A stretch of DNA of 64,000 nt from Synechococcus sp. PROS-U-1 (GTDB taxonomy: Bacteria > Cyanobacteriota > Cyanobacteriia > PCC-6307 > Cyanobiaceae). The stretch lies in NCBI RefSeq assembly GCF_014279755.1, contig NZ_CP047951.1:1798001-1862000 (forward strand). Direction: 5' to 3'. Made by a program: the position numbers and the translations under genes. The notes beneath the pieces are model-generated. The model made no database searches. It saw only the letters and a program-made list of their open reading frames with translations, and had not been told where the DNA came from. Below are positions 1 through 64,000 of the stretch, in pieces (the first letter of the stretch is position 1; every line of letters begins with the position of its first letter).

Positions 1-1070
1 GGCTCACCGTTCACCAACGCCAGCATGTAAGCGCTGAAATTGCTCTGCAGCGGGGTGAGCTTGAACAGGTTGTTCAGCACCACCTGCGGGTAGGCGTCAC
101 GGCGCAGTTCCACCACGATCCGCATGCCATCGCGGTCGCTCTCATCGCGGATGTCGGAGATGCCCTCGAGCTTCTTGTCGTTGACCAGCTCGGCGATGCG
201 CTCGATCAGCGCCGCTTTGTTGGTCTGATACGGCAACTCAGTGATGATCACGGCATCGCGATCGGGGCGTCCCGGCACCTCAAGCGTTTCAATGTTGGCA
301 ACCCCGCGCATCGTCACCGAGCCGCGGCCACCCAGGTAGGTCTCGCGGATGCCTTCACGCCCCAGGATCTGACCGCCGGTGGGGAAATCGGGGCCGGGGA
401 TCAGCTGGATTAACTCCTGATCCGTGATGTCGGGATTGGCGATCAACGCCAGCAACCCGTCAATCAGCTCATTGAGGTTGTGGGGCGGAATGTTGGTGGC
501 CATCCCCACCGCGATTCCTGCCGAACCATTCAGCAGCAGCTGCGGGATCCGGGCCGGCAGCACCGTGGGCTCCTGCTGGGATCCATCGAAGTTGTCGGCG
601 AAATCAACCGTCTCCGCCTCGATGTCCTCCAGCAGGCTGTCGGTGGTGAGCGCCCGCAACCGCGATTCGGTGTACCGCATGGCTGCCGGTGGATCGTTGT
701 CCACGGAGCCGAAATTGCCATGCCCATCAATGAGGGGCATAGACATGGAGAAGTCCTGGGCCATGCGCACCAGGGCGTCGTACACAGCGGTGTCGCCGTG
801 GGGATGGTATTTACCAAGCACTTCGCCCACCACACGGGCGCATTTGCGATAGGGCCTGTCGCTGGTGAGGCCCAGCTCGTACATCGCATAAAGGATCCGG
901 CGATGCACGGGCTTGAGGCCATCGCGGGCGTCGGGCAAGGCCCGACCCACGATCACACTCATCGCGTACTCCAAATAGGAGCGCGACATCTCGTTGCGTA
1001 AGTCCGTCTGAATAATCCGATCGTCGGAACCGCCAGGACCGCCGCCGACAGGCCCCACAGAATCCGTCAT
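1..1070 (-). CDS. gyrA: DNA gyrase subunit A, N-terminal part (C-terminus lies outside the window)
   Basis: Breakage-reunion subunit of the type II topoisomerase that supercoils DNA. The reading frame starts at ATG (1068-1070) and runs off the left edge, giving about 356 residues. The winged-helix active site is visible: the [10 protein letters not shown] stretch (about residues 89-98) and the catalytic tyrosine in MRYTESRL (about Tyr133). Thr94 occupies the position of E. coli Ser83 in the quinolone-resistance region. A glycine-rich stretch at residues 8-14 precedes the conserved core. It is divergent from the CAAD-domain gene. Identification is secure from the core motifs. Confidence 0.97.
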
Positions 1071-1162
1071 ACGTGCATCAGACGTCCTTTAACAGTCTAT
1101 CTCGGACAGTGGAACCAACCAGAAAAATCCGGATAAAGTCCCTACCGCTTTGCACTGACGTG

Positions 1163-1696
1163 ATGGGTCCTGTCGACGAGCCTCGCCCTGAAGCCGAAAC
1201 CACAGGCAGCGACCCCACACCAACCCCTGCGCCCCTGCCCACACCGGAGCCAGCACCAACCCCTGCACCGACGCCAGCACCGGCACCAACCCCCGCACCT
1301 ACGCCGGACCCAGTGATCGCGTCCACCGTCTCCATCCCTGCGCAGGACGCTTCAGATCAGGACGACTCAGATCAAGACGGAGGTGAATGGGAGCTGCTGG
1401 TGGGCAAGGCCAAGGCTTGGGTGGAGCAGAACGATCTTGCTCAGCTCTGGACCAAAGCCCAGCTACCGCTGCGGGTGATTGGAGGCTTGATTGCCTTCGC
1501 CCTGGTGGCGAAGGTGTACTCCGGTGTGCTCAACACCATTGACAGCCTTCCTCTGGCTCCAGGCCTTCTTGAGCTCGCCGGCCTGATCTGGTTGATGAAT
1601 TTTGCTGTTCGCAACTTGATCAGGAACAGCGACCGGGACAAATTCATCACGGCCACCCGGTCAACCTGGAGCCGTATTACGGGCCGATCAAGCTGA
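1163..1696 (+). CDS. CAAD-domain thylakoid membrane protein (CURT1-like)
   Basis: A 177-residue protein with three parts. Residues 18-50 are a low-complexity Pro/Thr/Ala linker of PTPAP-like units. Residues 57-75 are acidic (Asp/Gln/Ser). Residues 78-175 resemble the CAAD domain, with two hydrophobic segments at about 104-124 and 132-152 and a basic tail. In cyanobacteria and plastids (CURT1) this domain is a thylakoid membrane and curvature module, and it is also found appended to aminoacyl-tRNA synthetases. I chose the ATG at 1163; the same frame is open upstream to 1073, but that part overlaps the gyrA promoter region and looks non-coding. The function here is inferred from the domain only. 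Confidence 0.8.
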   Translation: MGPVDEPRPEAETTGSDPTPTPAPLPTPEPAPTPAPTPAPAPTPAPTPDPVIASTVSIPAQDASDQDDSDQDGGEWELLVGKAKAWVEQNDLAQLWTKAQLPLRVIGGLIAFALVAKVYSGVLNTIDSLPLAPGLLELAGLIWLMNFAVRNLIRNSDRDKFITATRSTWSRITGRSS

Positions 1697-1744
1697 AGCG
1701 ATCATCCCGATTGGTAGCTTGATCAGACTTCATTAAGTCGCGCG

Positions 1745-2908
1745 GTGGACATTCAGCTCGGACGCTCAAAGACCGTTCGCCGGGCCTACGGAATCGATGA
1801 AATCGCTCTGGTGCCTGGGGGTCGCACGGTTGACCCCGAGGTGACCAACACCCGTTGGAAACTTGGGGGCATCGAGCGGGACATCCCCATCATCGCCAGC
1901 GCCATGGACGGCGTGGTTGATGTCGACATGGCCGTCCGTCTGTCGCAGCTTGGGGCCCTTGGCGTTCTCAATCTGGAGGGTGTGCAGACCCGATACGAGG
2001 ATCCCAACCAAGTTCTGGACCGCATCGCAGCCGTCGGCAAAGACGAGTTCGTCCCGCTGATGCAGGAGATCTACAGCCAACCGGTTCAAGAAGCGCTGAT
2101 CCGCAAACGCATCCAAGCCATCAAGGCCCAGGGAGGCATCGCCGCAGTAAGCGGGACTCCCGTAGCAGCCCTGCGTTTCGGCAAGGCCATCGCCGAAGCC
2201 GGAGCGGATCTCTTTTTTGTACAGGCCACCGTGGTATCGACCGATCACATCGGCCCTGAAGGACAGGAGACCCTCGATCTCGAAGCCCTCTGTCGCGACA
2301 TGGGTGTCCCCGTGGTCATCGGGAACTGCGTGACCTACGACGTGGCCATGCAACTGATGCGTGCTGGTGCGGCGGGAGTGATGGTGGGAATAGGACCGGG
2401 GGCCGCTTGCACCTCACGGGGCGTTCTCGGTGTCGGGATTCCCCAGGCCACAGCTGTTGCAGACTGCGCAGCTGCGAGGGCCGACTACGAGAAAGAAACC
2501 GGTCGCTACGTCCCGATCGTTGCTGACGGTGGCATCGTGACCGGTGGTGACATCTGCAAATGCATCGCCTGCGGAGCAGACGCGGTGATGATTGGATCGC
2601 CCATTGCCCGCGCGGACGAAGCTCCCGGCCGGGGCTTCCACTGGGGCATGGCAACGCCAAGTCCAGTGCTGCCGCGCGGCACCCGCATCAACGTGGGAAG
2701 CACCGGAAGCATCGAGCGCATTCTCCGCGGCCCGGCAAAGTTGGACGATGGAACACACAACTTGCTGGGGTGCCTGAAAACATCGATGGGGACCCTCGGC
2801 GCCCGGACCATCGAAGAAATGCAGCAGGTCGAGGTCGTCGTCGCCCCGTCATTGCTGACGGAAGGGAAGGTTTACCAAAAGGCCCAGCACCTGGGGATGG
2901 GCAAATAG
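1745..2908 (+). CDS. guaB3: GuaB3-type IMP dehydrogenase family protein
   Basis: A 387-residue TIM-barrel protein of the IMPDH/GMPR family, starting at GTG. The active-site loop [11 protein letters not shown] is present, with the presumed catalytic Cys at residue 222. The flap ends in the [13 protein letters not shown] and ADAVMIGSP motifs. There is no inserted CBS (Bateman) domain, and the length is below the roughly 490 residues of canonical GuaB. This matches the GuaB3 subgroup found in cyanobacteria, for which IMP dehydrogenase activity (IMP to XMP, guanine nucleotide synthesis) has been reported. Its 3' end is followed directly by the sRNA Yfr1 and trxA, a conserved cyanobacterial arrangement. 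Confidence 0.9.
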
Positions 2909-2925
2909 AGCAGAGCTAGGCTGAG

Positions 2926-2986
2926 GTGTGTGCGGGTTTAGGCCCACACACTCCTCACACCCCCCGGCCCGGCGCGATCGGGCTTT
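2926..2986 (+). ncRNA. yfr1: Yfr1 small regulatory RNA
   Basis: The invariant Yfr1 core ACTCCTCACAC lies at 2950-2960 in the guaB-trxA spacer, the syntenic position reported for this sRNA in cyanobacteria. It is flanked by a 5' stem (GTGTGTG and GGG at 2926-2936 against CCC ACACAC at 2943-2951, imperfect) and a 3' terminator stem GCCCG (2967-2971)/CGGGC (2979-2983) followed by TTT. A plausible -10 element (TAGGCT, 2917-2922) would place the RNA start near 2926-2929; the exact 5' end is inferred. In Prochlorococcus, Yfr1 uses the unpaired core to bind outer-membrane porin mRNAs. Confidence 0.9.
2967..2986 (+). terminator. Rho-independent terminator of Yfr1
   Basis: GCCCG (2967-2971) pairs with CGGGC (2979-2983) across a 7-nt loop and is followed by TTT. 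The short T run is typical of Yfr1, where this stem also forms the 3' end of the RNA. Confidence 0.7.
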
Positions 2987-3090
2987 CACTCTTGTTGGAG
3001 AGCGTCTGTCACAAGTTCCCTTCTTGACAGGGAAGGGCCATGTTTTCGCTCGAAACGGTTGCTAAATTCTCTCTAAATCTTCCTGCTCAT

Positions 3091-3414
3091 ATGTCCAGCG
3101 CCGCTGCCGTTACCGATGCGTCCTTCGAGCAGGACGTTCTCCAGAGCGACGTGCCGGTTCTTGTGGATTTCTGGGCACCCTGGTGTGGACCCTGCCGAAT
3201 GGTGGCTCCCATCGTCGAAGAAATCGCCAAGGAATTCGACGGACAGATCAAGGTCTTCAAACTCAACACTGACGAAAACCCCAACGTCGCCAGCCAGTAC
3301 GGAATCCGCAGCATTCCAACCTTGATGGTGTTCAAGGGCGGTCAGAAGGTCGACACGGTGGTGGGTGCTGTTCCCAAGGCGACCCTGTCGGGCACCATCT
3401 CCAAATACCTCTGA
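3091..3414 (+). CDS. trxA: Thioredoxin
   Basis: A 107-residue, m-type-like thioredoxin with the redox motif WCGPC at residues 31-35 and the cis-Pro region [11 protein letters not shown]. It reduces disulfides in target enzymes. The ATG at 3091 gives the normal family length. An in-frame upstream ATG (3040) would add 17 residues unlike any thioredoxin N-terminus, so it is rejected. A TTGACA hexamer at 3025-3030 lies in the leader between Yfr1 and the gene, but I see no convincing matching -10 box. Confidence 0.95.
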
Positions 3415-3440
3415 ATCCTTCTCCCACTCGGAGAGATCGG

Positions 3441-4082
3441 TTGAGTCTGAACCTCGGGTTAATCGACTACGGCATGGGCAATCTCCACTCAGTGGAGACT
3501 TGCCTTCTACGTTTGGGTGAACGCTGCAGGCTGATCAAAAGCGCTGATCAGCTGGATGGCATTGACGCTCTGATCCTTCCTGGGGTCGGAGCTTTTGACC
3601 CCGCCATGGCCAACCTCAGGGCCACAGGGCTCGTGCCTCATCTGATGAGCTGGGGCGAGGACAATCGACCGTTGCTCGGGATCTGTCTCGGCCTTCAGCT
3701 GCTGTTCGAACACAGTGATGAAGGACGTGATCCTGGCCTCGGACTGCTCAGTGGACGTGTGAAACGCCTCCCGGAAGGCCGCGGCGAACGCATCCCCCAC
3801 ATGGGTTGGGCCCCACTGAAGCATCGCGGCAACTGCCCACTGCTCGATGCCGACACCACTTCTCAATGGGTGTATTTCGTTCACAGCTACGCCGCAGTTC
3901 CTAGCGACCGCAATGACTTGAGAGCCACGGCAGCCTTCGGCGATCAAGAGGTGACTGCCATGGTCTGGAGAGGCCGACTCGGAGCCTGCCAGTTCCATCC
4001 GGAGAAGTCGTCCGATGCCGGAGAACAAATGCTGCGACGCTGGTTGGCCTGGCTGCAGCGCGGGGCCGAGCCCATCCAATGA
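3441..4082 (+). CDS. hisH: Imidazole glycerol phosphate synthase, glutamine amidotransferase subunit
   Basis: A 213-residue class I glutamine amidotransferase that supplies ammonia to HisF in histidine synthesis. The nucleophile is Cys82 in the elbow LLGICLGLQLL, and the His186/Glu188 pair lies in CQFHPEKS. The start codon is TTG at 3441, the first one that gives the SLNLGLIDYGMGN N-terminus. The stop overlaps the rsmD start by 4 bases (ATGA), indicating translational coupling although the two functions are unrelated. Confidence 0.95.
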   Translation: MSLNLGLIDYGMGNLHSVETCLLRLGERCRLIKSADQLDGIDALILPGVGAFDPAMANLRATGLVPHLMSWGEDNRPLLGICLGLQLLFEHSDEGRDPGLGLLSGRVKRLPEGRGERIPHMGWAPLKHRGNCPLLDADTTSQWVYFVHSYAAVPSDRNDLRATAAFGDQEVTAMVWRGRLGACQFHPEKSSDAGEQMLRRWLAWLQRGAEPIQ

Positions 4083-4699
4083 GCGGTGGAGGGCAACTTC
4101 GCCTCAGCGGTGGTCGACGTTTGCTGAGCCCTGGAGGACGCTCCGCGCGTCCCACAACCTCAAGGGTCCGAGAAGCCGTGATGAATATCCTCGCGCCGCG
4201 CTTGCACGACTGCCGATGGCTGGACCTATGCAGCGGCAGTGGGGTGATGGGCTGTGAGGCTCTGCAACGGGGTGCACTCTGCGTGGTAGCAGTGGACCAG
4301 GATCCGCACTGCATCCGCACCAGTCGTGCCAACCTCAGCACTGTCGCAATGGGTCGTTCACCGACTCCGGAGATCCGCACAGAACGTCGAGAACTGATCG
4401 GCTGGCTACGCAGGGGATGGAGGGAAGACCCCTTCGATATCGTCTACTTCGATCCTCCCTACGACCAAGGCCTCTACGAACCTGGCCTTGATGCACTTGC
4501 TCAAGGGAATTGGATTCACCAGGATTCTCTGGTGGTGTGCGAATACAGGTCGAACCTGAATCCCGTACCGGGCTCAGGCTGGCCTGTTCTGGATCAACGC
4601 CGTTACGGCATCAGCAGTGTGCTGCTGCTCAGCCCCCCAGAGCACTGCCGCCGCGGCGGTACTGGTTCCATGCCGCCACAAACAGCCCCATCAGAGTGA
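4079..4699 (+). CDS. rsmD: 16S rRNA (guanine(966)-N2)-methyltransferase RsmD
   Basis: A 206-residue Rossmann-fold methyltransferase. The SAM-binding motif LDLCSGSG is at 49-56 and the N6/N2-methylase signature DPPY at 125-128. The N-terminal [10 protein letters not shown]...[15 protein letters not shown] is typical of RsmD. It overlaps hisH by 4 bases. Its last 71 bases lie antisense to petG, so the C-terminal tail (rich in Arg, Gly and Pro) is encoded opposite a photosynthesis gene. Confidence 0.9.
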
Positions 4700-4745
4700 C
4701 GGGAATCAGACCAAGAACGATGCCGCAGAGCAGAGGTTCGATCAT
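4629..4745 (-). CDS. petG: Cytochrome b6f complex subunit 5 (PetG)
   Basis: A 38-residue single-span membrane protein beginning [18 protein letters not shown] and ending [10 protein letters not shown], a clear PetG sequence. It is a small subunit needed for cytochrome b6f assembly and stability in the thylakoid. It overlaps the 3' end of rsmD on the other strand by 71 bp and is transcribed away from the cytochrome gene at 4802. Confidence 0.96.
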
Positions 4746-4801
4746 GGCGTCGCGTCAGCTATCAGAATTGAGCAGAATTCTCTCATTGGAACTCCAGGTC
4801 T

Positions 4802-5206
4802 GTGGTCCAGCCGTCACGAATTGCGGCCGAATCAGCATCAGCTGATCCAAGCGATCGAGGTCGCGGCCTGATCGCCGCCCTTGTGGTGTCGGCTGCGACA
4901 GCTTGTGTCGTGCTGGTGCTCTGGGTTCTCGGAAGCGCCCAACAGGATCCCTACATCAAGGCAAGCCTTGAACTGCAAGGTGCCGTCGACCACGGCGGAC
5001 AGCTGTTCCGCATCAACTGCGCCGGCTGCCACGGACTTGCCGGCCAAGGATTGGTCGGACCTTCACTGCAGGGCGTCAGCAATCAGCTGAAAGACCCAGC
5101 CCTGGTTCACCAAATCATCAGCGGCGAAACACCACCCATGCCGAGTTTTGAGATGGAGCCGCAATCGATGGCCGACCTCCTGGCCTACCTGCGCACACTC
5201 AGCTGA
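4802..5206 (+). CDS. cytM: Membrane-anchored class I c-type cytochrome, cytochrome cM-like
   Basis: A 134-residue protein starting at GTG, with one N-terminal membrane span (about 23-43) and a mono-haem domain. The haem site CAGCH is at residues 73-77 and the likely axial Met113 lies in PPMPSFEM. Size, anchor and the FRINCAGCHG...GLVGPSLQGV pattern fit cytochrome cM, a low-abundance electron carrier linked to the respiration/photosynthesis balance in cyanobacteria. It is divergent from petG with only 56 bp between the starts. The alternative is another small cytochrome c6-like carrier. Confidence 0.75.
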   Translation: MVQPSRIAAESASADPSDRGRGLIAALVVSAATACVVLVLWVLGSAQQDPYIKASLELQGAVDHGGQLFRINCAGCHGLAGQGLVGPSLQGVSNQLKDPALVHQIISGETPPMPSFEMEPQSMADLLAYLRTLS

Positions 5207-5215
5207 GCCGCTGCC

Positions 5216-5962
5216 TTGAATGCCGTCGTTGTACTGGTCGAACCGGCCGGCCCCCTGAACATCGGAAGTGTGGCCAGGCTCTGCGCCAATTTCGGTGTGA
5301 GCGAACTGCGGCTGGTTGCCCCCCGATGTGACCATCTCTGCGAGCAGGCCATGCAGATGGCTGTTCACGGGCAATCACTGCTTCGTGCAGCCGTGGTGGT
5401 TCCCGACCTGCTGACAGCCATCAACGACTGCCGACGCACTGTGGGAAGTTGCGGACGACTGGACCATGGAGAGATTCCCCTGCAGGCTCCGGAGCAGGCC
5501 CTGGGCTGGTTGCTGGCCAGCGATGACAGCGCGTCCAGCACGACTGCCCCCGTGGCCCTTGTCTTCGGGCGCGAGGACCGCGGCCTCAGCAACAGTGAGC
5601 TAAGGCTCTGCCAAAGAATTTTGTGTTTGCAGAGCGATGCGGCGTATCCCTCCCTGAATCTGTCCCATGCCGTGGCTGTGGTTCTGCACGAGTTGGCCCG
5701 TCTCAATCAGGGAGGAACAGAAACCTGCAGCATCGACCCCCCGTCGCCGGACCCGGCAGCCGCGAAAGCTCTGTCAGCGTTCCTGGACGATGCAACAGAC
5801 CTCCTACTGGAGGCAGGTTTTCTGCTGGAGCACACCGCCTCAGCTCGCATGGCCAAAGTGAGCGATCTGCTGCAACGCGCAACGGTGCGCGCGGAGGAAG
5901 TTGCTCTGCTGCGAGGAATGGTGCGCCAACTGCGCTGGGCCATCCGCGCCGAGCGCCCCTAA
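5216..5962 (+). CDS. SpoU/TrmJ-type RNA 2'-O-methyltransferase
   Basis: A 248-residue SPOUT-class enzyme with all three motifs: motif 1 EPAGPLNIGSVARLCANFG (9-27), motif 2 FGREDRGLSNSEL (117-129) and motif 3 SLNLSHAVAVVLHEL (146-160). The architecture matches TrmJ (tRNA Cm32/Um32 methylation), with a helical C-terminus. The start is TTG at 5216, ten bases after the cytochrome stop. The substrate (tRNA or rRNA) cannot be settled from sequence alone. Confidence 0.85.
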   Translation: MNAVVVLVEPAGPLNIGSVARLCANFGVSELRLVAPRCDHLCEQAMQMAVHGQSLLRAAVVVPDLLTAINDCRRTVGSCGRLDHGEIPLQAPEQALGWLLASDDSASSTTAPVALVFGREDRGLSNSELRLCQRILCLQSDAAYPSLNLSHAVAVVLHELARLNQGGTETCSIDPPSPDPAAAKALSAFLDDATDLLLEAGFLLEHTASARMAKVSDLLQRATVRAEEVALLRGMVRQLRWAIRAERP

Positions 5963-5990
5963 CCTCTGCCGAACAATTACGGCTGAAAGG

Positions 5991-7139
5991 TTGGCCAACA
6001 GTCGTTCGTCACGACGCGCCGCAGGTTGGGGAGGACCGGTCCGTCTCATCCTGCGTCTTGTGTTGATGGGAGTGGGGCTTGGACTGCTCACGGGCACAGG
6101 CCTCCGACTCCTGGCACCGCGCGTTCAGAAGCAGGAGTTTCCACTGCCAAGCTGGCTTGCCGATCAAGCGGTGATCACCACGCTGCTTGGCGAGGCCGTT
6201 GAGCCACAACCCGCTGATGAGTCGACGAAGGTCGAGCAGGATGCGTCAGCAGCAGCGAAGGGTCTTCAACAGGCACGATTTGCCCCAACGGTGGAAATCA
6301 AGGCCCTGTCCAATCGCTGGACGGAACTGGCCGCACAACAGAGCGATCTACAAGCCAGTGCCTACCTGTTGATCCTGGACGACGGACGCTTTGCAGCCAT
6401 GCATGCGGAGCGCCCGATGCCTGCTGCCAGTTCGATCAAGACACCGATCCTTCTTGCAGTGCTGGAACTGCTTGATCAAGGAACGCTTCAGTGGAATGAA
6501 CCCCTCACCTTGACCCAAGAGCTGGTGGGAGGCGGCGCCGGATGGATGGCCTCTCGGCCGCTGGGCAGCCGCTTCCCCACCTATGAGGTCGCCACAGAAA
6601 TGATCCGCGTGAGCGATAACTCCGCCACCAACCTGATGATTGCCAGGGCAGGGGGAATGGAGCAGATCAATGCCCGCTTTCAGGTGCTGGATCTCCCAGC
6701 CACCGTGGTGAACAACTGGCTGCCGGATCTCGATGGAACCAACACCACGAGTGCACGGGATCTCAGCCGTGCCATCGCTTTGGTGGATAGCGGCGAGGTT
6801 CTGGGTCCCCGAAGTCGGGATCTGTTTCGCGAGGTCATGGGGACGTCGGTCACCAACACCCTTCTCCCCACGGGCTTGATGCGCGGCTTGGGTGGAGCTC
6901 AGGGCGCACCTGACGACAGCCTGGCCCGTAAGGGCTACCGCGTCTACAACAAAACCGGTGACATCGGTCTTGCTTACGCCGATGCCGGCCTGATCGAACT
7001 CCCGGACGGCAGACGCGCTGTGGCGGGATTTTTAGTGAAAGGCCCCTTCAACGACCCCAGATCCACGGAACTGATCCGTCAGCTGTCCGCCGCCATGGCA
7101 CCGCACCTGAAACCCATCCCCGCCCCTCCAAAGCCATGA
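5991..7139 (+). CDS. Serine hydrolase of the class A beta-lactamase fold
   Basis: A 382-residue protein with an N-terminal membrane anchor or signal segment (about residues 18-38) and the three active-site boxes of the penicillin-recognising fold: SSIK (147-150), SDN (208-210) and KTG (321-323). Such proteins are beta-lactamases or small peptidoglycan-active enzymes; which applies is not clear. The TTG at 5991 removes a Cys-rich N-terminus that would overlap the preceding gene. The stop overlaps the next gene by 4 bases. Confidence 0.8.
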   Translation: MANSRSSRRAAGWGGPVRLILRLVLMGVGLGLLTGTGLRLLAPRVQKQEFPLPSWLADQAVITTLLGEAVEPQPADESTKVEQDASAAAKGLQQARFAPTVEIKALSNRWTELAAQQSDLQASAYLLILDDGRFAAMHAERPMPAASSIKTPILLAVLELLDQGTLQWNEPLTLTQELVGGGAGWMASRPLGSRFPTYEVATEMIRVSDNSATNLMIARAGGMEQINARFQVLDLPATVVNNWLPDLDGTNTTSARDLSRAIALVDSGEVLGPRSRDLFREVMGTSVTNTLLPTGLMRGLGGAQGAPDDSLARKGYRVYNKTGDIGLAYADAGLIELPDGRRAVAGFLVKGPFNDPRSTELIRQLSAAMAPHLKPIPAPPKP

Positions 7140-8488
7140 AGCTCGCCACTCTGTTGTCCGCAACGTGTGTGTGTGTTGCGGCGATGCCCGTCTCCGCTGA
7201 GGTATTTGAGCGTCAACAAAGCGTTCGCCCCTTACCGGGAGGCCTCGACAGCGTGTTGATGGTGAACGACAACAACCCCGAACTGATTCAGGACGACGGC
7301 ATCCTGATCTCGACCTTTCCGGACGGCAAGGAGGCATCGGTTCCCGTTGTGTTGAACGGTCGCTTTGACCTGTTCAGCCACCACGTGTATGCCGGTGATG
7401 CGGAGGGAAGCCCCACATCGACCCTGTGGCTGGCGGTGCTGGCGGCACCCCTGGGGGACGCTCCGGTGACCCTGCAACTGCTCTCGGGCAGCACCTCGCT
7501 CTCACAGGCGACAGAACCCGGCCAGACCCAGGCCCCCTTCCTGCCCTTGCCGAGCCTGATGCGGGAGACCACCGAGGTTGTGGCAGCAGGCCCAGGCAGC
7601 CGTGTGGCCGGCGATCTGTTGGCCGGTCGCCGTGCGCCGGAACTGGCCAACCGACGCTGGACCCTCCCGCCAGGCTTACCCACACGGATCGTGCTTTTGC
7701 CCATTCCCGTGGCAGGTCTCGACCCACTACTGAACGGCCGCAACCTTCAACTGCGCTTTCAAAGCTCCGGCCCCGTTGCGATCGCCACCCTGGCTGCCCA
7801 TGGCAACGATGGACAGGCTCCAGACGATCAACACTGGCTGCAGCTGCTGAAGGCCCAGCGCATGAGCAGCAAGGAGCATCAACCCACCCCACGGGGCAGC
7901 AAGGGCAAGATCATCTACTCCCGAGTGAGCGGTGTTCAGATCGGCAGCAGCTGGAGGGGACGCATCACCGACCCGGGGAGCCCTGTTCTGGCCGCACCGA
8001 AGGAACCCATCTCATGGCCGATCAGCAGTTTGGAGCGCGGAACCCTCGCCACCAAGCAGGTGCAGACCGCGGAACTCAGGAGCTTTTATCCGGGAACAGC
8101 CTGGGCCGCCCATGGCAACTACGGGGTGGAATACGACCTCACCCTCCCGCTGAAGAACACCGGTTCAGCCTCTTTGACACTGCAGCTGTCACTGGATTCT
8201 CCACTCAAAGGCAACAGCCAAACCTCTTTCCTTCGCTTCCGCGATGACCTCAACGGACCAGTCATGTTCCGAGGCCCTATCCAGACCACGGGTCTGCAGG
8301 ATCCTGAGGGTGCTCCCAAGGGACGCCAGACCCAGCACCTGGTGTTGCGCCAGGGGCAGCAGGGTCCGTCCCTGGGACAGCTGATGCTCAAGCCAGGGGA
8401 GGAGAAGCTAGTGCGCATTCGCCTGGTTTATCCAGCTGATGCCACACCACCGCAGGTCCTCACCGTGCAGCCTGTGAAACAATCCTGA
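7136..8488 (+). CDS. DUF3370 family exported protein
   Basis: A 450-residue protein with a cleavable signal peptide (about 1-21, ending VSA) and the body of the cyanobacterial DUF3370 family: the N-terminal RPLPGGLDSVLMVNDNNPELIQDDGILIS and a central YSRVSGVQIGSSWRG segment. Members are predicted periplasmic or cell-surface proteins of unknown function. It is translationally coupled to the preceding hydrolase through an ATGA overlap, which suggests a joint envelope role. Confidence 0.8.
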   Translation: MKLATLLSATCVCVAAMPVSAEVFERQQSVRPLPGGLDSVLMVNDNNPELIQDDGILISTFPDGKEASVPVVLNGRFDLFSHHVYAGDAEGSPTSTLWLAVLAAPLGDAPVTLQLLSGSTSLSQATEPGQTQAPFLPLPSLMRETTEVVAAGPGSRVAGDLLAGRRAPELANRRWTLPPGLPTRIVLLPIPVAGLDPLLNGRNLQLRFQSSGPVAIATLAAHGNDGQAPDDQHWLQLLKAQRMSSKEHQPTPRGSKGKIIYSRVSGVQIGSSWRGRITDPGSPVLAAPKEPISWPISSLERGTLATKQVQTAELRSFYPGTAWAAHGNYGVEYDLTLPLKNTGSASLTLQLSLDSPLKGNSQTSFLRFRDDLNGPVMFRGPIQTTGLQDPEGAPKGRQTQHLVLRQGQQGPSLGQLMLKPGEEKLVRIRLVYPADATPPQVLTVQPVKQS

Positions 8489-8508
8489 GCACGCCTAGAG
8501 ATTTGCTC

Positions 8509-9597
8509 GTGACTGCACCCCGGAAGCGCAGGGTTTTCCCCTTCACTGCGGTGATCGGTCAGGAGGAGATGAAGCTTGCACTGCTTCTCAACGTGATTGA
8601 TCCCCGCATCGGCGGCGTGATGATCATGGGAGACCGCGGCACCGGCAAATCGACAACGATTCGTGCCCTGGCGGACCTGTTGCCCGACATCGAGGTGGTG
8701 GCTGGTGACCCTTACAACAGTTCGTCCACTGATCCAGACCTGCAGAGCAGTGAGGTGCGCGAGCGGATGTCGCAGGGGGAAGCCCTCAGCACCGAGCCGC
8801 GTCAGGTTCCGATGGTGGACCTCCCCCTGGGTGCAACGGAAGACCGTCTTTGCGGCACGATCGACATCGAAAAAGCCCTGAGTGAAGGCGTGCGTGCCTT
8901 TGAGCCCGGTCTGCTGGCCAAGGCCAACCGTGGCCTCCTCTATGTGGATGAGGTGAACCTGCTCGACGATCACCTTGTCGACGTTCTGCTCGACTCCGCC
9001 GCCTCCGGCTGGAACACCGTGGAACGGGAAGGGGTGTCCGTGCGCCACCCCGCTCGATTCGTGTTGATCGGCTCCGGCAACCCGGAGGAAGGAGAACTAC
9101 GGCCCCAGCTGCTCGATCGCTTCGGGATGAGCGTTGAGGTGCGCACCGTGCGCGATCCAGAGCTGCGGGTGCAGGTGGTGGACCAACGCACCGCATTTGA
9201 TAGCGACCCCGATGGCTTCAGCACCGCTGTGGAGGGAAATCAGGATGCCCTACAACAACGCGTGGTAGAGGCCCAGCAGCGCCTGGACCAAGTGACCATC
9301 GACGACGATCTTCGCCTGCGCATTTCCGCCGTCTGCGGTGAGCTGGATGTGGATGGCCTGCGGGGTGACATCGTTACCAACCGTGCCGCTCGGGCTCTGG
9401 CCGCCTTCGAGGGGCGCACGGAAGTGAGCGAAGACGACGTGGCGCGCGTGGCCTCCTGCTGCCTGCGACACCGCCTGCGCAAAGACCCCCTCGAACAGGT
9501 GGATTCCGGCGACCGTGTCGTGAAAGTGTTTTGCAAGGTGTTTGAACGCAGCGAGAGCAGCGATCGCGCTGATTTCGAACTGGCCCTCGCCGCCTGA
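8509..9597 (+). CDS. chlI: Magnesium chelatase ATPase subunit I
   Basis: A 362-residue AAA+ subunit of the Mg-protoporphyrin IX chelatase, the committed step to chlorophyll. Walker A GDRGTGKST is at 41-49, LYVDEVNLLDDHLVDVLLD is the Walker B region, and the sensor region is RFVLIGSGNPEEGELRPQLLDRFG. I prefer the GTG at 8509 (MTAPRKRRVFPF); a TTG at 8503 would add two residues. It lies 20 bp downstream of the DUF3370 gene. Confidence 0.96.
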   Translation: MTAPRKRRVFPFTAVIGQEEMKLALLLNVIDPRIGGVMIMGDRGTGKSTTIRALADLLPDIEVVAGDPYNSSSTDPDLQSSEVRERMSQGEALSTEPRQVPMVDLPLGATEDRLCGTIDIEKALSEGVRAFEPGLLAKANRGLLYVDEVNLLDDHLVDVLLDSAASGWNTVEREGVSVRHPARFVLIGSGNPEEGELRPQLLDRFGMSVEVRTVRDPELRVQVVDQRTAFDSDPDGFSTAVEGNQDALQQRVVEAQQRLDQVTIDDDLRLRISAVCGELDVDGLRGDIVTNRAARALAAFEGRTEVSEDDVARVASCCLRHRLRKDPLEQVDSGDRVVKVFCKVFERSESSDRADFELALAA

Positions 9598-9615
9598 TCA
9601 CACCACAATCAGCCC

Positions 9616-10080
9616 ATGCGCATCCTCGGCATCGACCCGGGCCTCGCCCGGGTGGGCTACGGGGTGATCGACATCCACGACGGATGCCAACGGATGCTCG
9701 ACTGCGGCATCATCCAGACCGATTCGGGTCGCTCTGATGGTGACCGCATGGTCGAGATCGCTGGCGACCTGCGCCAGCTCATCCGGATCTGGCGGCCCGA
9801 ACTGGCCGCCGTGGAGAAGTTTTTCTTCTACCGATCGAGCAACACCATCAACGTGGTTCAAGCGCGCGGCGTGGTGGTCATGACGCTGGCCCGCTTCAAG
9901 ATCCCGATGGTGGAATTCCCCCCAATGCAGATCAAACTCGCCGTGGCGGGGTTCGGGCATGCCGAGAAAGATGAAGTGCTGGAGGCGGTGATGCGGGAGT
10001 TGAATCTCGATGAACCACCAAGGCCAGATGATGCGGCCGATGCCTTGGCGGTTGCTCTAACAGCTTGGCTTCAGCGATGA
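9616..10080 (+). CDS. ruvC: Holliday junction resolvase RuvC
   Basis: A 154-residue RNase-H-fold endonuclease that cuts Holliday junctions. The four acidic catalytic residues are visible: Asp7 ([12 protein letters not shown]), Glu67 (VEKFFFY) and Asp139/Asp142 in [13 protein letters not shown]. The length is normal. It overlaps the cyclo-ligase gene by 4 bases (ATGA). Confidence 0.96.
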
Positions 10081-10625
10081 GCATCAAGCAGACGCTGCGC
10101 CATCACTTCAGAACGCAACGCCATCTGGGAGAAGCTGCCACCCGAGCCATCCAAGAGGCGGTAGTGGATCTGGTGAACGGGTCAAGCGGCGGCAACCGCC
10201 ATGTGGGGATCTACTGGCCCCTGTCTGGTGAGGCGGATTTACGTCCGTTGCGTGATGTTCTCCATCCTCCACTGGCCTTACCGGTCGCCGATGGCGGAGG
10301 AAGACTCACGTATCGAAGCTGGACCCAAGAACCTCTTCAGCCCGATGGCTGCGGTATTCCTGCTCCCGCCGAGGGAGAAGCTCTCCGACCCGATCAATTG
10401 GCGCTGCTTCTGGTGCCAGCGCTAGCGATAGACCGCCATGGAATCCGCCTGGGCTACGGCGGTGGTTATTACGACCGTCTCAGGGCTGATCCCGCTTGGG
10501 CCGCCGTACCGGCCTGGGTGGTGCTGCCCTTCACCTGCATGGTCACCGATCCGCTGCCCCGAGATCCCTGGGATGTTCCCTTCGCAGGTTGGATCACGGA
10601 ACAGGGAGCTGGTCGGCCGACCTGA
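10077..10625 (+). CDS. 5-formyltetrahydrofolate cyclo-ligase
   Basis: A 182-residue enzyme that converts 5-formyl-THF to 5,10-methenyl-THF with ATP. The signature [13 protein letters not shown] lies in the C-terminal half, and an N-terminal helical segment carries the Arg/Lys-rich RTQRHL motif. The start is set at ATG 10077, overlapping the ruvC stop by 4 bases; an upstream in-frame start at 10065 lies inside ruvC. Confidence 0.92.
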
Positions 10626-10636
10626 GTCGCCGCATA

Positions 10637-11080
10637 ATGGACGTCATTGATCGTGCCTCCATGCTGCGTCTGCTGGCTCCACTGCTTTTGCTCAGCTCGG
10701 TTCTGCACAGCACAGCTTTGGCTCCCGCCAAGGCCCACCAAATCGAAAGTGCTCTGCATTACCTCGATGGCGATCTGCAACTGAGCAGCAGCTTTTCCAA
10801 CGGGGAACCCACCCAAGGTGCCGTGGTGCGCTTGCTCAATGCCGATGGCACCCCTGGTCAGGAACTGGGCCGCACCAATGCCGACGGACGCCTCAGCCTC
10901 GACTTCAGCACGGTGGGCAACGGCACCGTCGATCTCCAGGTGGACGGCGGTCCAGGCCATCGTGACTACCTGGAACTGCCGGTTCACGATGGCGCCGTGA
11001 ATCTGAACGAGGTGGTCATGCTCCCCTTCAGCCTGGTGTTGGTGGGGCTACTGGTTAGCGTGCGTCGTCGAAACGACTGA
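10637..11080 (+). CDS. Exported protein with a transthyretin/carboxypeptidase-regulatory-like domain and C-terminal anchor
   Basis: A 147-residue protein with an N-terminal signal peptide (about 9-34, ending AKA), a beta-sandwich-like segment (about 36-120) containing the pattern GAVVRLLNADG...GRTNADGRLSLDF, and a C-terminal membrane span (about 125-141) followed by VRRRND. The central pattern resembles the carboxypeptidase-regulatory-like or nickel-uptake-accessory (NikM/CbiL-like) fold. I do not recognise the family. The spacing to its neighbours (11 bp before, 7 bp after) suggests co-transcription with sufE. Confidence 0.7.
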   Translation: MDVIDRASMLRLLAPLLLLSSVLHSTALAPAKAHQIESALHYLDGDLQLSSSFSNGEPTQGAVVRLLNADGTPGQELGRTNADGRLSLDFSTVGNGTVDLQVDGGPGHRDYLELPVHDGAVNLNEVVMLPFSLVLVGLLVSVRRRND

Positions 11081-11087
11081 GCCCGTC

Positions 11088-11510
11088 ATGGCCACCAGCA
11101 CCGGCAGTGATGCCCTCGACCGGATGGTGGAGCGATTGGGCGGCACCGCCGATCCAAAGCGCCGCTACGAATACGTGCTTTGGCTGGCCAAAAAGCTCGC
11201 TCCCATGCCGGCAGAGGAGCAGACCGAAGACATCAAAGTGAAGGGGTGTGTGTCTCAGGTTTTTGTACGGGGCGCCCTGGATGACGGGCTGATGCGCTGG
11301 CGGGGAGACTCTGATGCTCTGATCACCAAGGGGCTTCTGGCCTTGTTGATCCAGGGTCTGGATGGGCTGACCCCGAGCCAAGTTCAAGCGGTGGACCCAG
11401 CCTTCATTGCCGCAACTGGGTTGCAGGCCAGCCTGACGCCCTCGCGCGCCAATGGCTTCCTCAACATTCTTCTGGCCATGAAGGACCAGGCCCGGCAGTT
11501 GGAGAACTGA
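11088..11510 (+). CDS. sufE: SufE family sulfur acceptor
   Basis: A 140-residue protein with the conserved Cys54 in KGCVSQVFV, which accepts persulfide sulfur from the SufS cysteine desulfurase and stimulates Fe-S cluster assembly. The length and the whole-protein pattern (YEYVLWLAKKLAPM, then SRANGFLNILLAMK at the end) match SufE. The rest of the suf operon is not in the window. Confidence 0.93.
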   Translation: MATSTGSDALDRMVERLGGTADPKRRYEYVLWLAKKLAPMPAEEQTEDIKVKGCVSQVFVRGALDDGLMRWRGDSDALITKGLLALLIQGLDGLTPSQVQAVDPAFIAATGLQASLTPSRANGFLNILLAMKDQARQLEN

Positions 11511-11568
11511 AACCGGAACACGTCACTACATAGAGTCGCTCGAAATCGTTCCAAACGGGTCTCAGGGA

Positions 11569-12876
11569 ATGGCAGCAAAGGTCGGCGTGGGTCTGCTGGG
11601 GCTGGGCACAGTTGGCGGTGGAGTGGCATCGATCCTCCAGAATCCCGACGAGCGCCACCCGCTGGTGGGTGAACTTGAGTTAATCCGGGTTGCCGTCCGC
11701 GACTTAAACCGGCCCCGCCCCGTGGCCCTGGACGCGAGCCTGCTGACAACCGATCCATCGGCGGTGATTCAAGACCCGGCGGTGGATGTTGTGGTGGAGG
11801 TGATCGGTGGTTTGGAACCGGCCCGCAGCCTGATTCTCCAGGCGATCGCAGCCGGCAAATCCGTGGTGACAGCCAACAAAGCTGTGATCGCACGCCACGG
11901 CCAGGAAATCACCGAAGCCGCGGCCGCCGCCGGGGTGTACGTGCTGATCGAAGCCGCCGTGGGTGGCGGAATTCCCATCATTGAGCCCCTGAAGCAGTCC
12001 TTGGGAGGCAACCGCATCAACCGTGTCAGCGGCATCATCAACGGCACCACCAACTACATCCTCACCCGCATGGCTGAGGAAGGGGCCGCCTATGACGCCG
12101 TGCTCAAGGATGCCCAAGAGCTGGGTTACGCCGAAGCCGATCCGGCAGCGGATGTGGATGGCCTCGATGCGGCCGACAAGATTGCAATCTTGGCCACCCT
12201 GGCCTTCGGCGGCAGTGTGGACCGCGCCGCAGTTCCCACCGAAGGCATCAGTGGCCTCCAGGGTGTGGATGTGGATTACGCCAACCAACTTGGCTATGGC
12301 GTGAAGCTGCTGGCGGTGGCTGAGCGCATGGCGGTGAGTGGCGATCCCCTGCCGCTCTCCCTGCGCGTGCAGCCGACTCTGGTTCCCATGGACCATCCAC
12401 TGGCAGGCGTGAACGGAGTGAACAACGCCATCCTGGTGGAGGGCGACCCGATCGGGCGGGTGATGTTCTACGGCCCTGGAGCGGGGGCCGGCCCAACGGC
12501 TTCTGCGGTGGTTGCCGACATTCTCAACATCGCCGGCATCCGTCAGGCCAGCGACGGCCCCGGGAAGGTGGATCCACTTTTGGCTGCGGGCAGCTGGCGC
12601 CCTTGCGCCCTGGCCGATTCGGGCGACATTCGCCAACGGCACTATGTGCGTTTTAAAACAAAGGATGCGCCTGGCGTGATCGGCAACGTTGGAGGCTGCT
12701 TCGGAGAACGCAACGTTTCGATCCAGTCAATCGTGCAGTTCAATGCCAGTGACGCGGGAGCCGAAATTGTGGTGATCACGCATGAAGTGAGCCAACGGCA
12801 AATGAATGAGGCCCTCGAAGCGATCCAGGCCCTGCCTGAGGTATCGGGCCTGGCAGCTCACCTCGGCTGCCTCTAG
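11569..12876 (+). CDS. hom: Homoserine dehydrogenase
   Basis: A 435-residue enzyme that reduces aspartate semialdehyde to homoserine, the branch to threonine and methionine. It has an N-terminal NAD(P)-binding GLLGLGTVGGGV, the catalytic-domain signature VSGIINGTTNYIL, and a C-terminal ACT domain (about 350-430, containing DAPGVIGNVGGCFGERNVSIQSI) for threonine feedback. The start is ATG at 11569. Confidence 0.96.
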   Translation: MAAKVGVGLLGLGTVGGGVASILQNPDERHPLVGELELIRVAVRDLNRPRPVALDASLLTTDPSAVIQDPAVDVVVEVIGGLEPARSLILQAIAAGKSVVTANKAVIARHGQEITEAAAAAGVYVLIEAAVGGGIPIIEPLKQSLGGNRINRVSGIINGTTNYILTRMAEEGAAYDAVLKDAQELGYAEADPAADVDGLDAADKIAILATLAFGGSVDRAAVPTEGISGLQGVDVDYANQLGYGVKLLAVAERMAVSGDPLPLSLRVQPTLVPMDHPLAGVNGVNNAILVEGDPIGRVMFYGPGAGAGPTASAVVADILNIAGIRQASDGPGKVDPLLAAGSWRPCALADSGDIRQRHYVRFKTKDAPGVIGNVGGCFGERNVSIQSIVQFNASDAGAEIVVITHEVSQRQMNEALEAIQALPEVSGLAAHLGCL

Positions 12877-13040
12877 GGAGCTCCCCCGCACTGGCCGAAG
12901 AGCCCGGGCGTGCGTCAGAATGTCAAGAACTTTCACAGCACAGATCTGAATTCTCGGATTTGTGCACGAAACGGTTCATGCAGAACCTCATCCGTTTGTT
13001 TCCGGGTCAAGGCTGCTCCCTGCAGGAGGGAGTCAACCCG

Positions 13041-13214
13041 ATGACTGTGCACCAAGGGGACTGCGTCAACCTGGACAGTGACGACGACACCTATCAAGTG
13101 ATCGGTGTGGATGGCGAACACGACCGCTGCTGGGTCCGCCGTTGGCCTCTGCAGAGGAGCGAAGGCTCACCAGTGTTCGAAATCTCTCTCGAGAGAATTC
13201 GCCAGGTCGGCTAA
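13041..13214 (+). CDS. Small conserved-looking protein of unknown function
   Basis: A 57-residue soluble protein starting MTVHQGDCVNLDSDDDTYQVIGVDGEHDRCWVRRWPL (split here only for description) with a short acidic run DSDDD. The pattern suggests a small SH3-like beta barrel: alternating hydrophobic residues and a central Gly/Asp turn. The frame is open upstream to 12960, but the ATG at 13041 gives the sensible N-terminus. It is the only gene in the gap between hom and the ABC lipoprotein. Function not recognised. Confidence 0.6.
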   Translation: MTVHQGDCVNLDSDDDTYQVIGVDGEHDRCWVRRWPLQRSEGSPVFEISLERIRQVG

Positions 13215-13255
13215 CTCACTGTTGAATAGGCCGAACTTTTCGACGTCTGAGGCCT

Positions 13256-14863
13256 TTGAAGCGCACCAATCGCCCCACGAGATGGACGTGCGGTGGCGTG
13301 CTTATGGCCCTTGGCCTGGCCTTCACCCAGATGGGGTGTCAGGCTCCCCCCCCCACCAGCCGCATCACTGTGGCGTCCGCAGGGCGGATCAGTTCTCTGG
13401 ATCCAGCCCAGGCCAGCACCCTGAGCACCACGCAACTGCTCAGCGCCCTGGGGGATCCGCTTTATCGCCTCAAGCGTGACGGATCACTGGAACCCCGGCT
13501 GGCGGCAGCGGCTCCAGTCCTGAGTGATGGCGGTCGCACCGTCACGATTCCGCTGCGCACCGATGTGCGCTTCCACGACGGAACCCCTTTCAACGCCGCA
13601 GCCATGGTCTTCAGCCTGCGGCGATTCCTCAACATCGGAACCCTCAGTTATGTGGTGGGCGATCGCATCGCATCGGTGGAGGAAGCCGATACGCACACCC
13701 TGCGTCTGCGCCTCAGTCGCCCATCCACCTCACTGCAGGGATTGCTGACGTCGATCAACCTCACCCCGGTTTCACCGACGGCCTACAGCAGCTACCAGGA
13801 CCGTTTTCTGCACGACCGCTTTGTCGGAACAGGCCCTTACAAGCTCACCCGTTTCAGCGAACATCAGCAACGGCTGGAGCCCTTTGCCCAGTATTGGGGT
13901 GAAGCAACGCGCAACAAAGGTCTCGATCTGATCACGCTGAGCAACTCCACGGCGCTGTACGGGGCTTTGCGCAGTGGCGAGGTGGATCTTCTGCTCTCCG
14001 CTTCCATCGACGAGGACCAGCGCCATGCCCTGCATGAACGGGCGATCGCAGGAGTTCTGCAGGAATCCGTTGGTCCGGCGATGGAGATCGGCTACATCAC
14101 CCTTCTGAGCAACCAAGAGCCCTTCCAGGACCCCAACCTCAGACGGGCCCTGGCCGTGAGTCTCAACCGCAAGGAGATCAGTGAACGGGTGAGCTACGGG
14201 CTCCGTCGTCCCCTGCGGGCACTGGTGCCCCCCAGCCTTCCCGGCGGAGCTTTGGCCTCATGGCCGCAACACAATCCCGACCAAGCCCGCGAGCTGCTCA
14301 AGGCTGCTGGCTACTGCAACGGCAGCCCACTGCGCTTTCCGCTCACCTTTCGTTCCAATGTGCCCGCCGACAAACTGCTGGCCCTCACCTGGCAGTCCCA
14401 GGTGCAACGGGACCTCTCCGACTGCCTGGTGTTGGATCTTGATGGCGTCGAGTCCACGACGATCTACCGCCAGCTCGGGGAGGGTGCCTTCAAAGCCGTG
14501 ATGCTGGATTGGCGCGGCAGCTACCCCGATCCGGAGGCTTACCTGACGCCACTGTTGAGTTGCACATCGGAGAAGGGCGACACCTGCGTTGATGGGGAAG
14601 CTGCGATCAGCGGCAGCTTCTGGAATGCCCCCGGATTGCAGAACGCCCTCCTGGAATCGGACACGCTGGCGGGTGACAAACGCCGGAACGCCCTGGATCG
14701 CGTGGAACATCTTTCTGCCGACGGTGCGGCCTACATCCCCGTCTGGCTGGATTCCCCCCGGGCCTGGGCCCAACTGAACCTCAGGCCTCCACAATTTGAC
14801 GGCAGTGGTCAGTTGATGCTCGCTGACCTGGAGCGCCGATTGGACGGAACAACAAACAACTGA
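13256..14863 (+). CDS. ABC transporter substrate-binding lipoprotein, family 5 (peptide/nickel type)
   Basis: A 535-residue binding protein starting at TTG. The lipobox TQMGC puts the lipidated Cys at residue 28, after a hydrophobic h-region. The body has the family 5 signatures: SLDPAQASTLSTTQLLSALGDPLYRL, then DVRFHDGTPFNAAAMVFSLRR and GTGPYKL. It is expected in the periplasm, tethered to the membrane. The substrate is unknown; oligopeptides, nickel or opines are all handled by this family. It overlaps the permease gene at 14863. Confidence 0.88.
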   Translation: MKRTNRPTRWTCGGVLMALGLAFTQMGCQAPPPTSRITVASAGRISSLDPAQASTLSTTQLLSALGDPLYRLKRDGSLEPRLAAAAPVLSDGGRTVTIPLRTDVRFHDGTPFNAAAMVFSLRRFLNIGTLSYVVGDRIASVEEADTHTLRLRLSRPSTSLQGLLTSINLTPVSPTAYSSYQDRFLHDRFVGTGPYKLTRFSEHQQRLEPFAQYWGEATRNKGLDLITLSNSTALYGALRSGEVDLLLSASIDEDQRHALHERAIAGVLQESVGPAMEIGYITLLSNQEPFQDPNLRRALAVSLNRKEISERVSYGLRRPLRALVPPSLPGGALASWPQHNPDQARELLKAAGYCNGSPLRFPLTFRSNVPADKLLALTWQSQVQRDLSDCLVLDLDGVESTTIYRQLGEGAFKAVMLDWRGSYPDPEAYLTPLLSCTSEKGDTCVDGEAAISGSFWNAPGLQNALLESDTLAGDKRRNALDRVEHLSADGAAYIPVWLDSPRAWAQLNLRPPQFDGSGQLMLADLERRLDGTTNN

Positions 14864-15882
14864 TGGGACGCGCCCGAGACCTTGCCCGCTACAGCGCCAC
14901 ACGCCTCGCCCTGGCGCCTTTGATGTTGTGGCTGATCGCCAGCCTGGTGTTTCTCTTGCTGCGCGTCGCACCGGGGGATCCCGTGGATGCGGTTCTCGGC
15001 AGCCGGGCGCCCGCTGCCGCCAAAGCTGCCATGCGAGCTCGGCTGGGGCTGGATCAGTCGTTGCTGGATCAGTACCTCAGCTATCTCAACGGGTTAATCC
15101 ATGGAGATCTCGGGCAGGCACTGATCAACCAGGAACCGGTCAGGAGCATCATCGGTAAGACCCTTCCCGCCAGCCTGGAGCTGAGCGTCATCGCTCTGGT
15201 GGTTGCCGCTCTGGTCGGGCTGAGCATTGGCTTTAGCGGCATCGCCCTACCAGAAGGAAGCCTCGATCTGGGCGGTCGCCTCTATGGACTGGGCACCTAC
15301 GCATTGCCGCCCTTCTGGGTCGCCATGCTCGTGCAATTGGTGTTTGCCGTCAGCCTGGGGTGGCTGCCGGTGGGTGGACGATTCCCCCCTAGCCTTCTTC
15401 CCCCCGAGGGAAGCGGATTTTTTCTACTGGACAGCGCGCTCCAGAGCAACTGGGACGCTTTCCGTGGCACCGTGCGTCACTTGATCTTGCCCGCGGGGAC
15501 CCTGGCGTTGCTTCTCAGCGGGACCTTCACGACAGCATTGCGTCTCAACCTGCGGCGCACCCTGCGCAGCGACTACGTGGAAGCGTCTCGCAGCAGAGGC
15601 CTAAGTGAGCGTCAGGTCATCCTCCGCCACGGGCTCCCCAATGCATTGCTGCCGGTGCTGACCATCGCCGGCATCACCGTGGCCTCGCTGATCGGAGGGG
15701 CCCTGCTGATTGAAGTCACCTTTTCCTGGCCTGGAATCGCCCTGCGCCTGCAGGAAGCCATCAATCAAAGGGATTACCCCGTCGTTCAAGGAATCGTGGT
15801 GGTGATCGCCGCCTTGGTGGTGCTGGTAAGTGTTGCCGTTGACCTGTTGGTAGCCGCCCTCGATCCACGTGTTCGCTACTGA
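14863..15882 (+). CDS. ABC transporter permease, DppB/OppB/NikB family
   Basis: A 339-residue inner-membrane protein with about six spans. The N-terminus carries the VFLLLRVAPGDPVDAVLG signature of the DppB/OppB family, and the ATPase-contacting EAA loop is EASRSRGLSERQVILRHGLPNALLPVL-like. It pairs with the upstream binding protein through an overlap of start and stop. No DppC-type second permease or ATPase follows; the next gene is on the other strand, so the transporter must be completed elsewhere or work unusually. Confidence 0.88.
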   Translation: MGRARDLARYSATRLALAPLMLWLIASLVFLLLRVAPGDPVDAVLGSRAPAAAKAAMRARLGLDQSLLDQYLSYLNGLIHGDLGQALINQEPVRSIIGKTLPASLELSVIALVVAALVGLSIGFSGIALPEGSLDLGGRLYGLGTYALPPFWVAMLVQLVFAVSLGWLPVGGRFPPSLLPPEGSGFFLLDSALQSNWDAFRGTVRHLILPAGTLALLLSGTFTTALRLNLRRTLRSDYVEASRSRGLSERQVILRHGLPNALLPVLTIAGITVASLIGGALLIEVTFSWPGIALRLQEAINQRDYPVVQGIVVVIAALVVLVSVAVDLLVAALDPRVRY

Positions 15883-17525
15883 TCCACTAACTCCTGGGCC
15901 CGGCGACGATCCAAGCGATGCCACCGGGTCGTGGACGCGGAATCCGTTAGGTGGAAGGAGTCCTGACGCGATGGCTCGGTGCTGAGGGCATTGAGAAAGC
16001 GAATCACTTCAAAGGCAATCACCCGTTGCACGCTGAGGGGATTGACCCCCACCAGCTCCTCGCCAAGACGGAAGAGATCGTCCCCTTCCGTGGCCGCCCC
16101 CTGGCCATCCACACGAATCGGCGAAAAATGACTGGCCCCCTCAACCACCACCACCCTGCTGGCGGGATGCTGCGCCAATCCAGCCAAAAGAGCCACCTGC
16201 TCGTCCAATGCAGGGGTGATCAGATCGAGCGTCCCACCCATCAGAAGCAGGGGAATCGGTAAGGCCTGACTGGAACCGTGCGGCCAGATCAAGCCACCAA
16301 AGCTGTTGACCCCCACCACCGCCCGGGGAAGCGGCACCATCGCGTTGCCATCGAGCACGCGCCCTGCAGCCAATTCGCACTGGAGCAATTTCGAGAGGTT
16401 AGTGAGAGGCAAGCCAGCCAATGCCCCTTCACAGCGCTGGTCCATCCCGGGCACCACGCCTGCGCCACTGGCCAGAAGAGCTGTTAAGGCTCCAAGGGAA
16501 TGCCCCATCAGCACAACCTCCTCCCCGGGGATGTTCAAGTCACCTTGACGTTGCGCATCCAGCACCGCAGAAAGATCAGCCAGCCGCTGCTTGAGCACCG
16601 CGGCGCCGTCAAACGATTGACGCCCCTCGAGCAACGCCTGAACGGCAGCGGCATCACTGCCGGGATGCTCGAGCAATGCGACGGGCCAGCCCGCCTTCAT
16701 CAGCGAGCGCGCGAGCCAGTGGAAATGGTTTGGGTCCCCACCCAGACCAGGCATCATCAAAATCCAGGTTCGATCGTCCCGGGGCGACTCCGGAATCCAA
16801 CGTTCCACACGCAACGGACGCGGACGATGGTCGACGGCCAGGGTTGACGGAAGGGGCGCTCCCAGAGATCGCGAATGCCCACCCAGGGGGAGGGACTGCA
16901 CCTGGGCCTCTTTCTGAGCAAACGCCCGCATCAATCCCTGATGACGCTGTAATTCCAGCCTCCAGCGATTGGCGGCACCCACCAGGGCATCAAGATCAAG
17001 ACGCAGATGCTGTGCTGGCAACGCTTCAAGCACATCCAGTGTCGAAACTGTTTCCTGCCCTTCAAGCAACTGTTCAAGCGTGGACAGGACCAGAGAACGG
17101 TTGATACGGCCTCCGTCTTCCACCCGAATCAATTCCCCCAGCGCATCCAGAAGTGGGCCAGCCCCCCAGCTGCTGAGCAGCTGACGCCCAAGGCTGCGCC
17201 TGGAAAGAACGGGAGCCTTCAGCAGACGGATCAATCCCTCTTTGCTTTCGGGCGCGAGAAGGCTCATCCAGGTGGACAGCTCCGATCGCGAGAGCTGCGA
17301 TGGATCACCCTGCGGAGACCGGACAAAGGCACCGAGTTCCTCAACCGAAACCGGTAAGACGACGCCATCGATCTTGACCTCCAGACGCTCTGTGGAGCGA
17401 ACAGGCCACGTTCCACACGTGCTGAGCAGCAGACTGCCCATCAAGCCCATCGCGATGCATCGTCCTGTTAAGCGTCCGCGCAGCAACGCCTGACCCTCTG
17501 CGGTGGTGGAACCAGTTTCCATCAC
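15876..17525 (-). CDS. DUF1400-containing alpha/beta hydrolase, exported
   Basis: A 549-residue protein with an N-terminal hydrophobic segment (about 24-40), a DUF1400-like helical region (about 45-180) and an alpha/beta hydrolase domain (about 240-540). The nucleophile elbow is GHSLG (Ser343), with likely Asp434 in GTLDLITP and His466 in EGASHFSPI. The cyanobacterial DUF1400-hydrolase family is predicted to act in the envelope; its substrate is unknown. Its 3' end overlaps the permease gene by 7 bp, tail to tail. Confidence 0.82.
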   Translation of the reverse strand: MMETGSTTAEGQALLRGRLTGRCIAMGLMGSLLLSTCGTWPVRSTERLEVKIDGVVLPVSVEELGAFVRSPQGDPSQLSRSELSTWMSLLAPESKEGLIRLLKAPVLSRRSLGRQLLSSWGAGPLLDALGELIRVEDGGRINRSLVLSTLEQLLEGQETVSTLDVLEALPAQHLRLDLDALVGAANRWRLELQRHQGLMRAFAQKEAQVQSLPLGGHSRSLGAPLPSTLAVDHRPRPLRVERWIPESPRDDRTWILMMPGLGGDPNHFHWLARSLMKAGWPVALLEHPGSDAAAVQALLEGRQSFDGAAVLKQRLADLSAVLDAQRQGDLNIPGEEVVLMGHSLGALTALLASGAGVVPGMDQRCEGALAGLPLTNLSKLLQCELAAGRVLDGNAMVPLPRAVVGVNSFGGLIWPHGSSQALPIPLLLMGGTLDLITPALDEQVALLAGLAQHPASRVVVVEGASHFSPIRVDGQGAATEGDDLFRLGEELVGVNPLSVQRVIAFEVIRFLNALSTEPSRQDSFHLTDSASTTRWHRLDRRRAQELVDQ

Positions 17526-17578
17526 CTCTGAGAAATGTCACCCGTCTGAGGTTCCTGGCCTCCATCGGTGCGGGCGGA

Positions 17579-18802
17579 GTGATGTTCATGACACCGCTGA
17601 TCTTCCATGCGATCGACTTCTCGGCCCGAGAGGTTGGCAGCGGCTTGGCCGTTTCAGCCCTGATCGGCACGGTGGTGCGTCTTCTGAGTGGCGCACTGCT
17701 CGATCGAGGCGTCCGTTGCTCATGGCCCGTCAGGGCCACAACACTGTTGGCGATTGCTGCCGATCTGATCCTGCTGCAAGCGAGCAACTACAGCAGTTAC
17801 CTCATCGGACAACTCCTTCTGGGCTGTGCGGCTGGTCTGTACTGGCCCGCCATCGAATTGGCTGTTCCCTTGAGTTGCGGCAGCATCCCGTCAGGCCGGG
17901 GGTACGCCCTAGTGCGCAGTGCAGATGCTCTCGGGATTGGCATCGGAACGCTGATCGGAACCATGGCCGCAACTCTGGACATCCTGCGAACGGTGTACAC
18001 CGTTGAGGCGGTGTGCATGGGAACAGTGCTGGTCCTCATCTGCCTTTATCCACTCCAGGACGGCCCCCCTTATCGCGAGCTCAGCGGCAACGGTCGAGAC
18101 CATGGAGTTCGACTGCCAACCTCCCGTCTGCCTTGGTTGCTGCCCCTGATGCCCGTGCTGGTCATCAGCGTGGTTGCAACAGGAATCCTGGCTCTTCAGC
18201 AGAGTGTTCTTCCCCTAGATCTAGTGCGCGGGGGGCTGTTGCGACCGGCTCTGAGCGAAAGCCACAGCAGTGCGCTGATCGCCCTGCAATTGACCCTGCT
18301 GGTGAGCCTTCAGTGGCCGGTGGGCCGTTGGCTTGCCGAGCGCAGCGTTGCCTTCGGGCTCGGCCTCAGCCTCGCAGGATTCAGTGTTGGCTGCGGCTTA
18401 ATCGCACTTTCAACCCTGTTCGAAAACGGAACAGCCCTTGTGCTGGCAGCCCTGCTGCCGATGGCGTTCGCCCAGGCCGCATTCCTTCCCACAGCCACAG
18501 AAGCCGTCATCGAAGAGACCCCCCCAGAACATCGGGGCCTAGCGATGGCGCTGTTTTCCCAGTGCTTCGCGGTCAGTGCCATCGTGGCGCCCCTCGCTGG
18601 AGGAACCTTGTTGGACCTTCAGAACAACGGCCTGGTGCTCTGGCTGTTGATGGGAGGGGCCTGCATTGTGGTGCTTCCAACCCTGCGCACCCTGAAACCG
18701 AGATATCGAGCGACAGCAACCAAGGTCGACGCGCCCCGCCCTGGGGAAAAGCAACAGCGCCTTGATGCTTTGGCAGGCAGTCCAGGCAATCTTCGGCGGT
18801 AA
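17579..18802 (+). CDS. Major facilitator superfamily transporter
   Basis: A protein of 407 residues or more, with about twelve hydrophobic segments, a loop-2/3-like motif (SGALLDRGVR) and a second-half LAERSVAF segment, typical of MFS drug or metabolite exporters. The GTG at 17579 would cut into the first membrane span. Upstream codons in the same frame encode a plausible start of that span (RLRFLASIGAGG), but no ATG, GTG or TTG lies there, so the true start is uncertain (a CTG at 17528 is possible). The substrate is unknown. It is divergent from the hydrolase gene. Confidence 0.78.
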   Translation: MMFMTPLIFHAIDFSAREVGSGLAVSALIGTVVRLLSGALLDRGVRCSWPVRATTLLAIAADLILLQASNYSSYLIGQLLLGCAAGLYWPAIELAVPLSCGSIPSGRGYALVRSADALGIGIGTLIGTMAATLDILRTVYTVEAVCMGTVLVLICLYPLQDGPPYRELSGNGRDHGVRLPTSRLPWLLPLMPVLVISVVATGILALQQSVLPLDLVRGGLLRPALSESHSSALIALQLTLLVSLQWPVGRWLAERSVAFGLGLSLAGFSVGCGLIALSTLFENGTALVLAALLPMAFAQAAFLPTATEAVIEETPPEHRGLAMALFSQCFAVSAIVAPLAGGTLLDLQNNGLVLWLLMGGACIVVLPTLRTLKPRYRATATKVDAPRPGEKQQRLDALAGSPGNLRR

Positions 18803-18839
18803 CGGACACAGCCTCTGATCGTTCAGCCGCAAGGTGAGA

Positions 18840-20039
18840 ATGAACCCACAGCAGAAGTCAAAGGCCACCCATCGGGCATCCGAAGGATTGAGACCAGCCA
18901 TGACGGAGACAACATCAGACCGGGCAGGTCAGCCCTTGCAGGGCCAACGGCCTCAGCTCATCGTGCACGCAGGAACGCACAAAACAGCCTCGACCTACAT
19001 CCAGGAACGGCTGCACCGCAATCGTGATCTGCTAGAGCGCCAAGGCGTGAGTCTGCAAGATCCAGAGGACTGCAAGCCCAAGCCAAAAAAACTCGCCGCT
19101 GAGCTGTGCAAACGGAGAACGAAACGCTGGAAGGCCTTCTTCAAGCATCAAGTAAAAGGACCACATCGCCTCCTCAGTGCAGAGCAATTCGCAGTACCAC
19201 TTACTGATCCCGACTGCATCAAGCAACTTGAAGGGATGGCGAATGAAGCTGGTTATGAGCTTCATATTGTGATTTTCATCCGCAGCCAGCTCGACTACAT
19301 CAACTCGCGATACATCTATTCACTACGGCGGTTCTATCACCACCAAACCTTTGAGCAGTTTGTTGACGATGCCTTGAAAGGAAAGCTCCAGAATGAGAGA
19401 AGCATGCGAGGCAAAATCGAACGCCGCCAGGATGTATTTGATTTCTGGACTTATTTCCAGCCGTTACTGAATGCCAGGGACAAGGGCTTGAAGGTGAGTT
19501 TTCTACCGTTCCGCCAAGGCGGATTGGATCCTTTTGAGCAATTCATCCTTGCCATCAACCTTTCGACAAAACTACCCTGGAAATCATGCCCCCAACGTCA
19601 TTTCAACCGCAGCCCGGGAACCCGAGGGGTGTGGCTAGCCCGGGTACTCAGCCAACGCCTCAAGGAGAGCAATATTTCTCCAAAAACAATTGAGAATTCT
19701 TCTCAGATCATTCTCAAAGAGGAGAGAAGGCAGTTCTGGCGAGATCCATCCTTCTGGGGATATTCACGGAAACTGACCAAAAAAGTGACCAGAAACTTCG
19801 AAAAAAACAATGCGAAATTTGCACAAGTTGCGTGGAACTGCAGCTGGGACAAAGCTTTCTCCACAGCCAACAGAGCTGAGCATCGCAAGCGATCCGTTTA
19901 CACGCCTGGATCGATAGAAAATGAAATTCGAATGCATGCGCTTGCGCAACATTTACTTCATCGCATCAAGCAAAAGAAATCTTCTGGAACCACATCACTG
20001 CTAAATCGATTAATCGCTCTTATTCGCCGAAATACTTGA
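18840..20039 (+). CDS. Sulfotransferase-fold protein
   Basis: A protein of about 399 residues. The N-terminal P-loop HAGTHKTASTYIQERL resembles the 5'-phosphosulfate site of PAPS-dependent sulfotransferases, and IVIFIRSQLDYINSRYIYSL resembles the 3'-phosphate region with its Arg/Ser. The C-terminal third is Lys/Arg-rich and more AT-rich than its neighbours. I set the start at ATG 18840, preceded by AAGG at 18831-18834; ATG 18900 is a good alternative that still keeps the P-loop. Targets would probably be surface glycans or lipids. Base composition suggests acquired DNA. Confidence 0.65.
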   Translation: MNPQQKSKATHRASEGLRPAMTETTSDRAGQPLQGQRPQLIVHAGTHKTASTYIQERLHRNRDLLERQGVSLQDPEDCKPKPKKLAAELCKRRTKRWKAFFKHQVKGPHRLLSAEQFAVPLTDPDCIKQLEGMANEAGYELHIVIFIRSQLDYINSRYIYSLRRFYHHQTFEQFVDDALKGKLQNERSMRGKIERRQDVFDFWTYFQPLLNARDKGLKVSFLPFRQGGLDPFEQFILAINLSTKLPWKSCPQRHFNRSPGTRGVWLARVLSQRLKESNISPKTIENSSQIILKEERRQFWRDPSFWGYSRKLTKKVTRNFEKNNAKFAQVAWNCSWDKAFSTANRAEHRKRSVYTPGSIENEIRMHALAQHLLHRIKQKKSSGTTSLLNRLIALIRRNT

Positions 20040-20126
20040 ACAAAAATAGCATTACTTTGTTGTCAATAAAATCACAAGTCGGGCGCAACACTTCTCCATT
20101 GAGCAATTCCATCGGCACAATTCTAT

Positions 20127-20193
20127 AAACTTGAAACTTGAAACTTGAAACTTGAAACTTGAAACTTGAAACTTGAAACTTGAAACTTGAAAC
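20127..20193. repeat. Heptanucleotide tandem repeat, (TTGAAAC) x9
   Basis: Nine perfect head-to-tail copies of TTGAAAC run from 20131 to 20193, preceded by a partial AAAC (20127-20130) and ended by TTTAGG. It lies in an AT-rich spacer between the sulfotransferase-like gene and the 247-residue orphan. It resembles the short tandemly repeated heptamers (STRR) known from filamentous cyanobacteria, but with a different unit. Perfect copies suggest recent expansion by slippage. Confidence 0.97.
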
Positions 20194-20304
20194 TTTAGGC
20201 CAAGACAACCAGCGAAGGCAATCCTCCTAAAACTTTAGAGCATTCTTTAAATCAGATACCATCTAATCATTAGAGCTAGAATTAAAAACTACATCACAGA
20301 ATCA

Positions 20305-21048
20305 ATGGCATCCAATCTCCAGAAACTAAACAAGTTATTCTCGAAAACCAAAAGGGTTTTTGGAATCCGAATACTCGGAACGAGCAATGTCGAACAGGAA
20401 AGATTTAACCATGCCGCAAACGTCTTGCATCAGTATCTCGACAACAACCAAGACGGCAAGCCAGATACCAAGAAATTAGTTCGCAAGCTCAAGCGGAACA
20501 AGGCCGCGATGACATTGTTTGAAAACGAAGCTGAACTCGAGAACTTTCTCGAACATCATGAACACAAGCTTGACAATGCAAAGCTCAACTTCCAAGACCT
20601 ATACAACGATGAAATTATCCTTGCATCAGACAATTCAAATCGATTTGACGCAACGCTCGAAGAAGTTTTCCATTTAATTTGTGACTACGGCTATTCACAA
20701 AGCAACTCAAAGACTTTTGGCTACAACAAAGACTCAATCATTGGCCAACTAATGACGGAGGCCCGAGGTGGGCACTTCAACAAAACCCCAAAAAAATACC
20801 CAAAAAAAGCTTACTACTCTTATAAAGACAAGCATTGTGATTACGACTGCCAGATTGCTGAATACCTCTACTGGGGCGTGACATCCATGCTTGGAGCTCA
20901 AGACGGCCCTGGACGCTACGACGACATCAAAGACGAATGGAGGCTGAACACGCCCGCAAAAATCAAATCAAATGCACCAGAGCTTTATGACCTCCTTAGC
21001 GACCCCAGTACTGGTCTACCAACAGTCCTGCCCGACGGCATTCTTTGA
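20305..21048 (+). CDS. Unrecognised 247-residue protein with an EF-hand-like loop
   Basis: I do not recognise this protein. It has no signal peptide or membrane span. Residues 46-54 (DNNQDGKPD) look like a calcium-binding loop. Residues 114-130 (FDATLEEVFHLICDYGY) and 178-199 (CDYDCQIAEYLYWGVTSMLG) are the most motif-like parts; the Glu119/Glu120/His123 cluster and the Cys178/Cys182 pair could bind metal, but this is a guess. Lys, Asn and Asp are abundant and the DNA is AT-rich relative to the flanks. Its ATG at 20305 is downstream of the heptamer array. Confidence 0.7.
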   Translation: MASNLQKLNKLFSKTKRVFGIRILGTSNVEQERFNHAANVLHQYLDNNQDGKPDTKKLVRKLKRNKAAMTLFENEAELENFLEHHEHKLDNAKLNFQDLYNDEIILASDNSNRFDATLEEVFHLICDYGYSQSNSKTFGYNKDSIIGQLMTEARGGHFNKTPKKYPKKAYYSYKDKHCDYDCQIAEYLYWGVTSMLGAQDGPGRYDDIKDEWRLNTPAKIKSNAPELYDLLSDPSTGLPTVLPDGIL

Positions 21049-21056
21049 TCTCAAGT

Positions 21057-21130
21057 CCAGCAGAATTTCTCAGATCCGACCAATCAATTCCTCAAGATTC
21101 AGATCAGTCAACAACTCTGCTGGCCCTTTT
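21057..21130. terminator. Possible terminator or long-loop inverted repeat
   Basis: CCAGCAGA (21057-21064) and TCTGCTGG (21116-21123) are perfect complements around a 51-nt AT-rich loop, with CCCTTTT following. It sits between the convergent 3' ends of the orphan gene and ychF, so it could end transcription of the former. The long loop makes this weak. Confidence 0.3.
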
Positions 21131-21161
21131 CAAGACCCAATACTTAACGACGATTGGGTGT

Positions 21162-22253
21162 CTATACGTTGAACAAAAATTCCATCACATCACCCTCGTC
21201 CACCACATACTCCTTTCCTTCACTGCGCAGCCAACCCTTGTTGCGTGCTTCTGCCAATGATCCAGCTTCCAAGAGCTTCTCCCATCCGATCGTCTGAGCT
21301 CGGATGAAGCCTCGCTCAAAGTCGGTGTGGATCACCCCAGCGGTTTGCGGTGCGGTCATCCCAGCCTTGAACGTCCAGGCCCGGGTTTCCTTTTCACCGG
21401 TGGTGAAGTATGTGCGCAGACCCAGCAAGCGATAGGTGGCGCGGATCAGGCTTTGCAGACCTCCTTCAGTCACCCCCAAACCTTCGAGGTAATCGCTGCG
21501 CTCGTCATCTCCCAGCTCCACCAGCTCAGCTTCCACCTGCGCTGAAATCCGCACCGTTTCTGCACCTTCCTTGGCCGCCAACTCATTCACCTCGGTGCAG
21601 AAGGCATTGCCATCGGCAAGATCCTCCTCGCTCACATTGGTGGCGTAGATGATCGGCTTGGCCGTTAACAACCCCAAGGGCTTGATCAAGGCCGTCTCCT
21701 CATCCGCTAGCTCGACACTGCGGGCCGCGCCACCGTTCTCAAGCACAGCCTGAATCCGTCCCAACGCAGCATCCTCCAGCTGCGCCTCTTTGCTGGTGCG
21801 CATCTGTTTCTTCAGACGCTCCCGTCGCTTCTCGATCTGGGCCAGGTCAGACAGACCCAGCTCCAGGTTGATCACCTCCGCATCTCGGGACGGTCCCACA
21901 GACCCCGAGACGTGAATGACGTCATCGTCCTCGAAACAACGGATCACGTGGACGATTGCGTCCACCTCACGAATGTTGGCCAAAAACTTGTTGCCCAGAC
22001 CTTCGCCCTGGCTGGCACCTTTCACCAATCCAGCAATATCCACGAACTCCATTCGGGTCGGGATGGTGTTCTGACTCTTGCTGAGTTCGGTTAGCCGATC
22101 CAGCCGCTCATCGGGGACTGCCACGCTGCCGACATTGGGCTCGATCGTGCAGAACGGAAAATTGGCAGCCTGCGCCTGGGCGTTGGCCACCAATGCGTTG
22201 AACAAGGTGGACTTGCCCACATTGGGCAATCCGACAATTCCGGCTTTAAGCAT
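21162..22253 (-). CDS. ychF: Redox-regulated ATPase/GTPase YchF
   Basis: A 363-residue OBG-family P-loop NTPase that in other bacteria prefers ATP and associates with the ribosome. The G1 motif [12 protein letters not shown] starts at residue 8, and the protein ends with the typical TGS-like C-terminus ([30 protein letters not shown] and [10 protein letters not shown]). The length is normal. It is convergent with the orphan gene and divergent from the HlyD-type adaptor. Confidence 0.96.
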
Positions 22254-22304
22254 CGGCGGAATCTACCGGCCAACGGCGAGACTGTTGTGAAGTTTTGTGG
22301 GCCC

Positions 22305-23474
22305 ATGCTGCAGTCCTTGCGCTCCCCCGCGTCCCAATCCCCCGAGGCCGAACTGGCATCCGTAGCTAAAGCGCGATCCAAGCGCCCCAAAGCCGTGATG
22401 GTTGGGCTGTTGTTGCTGGCCCTCTGCGGTGGAGGAGTCCTGCTGCAGCGGTTCGGTCCCTGGAGCAACCGTCAGCGGGACTTGACGCCGTTCACCACCA
22501 CTGCTGAGCAGGGGGTTCTCTCCGGGGTGATCACCGCCAGTGGTGCACTGCAGGCCAAGCAGAAGGTGAACGTGAGTCCGCGCAAGCAGGGGCTACTTGA
22601 TGAACTGCTGGTGGATGAAGGCGATGTTGTGGAAGAAGGCCAGGTGCTGGCGGTGATGGATCAAGCGGATCTCGAGGATCGGTTGCAAGAGAGGCAAGCT
22701 CTGCTGCGCCAGGCGGAGGCCAACTTCCAGACCAAAAAAGAGGATTTCGACCGTCGCAGCAAGCTTTATGCGAGCGGTGTGATCAGCGCAGACGACTTCA
22801 GCGACGTGCGCTTCGAGATGTTGGCCCGACAGGCGGGCCTGATCGCAGCTCGAGAACGTCTAGAGCAATTGGAGCAGGAGAGCCGTGAGCAGACGATCCG
22901 TGCTCCCTTCGCCGGCATGATCACCGCGCGCTACGCCGAACCTGGATCGTTTGTGACCCCCACCACCGCCGCCTCGGCAACGGCCGGTGCCACAAGCTCG
23001 TCGATTGTTGAGCTGTCGCAGGGATTGGAAGTCAGCGCCCGCGTTCCGGAAAGCGACATCGGACGCATCGTGACCGGTCAGAACGCCGAGATCCGCGTTG
23101 ATGCCTTCCCCGATGAACGCTTCTCCGCACGGGTGAGTGAAATTGCCCCCCGTGCTGAAAAAGAAGACAACGTCACCTCCTTCGAGGTGAAACTGAACTT
23201 CGTCGATCCCCCGAAGGAACTGCTGATCGGCATGACCGCCGACATCAACTTCCAGACAGGGCGGAGTGCACCAAAGATCCTGGTGCCCACCGTGGCGATT
23301 TACACAGAAGACGGCAAACCGGGTGTGTTGCTGGTGGATGAGAACCAGAAACCACGTTTCCAGCCAGTGGAACTGGGCAACAGCAGCGGCGACCAGACTG
23401 CGATCCTGAACGGTCTGGAGTCAGGAACACGCGTGTTCATCGATCTGCCTCCCTGGGCTGATCGCCGCGATTGA
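22305..23474 (+). CDS. HlyD/RND-type efflux periplasmic adaptor
   Basis: A 389-residue membrane-fusion protein. One N-terminal anchor (about 30-48), then a lipoyl-like half-motif (VNVSPRKQGLLDELLVDEGDVVEEGQVLAVMD), a coiled-coil hairpin (about 128-200, Glu/Gln/Arg-rich), the returning lipoyl half (TIRAPFAGMITARYAEPG) and beta-barrel domains. It would link an inner-membrane ABC or RND pump to an outer-membrane channel. No pump gene is adjacent. ATG 22305 is preferred over an upstream GTG at 22287 inside the divergent spacer. Confidence 0.88.
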   Translation: MLQSLRSPASQSPEAELASVAKARSKRPKAVMVGLLLLALCGGGVLLQRFGPWSNRQRDLTPFTTTAEQGVLSGVITASGALQAKQKVNVSPRKQGLLDELLVDEGDVVEEGQVLAVMDQADLEDRLQERQALLRQAEANFQTKKEDFDRRSKLYASGVISADDFSDVRFEMLARQAGLIAARERLEQLEQESREQTIRAPFAGMITARYAEPGSFVTPTTAASATAGATSSSIVELSQGLEVSARVPESDIGRIVTGQNAEIRVDAFPDERFSARVSEIAPRAEKEDNVTSFEVKLNFVDPPKELLIGMTADINFQTGRSAPKILVPTVAIYTEDGKPGVLLVDENQKPRFQPVELGNSSGDQTAILNGLESGTRVFIDLPPWADRRD

Positions 23475-23498
23475 TCCACCTACCTTTTCAACACCGTC

Positions 23499-26456
23499 AT
23501 GCCCGAGGCCACCGTCAAGCCCCTCCTGCTGCTTGTGGATGGCCATTCCCTGGCTTTCCGCAGCTTCTACGCCTTCAGCAAGGGGGGAGAAGGGGGCCTC
23601 GCGACCAAAGACGGCAGGCCGACCAGCGTGACCTATGGCTTTCTCAAAGCCCTACTGGACAACAGCAAATCTCTGAAGCCTGAAGGCGTCGCAATCGCCT
23701 TCGATACAGCCGAGCCCACTTTTCGCCACAAGGCAGACGCCAACTACAAGGCTCATCGGGATGTCGCCCCTGAAGTGTTCTTTCAGGACCTTGAACAGTT
23801 GCAGCAGATCCTGGAAACGCACCTGCAGCTCCCCCTCTGCATCGCACCGGGCTTCGAAGCTGACGATGTTCTAGGCACGCTGGCAAACCGAGCAGCCGAT
23901 ACAGGCTGGGGCGTTCGGATTCTGTCTGGAGACCGCGACCTGTTTCAGCTGGTGGATGACAGCCGCGACATCTCGGTTCTTTACATGGGCGGAGGCCCCT
24001 ACGCCAAAAGCAGTGGCCCAATACTGATTCGTGAAGAGGGGGTACTCGGCAAGCTCGGCGTGATGCCTGACAAGGTGGTGGACTTGAAAGCCCTCACCGG
24101 GGACAGCTCCGACAACATCCCCGGAGTGCGAGGTGTGGGCCCGAAAACGGCGATCAACCTGCTCAAGGAGAACAGCGATCTCGACGCGGTTTACACCACC
24201 CTCGAGCAGGTGGAAGCGGAAGGGCCGAAAGCCAGTCGGGGAGCCATCAAGGGAGCACTCAAGGGGAAACTGCGCTCAGACCGTGACAACGCCTATCTCT
24301 CGCGCAAGCTGGCCGAGATTCTTGTGGATGTTCCCCTCCCCAAGGAACCAAGCCTGCCGTTGTCTTCGGTGGATGGCGACGGCCTGAAGAGTTGCCTGGA
24401 AGACCTCGAGCTCAACAGCCTGCTGCGCCAGGTGGAGAGCTTTGTGGCGGCCTTTTCAGAAGGGGGTTACGGGGCCAACGCGGCGGCCGCTGCTGCTAAG
24501 GCCACCAGCCCAGCCACCTCAGAACAACCGACTGCCGGTGCCGCCGCCGAACAGGCGACAGACGAGGAGGTGGGGCTGCCCGCCCTGAAACCCCAGCTGA
24601 TCCAAACCGAAGCAGCCCTGGATGCTCTGGTGAAGAGGCTGATGGCCTGCACCGACAGCACCCAGCCTGTCGCCTTTGACACGGAGACCACCGACCTCAA
24701 CCCCTTTCGGGCCGAGCTGGTGGGCATCGGCATTTGCTGGGACGAGGCCCTGGACGCTCTGGCCTACATCCCGCTGGGGCACAAAGGCACCGAAGACAGC
24801 AGCCCTGAGCAGCTGGCGTTGGAAACAGTGCTCACTGCCCTCGCTCCTTGGCTGGCCAGCAACACCCACCCCAAAACCCTCCAAAACGCCAAATACGACC
24901 GCCTGATCCTGCTGCGGCACGGCGTTGCCCTGGAGGGCGTTGTGATCGACACGCTGCTGGCGGATTACTTACGAGATGCAGCAGCCAAACATGGCCTGGA
25001 GCTGATGGCGGAGCGGGAATTTGGCTTCCAGCCCACCTCCTTCACCGATCTGGTGGGCAAAAAACAAACCTTTGCCGATGTCCCGCTGGAGCCCGCCAGC
25101 CTGTACTGCGGAATGGACGTTCACGTCACCCGCCGCCTGGCACTGCTGCTGCACAGTCAGCTGGAGGCGATGGGTCCTCAGCTGCTGCCTCTGCTCGAAC
25201 AGGTGGAGCAACCCCTTGAACCGGTGCTGGCCCTCATGGAGTCCACCGGGATTCGGATCGATGTGCCCTACCTCCAGGGCCTCTCAGAGGAAATGGGAAC
25301 CACCCTGCAGCGGTTGGAAGCCGAAGCCAAAGAAGCCGCCGGTGTTGAGTTCAATCTGGCCTCACCCAAGCAGCTAGGGGAATTGCTGTTCGACACCCTG
25401 GGGCTGGATCGCAAAAAATCCCGCCGAACCAAGACCGGCTTCAGCACCGATGCCACCGTGCTGGAGAAACTCGGCAATGACCACCCCGTGGTGCCGCTGG
25501 TGCTGGAGCACCGGGTGCTCAGCAAGCTGAAAAGCACCTACATCGATGCCCTGCCCCAATTGGTGGAGCCGGAAACAGGGCGTGTCCACACCGATTTCAA
25601 CCAGGCGGTGACGGCGACGGGCCGGCTAAGCAGCAGCAACCCCAACCTGCAGAACATCCCAGTCCGCACTGAGTACAGCCGGCGCATCCGCAAGGCCTTC
25701 CTGCCGCAGGAAGGCTGGACCTTGCTCAGTGCTGACTACTCCCAAATCGAACTGCGCATTCTCACGCACCTCTCGGGCGAAGAGGTGCTTCAAGAGGCCT
25801 ACCGCAGCGGTGATGACGTCCACGCGCTGACCGCTCGGCTTTTGCTGGACAAAGACGATGTCAGTTCGGACGAACGCCGCCTCGGCAAGACCATCAACTT
25901 CGGGGTGATCTACGGCATGGGAGCCCAGCGATTCGCGCGGGAAACCGGCGTAAGCCAGAGCGAAGCCAAGGATTTCCTGGCGAAATACAAACAGCGCTAC
26001 CCGAAGGTGTTCGCGTTCCTGGAGCTGCAGGAACGCCTCGCCCTGAGCCGCGGCTACGTGGAAACGATCCTTGGCCGACGGCGTCCGTTCCATTTTGACC
26101 GCAACGGTTTGGGCCGGCTGCTGGGCAAGGATCCCTTGGAGATCGATCTGGATGTGGCCCGCCGCGGAGGCATGGAGGCTCAACAACTCCGAGCCGCTGC
26201 CAATGCTCCGATTCAGGGGTCGAGTGCCGACATCATCAAAGTGGCGATGGTGCAGCTGCAAGCAGCCCTACAGAGCCAGGGGCTGCCTGCCCAACTGCTA
26301 CTGCAAGTGCACGACGAACTGGTGCTCGAAGTCGCACCGGATGCCTTGAAGGCCATCCGAGATCTGGTGGTGAAGACCATGGAACAGGCCGTCGAGCTGA
26401 CTGTGCCTTTGGTGGTGGAGACCGGCGTCGGCGCGAACTGGATGGAAGCGAAATAA
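23499..26456 (+). CDS. polA: DNA polymerase I
   Basis: A 985-residue family A polymerase. The N-terminal 5'-3' exonuclease domain (about 1-300) includes FEADDVLGTLA and LTGDSSDNIPGVRGVGPKTA. An Ala-rich linker lies near 325-350. The 3'-5' exonuclease domain keeps its DxE motif (AFDTETTDLN), so proofreading may be active. The polymerase domain contains DYSQIELRIL, KTINFGVIYGMG and LLQVHDELVLEV. It acts in Okazaki fragment maturation and repair. Confidence 0.97.
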   Translation: MPEATVKPLLLLVDGHSLAFRSFYAFSKGGEGGLATKDGRPTSVTYGFLKALLDNSKSLKPEGVAIAFDTAEPTFRHKADANYKAHRDVAPEVFFQDLEQLQQILETHLQLPLCIAPGFEADDVLGTLANRAADTGWGVRILSGDRDLFQLVDDSRDISVLYMGGGPYAKSSGPILIREEGVLGKLGVMPDKVVDLKALTGDSSDNIPGVRGVGPKTAINLLKENSDLDAVYTTLEQVEAEGPKASRGAIKGALKGKLRSDRDNAYLSRKLAEILVDVPLPKEPSLPLSSVDGDGLKSCLEDLELNSLLRQVESFVAAFSEGGYGANAAAAAAKATSPATSEQPTAGAAAEQATDEEVGLPALKPQLIQTEAALDALVKRLMACTDSTQPVAFDTETTDLNPFRAELVGIGICWDEALDALAYIPLGHKGTEDSSPEQLALETVLTALAPWLASNTHPKTLQNAKYDRLILLRHGVALEGVVIDTLLADYLRDAAAKHGLELMAEREFGFQPTSFTDLVGKKQTFADVPLEPASLYCGMDVHVTRRLALLLHSQLEAMGPQLLPLLEQVEQPLEPVLALMESTGIRIDVPYLQGLSEEMGTTLQRLEAEAKEAAGVEFNLASPKQLGELLFDTLGLDRKKSRRTKTGFSTDATVLEKLGNDHPVVPLVLEHRVLSKLKSTYIDALPQLVEPETGRVHTDFNQAVTATGRLSSSNPNLQNIPVRTEYSRRIRKAFLPQEGWTLLSADYSQIELRILTHLSGEEVLQEAYRSGDDVHALTARLLLDKDDVSSDERRLGKTINFGVIYGMGAQRFARETGVSQSEAKDFLAKYKQRYPKVFAFLELQERLALSRGYVETILGRRRPFHFDRNGLGRLLGKDPLEIDLDVARRGGMEAQQLRAAANAPIQGSSADIIKVAMVQLQAALQSQGLPAQLLLQVHDELVLEVAPDALKAIRDLVVKTMEQAVELTVPLVVETGVGANWMEAK

Positions 26457-26459
26457 AGA

Positions 26460-27938
26460 TCAGCCGAACAGATCAAGCTGCTGTTGACTCAACAAATCCT
26501 CAAATTCGTCGAACACCTTGGAGCCAATTACATCAAAGATCTCAGGATCTAAGTTTTGTACTTGATCTTTACTCAGCGAAGAAGCAAATCGAATCTTCAT
26601 TTTTTTAGCCTGAGCCTGAGTCAAGCCCTCGAAAGCCCCGGCAGGAATATGTTCGATATGGCTCTCTTTTAGCTTGGACAAAGTCTTGGAGTTCCAACCT
26701 GACATTTGCGTCTTATCGAGCCTTGCAAAATCATCTCCAGAGAGCTTTTTAACTGACTTAGGCTTAAAACCGGCAATAGCATCGGCAGGCAAAAGATCAA
26801 ACTCTTCAGGCTCAATAGAAGCCACCAGAAGACCCGCCATTTTTTTGATTTGCTTTGCCTGAAAACCTTCAAAAGATTCAGTCGGAAGAGCATCAAACTG
26901 TCCCAACTTCATCGACCTGAAGATCTTTGGCATCAACTCAGACAGCTGATCAGCTTCCACCTTTTCAAGAGTATCTGGAGCAAGCTTCTTGAATTGCTTT
27001 GGATCAAAACCACCTACTGCATCAGGCGTCAAGGCAGCAAACCTATCGGTGTCAAATGATCCCATTAATTTAGGGCTCATTTTATCGATCTGTTTTGCAT
27101 CAAATCCGTCAAATGCCTGGACAGGAAGGGATTCGAACTGTGCCGATCGAATCCCTTCAAACATCTTGGGACGAAGGTTGCCAATCTGTTCAGATTCGAA
27201 ACCATCGAAGGCCTCAACTGGTAGTTCTGCCAACTGATCCGCGTGCATTGTCTTGAAAACATCTGACGGAAGAACACTCACCTGTTCAGAGTCAAACCCT
27301 TGGAACGCATCAGCTGGAAGCTCGCCGAACTGTCCTGGCTGAAGTCCTTCCAAAAGCTCTGGCCGCATGTTCTCAATCTGTTCCGCATCAAACCCTTCAA
27401 AAGATTCGGATGACATTGCAGCCAACTGATCCGGCTGCATCTCCTCAAAAACCTCTGGAGGAAGAACCATCACATGTTCAGAATCAAATCCTTGAAACGA
27501 ATCCACGGGAAGCTCGCCAAACTGACCTGGACGAATACCCTCGACCAACTCCGGACGCATTGATTCAATCTGTTCTGCATCAAATCCCTCAAAGGAAGCA
27601 TCTGGGATTAGAGCAAATTGCTCCGGGCTGAACTCTCCAACGACATCTGGATCCAGGGCACCAATCTGTTCTGGAAGGAGATTCTCTACCATCGAAGGAG
27701 GAAGATCAATTAGATCATCCCTCTGAAGATCTTCTGGAGATATGCCTCCAATGGGAGGCGGTGGTGGAAGAGGAAGCGCCTCCATATCAGGCACCAGATC
27801 TTCAGGGGGAGTATTGCCTTCTGTGACGTCGTCTTCTGGCGGAAGAATCACATCACCCGGCAAATCCGGCATCTCCGGCCTTCCATCAGAAAAATTATTA
27901 GCGAACCAGGCAACAATCTGATCGTTTTGACGTTCCAT
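26460..27938 (-). CDS. Repeat protein built of about 24 units of 16 residues (64-residue super-repeat)
   Basis: Family not recognised. The 492-residue protein has an acidic N-terminus with a Pro-rich linker (about 40-70, PLPPPPPIGG) and then, from residue 86 to 469, about 24 gapless 16-residue units of the form G-F-x-x-x-Q-[IF]-x-x-[LM]-x-P-x-x-[FL]-E. In the first half the units recur in sets of four, giving a 64-residue period. The last 23 residues end QQQLDLFG. There is no signal peptide or membrane span. Proline and hydrophobic spacing suggest stacked short helices. The start is ATG 27938; an in-frame ATG at 27980 would add 14 hydrophobic residues. The DNA is AT-richer than its flanks polA and cysS. 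Confidence 0.85.
   Translation of the reverse strand: MERQNDQIVAWFANNFSDGRPEMPDLPGDVILPPEDDVTEGNTPPEDLVPDMEALPLPPPPPIGGISPEDLQRDDLIDLPPSMVENLLPEQIGALDPDVVGEFSPEQFALIPDASFEGFDAEQIESMRPELVEGIRPGQFGELPVDSFQGFDSEHVMVLPPEVFEEMQPDQLAAMSSESFEGFDAEQIENMRPELLEGLQPGQFGELPADAFQGFDSEQVSVLPSDVFKTMHADQLAELPVEAFDGFESEQIGNLRPKMFEGIRSAQFESLPVQAFDGFDAKQIDKMSPKLMGSFDTDRFAALTPDAVGGFDPKQFKKLAPDTLEKVEADQLSELMPKIFRSMKLGQFDALPTESFEGFQAKQIKKMAGLLVASIEPEEFDLLPADAIAGFKPKSVKKLSGDDFARLDKTQMSGWNSKTLSKLKESHIEHIPAGAFEGLTQAQAKKMKIRFASSLSKDQVQNLDPEIFDVIGSKVFDEFEDLLSQQQLDLFG
26532..27683 (-). repeat. Coding tandem repeat, 48-bp unit with 192-bp higher order
   Basis: This is the DNA of the 16-residue units inside the repeat protein. 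Units diverge in sequence but keep length exactly, and units four apart (for example those starting GFDAEQIE and GFDSEQVS with their neighbours) are most alike, pointing to duplication of 4-unit blocks. Confidence 0.85.
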
Positions 27939-28061
27939 GAACAACGATAGAAAGAGTCGATAAATGAAGACTACGTCCAATTCCAGAATTGCGACGTCCT
28001 AGACAACAGATCGAGTGACAACCGAACAGGCCGTAGCCTCAGCCGCAGCTTCTGAACGGCT

Positions 28062-29543
28062 GTGTCCCTGCGGCTCACCAACACCCTCACCCGCCGCACC
28101 GAACCCTTCACACCGCTGACTCCGGGCAAAGCGAGCATCTACTGCTGCGGCGTGACGGTCTATGACCTCTGCCACCTCGGCCATGCCCGCAGCTACATCA
28201 ACTGGGATGTGCTTCGGCGGTATCTGATCTGGCGTGGCCTCGAAGTGACCTTCGTTCAGAACTTCACCGACATCGACGACAAGATCCTCAAACGTGCCGA
28301 TGAGGAGAACTCCACGATGACCGCCGTCAGCGAGCGGAACATCGAATCCTTCCATCAGGATATGGATTCGCTTGGAATCCTGCGGCCCGACCGCATGCCC
28401 CGCGCCACTCAGTGCCTGGATGGGATCCGCAATCTCATCAGCGAACTGGAAGCTAAGGGTGCGGCGTACAGCGCTGAAGGGGATGTGTATTTCGCAGTGA
28501 TGAAGCATGCCGGTTACGGCAAGCTCAGCGGCCGCGATTTGGGCGAACAGCAGGACAACGCAGCTGGTCGCGTGGCCGATGCCGAAGAGGCCCGTAAGAA
28601 ACACCCCTTCGATTTCGCGCTGTGGAAAGGGGCCAAACCCGGAGAACCCAGCTTTCCCTCCCCCTGGGGTGAGGGACGCCCTGGCTGGCACATCGAATGC
28701 TCAGCCATGGTGCGGGCGGAGCTCGGAGACACAATCGACATCCACCTTGGTGGTGCCGACCTGGTGTTCCCGCACCACGAGAACGAGATTGCCCAATCCG
28801 AAGCGGCTACAGGCCAAGACCTGGCCCGGATCTGGATGCACAACGGCATGGTCAATGTCGGCGGGCAGAAGATGAGCAAATCGCTCGGCAACTTCACCAC
28901 CATCCGCGCCCTGCTGGACAGCGGAATCTCGCCGATGACCCTGCGCCTGTTTGTGCTGCAGGCCCACTACCGCAAACCCCTCGATTTCACTGCTCAAGCC
29001 CTAGACGCCGCGGCCACCGGCTGGAAGGGGCTGAATGCAGCACTCAGTCTTGGCGATCGTTATGGAGCAAGCCTTGGCTGGAGTACGGCCGCGCCCCTGA
29101 CGGAGGGTGCAATGACTTCGGATGGAGGTCCAGTCGACACCGCCCTGGTGGAGCTCGAGCAACGCTTTATCAGCGCCATGGACGATGACCTCAACAGCTC
29201 GGGGGGACTGGCTGTTCTGTTCGATCTGGCCAAGCCCCTCCGAGCCCTTGCCAACCGGCTGGAACGAGGCGAGGACACCGCACTGCCTGAGCAGGAGTTG
29301 AACGCCCTCGAGGGTCGCTGGCAGCTCCTACGCCAACTGGCGGCGGTGTTGGGACTGCGCTCGGAAGCAGAGGCGGCCTCCAGCCTCGATGACGGGGCGA
29401 TTGATGCGGCCATCGCAGACAGGAAGGCTGCCAAAGCTGCGAAGAACTACCCAGAAGCCGACCGGATCCGTGATGAGCTCGCGGCCCAAGGTGTGGAGCT
29501 GATCGATAAACCCGGCGGAGTGACGGAGTGGATCCGCTCCTGA
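28062..29543 (+). CDS. cysS: Cysteinyl-tRNA synthetase
   Basis: A 493-residue class I synthetase starting at GTG. The HIGH-type box is HLGH in [13 protein letters not shown], the zinc-site Cys is in the YCCGVTVYD motif, and the KMSKS box is present ([11 protein letters not shown]). WHIECSAM and [13 protein letters not shown] complete the family pattern. The C-terminal anticodon domain begins after about residue 340. The length is normal. Confidence 0.97.
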
Positions 29544-29578
29544 TCCCGGCAGACTGAAGGTCAACGCCCTCGCTCCCC

Positions 29579-29806
29579 ATGCTCTGGCTTAAAAAGCTGA
29601 ATTTCATGGAAACCGCCAAGCTGGAAATGGAGCTGATGAAAGCCCTGGATGCCGGCGAAGACCTCGACGCCAAGCTCGCGACTCAGAAGCAGTTGGCCGA
29701 ATCCAGTGGCGATGCGGAGCAAGCCTGGAAAGCTGAGATCTGGGACAAGATGCTGCTGAGGATCCGCAAAATGGAATCCATGCTCAATCCTCCTGGTGAG
29801 CCATGA
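29579..29806 (+). CDS. Small helical protein of unknown function
   Basis: A 75-residue protein, very rich in Lys, Glu, Met and Leu, predicted to form one or two amphipathic helices with no membrane span. Its stop overlaps the start of the DUF2721 gene by 4 bases (ATGA), so it is likely translated with it. The start is ATG 29579. Family not recognised. Confidence 0.65.
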   Translation: MLWLKKLNFMETAKLEMELMKALDAGEDLDAKLATQKQLAESSGDAEQAWKAEIWDKMLLRIRKMESMLNPPGEP

Positions 29807-30267
29807 GTGCGTCACCAGCGGAGACACTGCTGAAAGCCATTCAGCTCTCGGTTTCGCCGGTGTTTCTCCTCGCTGGCATCGGGGCGATGATGAATGTGCT
29901 GTCGGGTCGGTTGAGCCGCAGCGTCGATCGAGCCAGAGAGCTGAAACGTCGCTGCCAGGAGCTGGAGTGCGACGAGCAGGCTGAATTCAGGTTGATTCGT
30001 CAGCGCATCCGGTTGGTGGTTCGTGCCATTGGGCTACTCACGCTGTCGACCCTGTTGATTTCAACGGTTGTTGCCGTGATTTTTCTCACGGTTGCCCTGC
30101 AGATCAACCTTTCGATGGTTGTGGCACCGCTGTTCGTGGCCGCCATGTTGATGCTCACCTCAGCAGCGATCTGCTTTCTGCGCGAGATCACGCTCGCCTC
30201 AAAGCAGTTGGAGGCGACCTTCGGACCCAGCGAATCCTTCAGCTGGACATCAGATCGATCACGCTGA
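29803..30267 (+). CDS. DUF2721 membrane protein
   Basis: A 154-residue protein with three hydrophobic segments (about 15-35, 70-95, 100-122) and the family pattern SVSPVFLLAGIGAMMNVLSGRLSRSVDRARELKR between the first span and a charged loop. DUF2721 proteins are small integral membrane proteins of unknown function found in many bacteria. Its 3' end overlaps the SNF transporter by 29 bp, tail to tail. Confidence 0.8.
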   Translation: MSASPAETLLKAIQLSVSPVFLLAGIGAMMNVLSGRLSRSVDRARELKRRCQELECDEQAEFRLIRQRIRLVVRAIGLLTLSTLLISTVVAVIFLTVALQINLSMVVAPLFVAAMLMLTSAAICFLREITLASKQLEATFGPSESFSWTSDRSR

Positions 30268-31558
30268 TCACCAGCCCGACGGCAATCACAGGCGGCGAAA
30301 TCCAACGCAGCATCACCAGCAGAAAGCGCTGCAGCCAGATGGGGCTACCTGAATGGGTGAGCTCCTTCTTAAAGCGATCCGGAAGCACCCAGCCCAGCAA
30401 CAACGCCAGCAGCAACCCACCCAGGATCAGCAACAAGCCGCCAAACACGGAATCCATCCAGCCCAGAACCTCCATCGAGGTGGCCGCCGGAAGCCCGGCC
30501 ACAAAGATCAAGGCCGTGGACACCCAGACGGCCCGAGCTCGACTCCAACCCAGTCGATCGATCAGACATGCCACCGGCACCTCCAGCAGCGAAACAGCTG
30601 AGGTGATCGCAGCAATGAGGGCCAAGGCAAAAAAGAGCACAGCCACCACCTGGCCTGTGGAGCCAAGCGACCCCAGGCCAGTGGGCAAAGCGATAAAGAT
30701 CGTGCCCAGGGTTGATCCACTGATCACATCCTTGAGGCCGAAACTCATCACCACGGGGAACGTGACCATTCCGGCCAGCAATCCCACAGCGGTGTCCATC
30801 CCCACCACCGCCACGGCTTCCCGCGGCAGGTGGGCGCGCCTACTCAGATAGGCCGAATAGGCAAGGATGCAACCGATTCCTGTTCCAATTGAGAAGAAGG
30901 CCTGCGTGAAGGCATTGCGAATCGTGGTGGGGTCATGCAACTGGCTGTTGTCCCAGCGCAGCAGGAACGTCCGATACCCCTCCGAAGCTCCCTCCAGGCC
31001 AGCGGCCCAAACCGCGAGGCCGATCAGCAGAACGAACAACAGCGGCAGGCCCCAGCGGGACAACCGCTCGATTCCTCCACGCACGCCGGCCGCCACGACT
31101 CCAGCGGTCGCCACCAAGCTCAGCAGTTGCCCAATCAAGGCGGAACGTCCGCCACTGAGACTCGCGAAAAATGCTTCGGCTGAAGCAATATCCGCCGGTA
31201 GCCCCTGCGTCAGGGTCTGCACCAGAGTCGCCCCGGTCCAGCCCATCAGCACGGCGTAGAACGCCAGAATTCCACTGGACGCCAGGACAAACAGCCAACC
31301 CATGGGCTGCCAGCGAAGACCAGCCGCCTGAACCGGCGCGAGAAGAGGACTTTGTCCAGTGCTCCGCCCCAGCACCATTTCGGCCACCAGCACCGGCAAG
31401 CAGACCAAAAGCACAATCACCACATACAGCAGCAGGAAGGCTCCTCCGCCCCCCTGGGACGCGCGATAGGCAAAGCCCCAGAGATTGCCCAGTCCAACGG
31501 CACTGCCCGCAGCCGCCAAGACAAAGCCCAGTCCAGATCGCCACTGTTCCTTTGCCAT
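30239..31558 (-). CDS. Sodium-dependent transporter, SNF/NSS family
   Basis: A 439-residue transporter of the LeuT fold. The first helix has the unwound [29 protein letters not shown] motif characteristic of the neurotransmitter:sodium symporters, and about eleven membrane spans follow. It would take up amino acids or related solutes with sodium, which suits a marine cell. The substrate is not identifiable. It is divergent from dxr, whose start lies 79 bp away. Confidence 0.9.
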
Positions 31559-31637
31559 GCGCTCTCAACAAGCTGTTCGCCAGCTTGCCAGCGTTCAACA
31601 GTCCTGGTGGGAGACTTGTCGCAACTGCCGGATCAGC

Positions 31638-32885
31638 GTGAAAGCCATCAGCGTGCTGGGATCCACTGGCTCCATTGGAACCCAGACCCTTCAGATCGCT
31701 GAGGAATTCCCTGAGCAGTTCCGCGTTGTGGCCCTAACAGCCGGACGCAACCTGAACCTTTTGGTTCAACAAATCCAGAGGCATCGCCCAGAAGTCGTTG
31801 CCCTGGCCGATGCCGATCTGCTGCAAGAGCTGCAGGTTCGTCTCGAGGACGCAGGCGTTGCTGCCAGCGATGCGCCGCAGTTGGTTGGAGGGCCCGACGG
31901 CCTGAATGTTGCTGCCGCCTGGGACAGCGCCGACCTCGTGGTGACGGGCATTGTTGGTTGCGCCGGACTGTTGCCGACCCTGGCGGCGATCCGAGCCGGC
32001 AAAGACCTGGCCCTGGCCAACAAGGAGACACTGATTGCTGCCGGCCCCGTGGTGTTGCCGGAGCTAAAAAAGAGCGGCAGCCGACTGCTGCCGGCGGATT
32101 CGGAGCACTCGGCCATTTTCCAGTGCTTGCAGGGAACCCCCTGGGCTGAAAACGCACGTTTATCCACAGGAGTACCCACACCGGGGCTCCGCAGGATTCA
32201 GCTGACGGCCTCTGGCGGAGCCTTCCGTGACTGGACGACAGCCGACCTCGAGAAGGCCACCGTGGCTGATGCCACCAGCCATCCCAACTGGAGCATGGGC
32301 CGCAAGATCACCGTGGATTCCGCCTCACTGATGAACAAAGGCCTTGAGGTCATCGAAGCCCACTACCTGTTCGGCCTGGATTACGACCACATCGAGATCG
32401 TCATCCATCCCCAGAGCATCATCCATTCGATGATCGAGCTGGCGGATTCCTCGGTGCTTGCCCAACTGGGCTGGCCCGATATGAAACTGCCCATCCTCTA
32501 TTGCCTGAGCTGGCCGTCTCGGCTGGAAACGCCGTGGCGACGCCTGGATCTCACCGAAATCGGCCAGCTCACTTTCAGGGCCCCTGATCCAGCCAAGTAC
32601 CCCTGCATGGAGCTGGCCTACGCCGCTGGACGGGCCGGCGGCACCATGCCTGCGGTGATGAATGCTGCCAACGAGGAAGCCGTGGCGCAGTTCCTCGAGG
32701 AGAAGATTCACTTTCTCGACATCCCCACAGTGATCGATGCCGCCTGCGAGCGGCATAAACCCGATCTGATGGCACAGCCCCAATTGGACGACGTGCTGCG
32801 GGTGGATCAGTGGGCGCGAACCGCAGTGCGCGAACAGGTGAACCGGGGTGTCACCCGGTTGCCCATGGGAGCTCTCGCCGCTTAA
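31638..32885 (+). CDS. dxr: 1-deoxy-D-xylulose 5-phosphate reductoisomerase
   Basis: A 415-residue enzyme of the MEP isoprenoid pathway that forms MEP from DXP with NADPH. The NADPH motif [10 protein letters not shown] is at 8-17, and the metal- and substrate-binding [27 protein letters not shown] and SGGAFRDW segments follow. The GTG at 31638 gives the standard N-terminus [14 protein letters not shown]. The reading frame is open far upstream, but that part lies inside the transporter gene. Confidence 0.96.
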
Positions 32886-32887
32886 CG

Positions 32888-33256
32888 ATGCAACGGGTCA
32901 GTCACCACCTTCTGCTTTGTGCAACCGCCAACAAAGCCAAATGTTGCGATTCTGCCCTGGGTTCACAAACCTGGAATGAACTAAAAAGCGTTGTTCGTGA
33001 GCTGGACTTAGAGAACACGCAACGCCCTGAAGGGATTGTCCTAAGGAGCAAAGTTGATTGCCTTAGGATATGTGAGCGTGGACCCATCCTTGTTGTCTGG
33101 CCAGACGGAATTTGGTACGCAGAAGTGTCTCCCAGCAGGATAAAAAAAATTATTCAAAACCACATTGTCGACCAACAACCTGTCGAAGAATGGATACTAA
33201 AAAGAACACCATTAGGCCCTACAGACACTCCCCCTGCAGAGCAAATAGCAATTTAG
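32888..33256 (+). CDS. Thioredoxin-like [2Fe-2S] ferredoxin
   Basis: A 122-residue protein of the thioredoxin-like ferredoxin fold: N-terminal Cys in LLLCATANKAKCC and a C-x3-C in VDCLRICERGPILVVWPDGIWY, the ligand pattern of NuoE-like and cyanobacterial (2Fe-2S) proteins. It starts 2 bp after the dxr stop, so it could serve an electron-transfer step near the MEP pathway; this is only inferred. Base composition falls toward its 3' end, entering the lower-GC block. Confidence 0.82.
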   Translation: MQRVSHHLLLCATANKAKCCDSALGSQTWNELKSVVRELDLENTQRPEGIVLRSKVDCLRICERGPILVVWPDGIWYAEVSPSRIKKIIQNHIVDQQPVEEWILKRTPLGPTDTPPAEQIAI

Positions 33257-33484
33257 CGCATACATTCCTATACACCAACAAACGTCACCATAGCGCCTGA
33301 AAGACACAGAAAATCGCAAGAGGACTTGATCAAATGCACCAGCTTTTACCGAGCAACTGAGTGAGGAGACCCCCAGAACTGCGATCGGCATTCACCACTC
33401 CACAGCGCCCACAGCTCGCGAGACGAACAACTATATTGAAAACCTTAAGCGTTGATCACTTCTCGCTTGTCCTGAGGCTCTCGA

Positions 33485-34630
33485 TTGGCATTTGCAGCAA
33501 CGATCAGACCAACAAAAACGACTTCTGAACACACTCCCAAATCAGCCGTCTATCCGACAAAAGCGGAGTTACTGAAAACCTTGCCACCTGAACTCTCCAA
33601 GTTGAGCCCAATAAGGGCTTGGGTGAGTTTGGCGATGTCAGTTGGACTATCGGCCTTGGCAATTGGCATTGGAACGCTCATCCCACTTTCTGCCTCAGCC
33701 ACTCCTTTGTGGCTTCTCTATGGAGCTGTTACCGGCACCATTGCGATGGGCTGCTGGGTTATTGCCCATGAGTGTGGCCATCACGCCTTTCACCCCAATC
33801 GTCGAATCGAAGGGGTCGTGGGATTTGCTCTCCATAGCATTCTCCTTGTGCCTTACTACAGCTGGGCACATAGCCATGCCGTGCATCACGCCCACTGCAA
33901 TCACCTTGAGAAAGGAGAAACCCACGTACCGCCAAGGGCAACGTCACCATTAGGACAAACCACAGAACAGCTGAAGCGAAACCTGCATCCAGTCGTCTTC
34001 GGGATCATCTCTCTCTTCAATCATCTCGTTATCGGCTGGCAGCTCTATCTATTTTTTGGAGCGACTGGCGGGGAAGACTACGACTCTCCTACATCTCATT
34101 TTTGGAATCGCAAGCGAAACACCAACGGAAAGCGTCGCTTATTTCCTGAAACATTCAACAAATGGATGGTCCGGTCCAATCTTGGTTTGCTGGCCATGGT
34201 TTCTTTCTTGATTGCAGCGTCGATACAATATTCGCCACTTCGAGTGCTCTGCCTTTATGGATTGCCATATATGGTAATCAATATGTGGCTGACAACATAC
34301 ACTTGGCTACAACACACAAACAGCGATATTCCTCATTTCTCAAATGAAACATGGTCTTGGCCTAAGGGAGCCCTCCAGACGGTTGATCGCCCTTACGGAC
34401 CTATCCTGAATCTTCTGCACCACGGGATCGGATCCACTCACGTCTGTCATCACGTCAATTCATCGATTCCCCATTACAATGCTTGGGACGGAACAAATCT
34501 GTTGAGGCAAAGATTTCCCGAGCTAGTGCGATACGACCCCACCCCTATCCATAAAGCTCTTTGGACGATTGCGACGAGATGCGGCGGAGCTGTCTATCAA
34601 AACCCCTCTAGCAAAGAGTTTTATTTTTAG
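33485..34630 (+). CDS. Membrane fatty-acid desaturase, DesA/omega-3 type
   Basis: A 381-residue acyl-lipid desaturase with all three histidine boxes: HECGHH (95-100), HAVHH (131-135) and HVCHH (319-323), and four or more membrane spans. Box spacing matches cyanobacterial delta-12 and omega-3 desaturases, which act on glycerolipids using ferredoxin to keep membranes fluid in the cold. The start is TTG at 33485. The gene is lower in GC than dxr or pntB and its flanking spacers (33257-33484, 34631-34893) are also AT-rich, suggesting acquisition. The exact position specificity is not readable. Confidence 0.85.
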   Translation: MAFAATIRPTKTTSEHTPKSAVYPTKAELLKTLPPELSKLSPIRAWVSLAMSVGLSALAIGIGTLIPLSASATPLWLLYGAVTGTIAMGCWVIAHECGHHAFHPNRRIEGVVGFALHSILLVPYYSWAHSHAVHHAHCNHLEKGETHVPPRATSPLGQTTEQLKRNLHPVVFGIISLFNHLVIGWQLYLFFGATGGEDYDSPTSHFWNRKRNTNGKRRLFPETFNKWMVRSNLGLLAMVSFLIAASIQYSPLRVLCLYGLPYMVINMWLTTYTWLQHTNSDIPHFSNETWSWPKGALQTVDRPYGPILNLLHHGIGSTHVCHHVNSSIPHYNAWDGTNLLRQRFPELVRYDPTPIHKALWTIATRCGGAVYQNPSSKEFYF

Positions 34631-34893
34631 GCGAAGCTTACCCAAAAACATCAATATCTTCGCAAATCCCCAAAAACCCAGGAAATTTAGCTCTAAATCC
34701 ACCAGCTCGAGGCCATGTTCTAAAACGGAAGAAAGTTCACATATTTTTCACCCTCCACCCTTATCGACATTCATAAAAGCACTGAAAGAAGCACGTTTTG
34801 AAGAAACAATCGATATATCGCTCAGGATTCATAGCATCTAAACCGACATCCCTTTAAAGCTTTCTATGCAGGACCAAGCACTAAAACAGATGG

Positions 34894-35931
34894 TTAAGTA
34901 CCTCGAGCGACCATGCAAAGCCAGGCTGCCGCCAACTGATCACCCCAGCAGCCGCCGCGCCCATGAAACCCGTTGTGACCGCCCCGACTGGTGAACAACG
35001 TGTGAATTGCAGCATCGGGATGCAACGCATCGCCGAGACTTAACGCGGCTGATGCTGGTACCCAGGGATCATCGAGCGCCTGCAACAACAGCGTGGGTGG
35101 CATCACATCGCAAGCTGAAAGCAGATGCTGCAAGGGAGAGGCCTCGCGGTAGTACGCCTCCACATCCGGGAACCCCCAACGGGGAGCCGTCACGGCACTG
35201 TCAAAGGAACGGATTGAACGGGGTGGCGTCGTTCGAAGGGTGGCCTCCTCCTGACTGCTCACCCCAAATGGATCCGCCAGGGTTTGCCGCACCAACCGCT
35301 TCAGCAGCCAACGTTGATAAATCCGATTGCGGGGCCGTTCGATCGAGGCACTGCACGCCGCAAGGTCCAGCGGACTGCTGGCGCAGAAGAGGCCATCAAG
35401 CACACCAGGCGAGGCCAAACAGGCATTGAGCAGCATCGTGCCGCCCAGGGAGATGCCCGCCCCCAGCAGCGGTCGACCCGCCGCCAACATGCGCGCCTGG
35501 GCAATGACCGGCAGCAGATCGCTGTTGCAACGCGCTGCGTAGGTGCCACCCGCCAGATGCCGGCCCGGGTCCGCACCGCGCAGATTCAGCCGCAACACAG
35601 CGAAACCCGCGGCTTGCAGCGCTGCCCCCATCCGCCTCAGACCCTCACGGGAACTGGATCCCCCCAGGCCATGGAGCAGTAGAACCAGACCTCTGGGTTC
35701 CCCTTCCGGCTGATCGAGCAGGGCAAGCAAAGACCCTGCAGCCGCAGCTCCACTGGGCAGGGCTGGCACGGAGATTTCGATCGGAACCCCTTGATCGTGG
35801 GGAAGATCCACCTCACGCAGTGTGTCGCGGAGGGTTTGCAGATCGCCACCAATCCAAGGCCAGCGCTGCTCAAACGATGGAACCCCCAGCCGCTCCCGCA
35901 GCTGGGGGTTATCCACGCCCCGCCCCATCAC
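34894..35931 (-). CDS. YheT-family alpha/beta hydrolase
   Basis: A 345-residue hydrolase. The N-terminal part carries the LLLHGLGGSSSREGLRRMG motif and the nucleophile elbow is near GAGISLGGTMLLNA, as in the YheT/EMB8 family. A C-terminal His lies in FTSRGGHNGFHG. Its start overlaps the pntB stop by 4 bases, so it is read as the last gene of the pnt operon. The substrate is unknown. Confidence 0.82.
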   Translation of the reverse strand: MMGRGVDNPQLRERLGVPSFEQRWPWIGGDLQTLRDTLREVDLPHDQGVPIEISVPALPSGAAAAGSLLALLDQPEGEPRGLVLLLHGLGGSSSREGLRRMGAALQAAGFAVLRLNLRGADPGRHLAGGTYAARCNSDLLPVIAQARMLAAGRPLLGAGISLGGTMLLNACLASPGVLDGLFCASSPLDLAACSASIERPRNRIYQRWLLKRLVRQTLADPFGVSSQEEATLRTTPPRSIRSFDSAVTAPRWGFPDVEAYYREASPLQHLLSACDVMPPTLLLQALDDPWVPASAALSLGDALHPDAAIHTLFTSRGGHNGFHGRGGCWGDQLAAAWLCMVARGT

Positions 35932-37346
35932 TTCTTGCCCAGGCCCAGATCCTTGAGTTCCACCAGGAGATCGCCGAGCACCTTCTTGGCATCACCGAAC
36001 AACATCGAGGTATTGGCTAACTCGAACAGATCGTTCTTGATGCCGGAGTAACCAGCGCTCATGCCACGTTTCACCACAAATACCGTGCGGGCATCTTGCA
36101 CATCCAGCACGGGCATGCCGTAGAGCGGCGAATTGGGGTCGCTCTTGGCCTGGGGATTAACCACATCATTGGCACCCAGCACCAACACCACATCGGTGGC
36201 GGGGAACTCGGGATTGATCTGGTCCATCTCCTGAAGCTGCTCATAAGGCACATCCGCCTCAGCCAGAAGCACGTTCATGTGGCCGGGCATGCGACCAGCC
36301 ACAGGGTGGATGGCGTAGGCCACATCAATGCCGGCGCTTTCCAGCACACGGGTCACTTCCCGCAGCGTGTGCTGAGCCTGGGCCACAGCCAAGCCATAAC
36401 CAGGAACAATCACCACCCGTTCAGCAGCCTCCAGGGTGAGGGCGCATTCCTCGACGCTGCAGCTCGTGATGTTGGTGTATTCGCCACCACCACCTGTGGC
36501 AGTGGTCGCACCAAGAGCTCCACCAAACAGAACAGACACCAGAGAACGGTTCATGCCGTTGCACATCACCTGGGTGAGGATCAGGCCGGCGGCGCCGACC
36601 ATGGCACCCGCCACGATCAGCAACTGGCTTCCCACCACGAAACCGGCGGCGGCCGCAGCCACCCCCGAGTAGCTGTTCAGCAGCGAGATCACCACGGGCA
36701 TATCGGCCCCGCCGATTGGCAGCGTCACCCCGATGCCCAGCAGGCCGGAGGCCACCATCAGAAGCCAGAGGCCAGTGCCTGATTCAGCGTTGCGCAGCAT
36801 CTCAATGGCACCCACGAGGGATGCCACCGCCAGCGCGATGTTGACGACATGGCGGCCCTTGCTTTGCATCCAGGCCGGCGTGGACAGCCAGCCCTGCAAC
36901 TTGGCCATGGCCACGATGGAGCCGGTGAAGGTAATCGCGCCCACAAAGACAGACACAACGATGGACACCACAGCCACAGGGCCTGCAGCATCAAGGGCCA
37001 CCGGATAGAGAGCAGCAGCCAGTGCCACCAGCAATGACGACATGCCACCGCAGCCATTGAAGAGGGCGACCGTCTCCGGCATCGAGGTCATCGGCACCCG
37101 CTGGGCGGTGATGGCTCCAAGCACACCACCCACCAACGTTCCGGCAATGATCCAGGCCCAGGCCGCGCTGCTGATGCCAGTCGTGCCGAGATAGTTGATC
37201 AGCAGACCAAGCACCGCGAGGCCCATGGCGACAGCCGCCAGCTGATTGGCACCCCGGGCTGAACGCACCTTAGAGAGCCCCTTGATGCCGAGGGCCAGCA
37301 ACAGAACCGCAACCAGCTCAATCGCGTATTTGAGAAGGTCAGACAT
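35928..37346 (-). CDS. pntB: NAD(P) transhydrogenase subunit beta
   Basis: A 472-residue membrane subunit. About nine spans in the first 260 residues form part of the proton channel. The C-terminal domain III binds NADP(H) with VIVPGYGLAVAQAQ, YAIHPVAGRMPGHMNVLLAEA and DVVLVLGANDVVNPQAKSDP. Together with the two alpha parts it couples proton motive force to NADP reduction by NADH. It lies directly after pntA2. Confidence 0.97.
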   Translation of the reverse strand: MSDLLKYAIELVAVLLLALGIKGLSKVRSARGANQLAAVAMGLAVLGLLINYLGTTGISSAAWAWIIAGTLVGGVLGAITAQRVPMTSMPETVALFNGCGGMSSLLVALAAALYPVALDAAGPVAVVSIVVSVFVGAITFTGSIVAMAKLQGWLSTPAWMQSKGRHVVNIALAVASLVGAIEMLRNAESGTGLWLLMVASGLLGIGVTLPIGGADMPVVISLLNSYSGVAAAAAGFVVGSQLLIVAGAMVGAAGLILTQVMCNGMNRSLVSVLFGGALGATTATGGGGEYTNITSCSVEECALTLEAAERVVIVPGYGLAVAQAQHTLREVTRVLESAGIDVAYAIHPVAGRMPGHMNVLLAEADVPYEQLQEMDQINPEFPATDVVLVLGANDVVNPQAKSDPNSPLYGMPVLDVQDARTVFVVKRGMSAGYSGIKNDLFELANTSMLFGDAKKVLGDLLVELKDLGLGKK

Positions 37347-37642
37347 CAGCGGTTCTCCTTGCGAGCAGGCTTGCGGCTGAACATGGCCAGCATGCGGTCG
37401 GTCACGAGGAAGCCCCCGATCACGTTGAACAGGGCAAAGCCCAGCGAGACGGAACCGAGCAGCAACACCACGGTGTTATCGCCGGCCTTGATGATGGCGG
37501 TGAGTGCTGCCAAGACGGTGATGCCCGAGATGGCATTCGCGCCACTCATCAATGGAGTGTGCAGGGTTGGAGGGACCTTGCCGATCAGCTCGAGCCCAAG
37601 CAGGCTGCCAAGCAGAAGAACCCAGAGAAATTCAACAAACAT
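37346..37642 (-). CDS. pntA2: NAD(P) transhydrogenase subunit alpha, part 2 (membrane)
   Basis: A 98-residue subunit with three membrane spans, corresponding to the C-terminal domain II of a single-chain PntA. The split alpha subunit (alpha1 plus alpha2) is the usual form in cyanobacteria and Rhodospirillum. Its start abuts the alpha1 stop and its stop abuts the pntB start. Confidence 0.95.
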   Translation of the reverse strand: MFVEFLWVLLLGSLLGLELIGKVPPTLHTPLMSGANAISGITVLAALTAIIKAGDNTVVLLLGSVSLGFALFNVIGGFLVTDRMLAMFSRKPARKENR

Positions 37643-38781
37643 CAGTTGGCACCTGGGGTAAGGACATCGCCACGACGGATGCTGCCGTCCTGGGCGATCA
37701 GACAGCCAGCGATCAGTTCATCATCGGGATCGAGGTTGAGGACACCGTCCTTGAGGGTGGGCTCCAAAAGAGCCACGAGATTGCGGGCGTAGAGCGCACT
37801 GGCGTGATTGGGAACGCTGCAGGGCAGATCATTGCCGCCGATCAGCTTCACACCTTTGCGGTCGACGGTCTGACCAGGCACGGTGTCGGCACAATTGCCA
37901 CCCTGGGCCACCGCCAGGTCAACCACCACTGCGCCTGGACGCATCCGATCGAGCATGTCTTCACTGATCAGGCGAGGAGCTCGGCGACCGGGCACCTGGG
38001 CCGTACAGATGGCCACATCGGCCTCAGCCAGTTGATCGGACAGCTGCTGTCGCTGAGCAGCCAGGAATGCATCGGAGGCCTGTTTGGCATAACCGCCGGA
38101 TTCAGCAGGCTTGTCTTCCAACTCAGGTGGCTCAATGAAACGGGCGCCGAGCGATTCAACCTGCTCTTTGACCGCCGGCCTGATGTCACTGACATAGACG
38201 ACTGCACCGAGGCGGCGGGCTGTGGCGACCGCTTGAAGGCCCGCCACACCAGCTCCGAGAATCACCACCTTGGCCGGTTGAACGGTGCCCGCGGCCGTCA
38301 TCAGCATCGGGAAGTAACGATCCAGAGCAGCGGAAGCCAGCAACACCGACTTGTAGCCAGCGATGTTGGCCTGGGAGGACAAAGCATCCGCAGACTGAGC
38401 CCGGCTGATCCGCGGCAGCAGCTCGAGCGCCATGGCAGAGAGACCGCCGCGCTGAAGGCCTGCCGTTAGGTCTTCGTTGGCGTAGGGGGAGAGCAGACCA
38501 ACCACCAACGCTCCCTGGCGAAGGCGGGCTAGGCCCGCTGCGCTCGGCGATTGAACACAGAGCAGAACATCCGCCTGAGTCCAGGCCGATGCATCTCCGG
38601 CATGGATCAAATCCGCACCCTGCTCGGCATAAGCCTCATCGAGGTAGCCGGAGGCTTTACCGGCTCCACGTTCGACTGCCACATTGCAGCCCAACGAAAT
38701 AAATTTTTTGACCGTGTCGGGCGTTGCCGCAACCCGGGTTTCTTCCGGTGTCGACTCCACCGGTATCAGAAGTCTGGGCAA
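37642..38781 (-). CDS. pntA1: NAD(P) transhydrogenase subunit alpha, part 1 (NAD-binding)
   Basis: A 379-residue soluble domain I that binds NAD(H), with the AlaDH/PNT signature: N-terminal IPVESTPEETRVAATPDTVKKFISLG and a Rossmann motif VVILGAGVAGLQAVATARRLGA. The TTG at 38781 gives MPRLLIPVES, the standard N-terminus; a GTG at 38796 would add five residues. First gene of the operon pntA1-pntA2-pntB-hydrolase. A perfect palindrome lies upstream at 38837-38852. Confidence 0.93.
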   Translation of the reverse strand: MPRLLIPVESTPEETRVAATPDTVKKFISLGCNVAVERGAGKASGYLDEAYAEQGADLIHAGDASAWTQADVLLCVQSPSAAGLARLRQGALVVGLLSPYANEDLTAGLQRGGLSAMALELLPRISRAQSADALSSQANIAGYKSVLLASAALDRYFPMLMTAAGTVQPAKVVILGAGVAGLQAVATARRLGAVVYVSDIRPAVKEQVESLGARFIEPPELEDKPAESGGYAKQASDAFLAAQRQQLSDQLAEADVAICTAQVPGRRAPRLISEDMLDRMRPGAVVVDLAVAQGGNCADTVPGQTVDRKGVKLIGGNDLPCSVPNHASALYARNLVALLEPTLKDGVLNLDPDDELIAGCLIAQDGSIRRGDVLTPGAN

Positions 38782-38836
38782 GGGGAACACAACCACCGAC
38801 CCAAGTCAGGTTACTTACGGGGTCACCCTCTCGCCA

Positions 38837-38852
38837 TCAGGAAGCTTCCTGA
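38837..38852. promoter_or_regulatory. Perfect 16-bp palindrome between pntA1 and the 38910 gene
   Basis: TCAGGAAGCTTCCTGA is its own reverse complement. It lies 55 bp upstream of pntA1 and 57 bp upstream of the divergent gene, where a dimeric regulator would bind. No terminator-like T run follows. The regulator is not identifiable. Confidence 0.5.
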
Positions 38853-38909
38853 AGAAAGCCCCCCTCTTCTGTTGCTCTTGCTACGTGAAGTGCATCCTCT
38901 GTGCTCCTC

Positions 38910-39488
38910 ATGGGTCTCAGCGCAATCGAGTGTCCCGACGGCCTCTGCCACAGCCACCACGGCGGCCACGCCGTTGAACGAGAAACCATGCAGTCCACCC
39001 TCCAGTTGCACGGCAAGGACTGGTGTGAACGGCTGGCGGAGCGGATCTATGAAATTTCCGTCGACACCTTCTCCCAAAGCGTGATGCCGAGCCTGCACAC
39101 GGCCGGCTGGCAGCGGCGGCACCTCGACTGGGAGTTCAAGCTGAATGACGGCGAAAGCGAGCCCGATCGAACCCTGGTCGACGGGATGATCAACGCCACG
39201 GAAAGCTTTCTGCGCAGCAGCGAAGTGCATCGCCTGTTCATTCAGGAACTCGTGCAGGGCACGTTCGCGGAAGCGGAGAACGATGACCTGCGCATTCAGG
39301 CGGTCCGCACCCTTGTGGAGACCGAAATCGTGGCGATGCTTGAGGAACGCCGGGAGGAGCTGCTGGATCGTCTCGCTCAGCAGATGCTGAACTCCGCGAA
39401 GGGAGATTTCAAGGCCGCTCGTTCCGCCTCAGAAGAGGCCTTAATGGAAGTGGAACACTTGGTGGTCAACCACGCCGAAGCGCTCTGA
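38910..39488 (+). CDS. Unknown soluble helical protein
   Basis: A 192-residue protein, rich in Glu, Leu and Arg, with long predicted helices (about 50-190) and a C-terminal acidic helix ending MEVEHLVVNHAEAL. A His/Cys cluster (CPDGLCHSHHGGH, about residues 8-20) near the N-terminus could bind a metal, but may not be part of the core. ATG 38910 is used; ATG 38988 (MQSTLQ) would drop that cluster. Divergent from pntA1. Family not recognised. Confidence 0.65.
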   Translation: MGLSAIECPDGLCHSHHGGHAVERETMQSTLQLHGKDWCERLAERIYEISVDTFSQSVMPSLHTAGWQRRHLDWEFKLNDGESEPDRTLVDGMINATESFLRSSEVHRLFIQELVQGTFAEAENDDLRIQAVRTLVETEIVAMLEERREELLDRLAQQMLNSAKGDFKAARSASEEALMEVEHLVVNHAEAL

Positions 39489-39522
39489 AGCAAAGGCTTT
39501 AACGCCAGAACGTGCTGCCGAA

Positions 39523-39699
39523 TCACACGATCGGCAGCACTTCCTGTTCAAGGCCAAGGGCCCAGCTCAGCTCTCCGCGGCGATGCAGAACGCGCGCTCG
39601 AAGAATCAGTGGGTCGATGTCGCAATCGAGTTCCCAACAGCCATCCAGTTGATCGCGATGCTGATCGAGGGGGCTGCTGAAGGAAGAGCGTTGGGCCAT
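39523..39699 (-). CDS. Small protein of unknown function
   Basis: A 58-residue protein (MAQRSSFSSPLDQHRDQLDGCWELDCDIDPLILRARVLHRRG in its first part) with no signal peptide. Codon use (third-position C/G) looks like coding sequence and no other gene occupies the strand. The ATG at 39699 is used. Not recognised; it may be a false positive. Confidence 0.45.
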   Translation of the reverse strand: MAQRSSFSSPLDQHRDQLDGCWELDCDIDPLILRARVLHRRGELSWALGLEQEVLPIV

Positions 39700-39823
39700 G
39701 GCGATGGGCGGGACCCGATCCCGATGGAGCTGATGGCCGGACGGTAGAGATGCCACGGCGCAAAGGAATGGTTAAAAAGACTCAATCTTCCCGAGAGGCG
39801 ATATCTCAGCCGTCAGCTTCAAC

Positions 39824-41254
39824 CTGCCGTCCAAGGTCGACCCCGATCGCGACACAGTCCCTGTCCAACCGAGGCAGTGGCAGCTGCAGCTGATTCAGCT
39901 CCTGCGACGAAGGCTTGAACTTCAGGGCAGCAGCCGCGACCTTCTTGTGTTTGCAGGCCCAGGAGCGGGGAAAACACTGGGTGCCCTGCTGGGATTCCGC
40001 GCGATGCGGGATCAAGGCCGGCTGAACCATTTCGTGGTCTTCTGCCACCGAACCTCAATCCTGAATCAATGGAAATCAGCCGCTGCTCGTCTCGGCTTGC
40101 GCCTGGAGGAGTGGCCTTGCACGCCGGAAGAAAGCGATGGGGCAGACGGCCTTTTGGTGACATATCAGGGTGCCGGTCGGCAATGCGACGCGCTGCTGAC
40201 ACTGCTCGATCAACGGGGCGCCAGCACCTGTATGGCGATCGCCGATGAAGCGCACCATCTCGGGGTGGATCCCGATGAACCGGACGCAACAGCCTGGGGA
40301 CAGACCTTTCTGGAGCTGACCAACACCATCAGCCTGCGTCTGGGACTCACAGGAACCCCCTTTCGTGCCGACAACCTGGGGTTCTGCGCCGCCCGTCGAA
40401 TCCGGGTTCAACTGGACGACGGTGGCTGGGTCGAGCAGATCCGTCCGGATCTCTGCGTGGAACCAAGGGACCTGATCGCGGCAGGGGATGTCCGCCCCCT
40501 GGAGTTCCGCTTTCAGGATGGCTGGGTTGAACACAGCCGTGAGGGGCACCCCGACCGCGACGTTTCCCCCCTTTCGTCCGAACAGCGGGAAAGCTGGCGT
40601 GCTCGCAACCTGCGTCGCGCCATACGCCTAGCCGACAGCAGCAGCATTGGCCAGCAGGTGCTGCTGAGAGCGCAGCAGAAACTGAATCAACTTCAGGAGC
40701 GTCAGCCACAGTCAGCTGGCCTTGTCATCGCCCGCGACATCAATCACGCCGAGGCCATCAGCCGGGTGTTGATTGAAGACGGCAACCGGGTGGAGCTGAT
40801 TCATTCCCAGAGCCCCCAAGCGACGGAACGCTTGAACGCCTTCCAAAGCGGGAGTGCCGATTGGCTTGTGAGCATTGACATGTGCGCGGAAGGCTTTGAT
40901 GCACCACGCCTAAGGGTGGTTGCCTATCTGACCACCGTTGTGACCCGCAGCCGTTTTGTGCAGGGCATCACCCGGGCTGTACGGATGACACCGGAGCTTG
41001 CCGCCTGCGAAGCCATCCCCCGAGAGGCCTCCTTCGTTTTCGCTCCGGCGGACCCTCTGCTGATGGACTACGCACGGTCGTGGTCTGTGGCCGAGCCCTA
41101 CGTGCTGCGCCCGCAGGAGCAGGACGCACAAGATGAGCTACCGGGAGTGGGGCCATGGCGCGGCCCGAGCCTTCCCCTGGAGGCAGTTGAAGACGGCGCT
41201 GGCGAGGTGATCCGACTCAAAACGCCCGAATTGCCCGCTTTTTTGCAGCGCTGA
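39824..41254 (+). CDS. DEAD/DEAH-box superfamily II helicase-like ATPase
   Basis: Superfamily II motor: motif I FAGPGAGKTLGAL (39950-39988), motif II DEAH (IADEAHHLGVD), motif III-like LGLTGTPFRADN, and C-terminal motifs near VSIDMCAEGFDAPRLR and VQGITRAVRM. The Q-motif-like PRQWQLQLIQLL lies upstream of motif I. The only standard start in frame (GTG 39947) cuts the protein at motif I, so it is not credible. In-frame coding extends back to 39776 after a TAA at 39773; I list the CTG at 39824 as a plausible start (about 476 residues), with ATC 39803 as an alternative. Role (DNA or RNA) unknown. Confidence 0.7.
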   Translation: MPSKVDPDRDTVPVQPRQWQLQLIQLLRRRLELQGSSRDLLVFAGPGAGKTLGALLGFRAMRDQGRLNHFVVFCHRTSILNQWKSAAARLGLRLEEWPCTPEESDGADGLLVTYQGAGRQCDALLTLLDQRGASTCMAIADEAHHLGVDPDEPDATAWGQTFLELTNTISLRLGLTGTPFRADNLGFCAARRIRVQLDDGGWVEQIRPDLCVEPRDLIAAGDVRPLEFRFQDGWVEHSREGHPDRDVSPLSSEQRESWRARNLRRAIRLADSSSIGQQVLLRAQQKLNQLQERQPQSAGLVIARDINHAEAISRVLIEDGNRVELIHSQSPQATERLNAFQSGSADWLVSIDMCAEGFDAPRLRVVAYLTTVVTRSRFVQGITRAVRMTPELAACEAIPREASFVFAPADPLLMDYARSWSVAEPYVLRPQEQDAQDELPGVGPWRGPSLPLEAVEDGAGEVIRLKTPELPAFLQR

Positions 41255-41351
41255 ACACAGCTTTGGTCAGAGGAAAATGCGAATTTGTGCGAATGGATGG
41301 GCCGAAAGGGACCTCCGATCCGCCAACCTGATCAACATCGAGGAATCAGTC

Positions 41352-41600
41352 ATGGATGCCGCAATGGAACGCCGAGTCATCGTTGCAAGCGGCTGGGCAT
41401 CCACGCGCATCGCAGTCCTGGACAGGGAAGAGCGCTATGAAGACAGTTACGCGATAACGCAGGAATTCTGCGAATGGATCACTTGCATGGGAGAAAATAT
41501 GGAGATGCTTGAGGCCAATGTTTTGGCCGTTCCACGCAACCCAAGCAAGCGTCGACCGATTCACGACCCCACATCCAACGATTCACAGGTCGAAATCTAA
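41352..41600 (+). CDS. Small protein of unknown function
   Basis: An 82-residue protein starting MDAAMERRVIVASGW, with a hydrophobic core strand and a Met/Glu-rich middle (CMGENMEMLEANV). No membrane span. ATG 41352 is used; the frame is open upstream to 41277 and a second ATG lies at 41361. It lies in the spacer between the helicase and NTRC. Not recognised. Confidence 0.5.
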   Translation: MDAAMERRVIVASGWASTRIAVLDREERYEDSYAITQEFCEWITCMGENMEMLEANVLAVPRNPSKRRPIHDPTSNDSQVEI

Positions 41601-41621
41601 AAACATCCTTAATTTCCCCTC

Positions 41622-41645
41622 AACCTGAGCCCACTCTTTCAGGTT
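41622..41645. promoter_or_regulatory. Hairpin upstream of NTRC
   Basis: AACCTGA (41622-41628) pairs with TCAGGTT (41639-41645) around a 10-nt loop, 61 bp before the GTG start. No T run follows. It could shape the NTRC leader or be incidental. Confidence 0.3.
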
Positions 41646-41706
41646 GTATGTCTCCACTCTCTCCAGCAGGGCTTTAGATTTAACTCATAGTCAGTTCGCT
41701 TTAGCA

Positions 41707-43089
41707 GTGGTTCAAAGCGGTTCGGAGCACGTCGAAAATCTGGTCGTCGTCGGTTCAGGTCCAGCTGGTTACACGGCAGCCATTTATGCAGCACGCGCCA
41801 ATCTGCAACCGCTGTTGATTACAGGTTTTCAACGTGGGGGTATTCCCGGCGGACAGTTGATGACCACCACTCACGTCGAGAATTTTCCAGGGTTTCCGGA
41901 TGGTGTACTCGGTCCTGACCTGATGGATCTGATGAAGTCCCAGGCTGTTCGTTGGGGCACCCACCTGCTGGAAGCTGATGCCGACAGCATTGACCTGACG
42001 TCGAAGCCTTATCGCATCGAGGTCGACGGTCAGACCATCCACACCCATGCCCTGGTGATCGCCACCGGAGCGAGTGCAAACCGTCTCAAACTTCCTTCAG
42101 AGAGTGCTTTTTGGAGCAAGGGCATCAGCGCCTGCGCAATCTGTGACGGGGCCACGCCGCAGTTCCGCAACGAGGAGCTTGCCGTGGTCGGCGGCGGAGA
42201 TTCCGCCTGCGAGGAAGCGGTGTACCTGACCAAATACGGAAGCCACGTCCATCTGGTGGTGCGCTCGGACCAACTCCGTGCCAGCGCAGCCATGGCTGAT
42301 CGGGTCTTGGCCAATGACGCCATCACCGTGCACTGGAACAGCGAGATCGTTGACGTCAGCGGAGATGAGTGGATGCAGTCGATGACCCTGCGGGATCGCA
42401 AAGAAGGCAGTTCCCAGAGCCTTGCTGTCAAAGGGCTCTTCTATGCCATCGGCCACACCCCCAACACTGATCTGCTTCAGGGGCAACTTGATCTCGATGA
42501 GAAGGGTTATCTGAAAACGGAATCGGGGCGTCCGGAAACGTCACTGGAGGGCGTCTTCGCTGCCGGCGATGTGGCTGATGCTGAATGGCGTCAGGGCATC
42601 ACCGCAGCGGGAAGTGGCTGCAAAGCAGCCTTGGCAGCAGAGCGCTGGCTAAGCCATCACAACCTGGCCACCCGGGTGCAACGCCAAGACGTGGAGCCAG
42701 CGGTGGCGGAACGTCCAGTCAACGTGGAGGTCACCACAGAAGCGACCTACGACCCTCAAGGTCTATGGCAGAAGGGAAGCTTTGCCCTGCGCAAGCTTTA
42801 TCACGACAGCACGAAGCCTCTGCTTGTGATCTATACCTCACCAAGCTGCGGCCCTTGCCACGTGCTGAAGCCTCAGCTGCGACGGGTGATCGAAGAGCTG
42901 AATGGATCTGCCCAGGCTGTTGTCATCGACATCGAAGCGGATCAGGAGATCGCCGAACAGGCTGGGGTCAATGGCACACCCACCATTCAGCTGTTCCACC
43001 AGAAAGCAATGGTGAAGCAATGGCGCGGCGTCAAGCAGCGCAGCGAATTCAAAGCTGCGATTGAATCCTGCCTTCAGGCTGCCGCCTGA
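41707..43089 (+). CDS. ntrC-like: NADPH-dependent thioredoxin reductase fused to thioredoxin (NTRC)
   Basis: A 460-residue fusion. The reductase part has the FAD motif [12 protein letters not shown] (near residues 15-26), the redox CAIC (143-146) and NADPH motif GGGDSA (162-167). The thioredoxin domain carries SCGPC (residues 380-384). NTRC lets NADPH, rather than ferredoxin, drive reduction of 2-Cys peroxiredoxins and other targets. GTG 41707 gives [18 protein letters not shown]; an in-frame start at 41644 would add 21 residues that look unlike the family. Confidence 0.9.
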
Positions 43090-43101
43090 GGGCAGCGGAC
43101 A

Positions 43102-43371
43102 TCAACGACGACGTGGCCCGCCGGGGCGGTTTCCGCCGGGACGACCACCAGGAGCACCCGCATTACGTTCGCGATAGGTGATGCGGCCACGGGTGAGGTC
43201 ATAGGGGCTGATTTCCACCAGAACCTTGTCACCAGCGAGCAATTTGATCCGAAACTTGGTGAGCTTTCCAGCGGCTCTGCAAAGGCATTGGTGGCCTGCA
43301 GGCTGCTCGAGGGTGACCAGATAGAACCCGTTTCCCTGTTCCTTCTCGATCACGCCCGAGGTTTCGATCAT
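43102..43371 (-). CDS. infA: Translation initiation factor IF-1
   Basis: An 89-residue OB-fold protein that binds the 30S A site. The core MIETSGVIEKEQGNGFYLVTLE...GDKVLVEISPYDLTRGRITYRER is clear. A 20-residue tail of Gly/Pro/Arg (GAPGGRPGGNRPGGPRRR) extends beyond the usual 72 residues, a feature seen in some cyanobacterial IF-1. Convergent with NTRC. Confidence 0.95.
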   Translation of the reverse strand: MIETSGVIEKEQGNGFYLVTLEQPAGHQCLCRAAGKLTKFRIKLLAGDKVLVEISPYDLTRGRITYRERNAGAPGGRPGGNRPGGPRRR

Positions 43372-43478
43372 GCGCCGGTGGCCAGTTCTGTCTTGCTGGT
43401 GTCAGTTTAGAAGGCCACTTGCTCCGCGCAGAGACAAGAGAGCCCTTAGGCTCCAACGCCGACCCCTCTCCCCCTGCC

Positions 43479-43571
43479 GTGATTCTTCCCCCGTTGAGCA
43501 TGGATCTCGGTCTGCTGCTGATCTCCGTCGGCGTGGTCAACCTGTGGAGGATGCGAGAGAACGCGAGCTGA
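43479..43571 (+). CDS. Candidate 30-residue membrane peptide
   Basis: GTG-started frame with a hydrophobic stretch MDLGLLLISVGVVNLW (from an internal ATG at 43500) followed by RMRENAS. It ends one base before the TTG start of the pseudouridine synthase, so it could be a translationally coupled leader or a single-span small protein. No support beyond the open frame and spacing. Confidence 0.3.
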   Translation: MILPPLSMDLGLLLISVGVVNLWRMRENAS

Positions 43572-43572
43572 C

Positions 43573-44220
43573 TTGACGACGCTGCTGCTGAACAAACCCT
43601 TCGGGGTGTTGAGTCAATTCACGCTGGAGGAGGGGAGCCGTTGGAGGTGCTTGAGTGACTTTGTTGACGTGCCCAAGGTCTACGCCGCCGGCCGGCTGGA
43701 TGCGGACAGCGAAGGACTGCTGATCCTCACCAGCAACGGGAAGCTGCAGCAACGCCTCACCGACCCACGCTTTGGCCATTGGCGCAGCTACTGGGCACAG
43801 GTGGAAGGCACGCCCAGCATCGAGCAGCTGCAACAACTTCGCGACGGCGTTGTCATTCAGGGCCGCCACACCTTGCCCGCGAAAGCGCAATTGCTTCAAG
43901 GGGAAGACCAACCGCAACTCGCCGACAGAACACCTCCGATTCGTTACCGCGCCGCAATCCCCACCAGCTGGCTGCAGCTCTCACTCACAGAGGGACGCAA
44001 TCGGCAGGTGCGTCGCATGACGGCCGCTGTCGGACTGCCGACATTGCGCTTGGTGCGTTGCTGGATTGACTTGATGGACCAGGGCCCACCGCTGGACCTG
44101 ACGGGACTTGAACCCGGGGAATGGCGCTCAGTGACAAGTGCTGAACAGGAGCGACTCAACCGGCTGATCAGCAGCAGGACGACACCTGCTCCACGGTGGG
44201 GAGGGCACCGACGAGGGTGA
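43573..44220 (+). CDS. rRNA pseudouridine synthase, RsuA/RluE family
   Basis: A 215-residue pseudouridine synthase lacking an S4 domain, as in RluE (23S psi2457). The catalytic Asp lies in GRLDADSEGLLIL, and EGRNRQVRRMTAAVGLPTLRLVR is the family core. The start is TTG 43573. Its 3' end overlaps the ArsM-like gene by 53 bp, tail to tail. Confidence 0.88.
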   Translation: MTTLLLNKPFGVLSQFTLEEGSRWRCLSDFVDVPKVYAAGRLDADSEGLLILTSNGKLQQRLTDPRFGHWRSYWAQVEGTPSIEQLQQLRDGVVIQGRHTLPAKAQLLQGEDQPQLADRTPPIRYRAAIPTSWLQLSLTEGRNRQVRRMTAAVGLPTLRLVRCWIDLMDQGPPLDLTGLEPGEWRSVTSAEQERLNRLISSRTTPAPRWGGHRRG

Positions 44221-44980
44221 CCGCGCGAAAGGCAATCCCTTCAACTTCACGCCAAGGCTTTTCGCTGCGCTCTGCATAGCGAACCTGCTCAAAACCAAGG
44301 GCCTCGAAGGCTTCCAAGAAATCCTGCTCCTGCCAGGCACCACTGATACAGCCACTCCAAAGATCAGGGTCCTGCTGCAAACGCTGAGGCACAACCCGAT
44401 CGCAGACGATGTCGCTAATAGCAACGCGGCCACCGGGGGCCAGAACCCGGCGAATGTTGGCGAGGAGTCTGTCGCGAGCTGACGGATTCACCAGGTTGAG
44501 CACACAGTTGCTCAGCACCACATCCATCGAGGCATCCGCAACCAGGGGCTCACCAGTGGCAGCTGGTGCATCAAGGGCTTCGATAGCTCCATCCAAAAAA
44601 CGGACGTTGTCAAACCCCACCGCTGAGGCCACGACTGGGATCGCCGCACGGGACAGCGCAAGCATGTCGGCGTTGCGATCCACACCAGTGACACTGCCGG
44701 ATCTTCCGACAATTTGACTGCAGATAAAAGCATTTTTGCCGCTGCCGCTACCCAGATCCAGCACGCGATCACCCTGCTTCACCCATCGGGTGGGATCACC
44801 ACAGCCGTAATCCCGCTCAACGACAGCATCCGGAATCACATGCAGCAGGGCAGGGTCGAAACCGACCGGGGTGCACAGGCATGCCTCCTGATGTTGCGCC
44901 GCAGCTCCATAACGGGCTTCGACAGCTTGGGTTTGATCCAGTGACTGGGGCTCCGGCGAAGGACAGCAGGACTCAGCCAT
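44168..44980 (-). CDS. arsM: ArsM-like arsenite methyltransferase
   Basis: A 270-residue SAM methyltransferase. Motif I DLGSGSGKNAF (75-85) is clear. Cys60 (YGCGDP), Cys193 (SDIVCDRV) and Cys211 (SGCISGAW) sit where ArsM enzymes place their arsenite-binding cysteines, with further Cys pairs at 5-6, 34/36 and 269-270. ArsM methylates As(III) to volatile or less toxic forms. The downstream neighbour in this direction is rluE-like; the 71-residue gene upstream overlaps its start. Arsenic specificity is inferred from the Cys positions. Confidence 0.82.
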   Translation of the reverse strand: MAESCCPSPEPQSLDQTQAVEARYGAAAQHQEACLCTPVGFDPALLHVIPDAVVERDYGCGDPTRWVKQGDRVLDLGSGSGKNAFICSQIVGRSGSVTGVDRNADMLALSRAAIPVVASAVGFDNVRFLDGAIEALDAPAATGEPLVADASMDVVLSNCVLNLVNPSARDRLLANIRRVLAPGGRVAISDIVCDRVVPQRLQQDPDLWSGCISGAWQEQDFLEAFEALGFEQVRYAERSEKPWREVEGIAFRAVTLVGALPTVEQVSSCC

Positions 44981-45195
44981 CAGCCAATGACCTCCTGCAG
45001 CTCACGCACCACATTCCATTGGCCGTACCAGTAGTTGGCCTCGGCGCGTCGGTCTGGATCCGCCACCCCATCCACCGCATCTGGGCCCACCGACTTCCAC
45101 AACTCATGACCGCAGACGCGGTTGAGACCCTGCTCGGCTTCATCTGACAACAACTGCAGACGCCGTTGCAGATTTTTGAGCTGAGCGACAGCCAT
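44980..45195 (-). CDS. Small protein of unknown function upstream of arsM
   Basis: A 71-residue, mostly helical protein (leucine/glutamine-rich N-terminal helix, then VCGHELWKSVGPDAVDGV and a Tyr/Trp-rich part NYWYGQWNVV). It shares one base with the arsM start, so the two are probably cotranslated. Not recognised; a role beside ArsM is only suggested by position. Confidence 0.65.
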   Translation of the reverse strand: MAVAQLKNLQRRLQLLSDEAEQGLNRVCGHELWKSVGPDAVDGVADPDRRAEANYWYGQWNVVRELQEVIG

Positions 45196-45247
45196 CCGAA
45201 AAGATCAATTAGAGCGATAGTACAAAAGAACCAAGAAGGATCAAGGC

Positions 45248-46210
45248 TCAGAAGGGGAGCTTTTTCTTCGCGTCTTTGTCGAGATCGGCTTCCATCTCGC
45301 GCAGACGCCTCAGGATCGTGTCGTAGTACTCACTGATGTAACTCTCCATCTCGGTGGTCTCCGATGCATCGAGACCAAACGCTGCGTAGCTGGTTTTCAT
45401 CGGAGCGTCGAGGGTCTGACCGCTACCCGTAACCTCTGCAAACGCAAGCCGCTCCGCCACGTTGACCGCAGGCTCAAAGAAGGAGGCCACGCCCTGCATC
45501 AGGTTGATCAGGAAGGGCTGAACACGAAAAACTCTGGCCGTCTTGCCACTGCAGCGTTCGCACAGCTGCACCAGTTCACCTGTGTTCCAAGGTTTAGGCC
45601 CAACCACCGGGTATGTACTACGAACAGTTTCCGGACGCTCAAGAGCCGCAACGGCGAATCGAGCCATGTCTTGAGTGTTCATGTACGCAATGGCCGTCGG
45701 ACTGCCACTGACCCACACGGTCTGGCTCTCCAGAACAGGGATGGCGAACTGGCTGATCACCCCCTGCATGAACGCAGCACCCTGAAGGATCGTGTAGTCC
45801 AGATCCGATGACTCGAGCAGCTTCTCCGTGCAGGCCTTGATGTCCATCAAGGGAACAGCTCGGTGCTGATGAGCACCCAGCAAGGAGAGAAAGACAAAAC
45901 GCTTGACCTCAGCCCGTTCACAGGCACGGAGCAGATTGAGCTTCCCGTCCCAGTCCGTCTCATAAACACTGCGTGGATCGTTGGGCCGACTTGTGGATGC
46001 GTCGATAACAGCATCGACGCCTTCCAGGGCGTAATCCAGGCTGGCGGGCTCCAGCAGGTCGCCCCGCGTCAGCTCACAGCCCCATTCCTGAAGGAAGGCG
46101 GCTTTACGGGGAGCCCGCACCATGCAACGCACCTGGTGGCCTGAGTCGATGGCACGACGGGCAATCTGTCGTCCCAGGGTGCCAGTGCCACCCACCACAA
46201 GCACTTGCAT
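45248..46210 (-). CDS. ycf39: Ycf39 family NAD(P)-binding protein (photosystem II biogenesis)
   Basis: A 320-residue atypical short-chain dehydrogenase of the NmrA/Ycf39 type. The Rossmann GGTGTLGRQIARRAI (7-21) opens the protein, and FVFLSLLGAHQH and GAAFMQGVISQF mark the family. The C-terminus (EYYDTILRRLREMEADLDKDAKK) is charged. In Synechocystis, Ycf39 with Hlips helps deliver chlorophyll to nascent D1. It is followed in the same direction by nothing close; petM lies just upstream. Confidence 0.88.
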   Translation of the reverse strand: MQVLVVGGTGTLGRQIARRAIDSGHQVRCMVRAPRKAAFLQEWGCELTRGDLLEPASLDYALEGVDAVIDASTSRPNDPRSVYETDWDGKLNLLRACERAEVKRFVFLSLLGAHQHRAVPLMDIKACTEKLLESSDLDYTILQGAAFMQGVISQFAIPVLESQTVWVSGSPTAIAYMNTQDMARFAVAALERPETVRSTYPVVGPKPWNTGELVQLCERCSGKTARVFRVQPFLINLMQGVASFFEPAVNVAERLAFAEVTGSGQTLDAPMKTSYAAFGLDASETTEMESYISEYYDTILRRLREMEADLDKDAKKKLPF

Positions 46211-46266
46211 CGACGCCTTCCTTGCGAAGGGAGGAGCCTAATAGCCCCCGCCTCAAAGCGACTGCT

Positions 46267-46368
46267 TCAGTCGTCTCCCTGCAATTTCAGCAGCAGAGCA
46301 CCGCCAGCGAGGCCGATGGGAATCAACACCCAGAAGATCGCAGCAGTTCCAAAAATCTCAGCAGCCAT
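46267..46368 (-). CDS. petM: Cytochrome b6f complex subunit 7 (PetM)
   Basis: A 33-residue single-span protein, [20 protein letters not shown] followed by [13 protein letters not shown], a clear PetM. It is a small subunit at the edge of the b6f complex. It lies between trm1 and ycf39 on the same strand. The open frame extends far upstream, but only the ATG at 46368 fits. Confidence 0.95.
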
Positions 46369-46396
46369 GGTCAGGGCAAAGCGATCACCCGCCCAT

Positions 46397-47611
46397 TTAA
46401 ATCCCTTCCACCCGCAGGCTGGTGCAGATCTGTAACAGCTCTGGCAACTCCGCATCAGTTCGCACCTGCCCTGGCATGACGCCACTGGCACTGGCGCGAT
46501 AGCCCGCGGCATGGAGCGCCCGCACCAGTCGACCAAGGGGCGGCGGTCCGCCCATACCCAGCCGCCGAGCCAACTCATCGGAGGGCCAGACCGTCGGGCA
46601 ATCCCCGGGATCCGCCTGTAGACGCCGCAACAAGCGCAGGGTGATGGGGCTGATCTGCTGAGGAGCCAGGTCTTGGGCGTCGGCGATGAGCTGCCGTAAC
46701 AAAGCTTCCTCCTGTAACGGACCGATCCACAGGGGGCCACTGATGCTCCACTTCCCATGCCCTTCTTCGCAATGGCAGGCCGGCCATCCGCTGAGCTTCA
46801 GCAGAGACTGCACCCGTTGTGCACCGCAGCGTTCACAACGGGCCACCAGCCCGAGCTGCTGCTCATCACCCGCCGGGATCTGTCGCCGCAGGCGCAGGGC
46901 GAGGCGAAAGGTGCGCCCTTCACTGAAGCTGAACAGGGGCTGCACGCCGCGCCCCAACAACCAGGCCTGCCGGGCGACCAGCCCGAGCTGTTGCCGCAAA
47001 GCCATTTCCCAGCTAGCTGGATGCACTCGGGCTGCAGCACCGAGACTTCGAATCGCGCCAACACGGTCATGACCGGTGGGGGAACGACCATCCGTCGACG
47101 CCAGAAACAACAGGCCGTCGAAGCGCAAGGCTTGAAGGGCCGGCTGAATTAAGGGGCCAGGAGCCCCAAAGGCATCGAGGTCGATGAAATCAAACCACTG
47201 ACACTGAAGGATCGACCGGTGCAGAAGCACCTCTGCGGCATCGGCGCTGAGCTGCGTTGAACAGCCCAGCTTCTGAACATTGACCTGGATCAGCGGCAGG
47301 CGATCGGGATCACCATCGTTGATCCATAGCTCTGTCCCAGCGGCATGGGTGCCCAGCGCCTCCAGCCCCCAGCGCAGTGCCCTGATCCCGCAGCCGGACA
47401 TCAGATCAAGCCAGCGGAGTGATTGCGTTGCGCGGATGCTCTGGTGGCGGGCCAGCAGAACCGACAAATCACGGGCCGGGCGTGACTCGGGCCTGAAAAA
47501 ACCAGGCCCAAGGCTGAGCTCAGCCAGGCCTTCGCGATAGTGATGATCGATTGAGGTCAGAAGGGTGCCGTCTGCTGCTGTCCAGACTGCCGAGTGGGGA
47601 GTCCATAGCAC
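46397..47611 (-). CDS. trm1: tRNA (guanine(26)-N2)-dimethyltransferase Trm1
   Basis: A 404-residue protein of the Trm1 family, which makes m2,2G26 in tRNA. Motif [16 protein letters not shown] and motif [21 protein letters not shown] are present, with a C-terminal Cys-containing domain (CERCGAQ ... CHCEEGHG) that probably binds zinc. GTG 47611 is the only standard start; it overlaps the divergent hydrolase start by 47 bp. Trm1 is mainly archaeal/eukaryotic, but sporadic in bacteria, including marine cyanobacteria. Confidence 0.85.
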
Positions 47612-48530
47612 CTGGCACTGGCGAGGCTGGGCCTGCCACTGGCGCGTCAGCGGCCATGAGGCGGCACCCGCTCTGCTGCTGTTGCACGGGTTCGGCGCCG
47701 CCAGCGGACACTGGCGCCACTGCGCGCCGGAACTGGCTGCTCAGGGCTGGCGGGTCTACAGCCTGGATCTTCTTGGCTTTGGCCAGTCAGCCCAGCCAGC
47801 GCGGCCGATGGACAACCGGCTCTGGGGGCAGCAGGTCTGCGCGTTCCTCGACCAAGTGGTTCAAGGGCCAGCAGTGGTGGTCGGCAACTCGCTGGGGGGC
47901 CTGACCGCACTCACCGCAGCGGTGCTGAGGCCCGACAGGGTACAGGCGGTGGTCGCCGCGCCACTGCCGGACCCCGCCCTGATCCAACCGCTGCCGAACC
48001 GTCGTTCGCCCTGGCAACGGCGCTGGCAACGACGGCTGCTCTGGCTGGTTCTGCACCTTTTGCCCCTTGAGCTTGTGGTGCCCTTGATTGCACGGACAGG
48101 TCTGCTCAAAGCAGGACTGCAAGGGGCCTACCGGCGTTCGATCCAATCCGATCAGGAACTGCTTCAGCTGATTGCCCGCCCGGCCCGTCGCCCCACAGCA
48201 GCCCAGGCCCTTCGGGGCATGAGCCTTGGCATGTCAAGGCGCCCCAGAGGAGCCACCGCACCCGCACTGCTCGAGCAACTCCGATCACCCATGCTCCTGA
48301 TCTGGGGACGTCAGGATCGATTTGTGCCACTGGCCATTGGGGAATCTGTGGCAGCGATGCACTCAGAACTCGAGCTTCACGTGCTTGATCACTGCGGTCA
48401 CTGCCCCCATGACGAAGCGCCCGAATGCTTTCTGGCTGTGTTGTTGCCCTGGCTAGACCGTAATTTGGGAAGATCAGACCGGCAGGGGACGACCAGCGGC
48501 GATGAAACACACCCTCTCGGTGGTGGTTGA
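47565..48530 (+). CDS. Alpha/beta hydrolase of the cyanobacterial chloroplast-like group
   Basis: A 321-residue hydrolase starting at GTG. Family signs are the Trp-rich [17 protein letters not shown] segment, [13 protein letters not shown] (oxyanion region), [15 protein letters not shown] and the nucleophile elbow GNSLGG; the final His lies in [13 protein letters not shown]. The related plant and cyanobacterial enzymes act on lipids or pigment intermediates, but no substrate can be named. Its 3' end overlaps ilvN by 29 bp. Confidence 0.82.
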
Positions 48531-49032
48531 GGACGAATCCGGAGCACTCAGCCGGATTGCAGGACTCTTCGCCCGACGCGGCTTCAACATCGACAGCCTC
48601 GCTGTCGGTCCAGCGGAGGCCGAAGGGCAGTCTCGACTGACCATGGTTGTTGAAGGCGATGACCAGACGCTCCAGCAGATGACCAAACAGCTGGACAAAC
48701 TTGTGAACGTGCTGCAGGTCTTGGACCTGACCCAGCGCCCTGCTGTGGAACGCGAGCTGATGCTGCTCAAAGTCTCAGCACCGGCAACATCCCGGAGCGC
48801 TGTTTTCGAACTCGTTCAGGTCTTCAGAGCCAAGGTTGTGGACGTGGCCGATGAAGCCTTGACCCTTGAAGTGGTGGGAGATCCTGGAAAGCTGGTGGCC
48901 CTTGAGCGGTTAATGGCGCCCTTCGGAATTCTCGAAATTGCCCGTACCGGCAAGGTGGCTCTCGAGCGGGCCTCAGGGGTGAACACGGAGATGCTCAAGG
49001 TGTCTCCAAGTCAGAGCCGTGTACCAGCCTGA
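48502..49032 (+). CDS. ilvN: Acetolactate synthase small (regulatory) subunit
   Basis: A 176-residue regulatory subunit for branched-chain amino-acid synthesis. The N-terminal ACT domain has the pattern [33 protein letters not shown], followed by a C-terminal domain with ELMLLKV and FRAKVVDV. It confers valine feedback on the IlvB catalytic subunit (outside the window). ATG 48502 lies 29 bp inside the upstream hydrolase gene. Confidence 0.96.
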
Positions 49033-49034
49033 GA

Positions 49035-49706
49035 TCACTCCTTCAACAGCGCCTTTGTGATGCGATCTCCCTGCTGAATAGCATCCACCACCTCCATGCC
49101 ATCCACGACACGGCCGAAGACGGCATAGCGACCATCCAGTTCAGGCAACGGGCGTAAAGCCACATAAAACTGTGCACTGGCGGAATCTGGAGCCTGGGAA
49201 CGGGCCATGGCGACGGCCCCGCGTTCATGGGTCAGCTCCAGATCATCGAGGTCTGCAGGGTTGGTGCTGACCCGGCTGTAACGGGGCTGCGACTCGGATC
49301 GAAACTTGATTTCGAGGGGAATCATTCGAGCCTGGCCGGTGGCGGGGTCAACAAAACTGCCCGTACCGAGTTGATTCAAGGGAACCGAACGATCGCTGGA
49401 TTGAGGGTCACCCCCCTGCACAACGAAGGGAACAGGCTCACGTACAACGCGATGGAACATCGTTCCGTCGTACGTGCTTTGCCGCACCAGATCAACGAAA
49501 TTGCCTGATGTGAGCGGAGCAGCATCACCGTTCACTTCAATCGTGAACTCACCGCGGTTCGTCTGCATGGTGATGGTGGCCAGACCCTGCAGACAGGCCG
49601 CCTGAGCATCAGCACAGCCTGTGACGACGGAGGCGCGAGGGGAAGGACTGCAACTCACCAATAAAGGGATGAAAAGCAGCAAGGCCCAGGAACGAAGGTG
49701 TCGCAT
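49035..49706 (-). CDS. Cyclophilin-type peptidyl-prolyl isomerase, lipoprotein
   Basis: A 223-residue protein with a signal peptide and lipobox (LLVSC, Cys19), followed by a cyclophilin domain: ITMQTNRGEFTIEVNGDAAPLTSGNFVDLV, then FHRVVREPVPFVVQGGDPQ and AVFGRVVDGMEVVDAIQQGD. It probably assists folding in the periplasm or thylakoid lumen. ATG 49706 gives a normal signal peptide. The stop is 2 bp from the ilvN stop, tail to tail. Confidence 0.9.
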   Translation of the reverse strand: MRHLRSWALLLFIPLLVSCSPSPRASVVTGCADAQAACLQGLATITMQTNRGEFTIEVNGDAAPLTSGNFVDLVRQSTYDGTMFHRVVREPVPFVVQGGDPQSSDRSVPLNQLGTGSFVDPATGQARMIPLEIKFRSESQPRYSRVSTNPADLDDLELTHERGAVAMARSQAPDSASAQFYVALRPLPELDGRYAVFGRVVDGMEVVDAIQQGDRITKALLKE

Positions 49707-49710
49707 CCGA

Positions 49711-50346
<636 letters not shown>

Positions 50347-50435
50347 TCACACAACTCAGCCCCGCAGGACGCTTGAAGATTGTTAAGGTCGCGGCGTATC
50401 CCACAGCCTGCGGTTTTCCGCACCGTTCACCTCTC

Positions 50436-51491
50436 ATGACGATCGCTGTAGGACGCGCGCCACAGCGGGGATGGTTCGACGTCCTCGATGACTGGCTCAA
50501 GCGCGACCGCTTCGTTTTTGTCGGCTGGTCCGGCATCCTTCTCCTTCCAACGGCCTACCTGGCCATCGGTGGCTGGCTGACAGGCACCACCTTTGTCACC
50601 TCCTGGTACACCCACGGCATTGCCTCCTCGTACCTGGAAGGTTGCAACTTCCTCACCGCAGCTGTTTCCACCCCCGCTGATGCGATGGGTCACAGCTTGC
50701 TCCTTCTCTGGGGTCCTGAAGCCCAGGGTGATTTCGTTCGCTGGTGTCAGCTCGGCGGCCTCTGGGCCTTCGTTGCCCTGCACGGCGCCTTCGCTCTGAT
50801 CGGCTTCATGCTCCGCCAGTTCGAGATCGCTCGTCTGGTCGGCATTCGCCCCTACAACGCCATCGCCTTCTCCGGTCCGATCGCGGTGTTCGTCAGTGTC
50901 TTCCTGATGTACCCCCTCGGCCAGAGCAGCTGGTTCTTCGCCCCCTCCTTTGGTGTGGCAGCGATCTTCCGCTTCCTCCTCTTCCTCCAGGGCTTCCACA
51001 ACTGGACCCTGAACCCCTTCCACATGATGGGCGTCGCCGGCATCCTCGGCGGTGCACTGCTCTGCGCCATTCACGGCGCCACTGTGGAAAACACCCTGTT
51101 TGAGGATGGTGAGCAGGCCAACACCTTCAAGGCGTTCGAGCCCACCCAGGAAGAAGAGACCTATTCCATGGTCACCGCCAACCGCTTCTGGAGTCAGATC
51201 TTCGGTATCGCCTTCTCCAACAAGCGCTGGCTGCACTTCTTCATGCTGTTCGTGCCTGTGATGGGCCTGTGGACCAGCTCCATCGGCATCATCGGTTTGG
51301 CCCTCAACCTGCGCGCCTACGACTTCGTGTCACAGGAAATCCGCGCTGCAGAAGATCCCGAATTTGAGACCTTCTACACCAAGAACATCCTTCTAAATGA
51401 AGGTCTGCGTGCCTGGATGGCACCGGCTGACCAGCCGCACGAAAACTTCGTCTTCCCTGAAGAGGTTCTGCCCCGTGGTAACGCTCTCTAA
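50436..51491 (+). CDS. psbD: Photosystem II D2 protein
   Basis: A 351-residue reaction-centre core protein that binds the primary quinone, P680 pigments and pheophytin with D1. The N-terminal [26 protein letters not shown] and the [24 protein letters not shown] stretch with quinone-site residues are unmistakable. ATG 50436 gives the standard start; an upstream in-frame TTG is rejected. Its last 17 bases overlap psbC, the conserved cyanobacterial and plastid arrangement. Confidence 0.99.
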
Positions 51492-52863
51492 TCCCGGTCT
51501 TGGCGCCACTGGCGGCAAAGACCTCAATTCCACCGGGTACGCCTGGTGGTCCGGCAACGCCCGTCTGATCAACCTGTCAGGCCGTCTGCTTGGCGCCCAT
51601 GTGGCCCACGCTGGTCTGATGGTGTTCTGGGCAGGCGCGATGATGCTGTTCGAGGTGAGTCACTTCACCTTCGACAAGCCCATGTATGAGCAGGGCTTCA
51701 TCTGCATGCCCCACGTTGCCACCCTTGGCTATGGCGTGGGACCCGGCGGTGAGGTCACTGATCTCTTCCCCTTCTTTGTAGTTGGTGTTCTTCACCTGAT
51801 CAGCTCCGCCGTGCTTGGCCTCGGCGGCCTCTATCACGCGCTGCGTGGCCCGGAGATCTTGGAGAATTACTCCACCTTCTTCTCTCAGGATTGGCGTGAC
51901 AAGAATCAGATGACCAACATCATTGGTTATCACCTGATTCTTCTCGGCGTCGGCTGCCTGCTGCTGGTCTTTAAGGCCATGTTCTTCGGGGGCGTTTACG
52001 ACACCTGGGCCCCTGGCGGCGGTGATGTACGCCTGATCACCAACCCGACTCTCAATCCAGGGGTGATCTTCGGTTATCTGTTCCGCGCTCCCTTTGGTGG
52101 TGAGGGCTGGATCATCGGTGTGAACTCCATGGAGGACATCATCGGTGGACACATCTGGCTGGGCCTGACTCTGATCTTCGGTGGTATCTGGCACGCCATC
52201 ACCAAGCCCTTCGGTTGGGTGCGTCGTGCCTTCATCTGGAACGGTGAGGCCTACCTGAGCTACAGCCTCGGCGCTTTGAGCTTCATGAGCTTCATCGCCT
52301 CGGCTTACATCTGGTTCAACAACACCGCCTATCCCTCTGAGTTCTGGGGCCCCACAAACGCTGAGGCTTCCCAGGCGCAGAGTTTCACCTTCCTGGTGCG
52401 CGACCAACGCCTTGGCGCGAACATCGGTTCCGCCATGGGCCCCACCGGACTTGGTAAGTACCTGATGCGCTCCCCCACCGGTGAAATCATCTTCGGTGGT
52501 GAAACCATGCGCTTCTGGGACTTCCGTGGTCCCTGGCTGGAGCCACTGCGTGGACCCAACGGTCTCAGCCTCGACAAGCTGCAGAACGACATTCAGCCCT
52601 GGCAGGTGCGCCGTGCCGCTGAATACATGACCCACGCTCCCAACGCGTCTCTCAACTCCGTGGGCGGCATCATCACCGAGCCCAACTCGGTGAACTACGT
52701 GAACCTCCGCCAATGGCTGGGTGCAGCGCAGTTCGTGCTCGCCTTCTTCTTCCTGGTTGGCCACCTCTGGCACGCCGGCCGCGCTCGCGCTGCTGCCGCT
52801 GGCTTCGAGAAAGGCATCAGCCGTGAGGCTGAGCCTGTGCTGGGCATGCCCGACCTCGACTGA
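51475..52863 (+). CDS. psbC: Photosystem II CP43 chlorophyll-binding protein
   Basis: A 462-residue core antenna protein with six membrane spans, which also donates ligands to the manganese cluster: the [14 protein letters not shown] loop holds the ligand Glu and the nearby Arg. Spans carry the repeated His residues for chlorophyll. Start is GTG at 51475, 17 bp inside psbD, as in other cyanobacteria. Followed by a strong terminator. Confidence 0.98.
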
Positions 52864-52901
52864 TCACTCCATCAGTCGAATGCAACAAGCGATTGTCATC
52901 A

Positions 52902-52930
52902 CCCTCGCCGCAAGGCGGGGGTTTTTTATT
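52902..52930 (+). terminator. Rho-independent terminator of psbD-psbC
   Basis: CCCTCGCC (52902-52909) pairs with GGCGGGGG (52914-52921), with one G-T wobble, around loop GCAA, followed by TTTTTTATT. It ends the psbDC transcript. Confidence 0.9.
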
Positions 52931-52978
52931 GGGTTGGGGAAGACGATTTCTTAGCCTGTTCGGACCGATGGATCGTCC

Positions 52979-54121
52979 GTGAGCACAGGCCTGAACACCC
53001 GGGTGATTCACCACGGCGACAGCTACGCGGGAGACACCGGCACGGTGATGCCGCCGATTTTTCCCACCAGCACCTTTGCCCATGGCAACGCAGGAGGATT
53101 TGATTACACCCGTTCCGGCAACCCCAACTTCCGCATCCTCGATGGGGTGCTGGCCTCGGTTGAGGGCTGCGCCCATGCCACCGTCTTCGCCTCCGGTGTC
53201 AGCGCGATCACCGCTGTGGTCTCCCAGCTGAAACAGGGCGATCTGGTGCTCTGTGAAGAGAACCTCTACGGCTGCACCGTGCGCCTGTTCGAGCAGGTGT
53301 TCGCCAAGTTTGGGCTCAAAACCGCTTGGGTGGACTTCACCCAGCCGGAAGCACTGGAGACGATCCAATCCCAGAAGCCCGCAATGGTCTGGCTGGAGAG
53401 TCCCACCAACCCCCTGCTCAAGGTGATCGACCTTGAAGCTGTCTGCGCCATCACTCAACACCTCGGGATCCCCGTGGTTGTTGACAACACCTTTGCCACT
53501 GCCCTGGTGCAGCGCCCTCTGGATCTCGGCGCCACGCTCTCGCTTACCAGCACGACCAAATACATCAACGGCCACTCCGATGCCCTCGGTGGAGCCGTCT
53601 GCACCAACGATCCCGAGTGGCACCAGAAGATGGTGTTCTCCCAAAAGGCTTTGGGCCTGCAGCCATCACCCTTTGATTGCTGGCTGATCACGCGAGGCAT
53701 CAAGACCCTGCCGCTTCGGCTGAAGCAGCAGATGGCCAATGCCGCGGCCCTGGCCGATCAACTGGCGGGGCACGCCAAGGTGAACTGGGTGCGTTACCCC
53801 CACCGCAGCGATCACCCCCAGCATCAGGTGGCAACCCGTCAGATGCGCGCCGGTGGCGCCATCGTGACGGTGAGCTTCAACGCCAGCCAGGAGCAGACCT
53901 ATGCCCTCTGCAAACAACTGCGTTGGTTCACCATGGCCGAAAGCCTGGGCGGCATCGAAAGCCTGATCTGCCACCCCGCCACCATGACCCACGCCGCGGT
54001 GTCGGCCGAGGTGAAGGCCAAGCTGGGCATTGATGATGGCCTGGTGCGCTTCTCAGTGGGCTGTGAAGACCTCGCCGATCTTCAAGCTGATCTGGAGCAG
54101 GCCCTGGAGCTGCTGGCGTGA
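52979..54121 (+). CDS. Cystathionine gamma-synthase/lyase family PLP enzyme
   Basis: A 380-residue Cys/Met metabolism PLP enzyme starting at GTG. The active Lys lies in TSTTKYINGHSDALGGAV, with VEGCAHATVFASGVSAITAV and YTRSGNPN upstream. It has the size of the usual bacterial enzyme, and could be gamma-synthase or gamma-lyase. It overlaps the following longer homologue by 4 bases, which makes the pair a two-gene operon in methionine/cysteine metabolism. Confidence 0.88.
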   Translation: MSTGLNTRVIHHGDSYAGDTGTVMPPIFPTSTFAHGNAGGFDYTRSGNPNFRILDGVLASVEGCAHATVFASGVSAITAVVSQLKQGDLVLCEENLYGCTVRLFEQVFAKFGLKTAWVDFTQPEALETIQSQKPAMVWLESPTNPLLKVIDLEAVCAITQHLGIPVVVDNTFATALVQRPLDLGATLSLTSTTKYINGHSDALGGAVCTNDPEWHQKMVFSQKALGLQPSPFDCWLITRGIKTLPLRLKQQMANAAALADQLAGHAKVNWVRYPHRSDHPQHQVATRQMRAGGAIVTVSFNASQEQTYALCKQLRWFTMAESLGGIESLICHPATMTHAAVSAEVKAKLGIDDGLVRFSVGCEDLADLQADLEQALELLA

Positions 54122-55572
54122 GTCCCCGCAATCTGCTCAACGATCCGGCCTGGCAGGGCTCTGATCTCGGCCAGCCCCTGCCGGACTTCCCCCATGCGGT
54201 GTCCGTTGCGCTGCCGCGCTGGCGCGATGTGATCGCCTACGAAGAGAAGGATCCGGCCTGCCGCGATGTCCTGCAAACCATCTATCCCCGCTTCGGCCTG
54301 CATCCGCTGATCCGAAAACTGGTCCAACCATCGGAGCTTGAAGGCACCACGGTTTGGCCCTACCCCACCGAAGCCGCAGCCCGGGCGGCTCTGGCCCACT
54401 GCCAACGCAAGGCACCAGACGACCACTGCGAGTTGATCGCCATTGCCGGCGTGTCCTGCCTGCGCAGCAACGCAGCGGCCAGCCCCCATGCCAAGGCGTT
54501 CTGGCAGCACACCGGCCTGGGCCTCTCCTCCCGCCAGGCCGCGATCGCCCTGGGTCAGGAAGCGCCTCCCACAAGCGAAGACGGCGAAGCAGCACGACGT
54601 GCCATTCGACAACGGCTAGCCGACATCCACGGTGTGGAGCCTGACCAGATCAGCCTTCATCCGGCCGGCATGGCAGGGCTCCATGCAGCCCTCACGGCGG
54701 TGCAAAGCCTGCGGCCAGGACGCAGCACATTGCAACTGGGCTTTCCTTACGTGGATGTGTTGAAGCAACCGCGGGTGGTCTTCCACGGCGGAGACCTGCT
54801 TCAACCGCAAGACCTGGCAGAGGTTGAAGCAGCGCTGGATCAACTGGAGCCCGCCGCCGTGATTGTGGAGCTTCCCAGCAACCCGCTCCTGCGCTGTGTT
54901 GATTTGCCGGCCGTATCGGCCATGGCCCGCGCCCGTGGCATCCCCGTGATCGCCGACGACACGATTGGCACCGGAATCAACCTCAATGCCTTGCCCTATG
55001 CGGATCTGATCTTCACCTCGCTGACCAAGAGCTTTGCTGGGCGTGGTGATGTGATGGCTGGCAGCTTGTTGGTGAGTCCCCAGTCGCCCTGGGCCAGAAC
55101 GTTGCTCAACGCCGTCATCGAGGTGGCTGGTCTCGGCGATGCCGATGCCATCGCCCTGGACATCGCAAGCCGAGATGTAGAAGAACGGGCACCACAGCTG
55201 GATGCCCATGCGCTCGTTCTCGCCGAGCGGCTGGAAGCCCATCCAGCCGTCGAACGGGTGCTGCATCCCAAAGACTGTCCCAACTTCCGCACCTTGATGC
55301 GCAGCGGAGCCGGTCACGGCTGCCTGCTCTCGTTCGAACTGAAGCAAGGGCGTCAGCAGGCGCAGTTGGTGTACGACGCTTTACGCGTCAGCAAAGGGCC
55401 CAGCCTTGGCACCAATTTCACCTTGGCTTGTCCTTACACCCAACTCGCCCACTACGACGAACTGGCCTGGGCGGAGCGCTGCGGTGTCGCCGCTGATTTA
55501 CTCAGGGTGTCGGTGGGTTTGGAAGACCCCGACGAACTTTGGATGCGCTTTCAGCAAGCTTTGGATAGCTAA
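54118..55572 (+). CDS. Long-form cystathionine gamma-synthase-like PLP enzyme (fungal STR2/met-3 type)
   Basis: A 484-residue enzyme, about 100 residues longer than its upstream relative. The first 140 residues (HAVSVALPRWRDVIAYEEKDP ... YPRFGLHPLIRKL) resemble the N-terminal domain of fungal cystathionine gamma-synthases rather than the compact bacterial form. The active Lys lies in FTSLTKSFAGRGDVMAGS. It starts at GTG 54118, overlapping the previous stop. It should join O-acyl-homoserine and cysteine into cystathionine. The assignment between the two genes is inferred. Confidence 0.82.
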   Translation: MSPRNLLNDPAWQGSDLGQPLPDFPHAVSVALPRWRDVIAYEEKDPACRDVLQTIYPRFGLHPLIRKLVQPSELEGTTVWPYPTEAAARAALAHCQRKAPDDHCELIAIAGVSCLRSNAAASPHAKAFWQHTGLGLSSRQAAIALGQEAPPTSEDGEAARRAIRQRLADIHGVEPDQISLHPAGMAGLHAALTAVQSLRPGRSTLQLGFPYVDVLKQPRVVFHGGDLLQPQDLAEVEAALDQLEPAAVIVELPSNPLLRCVDLPAVSAMARARGIPVIADDTIGTGINLNALPYADLIFTSLTKSFAGRGDVMAGSLLVSPQSPWARTLLNAVIEVAGLGDADAIALDIASRDVEERAPQLDAHALVLAERLEAHPAVERVLHPKDCPNFRTLMRSGAGHGCLLSFELKQGRQQAQLVYDALRVSKGPSLGTNFTLACPYTQLAHYDELAWAERCGVAADLLRVSVGLEDPDELWMRFQQALDS

Positions 55573-55607
55573 GAGTCCGGTGAGACTCTGAAAAAGCCCT
55601 TAACAAC

Positions 55608-55657
55608 GGAGGGGGGACCCGCTCATCATCATTAGTTTGTTTTCTTCGGGCCCCTCC
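55608..55657. promoter_or_regulatory. Possible leader hairpin before cysK
   Basis: GGAGGGG (55608-55614) can pair with CCCCTCC (55651-55657) across a 36-nt loop, in the 100-bp leader of cysK. The loop is long and the two arms are low-complexity, so it is only a candidate. Confidence 0.25.
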
Positions 55658-55672
55658 CACAGCAGCAGCTCC

Positions 55673-56659
55673 ATGTCCCGCATTTACGACGACAACAGCC
55701 AGGCCATCGGCAACACCCCGCTGGTGAAGCTGAACAACGTCACCAAGAATTGCAAGGCCACCGTGCTGGCCAAAATCGAAGGTCGCAACCCCGCGTACAG
55801 CGTCAAGTGCCGGATCGGCGCCAACATGATCTGGGACGCTGAAAAAAGCGGGAAGCTCAGCAAAGGCAAGGTGATTGTTGAACCCACCTCCGGCAACACC
55901 GGCATCGCCCTGGCCTTCACTGCGGCTGCCCGGGGTTACAAGCTGATCCTGACGATGCCTGAATCGATGTCGATCGAGCGTCGTCGGGTCATGGCGGTTC
56001 TCGGCGCCGAACTGATCCTCACGGAAGCCGCCAAGGGCATGCCTGGCGCCATCGCCAAGGCGAAAGAAATCGCCGATAGCGACACGGCGAAGTACTTCAT
56101 GCCTGGTCAATTCGACAATCCCGCCAACCCTGAGATCCACTTCAAGACCACTGGTCCGGAGATCTGGAACGATTGCGATGGCGCCATCGATGTGCTGGTG
56201 GCCGGCGTTGGCACAGGCGGCACGATCACCGGCGTCTCCCGCTACATCAAAAATGAAGCCGGAAAAGCCATCGAATCTGTGGCTGTCGAGCCGACCAACA
56301 GCCCGGTGATTACCCAAACCATGAATGGTGAGGACGTCAAACCTGGCCCCCACAAGATTCAGGGCATCGGCGCCGGCTTCATCCCCAAAAACCTCGATCT
56401 TTCCGTGGTCGACAAGGTGGAGCAGGTAACCAACGAGGAATCCATCGCGATGGCCCTTCGTCTGGCTCAGGAGGAAGGGCTGCTCGTCGGCATTTCCTGC
56501 GGTGCCGCTGCAGCCGCGGCCATTCGTCTGGCGGAGAAAGATGAGTACGCCGGCAAAACCATCGTGGTCGTCTTGCCCGACCTGGCCGAGCGTTACCTTT
56601 CCTCTGTGATGTTCGCTGAGGTGCCGACCGGCATCATCGAGCAACCGGTGGCTGTCTGA
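55673..56659 (+). CDS. cysK: Cysteine synthase A
   Basis: A 328-residue O-acetylserine sulfhydrylase that makes cysteine from O-acetylserine and sulfide. PLP Lys lies in [14 protein letters not shown] (normally PSGSVKDR-like), [11 protein letters not shown] is the substrate loop, and [14 protein letters not shown] is the phosphate cup. ATG 55673 is the standard start; an in-frame upstream start at 55637 is not. Its last four codons and stop (GTG GCT GTC TGA) lie within a tandem 16-bp repeat that continues past the gene. Confidence 0.94.
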
Positions 56660-56707
56660 TCACCTGGCTGTCTGATCACCTGGCTGTCTGATCACCTGGC
56701 TGTCTGA
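56649..56707. repeat. 16-bp tandem repeat across the cysK stop codon
   Basis: TGGCTGTCTGATCACC occurs at 56649-56664, 56665-56680 and 56681-56696, and a partial fourth copy covers 56697-56707. The cysK stop TGA (56657-56659) is in the first copy, so expansion left the coding sequence untouched. Confidence 0.97.
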
Positions 56708-56740
56708 GCTTCACACCATTGGTGGCCCAGCCAAGATCTC

Positions 56741-56770
56741 AAAAGCTCCGTCCCATGACGGAGCTTTTTT
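56741..56770. terminator. Bidirectional terminator between cysK and the DUF1345 gene
   Basis: AAAAGCTCCGTC (56741-56752) pairs perfectly with GACGGAGCTTTT (56757-56768) around loop CCAT, flanked by A and T runs. It can end cysK on the plus strand and the convergent gene on the minus strand. Confidence 0.92.
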
Positions 56771-56799
56771 GTTGGGCACCCGTTCAAGCCATGGGCCTT

Positions 56800-57489
56800 T
56801 TACAGCGTGAACAGGCTGATGAAGGCAGAAATAGCAATCGTTGTATAGAGAAAAGCGAGCAGAGACTGCACAACAACAATCTTTCGAACCTCTGTGGTTC
56901 GTGCACCAACATCCGACATTTCAAATGTCATTCCAATGGTATAAGCGACGTAGACAAAGTCAAAAAAGACCGGCATATGGTCACCTGGAAATTCAAAAAT
57001 TGATTCATCAGAACCATCATCCAACCCAGGTTCATGCCTGAAATGAAGACTTGCATAGTGCACAGCAAATCCGTGATGCAAAGCCATCCAGATCAACAAG
57101 ACGGAGAAGAAAAAAATCAGGATTCTCAAATCTTTTGGCAAAACAGAGATATGGCCATGGGGCCCCAGATCACTGACACAAAGGCTAATGATTCCAAAAC
57201 CCAGCAAGTTAAGACCAATTGTGCGTTCCACCAGATGATCAACCTTTTCCCGAAGCGTGGAAAAGAATTGCTTGGTCTGATGTTCATCCATCCGCCAGGC
57301 GGCTCTGCAAACCAGGCAAACATCCACACCCAGTGCGCCGAGCATCCCGATGGCCAACGCCTCTCGAGGACTGATCAACAAGACCAGCGGAAAACTGATC
57401 AAGACACCCACAACAAACGAGCGAAGCAGGCGATAGCGATCCAACAAAATCCAGCGCAAGCGAGCGCTCTGGGCCGTCACGACATTCAT
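56800..57489 (-). CDS. DUF1345 membrane protein
   Basis: A 229-residue protein with about five spans, beginning near RSFVVGVLISFPLVLLI and ending AFLYTTIAISAFISLFTL. The family pattern ALHHGFAVHYASLHFR and FPGDHMPVFFDFVYVAYTIGMTFEMSDV is clear. DUF1345 proteins are bacterial integral membrane proteins of unknown function. Its DNA is somewhat lower in GC than the neighbours. Convergent with cysK, with a shared terminator. Confidence 0.85.
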   Translation of the reverse strand: MNVVTAQSARLRWILLDRYRLLRSFVVGVLISFPLVLLISPREALAIGMLGALGVDVCLVCRAAWRMDEHQTKQFFSTLREKVDHLVERTIGLNLLGFGIISLCVSDLGPHGHISVLPKDLRILIFFFSVLLIWMALHHGFAVHYASLHFRHEPGLDDGSDESIFEFPGDHMPVFFDFVYVAYTIGMTFEMSDVGARTTEVRKIVVVQSLLAFLYTTIAISAFISLFTL

Positions 57490-57553
57490 GAGCCTGATAC
57501 CAGCGGCTTCAACATGGCAAGACGCAGATCAGTTCGTCTATCAATCAAGTCGA

Positions 57554-58660
57554 TCAATCAAAGGAATGCGATGGGCGGGCATGGGGCTGCACCGCTGCAG
57601 CATCAATCCACATGGCATCGCCGTATGAGAAAAAGCGATACTCCTGGGCGATCGCATCGGCATACAGCGTTAACAACCTTGTCCGACCAATCAGGGCACT
57701 CACCAACAGAAGCAAGGAGCTTTTGGGCAAATGAAAGTTGGTGAGCAGGGCTTGAATCACCTTGAACTGGTACCCGGGCTGAATCACCAGATCCACCGGC
57801 CCCGTGTACGGCATCAGGACGCCGCCATGGGCCTGAGCGGCTCCCTCCAGGGCACGAACACTCGTTGTGCCCACAGCAATCACACGGCCTCGACAACCCT
57901 GCACTGCCTCCACCACAGCGGGGCTGACATCGACCCATTCACTGTGAAGCTCCAAGGCGGTGAGATCTTCCGTTTCAACAGGGCGAAAGGTGCCGAGGCC
58001 CACATGCAGGGTGATCCGAGCCAGATCCACCCCTTTCTGCTGCAAGCCCGCCAGCAGTTCATCACTGAAGTGCAGTCCAGCCGTCGGGGCAGCCACTGCA
58101 CCGGGCCGATCGGCGTAACGGGTCTGATAACGCTCGGCATCACTGGGATCGTGCCGTTCGATGTAGGGCGGTAAAGGCACCTCACCCACGTCATTGAGCA
58201 AGGCCTCAATGGTTTCGGCATCCCTGCAATCACTGGGGAACTGCACCACCCGGCCACCGCTGGCGGGATCTTCAGCAAGCACCTTGAGGCGGATGGAGGT
58301 TCCATCAATCGTGAGGCTGTCGCCTGGCCGCATACGCTTGGCGGGACGGGCCAGACACAGCCAGCGTCCCTCCCCCCGCGGCTCGAGCACCAGCAATTCG
58401 GACAGACCGCCCCCGGAACGACGCACCGCCAATCGGGCCTTGAGCACCCGGGTGTCATTCACCACCAGCAGATCACCGGGCTGCAGCAGATCAAGCAGAT
58501 CCCACACCTGTCGATGACCCGCCCGCAACGACGGCTCCCCCTGGGGAGGAACCGTCAACAACCGAGCACTGTGACGAGGCTCGACCGGCGCCTGAGCAAT
58601 GCGCTCCGGCGGCAGCGGGTAGTCGTAGCTGCTGAGTTGATGGTCCCTGGGGTCAGGCAC
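57554..58660 (-). CDS. queA: S-adenosylmethionine:tRNA ribosyltransferase-isomerase
   Basis: A 368-residue enzyme that moves the ribosyl group of SAM to preQ1-modified tRNA, giving epoxyqueuosine. The N-terminal [26 protein letters not shown] and the [28 protein letters not shown] segment are diagnostic. The length is normal. It lies 12 bp after the pyruvate dehydrogenase E2 gene on the same strand. Confidence 0.96.
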
Positions 58661-58672
58661 GCGGACGACGGG

Positions 58673-59992
58673 TCAGAGCGCCAGGCTTTCCGGACGGGTC
58701 TCAATCAGTTGAGCGAGATCCTTCAGGAATGCAGCGCCATCGGCGCCGTAAATCACCCGGTGATCCGCCGTTAGGTTGACCTGCATCTGACGCTTGACGG
58801 CGATGGAGCCGTCCTTGCCTGCCACCACCGTGGGACGTGATGCCGCCACAGCAAGGATCGCACCAGTGCCTGGGGGAAGGATCGCGTCGAAGCGATCGAC
58901 GCCGAACATGCCGAGGTTGGAGAGGGTGAAGGTGCCCGTTGAATATTCCTCGGGCTGCAGCTGCTTGCTGCGGGACCGCTTGACCAGATCGCCCCACTGA
59001 CGCGACATCTCATAGAGGTCGGTGCGATCGGCATTGCGCAGCACCGGTGTGATCAAGCCACCGTCTTCCATCGCCACCGCGACGGCGACGTTGACATCAG
59101 CGGGGTAGGCCATTCCAGCCGCAGTGGTGGCTGCATTCACCTGAGGGTGACGCGCCAGGGTGACGGCCACCGCCTTGGCAAGCAGCGCCGTCATCGTGAC
59201 ACCCTTCGGCTTCACCTGTTTGTAGAAGGCATCCAACTTGTCGGTGGTGATGGTGTAGCCGACGCGGAAGCAGGGAACCGCCAGGCTGGCCTCCATGTTT
59301 TTGTTCACCGCACCCTGCAGGGTGTTGAAGGCAACGGTTTCTCCGGGCCGACCAAAACTGTTGCCAGCGGGAGAAGCAGGGGCAGCTGAAGCGGCCTCCG
59401 GCTGTCCCGTAGCCGCTGGAGCCGAACCCTCTGCAACTCGGGGCACCGAAATGGGCTGCCCGGAGGCTTGCTGAACGTCTTCCGCCTGAATCCGTCCGTG
59501 GGGCCCGCTGCCACGCACCGTGGCCAGGTCCACGCCCATCTGGGAGGCGAGCTTTTTGGCCCGGGGGCTCGCCACGATGCGGCCATCATTCACAACCGGT
59601 GCTGACGGGGCGGGGGCGGCGACAGGGGCTGGTGAAGGCGCAGGGGTTGGTGCGGGCGCCTGGACCGCGGCGGGTGTCGGAGCCGGTGCAGGGGCGGGCG
59701 CCGCAGCAGGAGCGCTGGGGGCCTTGGCCTGCGCATCGGCGATCTCAGCTTCGGTTTCAACAATCAGGCCGATGGTTTCGCCCACCGGTGCTGTGCTGCC
59801 AGCAGGCATCAGCACGGCAGCCAAGTAGCCGTCCTGGAATGACTCAACGTCCATGTCCGCCTTGTCGGACTCCACGACAAGAACGGACTCACCCCGAGCC
59901 ACCTTGTCGCCGGGCTGTTTCAGCCACTCCACGATTTTGCCCTCCGTCATGGTGGAGCTAAGGGCAGGCATGAAGATGTCTGTGGTCGCCAA
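58673..59992 (-). CDS. pdhC: Pyruvate dehydrogenase E2 (dihydrolipoamide acetyltransferase)
   Basis: A 439-residue acyltransferase. The lipoyl domain carries the lipoylation site Lys44 in ESDKADMDVE. An Ala/Pro-rich linker (about 93-135) joins it to an E3/E1-binding domain (about 140-175, VASPRAKKLASQMGVDLATVRGSGPHGRI). The catalytic domain ends with TADHRVIYGADGA. It transfers acetyl to CoA. lipB for lipoate attachment lies within 3 kb on the same strand. Confidence 0.95.
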   Translation of the reverse strand: MATTDIFMPALSSTMTEGKIVEWLKQPGDKVARGESVLVVESDKADMDVESFQDGYLAAVLMPAGSTAPVGETIGLIVETEAEIADAQAKAPSAPAAAPAPAPAPTPAAVQAPAPTPAPSPAPVAAPAPSAPVVNDGRIVASPRAKKLASQMGVDLATVRGSGPHGRIQAEDVQQASGQPISVPRVAEGSAPAATGQPEAASAAPASPAGNSFGRPGETVAFNTLQGAVNKNMEASLAVPCFRVGYTITTDKLDAFYKQVKPKGVTMTALLAKAVAVTLARHPQVNAATTAAGMAYPADVNVAVAVAMEDGGLITPVLRNADRTDLYEMSRQWGDLVKRSRSKQLQPEEYSTGTFTLSNLGMFGVDRFDAILPPGTGAILAVAASRPTVVAGKDGSIAVKRQMQVNLTADHRVIYGADGAAFLKDLAQLIETRPESLAL

Positions 59993-60048
59993 AACCGTCT
60001 CCGAAAGGGCAGATCAGGGGAGTTTACGAGTCAGCAGAAGGGAGCCGA

Positions 60049-60492
60049 TCAGGCCTCCTCAATCGACTGAACAACGCCGTCCTTCACAACGATGGCCACC
60101 TGCATCTTCTGAACAAGGTTGTCGCCAACGCTCAGCTCACAGGTGCTCTCCAGCTGTCCCTGCTCAACGATCTGATCCATCTCCAGTTCGCGGACCTGCG
60201 CCTGCTGCTGAAGCAGGTTGCGCTTTTGCTCCTCCAGCTCGGCTCGCTTCGCCGCCACCTGCTGTTGGATCTGCGCCACCTGTTCCTGTACCCGTGGATC
60301 GAGGGGATTGGCGCTCTGGCGACGCACCTGATCCACAACGTCCTGACCCTCCTGTTCCAGCTGCGCCAGCTGCTGGTCTGCCGTCGCAATGCCATTGCTG
60401 AGCTCGCGCTCTGCTTCTTCTTTCCAGGTGGGCGTCACCACGGCGCGGACGGTGATCGGACGCTTGATCGTCAAGGAGGTGGCGTCGGACAT
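60049..60492 (-). CDS. YlqD-like coiled-coil protein
   Basis: A 147-residue soluble protein: an N-terminal beta strand region (SLTIKRPITVRAVVTPTWKEEA), a long Gln/Glu-rich coiled coil (about 35-105), and a C-terminal strand region (CELSVGDNLVQKMQVAIVVKDGVVQSI). This matches the YlqD family of Bacillus and cyanobacteria, whose function is unknown. ATG 60492 is used; an in-frame start at 60513 is not needed. Confidence 0.8.
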   Translation of the reverse strand: MSDATSLTIKRPITVRAVVTPTWKEEAERELSNGIATADQQLAQLEQEGQDVVDQVRRQSANPLDPRVQEQVAQIQQQVAAKRAELEEQKRNLLQQQAQVRELEMDQIVEQGQLESTCELSVGDNLVQKMQVAIVVKDGVVQSIEEA

Positions 60493-60584
60493 GGATTCTT
60501 GGGAGACGGCCAAAGCGTGTCAGCCCTTCCACGTGGGGTCAATCACCGGTAAACCGACCGCCTCCCAAGCGTCTTCAGCCGCGT

Positions 60585-62498
60585 TCAGCGGCCGTAGAGG
60601 GCATCAATCAAATGCTGATCACGACTGGTGATGCGATCACGGCGCTGCTTGAGGGTCTGGGTCAGGAGCCCGTTCTCAATGCTGAAGGGATCCACGAGAA
60701 CCACCCCGTTCAAGCGCTCATCACCCCGGGATCCAACCCTCTGCTTGAGCAGCCTGTTGCATTCGCGCATCAACAGTTTGAGCAGCACCGGATCTCCAGG
60801 TTGACCACCCAGATCTTGAGCCACGCTCACGCCGGCTTCAGCCGCCCAGACAACGATCGCCTCCGCACGGGGAACGATCAAGCCACCGAGCTGGCGTTCG
60901 TCCTGACCCACCAGCATCACCTGCTCGATTAGGGGGCTGGCCACCAGAGCTTCTTCCAGGGGGCCGGGCTCGATGTTCTCACCACTGCTCAACACAATCG
61001 TGTCCTTGGCCCGGCCGGTGAGGGCCACGGAACCATCTGGCAGAAGCATGCCGAGATCACCGGTGTCAAACCACCCCTCTGCATCGAGAACCTTGGCGCT
61101 GGCCTCAGGTTTTCCGAGATACCCCACCATCACCTGGGGGCCTTTCACCATCACCCGACCCCGTTGCCTGAAGGCCAGGGGCTGACCGTTGTCGGGATCC
61201 ACAATCCGGAATTCGGTCTGCGGCATGGGCAACCCCGAACTGCCGCGAATGTTGCGCCAAGGTCGTCTGCAACTCACCACAGGGCTGGTTTCCGTAAGGC
61301 CATAGCCCACCAACAGCTCAATGCCCACGGCTTCAAAAAAGGCATCGATGTGTGGCGCGATGGCACCGCCACCGCTGATCGGATAGGCAAGCTGGCCACC
61401 GCTGAGCTGCCGCCGCAGCTTCGGCCAGATCAAGGCCGATGCCAGAGCATGCAGGGGCCAGCGCAGCGCAGCGGAACCGAGGGCACGCAGCCGGCCGGAG
61501 GCTGACACCGGATCCAGAAGGAGGTTGCGCGCCGTTCGCCTGGCTTGGCGCTGGGCAGCACTGTTGGCCAAAGCCGCCCGGAGCAAGCGTTGTCGTGACG
61601 GGGGGAAGGTCTTGAGCACATCTTCAAAACCAGCTTGAACCGCCTCCCACAGCCGGGGGACGGTGGCCATCGCAATCGGCCGGACCCGCGGCAGATCCTT
61701 CTTCAGCTGCTTGATGGTTGTGTAGGTCTGCGTACAGCCGCAGGAGAAAAAGTAGTAACTGGCGCTGCGCTCATAGGCATGCCAGATGGGCAGCACACTC
61801 AGCACCGGAGCACCGGGCTCGGGATAGGCCACGCAAGCCAGTGAGCTCATCTGATGCAACAGGTTGGCGTGGGTCAATGGGACCCCCTTGGGCTGCCCGG
61901 TCGTCCCGGAGGTGTACAGAACAGTGGCGACGGCCTCTCGCCCCCCAGCCGAACGAACGGGATCACATCCCGCCCCCGACGACAGGAATGTCTCCCAGCC
62001 GATGGTCCCCTCGGCTGGCTCCCCTTCCAGCTGAAGCACAAAGCGCAACAGAGCCCGTTGTTCTGGCGGAAGGTCCAGACGACGCCACACCTCAGCGTTC
62101 TGAACAACAAGGGCTGTCGCCTGGCAATCCGTGAGGATGTAACGCAGCTCTTCCACAGGCGCAGAGGCTCCGCGCACGGCATCAGCGGCGCCGGCACGCA
62201 TCAGGCCCTGATCAGCCACGAGCCAGCGGGGGCTGTTCTCAGCAAAAAGTGCCACCACATCCCCCTCCTTCACGCCGCGGACGCGAAAAGCAGCGGCGGC
62301 GGTGGCAATGCGCTCAGCCAGTTCGCCGAAATTGAATCGTTCGGGGTGAGCCGCATGGGGGGCATCCACCGCAGCAATCGCCCCATGGCGGTCGGCGAGC
62401 CATAGCCAAATGGCATCAACCCTCTGCAACGTCTGAACATGGGCATGACGCTGCAGAGCGTCTGTTTCGCGCGCCGTCGGGCTCCAGCTGGCCGTCAT
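60585..62498 (-). CDS. AMP-dependent synthetase/ligase (long-chain acyl-activating enzyme)
   Basis: A 637-residue ANL-superfamily enzyme. The adenylation P-loop is LYTSGTTGQPKGVPLTHANLL, with GYGLTETSPVVS and GWFDTGDLGMLLPDGSVALTGRAKDTIVLSSGENIEP downstream. In cyanobacteria the single such gene is usually acyl-ACP synthetase (aas), which recycles free fatty acids. ATG 62498 is preferred; the frame is open to 62558. Long-chain acyl-CoA ligase is the alternative. Confidence 0.86.
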   Translation of the reverse strand: MTASWSPTARETDALQRHAHVQTLQRVDAIWLWLADRHGAIAAVDAPHAAHPERFNFGELAERIATAAAAFRVRGVKEGDVVALFAENSPRWLVADQGLMRAGAADAVRGASAPVEELRYILTDCQATALVVQNAEVWRRLDLPPEQRALLRFVLQLEGEPAEGTIGWETFLSSGAGCDPVRSAGGREAVATVLYTSGTTGQPKGVPLTHANLLHQMSSLACVAYPEPGAPVLSVLPIWHAYERSASYYFFSCGCTQTYTTIKQLKKDLPRVRPIAMATVPRLWEAVQAGFEDVLKTFPPSRQRLLRAALANSAAQRQARRTARNLLLDPVSASGRLRALGSAALRWPLHALASALIWPKLRRQLSGGQLAYPISGGGAIAPHIDAFFEAVGIELLVGYGLTETSPVVSCRRPWRNIRGSSGLPMPQTEFRIVDPDNGQPLAFRQRGRVMVKGPQVMVGYLGKPEASAKVLDAEGWFDTGDLGMLLPDGSVALTGRAKDTIVLSSGENIEPGPLEEALVASPLIEQVMLVGQDERQLGGLIVPRAEAIVVWAAEAGVSVAQDLGGQPGDPVLLKLLMRECNRLLKQRVGSRGDERLNGVVLVDPFSIENGLLTQTLKQRRDRITSRDQHLIDALYGR

Positions 62499-62529
62499 CC
62501 GATGCAAGGGTTCAAACAGCTCAGGCCTA

Positions 62530-63225
62530 TCACGCTTCGACCTCCCAGACCAGACCAAAGCGAGCGGCGAGAGCCTGCCGCAACAGCGGCTGCACCTCTG
62601 CCACCGTCAGCCCTGGCAACCAGTCCGCTAGCCGCCCGACGGCACGACCGGTGAGACCACAGGGGGTGACCTGCTCAAACCCCTGCATCGAACAATCGAC
62701 GTTTAAGGCCAGACCGTGCTGGGTGATCCAACGTCGACAGCCCACACCAATGGCGGCAACCTTGCGGTTGTCCATCCACAGGCCGGTCAATCCCGGCAGA
62801 CGCTGTCCCTCCAACCCCAACTCCGCAAGAACATCCAGCACGACTTGCTCAAGCTGCCTGAGATACCAGTGCAAGTCGGGAGTTCGTCGCCGAAGGTCCA
62901 ACACCGGATAAGCCACCAGCTGACCAGGAAGGTGATGGGTCACCTCGCCGCCCCGGTCAATCCGGAAAAGGGGTGAGGGTGGGCTCGAAGGATCGAAATG
63001 CAGGTGCTCCTCGCTCGCTCCACGGCCCAGGGTGTAGCAGGGCTTGTGCTGAAGGATCCAGACCGCCTCCGGCGCTGACGGATCATCAAGGAGGTTGCTC
63101 TGCCAGCGCTGCTGCGCCGACCAGGCCCCATCGAACCGAACCGGATGATCGGGCTCGAAAAGAAATGCACGTCGGGGGTGGGCCGAATCGTGCGCCGTAT
63201 CTAGCTTGCCGATAACTACCGGCAC
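62530..63225 (-). CDS. lipB: Lipoyl(octanoyl) transferase
   Basis: A 231-residue enzyme that moves octanoate from ACP to lipoyl domains. The signatures are [21 protein letters not shown], the catalytic Lys in [10 protein letters not shown] and the Cys in [11 protein letters not shown]. Its substrate, the E2 lipoyl domain, is encoded about 2.5 kb away. Divergent from the hibernation-factor gene by 11 bp. Confidence 0.96.
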
Positions 63226-63236
63226 AGGAACGAGGC

Positions 63237-63824
63237 ATGAAGTTGCTGATCCATGGTCGCAACCTCGAGATCACGCCGGCTTTGCGGGACTACACCCAAA
63301 CCAAACTGGAGCGGGTCACAGCGCACTTCGGGGGTGCTGTACGCGAAGCGGACGTCCACCTTTCGGTGGCACGCAATCCCAGGGTTCCGCAACAGACCGC
63401 AGAGGTGACGGTCTTTGCCAACGGGACCGTGATCCGAGCCCAGGAACGCAGTGAAAACCTCTACGCCAGCATCGATCTCGCCGCCGGCAAACTTGCCCGC
63501 CAGCTGCGCCGCTGGAAGGAACGCCACAGCGATCACCACCACAGCCATGGTCACAGCGCCAGCCACACCCCCAGCACGGATGTGGTCAACGACGACACCC
63601 CCGTTGAGGGCTCTCTACTGCATGGGAGAGAGGCGGAACTGCCGGACCCCGGTGTCCGACGGAAATATTTCGCCATGCCACCCATGAGCCTGGATGACGC
63701 TCGCCGCCAGTTGGATCTAATCGACCACGACTTTTATTTGTTCCGCGAAAAGGACAGTGATCAATTGCAGGTGATCTACCGACGCAACCACGGGGGATAT
63801 GGCGTGATTCAGGCTCGTGACTGA
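63237..63824 (+). CDS. hpf: Ribosome hibernation promoting factor, long form (LrtA)
   Basis: A 195-residue protein with an N-terminal ribosome-binding domain ([31 protein letters not shown]) and a C-terminal dimerisation domain ([32 protein letters not shown]) joined by a His/Ser-rich linker (about 95-125). The long form makes 100S ribosomes; in cyanobacteria it is the light-repressed LrtA. The start is ATG 63237. Confidence 0.95.
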
Positions 63825-63838
63825 CCCCTTGGCCCGCC

Positions 63839-64000
63839 ATGGCTGATCAAGCCCAAGAGCTTCCCGACCTACCTCCAAGGCTTGATCAAGCAATCCTGGA
63901 TCCGTTGCTGACCCAGGACCAACTTCAGGCTCTCTGTGACTCCGGGGTGCAAGAGGGCGTACGTGCCATCTGCACCACACCGCGGCAGTTGCCACTGCTT
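63839..64000 (+). CDS. deoC: Deoxyribose-phosphate aldolase, N-terminal part (runs off the right edge)
   Basis: The first 54 codons read MADQAQELPDLPPRLDQAILDPLLTQDQLQALCDSGVQEGV, then RAICTTPRQL, matching the N-terminus of DeoC, which splits 2-deoxyribose 5-phosphate. The rest is outside the window, so active-site residues are not seen. Confidence 0.75.
   Translation, partial: MADQAQELPDLPPRLDQAILDPLLTQDQLQALCDSGVQEGVRAICTTPRQLPLL

Follow-up and report, generated by a model that had tools for sequence, protein, structure and literature searches.

A divergent stand-alone octad-repeat protein in a variable genome slot of Synechococcus sp. PROS-U-1

A gene of Synechococcus sp. PROS-U-1 encodes a divergent, stand-alone cyanobacterial octad solenoid, located in a variable slot of the genome, and its repeat is of a kind already catalogued. 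The gene lies on the minus strand at 26460..27938 of the window, by which is meant the whole 64,000-nucleotide stretch that was analysed (contig NZ_CP047951.1, positions 1,798,001 to 1,862,000). The best explanation overall, which we give about an even chance, is that the protein is a stand-alone member of the 'ALTTAQ type', that it is an exported surface rod, and that its gene is an accessory cassette.

The gene and its octad array

The open reading frame encodes 492 residues from an ATG, plus the stop codon, as had been described; an alternative TTG start at 27980 gives 506 residues. It is located between polA (23499..26456, plus strand), which is convergent with it, and cysS (28062..29543, plus strand), and is the only match of its kind in the genome (2,576,003 bases). 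A scan for promoters and terminators found no more than in shuffled sequences. The protein consists of an N-terminal arm rich in proline and acidic residues (residues 1–70, 27729..27938), 51 gapless octads (residues 71–478, 26505..27728), and a short C-terminal end (residues 479–492, 26463..26504), all on the minus strand. The Pro-rich arm and the QQQLDLFG end noted earlier are both present in the translation. The corresponding arms of the relatives are Gly/Pro-rich or IPDTS-rich.

The basic repeat unit is 8 residues, not 16. Residues 71–478 can be written in eights with no gap, and the first position is then hydrophobic in 51 of 51 octads (Leu, Phe, Met, Ile, Val or Trp), as is the sixth (Phe, Val, Ile, Leu, Met or Ala). 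The hydrophobic fractions at these two positions sum to 2.0, against a maximum of 1.12 among 2000 residue shuffles, for each of which the best frame was chosen. The preliminary description had reported exact 16-residue units. The strict, gapless periodicity stands, but each 16-residue unit consists of two octads of alternating type, and the array therefore contains 25.5 pairs.

Among the twelve lags listed, sequence identity within the array is 30.5% at lag 64, 27.7% at 32, 25.9% at 80, 18.4% at 16, 15.1% at 24, and 12% at 8. The 64-residue super-period proposed earlier is thus present as a recurrence in this array. It is local, however, as lag 80 is stronger than lag 64 in six of the seven stand-alone proteins of the genus that were scored (G005, G006, G011, G014, G017 and G019); of two such proteins from another genus, one prefers lag 80 (G061) and the other lag 64 (G149). 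The super-period probably records past duplications of blocks, in steps that are multiples of 16, rather than a fixed structural period. By eye, an 1821-residue frame in another genome (L044, G140) repeats a block of ten octads near-identically several times, which looks like recent expansion of an array.

Predicted structure

The structure predicted by AlphaFold2 from the protein and five relatives (mean pLDDT 84.6, pTM 0.71) is an all-helical array, in which every one of the 51 octads in residues 71–478 has a helix of its own. The helices are mostly 4–6 residues long, with one of 3 residues and the last of 10. Ten-residue means of pLDDT are 83–97 across residues 71–480 with these six sequences, and values are below 50 for residues 1–12 and 14–55 of the arm. 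In a prediction for residues 71–280 made without an alignment, the mean pLDDT is 68.1 and mostly the same short helices appear, together with three fused, longer ones. The accessible part of a study of beta-solenoids cautions that AlphaFold2 may be confident yet unrealistic on such repeat proteins (PMC11795689). The regular array predicted with the alignment, and the mostly identical helices without it, agree with the structural solenoid suggested from the sequence, and an octad solenoid is very probably the correct structural class. In the model, the octad helices are predicted to stack into a continuous rod. Positions 1 and 6 would form its core, and the other positions its exposed face.

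The top match found by Foldseek is mesothelin (7ued), with an E value of 1.5e-5, TM-scores of 0.18 and 0.25, and an rmsd of 12.7. With VIA-align, mesothelin is also the best match to the aligned model (Z 6.0, rmsd 8.0, 259 residues aligned), whereas mesothelin (Z 5.8) is tied with a designed armadillo fusion (Z 6.0, rmsd 6.0) when the model made without an alignment is used; all these Z values are under 8, below the level where a helical-repeat match exceeds common arrangement. Importin, armadillo and PP2A proteins are among the fold neighbors. Against predicted viral proteins, Foldseek places uncultured phage proteins first (E 4.8e-7 and 5.9e-7), with TM-scores of at most 0.14. The PDB chain 9zem, to which the sequence is related (see below), is not among the fold matches listed, which is no evidence of a different fold.

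Relatives in the genus and beyond

Ten of the 34 genomes of the genus contain a match, including that of PROS-U-1. Of two scans of genome contigs, the one made with the alignment found five relatives and the other none. The stand-alone type with a conserved C-terminal region is present in eight genomes (G000, G005, G006, G011, G014, G017, G019 and G020), the copies in G011 and G020 being truncated where their contigs end. The stand-alone octad protein of G010 (L008) is a different one. The remaining matches that were read, which leave out L026 and L027, are octad arrays within larger frames. In three of them the array is at the C-terminal end of a protein in which Pfam also identifies other domains, namely RTX repeats (L016) or Ig/cadherin-like domains (L010 and L024). 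In L009, and in L046 from another genus, the octads follow other sequence, with no Pro-rich stretch.

In G006, two octad-bearing frames (L023 and L019; G006:C1:490938 and 495030) have equal match scores and are separated by about 4.1 kb, which points to tandem duplication in the recent past. The octad gene of G005 has an in-frame TAG (L002, 1873–1875) and is a broken or misread copy.

A tblastn search of 72,556 plasmid records found octad proteins in 57 of them, mostly of Alphaproteobacteria, at 18–25% identity; phage records and viral contigs yielded no relative. Those that were read are polymers of octads, and some are giants that contain little else. Counted with a loose pattern, the gapless octads number 353 in the protein of Rhodovastum and 193 in that of Cereibacter sphaeroides 2.4.1; the Spiroplasma and Polaromonas frames contain shorter octad runs only. 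The former of these, an ORF with octad runs at 21% identity on the plasmid of a Spiroplasma endosymbiont (L117, 5767–9219), is from a very distant host. The match of the C-terminal region to the giants is among the top three offsets in four of five and the top one in a single case, which is suggestive only, and the 50-residue C-terminal cap matches best at the end of the giant in none of seven.

Cellular location

Twenty-two of the 57 plasmid loci were opened, chosen by eye across genera with several per genus and with flanks of 6 to 14 kb, and 20 were annotated from a gene table known to be incomplete. An ABC exporter and HlyD are found near the giant in five of the 20 (two Cereibacter, two Pseudomonas, one Pseudoroseomonas). 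Genes for a glycosyltransferase, an O-GlcNAc transferase or sugar-nucleotide enzymes are found in 11, including all five with secretion genes; neither count has a background rate, and strains of the same genus are not independent. Neither kind of gene is present in the other nine (four Shinella, Roseateles, Thioclava, Spiroplasma, Polaromonas and Rhizobium SL42); the Rhizobium locus has an HlyD-family gene and no exporter. Together with the RTX and cadherin partners in the genus, these secretion and sugar neighbors make export the best reading, by association.

Work on marine Synechococcus, as far as the part available goes, describes the exported fraction as the most variable between strains and includes exported chitinases that have no signal peptide (PMC4949707). 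The octad protein may be a surface rod that is exported without a signal peptide rather than an intracellular scaffold, a localization for which we judge the case evenly balanced. The protein would then leave the cell by a type-I-like route. A flexible Pro/Gly-rich arm would precede the helical rod, and the rod would provide a length-adjustable spacer or binding surface outside the cell. Candidate roles are adhesion, spacing, or masking against grazers and phages.

An intracellular scaffold had been proposed in the preliminary description. The helical rod would remain in the cytoplasm and bind partners through its arm and surface, as ARM/HEAT proteins do, and we consider this rather unlikely. 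It is consistent with the start of the protein, which by eye does not resemble a signal peptide (as had been noted correctly), with the importin, armadillo and PP2A neighbors, and with the Shinella, Roseateles and Thioclava giants, near which the opened loci have no secretion genes. In addition, the HlyD model TIGR01843 has nothing above cut-off in the PROS-U-1 genome. However, the ARM-like Z values of 3–6 may reflect common arrangement only. Octads form the ends of RTX and cadherin/Ig proteins within the genus, and giants elsewhere adjoin type I secretion genes, both of which argue for export. The distribution of HlyD does not discriminate, because loose matches to TIGR01843 occur in all 34 genus genomes and the cut-off is reached in only one (G008).

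Directly upstream of polA in the window, a plus-strand gene at 22287–23474 encodes an HlyD/membrane-fusion-like protein. Loose HlyD matches are found at comparable places beside polA in several genomes of the genus, whether or not they carry the octad gene.

The polA-cysS slot

cysS was found in 31 of the 34 genus genomes, and 30 of these gave loci. The octad gene adjoins cysS in five of the 30. polA adjoins cysS in 20, at a distance of about 280 bases in G018 and of about 50 in the other 19. In the last five, the contig ends or polA is out of reach; in two of them (G011 and G020) the octad gene is on a separate contig, at the polA side of the slot. Scored as a slot, the 30 loci comprise seven with the octad gene, 20 empty and three unscorable (G010, G012 and G016). 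On the cysS tree this distribution needs five changes, a number as low as which is reached in 219 of 500 label shuffles, so that the carriers show no clustering beyond that of shuffled labels. In G019 the octad gene is located elsewhere (L030). In another genus, it is beside polA in L041 and L040; the other neighbor in L040 is cysS, split into halves of opposite orientation, which may be an assembly error. The cysS of G018 is almost identical to that of the carrier G017, and G018 retains part of the leader of the carrier, which suggests recent loss.

The insert in the window is bounded by a direct repeat, CCGAACAG, with its left copy at 26464..26471 and its right copy at 28022..28029. This sequence is present once before cysS in ten of the 20 empty sites, including that of the nearest relative, G030; the other ten have diverged spacers and no CCGAACAG. 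The last three codons and the stop (26460–26471, minus strand) fall in TCAGCCGAACAG, which is near-identical to the polA-cysS spacer of relatives that have no octad gene. The tail was therefore probably acquired from the target site, and LFG is probably insertion-site-like sequence rather than an evolved binding motif, as judged from the spacer comparison. This speaks against the binding ends that had been suggested for the protein. The likeliest history is gain in the lineage of PROS-U-1 with a short duplication, giving the LFG end; the alternative is deletion between the CCGAACAG repeats in the relatives.

The composition of the insert is distinct. Its G+C content is 46.6%, as compared to 59.9% for the window and 61.5% for polA, and its GC3 is 42% against 74%. 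Each of the seven carrier genes scored is AT-richer than all five of the polA parts with which they were compared. The stretch of lowest G+C in the window is at about 18750–21000 (43% in the 1500 bases from 19751), with an unassigned 247-residue ORF at 20305–21048.

For the G005/G006 pair, dN and dS of the octad gene are 0.13 and 0.69 (polA, 0.025 and 0.51), and dN/dS is about 0.19, the G005 copy having the in-frame TAG. For G017/G011, with a partial G011 copy, they are 0.207 and 1.54 (polA, 0.088 and 1.73), and dN/dS is 0.13 with dS saturated. These values indicate that the protein has been under constraint, looser than that on polA, and the octad gene seems to have travelled with polA since each of these pairs split.

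The gene could instead be a nearly neutral passenger, an AT-rich cassette that often enters and leaves a single slot, degenerates, and does little for its host. Its G+C content of 47% against 60%, its scattered presence over the cysS tree with the clustering of shuffled labels, and the TAG in the G005 copy are in keeping with this. Such a passenger is nevertheless improbable, given the low dN/dS in both pairs, a synonymous divergence similar to that of the neighboring polA, and an array in which all 51 octads are intact. The preferred description would be an accessory cassette of the polA-cysS slot that is ancient in some branches of the genus and has been repeatedly lost or gained.

Membership in known repeat families

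The Pfam family PF20080 ('ALTTAQ repeat') matches the protein with a whole-protein score of 35.2 bits, above the gathering cut-off of 26.4, and the PDB chain 9zem ('HeliScrew4', 120 residues) is matched with E values of 5.4e-11 by single sequence and 6e-24 by profile. The earlier statement that the protein matches no known repeat family is thus incorrect. As read from its proteobacterial members, the register of PF20080 is a period of 8 residues in which positions 1 and 6 are hydrophobic, and the protein has this register. Gln is present at position 5 and Pro at position 3 in 19 of 51 octads each, and the string LTTAQ is absent.

The profile comparison with Pfam and the PDB, suggested earlier as a check, therefore did find a known repeat family, although the PF20080 match is of low specificity. 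Passing the PF20080 threshold alone proves little, because CAAP1 and Rpn9_C are also above their Pfam cut-offs on this protein. Among four full-length orthologs, two pass the PF20080 cut-off and two fail. A six-frame search of the PROS-U-1 genome gives no match at E 0.001, the best single stretch scoring 14.4 bits, under the cut-off. Across 386 cyanobacterial genomes, seven match at E 0.001 and six are above the cut-off, PROS-U-1 being absent. The matches in L096 and L097 are Ala/Thr low-complexity frames, and that in L101 is a similar frame, antisense to an RNA-binding-like frame; all three are probable false positives of the Pfam model. They make PF20080 a poor tool for a census, and a profile of the orthologs was therefore used for the family-wide count. 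It matches 22 of 300 genomes, and its weak end includes a leucine-rich repeat (LRR) protein (L052). The three proteobacterial giants scanned with PF20080 score 653–1138 bits. An NCBIfam scan of the protein found nothing above cut-off. Literature searches for 'ALTTAQ' and 'HeliScrew' found no paper on either, and those on octapeptide solenoids and on type I secretion and adhesins found nothing about this repeat.

That the protein is an effector released against grazers or competitors, not a surface rod, is very unlikely: a link of giant proteins with motility and the evasion of grazing has been described for marine Synechococcus (PMC4949707, in the part available), but no catalytic domain is above the Pfam cut-off. 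An LRR protein, in which 24 residues would equal three octads, is extremely improbable and was rejected, because the internal identity peaks at multiples of 16 and is low at lag 24 (0.15) and the predicted array is all-helical with no LRR strands, and mesothelin rather than an LRR protein heads the Foldseek list, even though profile matches to LRR chains reach 2.4e-12 (behind 9zem) and a proteobacterial octad giant matches such chains as well.

Comparison with known systems

With a helix every eight residues and two fixed positions in the core, the repeat period is very short for a helical solenoid, so the design rules are directly legible in the sequence. If exposed on the surface, the protein would offer a testable handle on the variation of picocyanobacterial surfaces as protection from grazers and phages, and also on a repeat family whose function is unknown. 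It is conceivable, though we regard it as unlikely, that the octad proteins form a single widespread class of helical-screw rods that are exported and perhaps glycosylated, contain 51 to more than 350 octads, and have a length set simply by octad number; marine Synechococcus would then keep its stand-alone type as a surface cassette that is exchanged at the fixed slot between polA and cysS.

Both Foldseek and, for the aligned model, VIA-align rank mesothelin first among fold matches, and Pfam matches to mesothelin, below cut-off, are found in three of nine related octad proteins. Mesothelin is described as a right-handed solenoid of 24 short helices (PMC10035497). In contrast to the octad array, mesothelin has irregular units of two to three helices and is a GPI-anchored animal protein. 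Common descent is not claimed, and the accessible portion of a 2009 mesothelin paper (PMC2628672) contains no bacterial or octad terms.

The likeness to 9zem is closer in sequence, the octad register being aligned gap-free across 113 profile positions. One helix per octad is assumed for this chain from its name and sequence, and is predicted for the window protein.

Like the window protein, several larger Synechococcus proteins (L010, L016, L017, L019 and L024) have a Pro-rich stretch followed by gapless runs of 16–28 octads. Unlike the larger octad proteins of Synechococcus, it is stand-alone and has no RTX or cadherin domain. The proteobacterial PF20080 giants share with it the 8-residue register, the hydrophobic positions 1 and 6, the frequent Gln at position 5, the long gapless arrays, and, by eye, a start that does not resemble a signal peptide. 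What sets the window protein apart from these giants is its short length, its abundance of Phe at positions 1 and 6, its Pro-rich arm and its two alternating types of octad.
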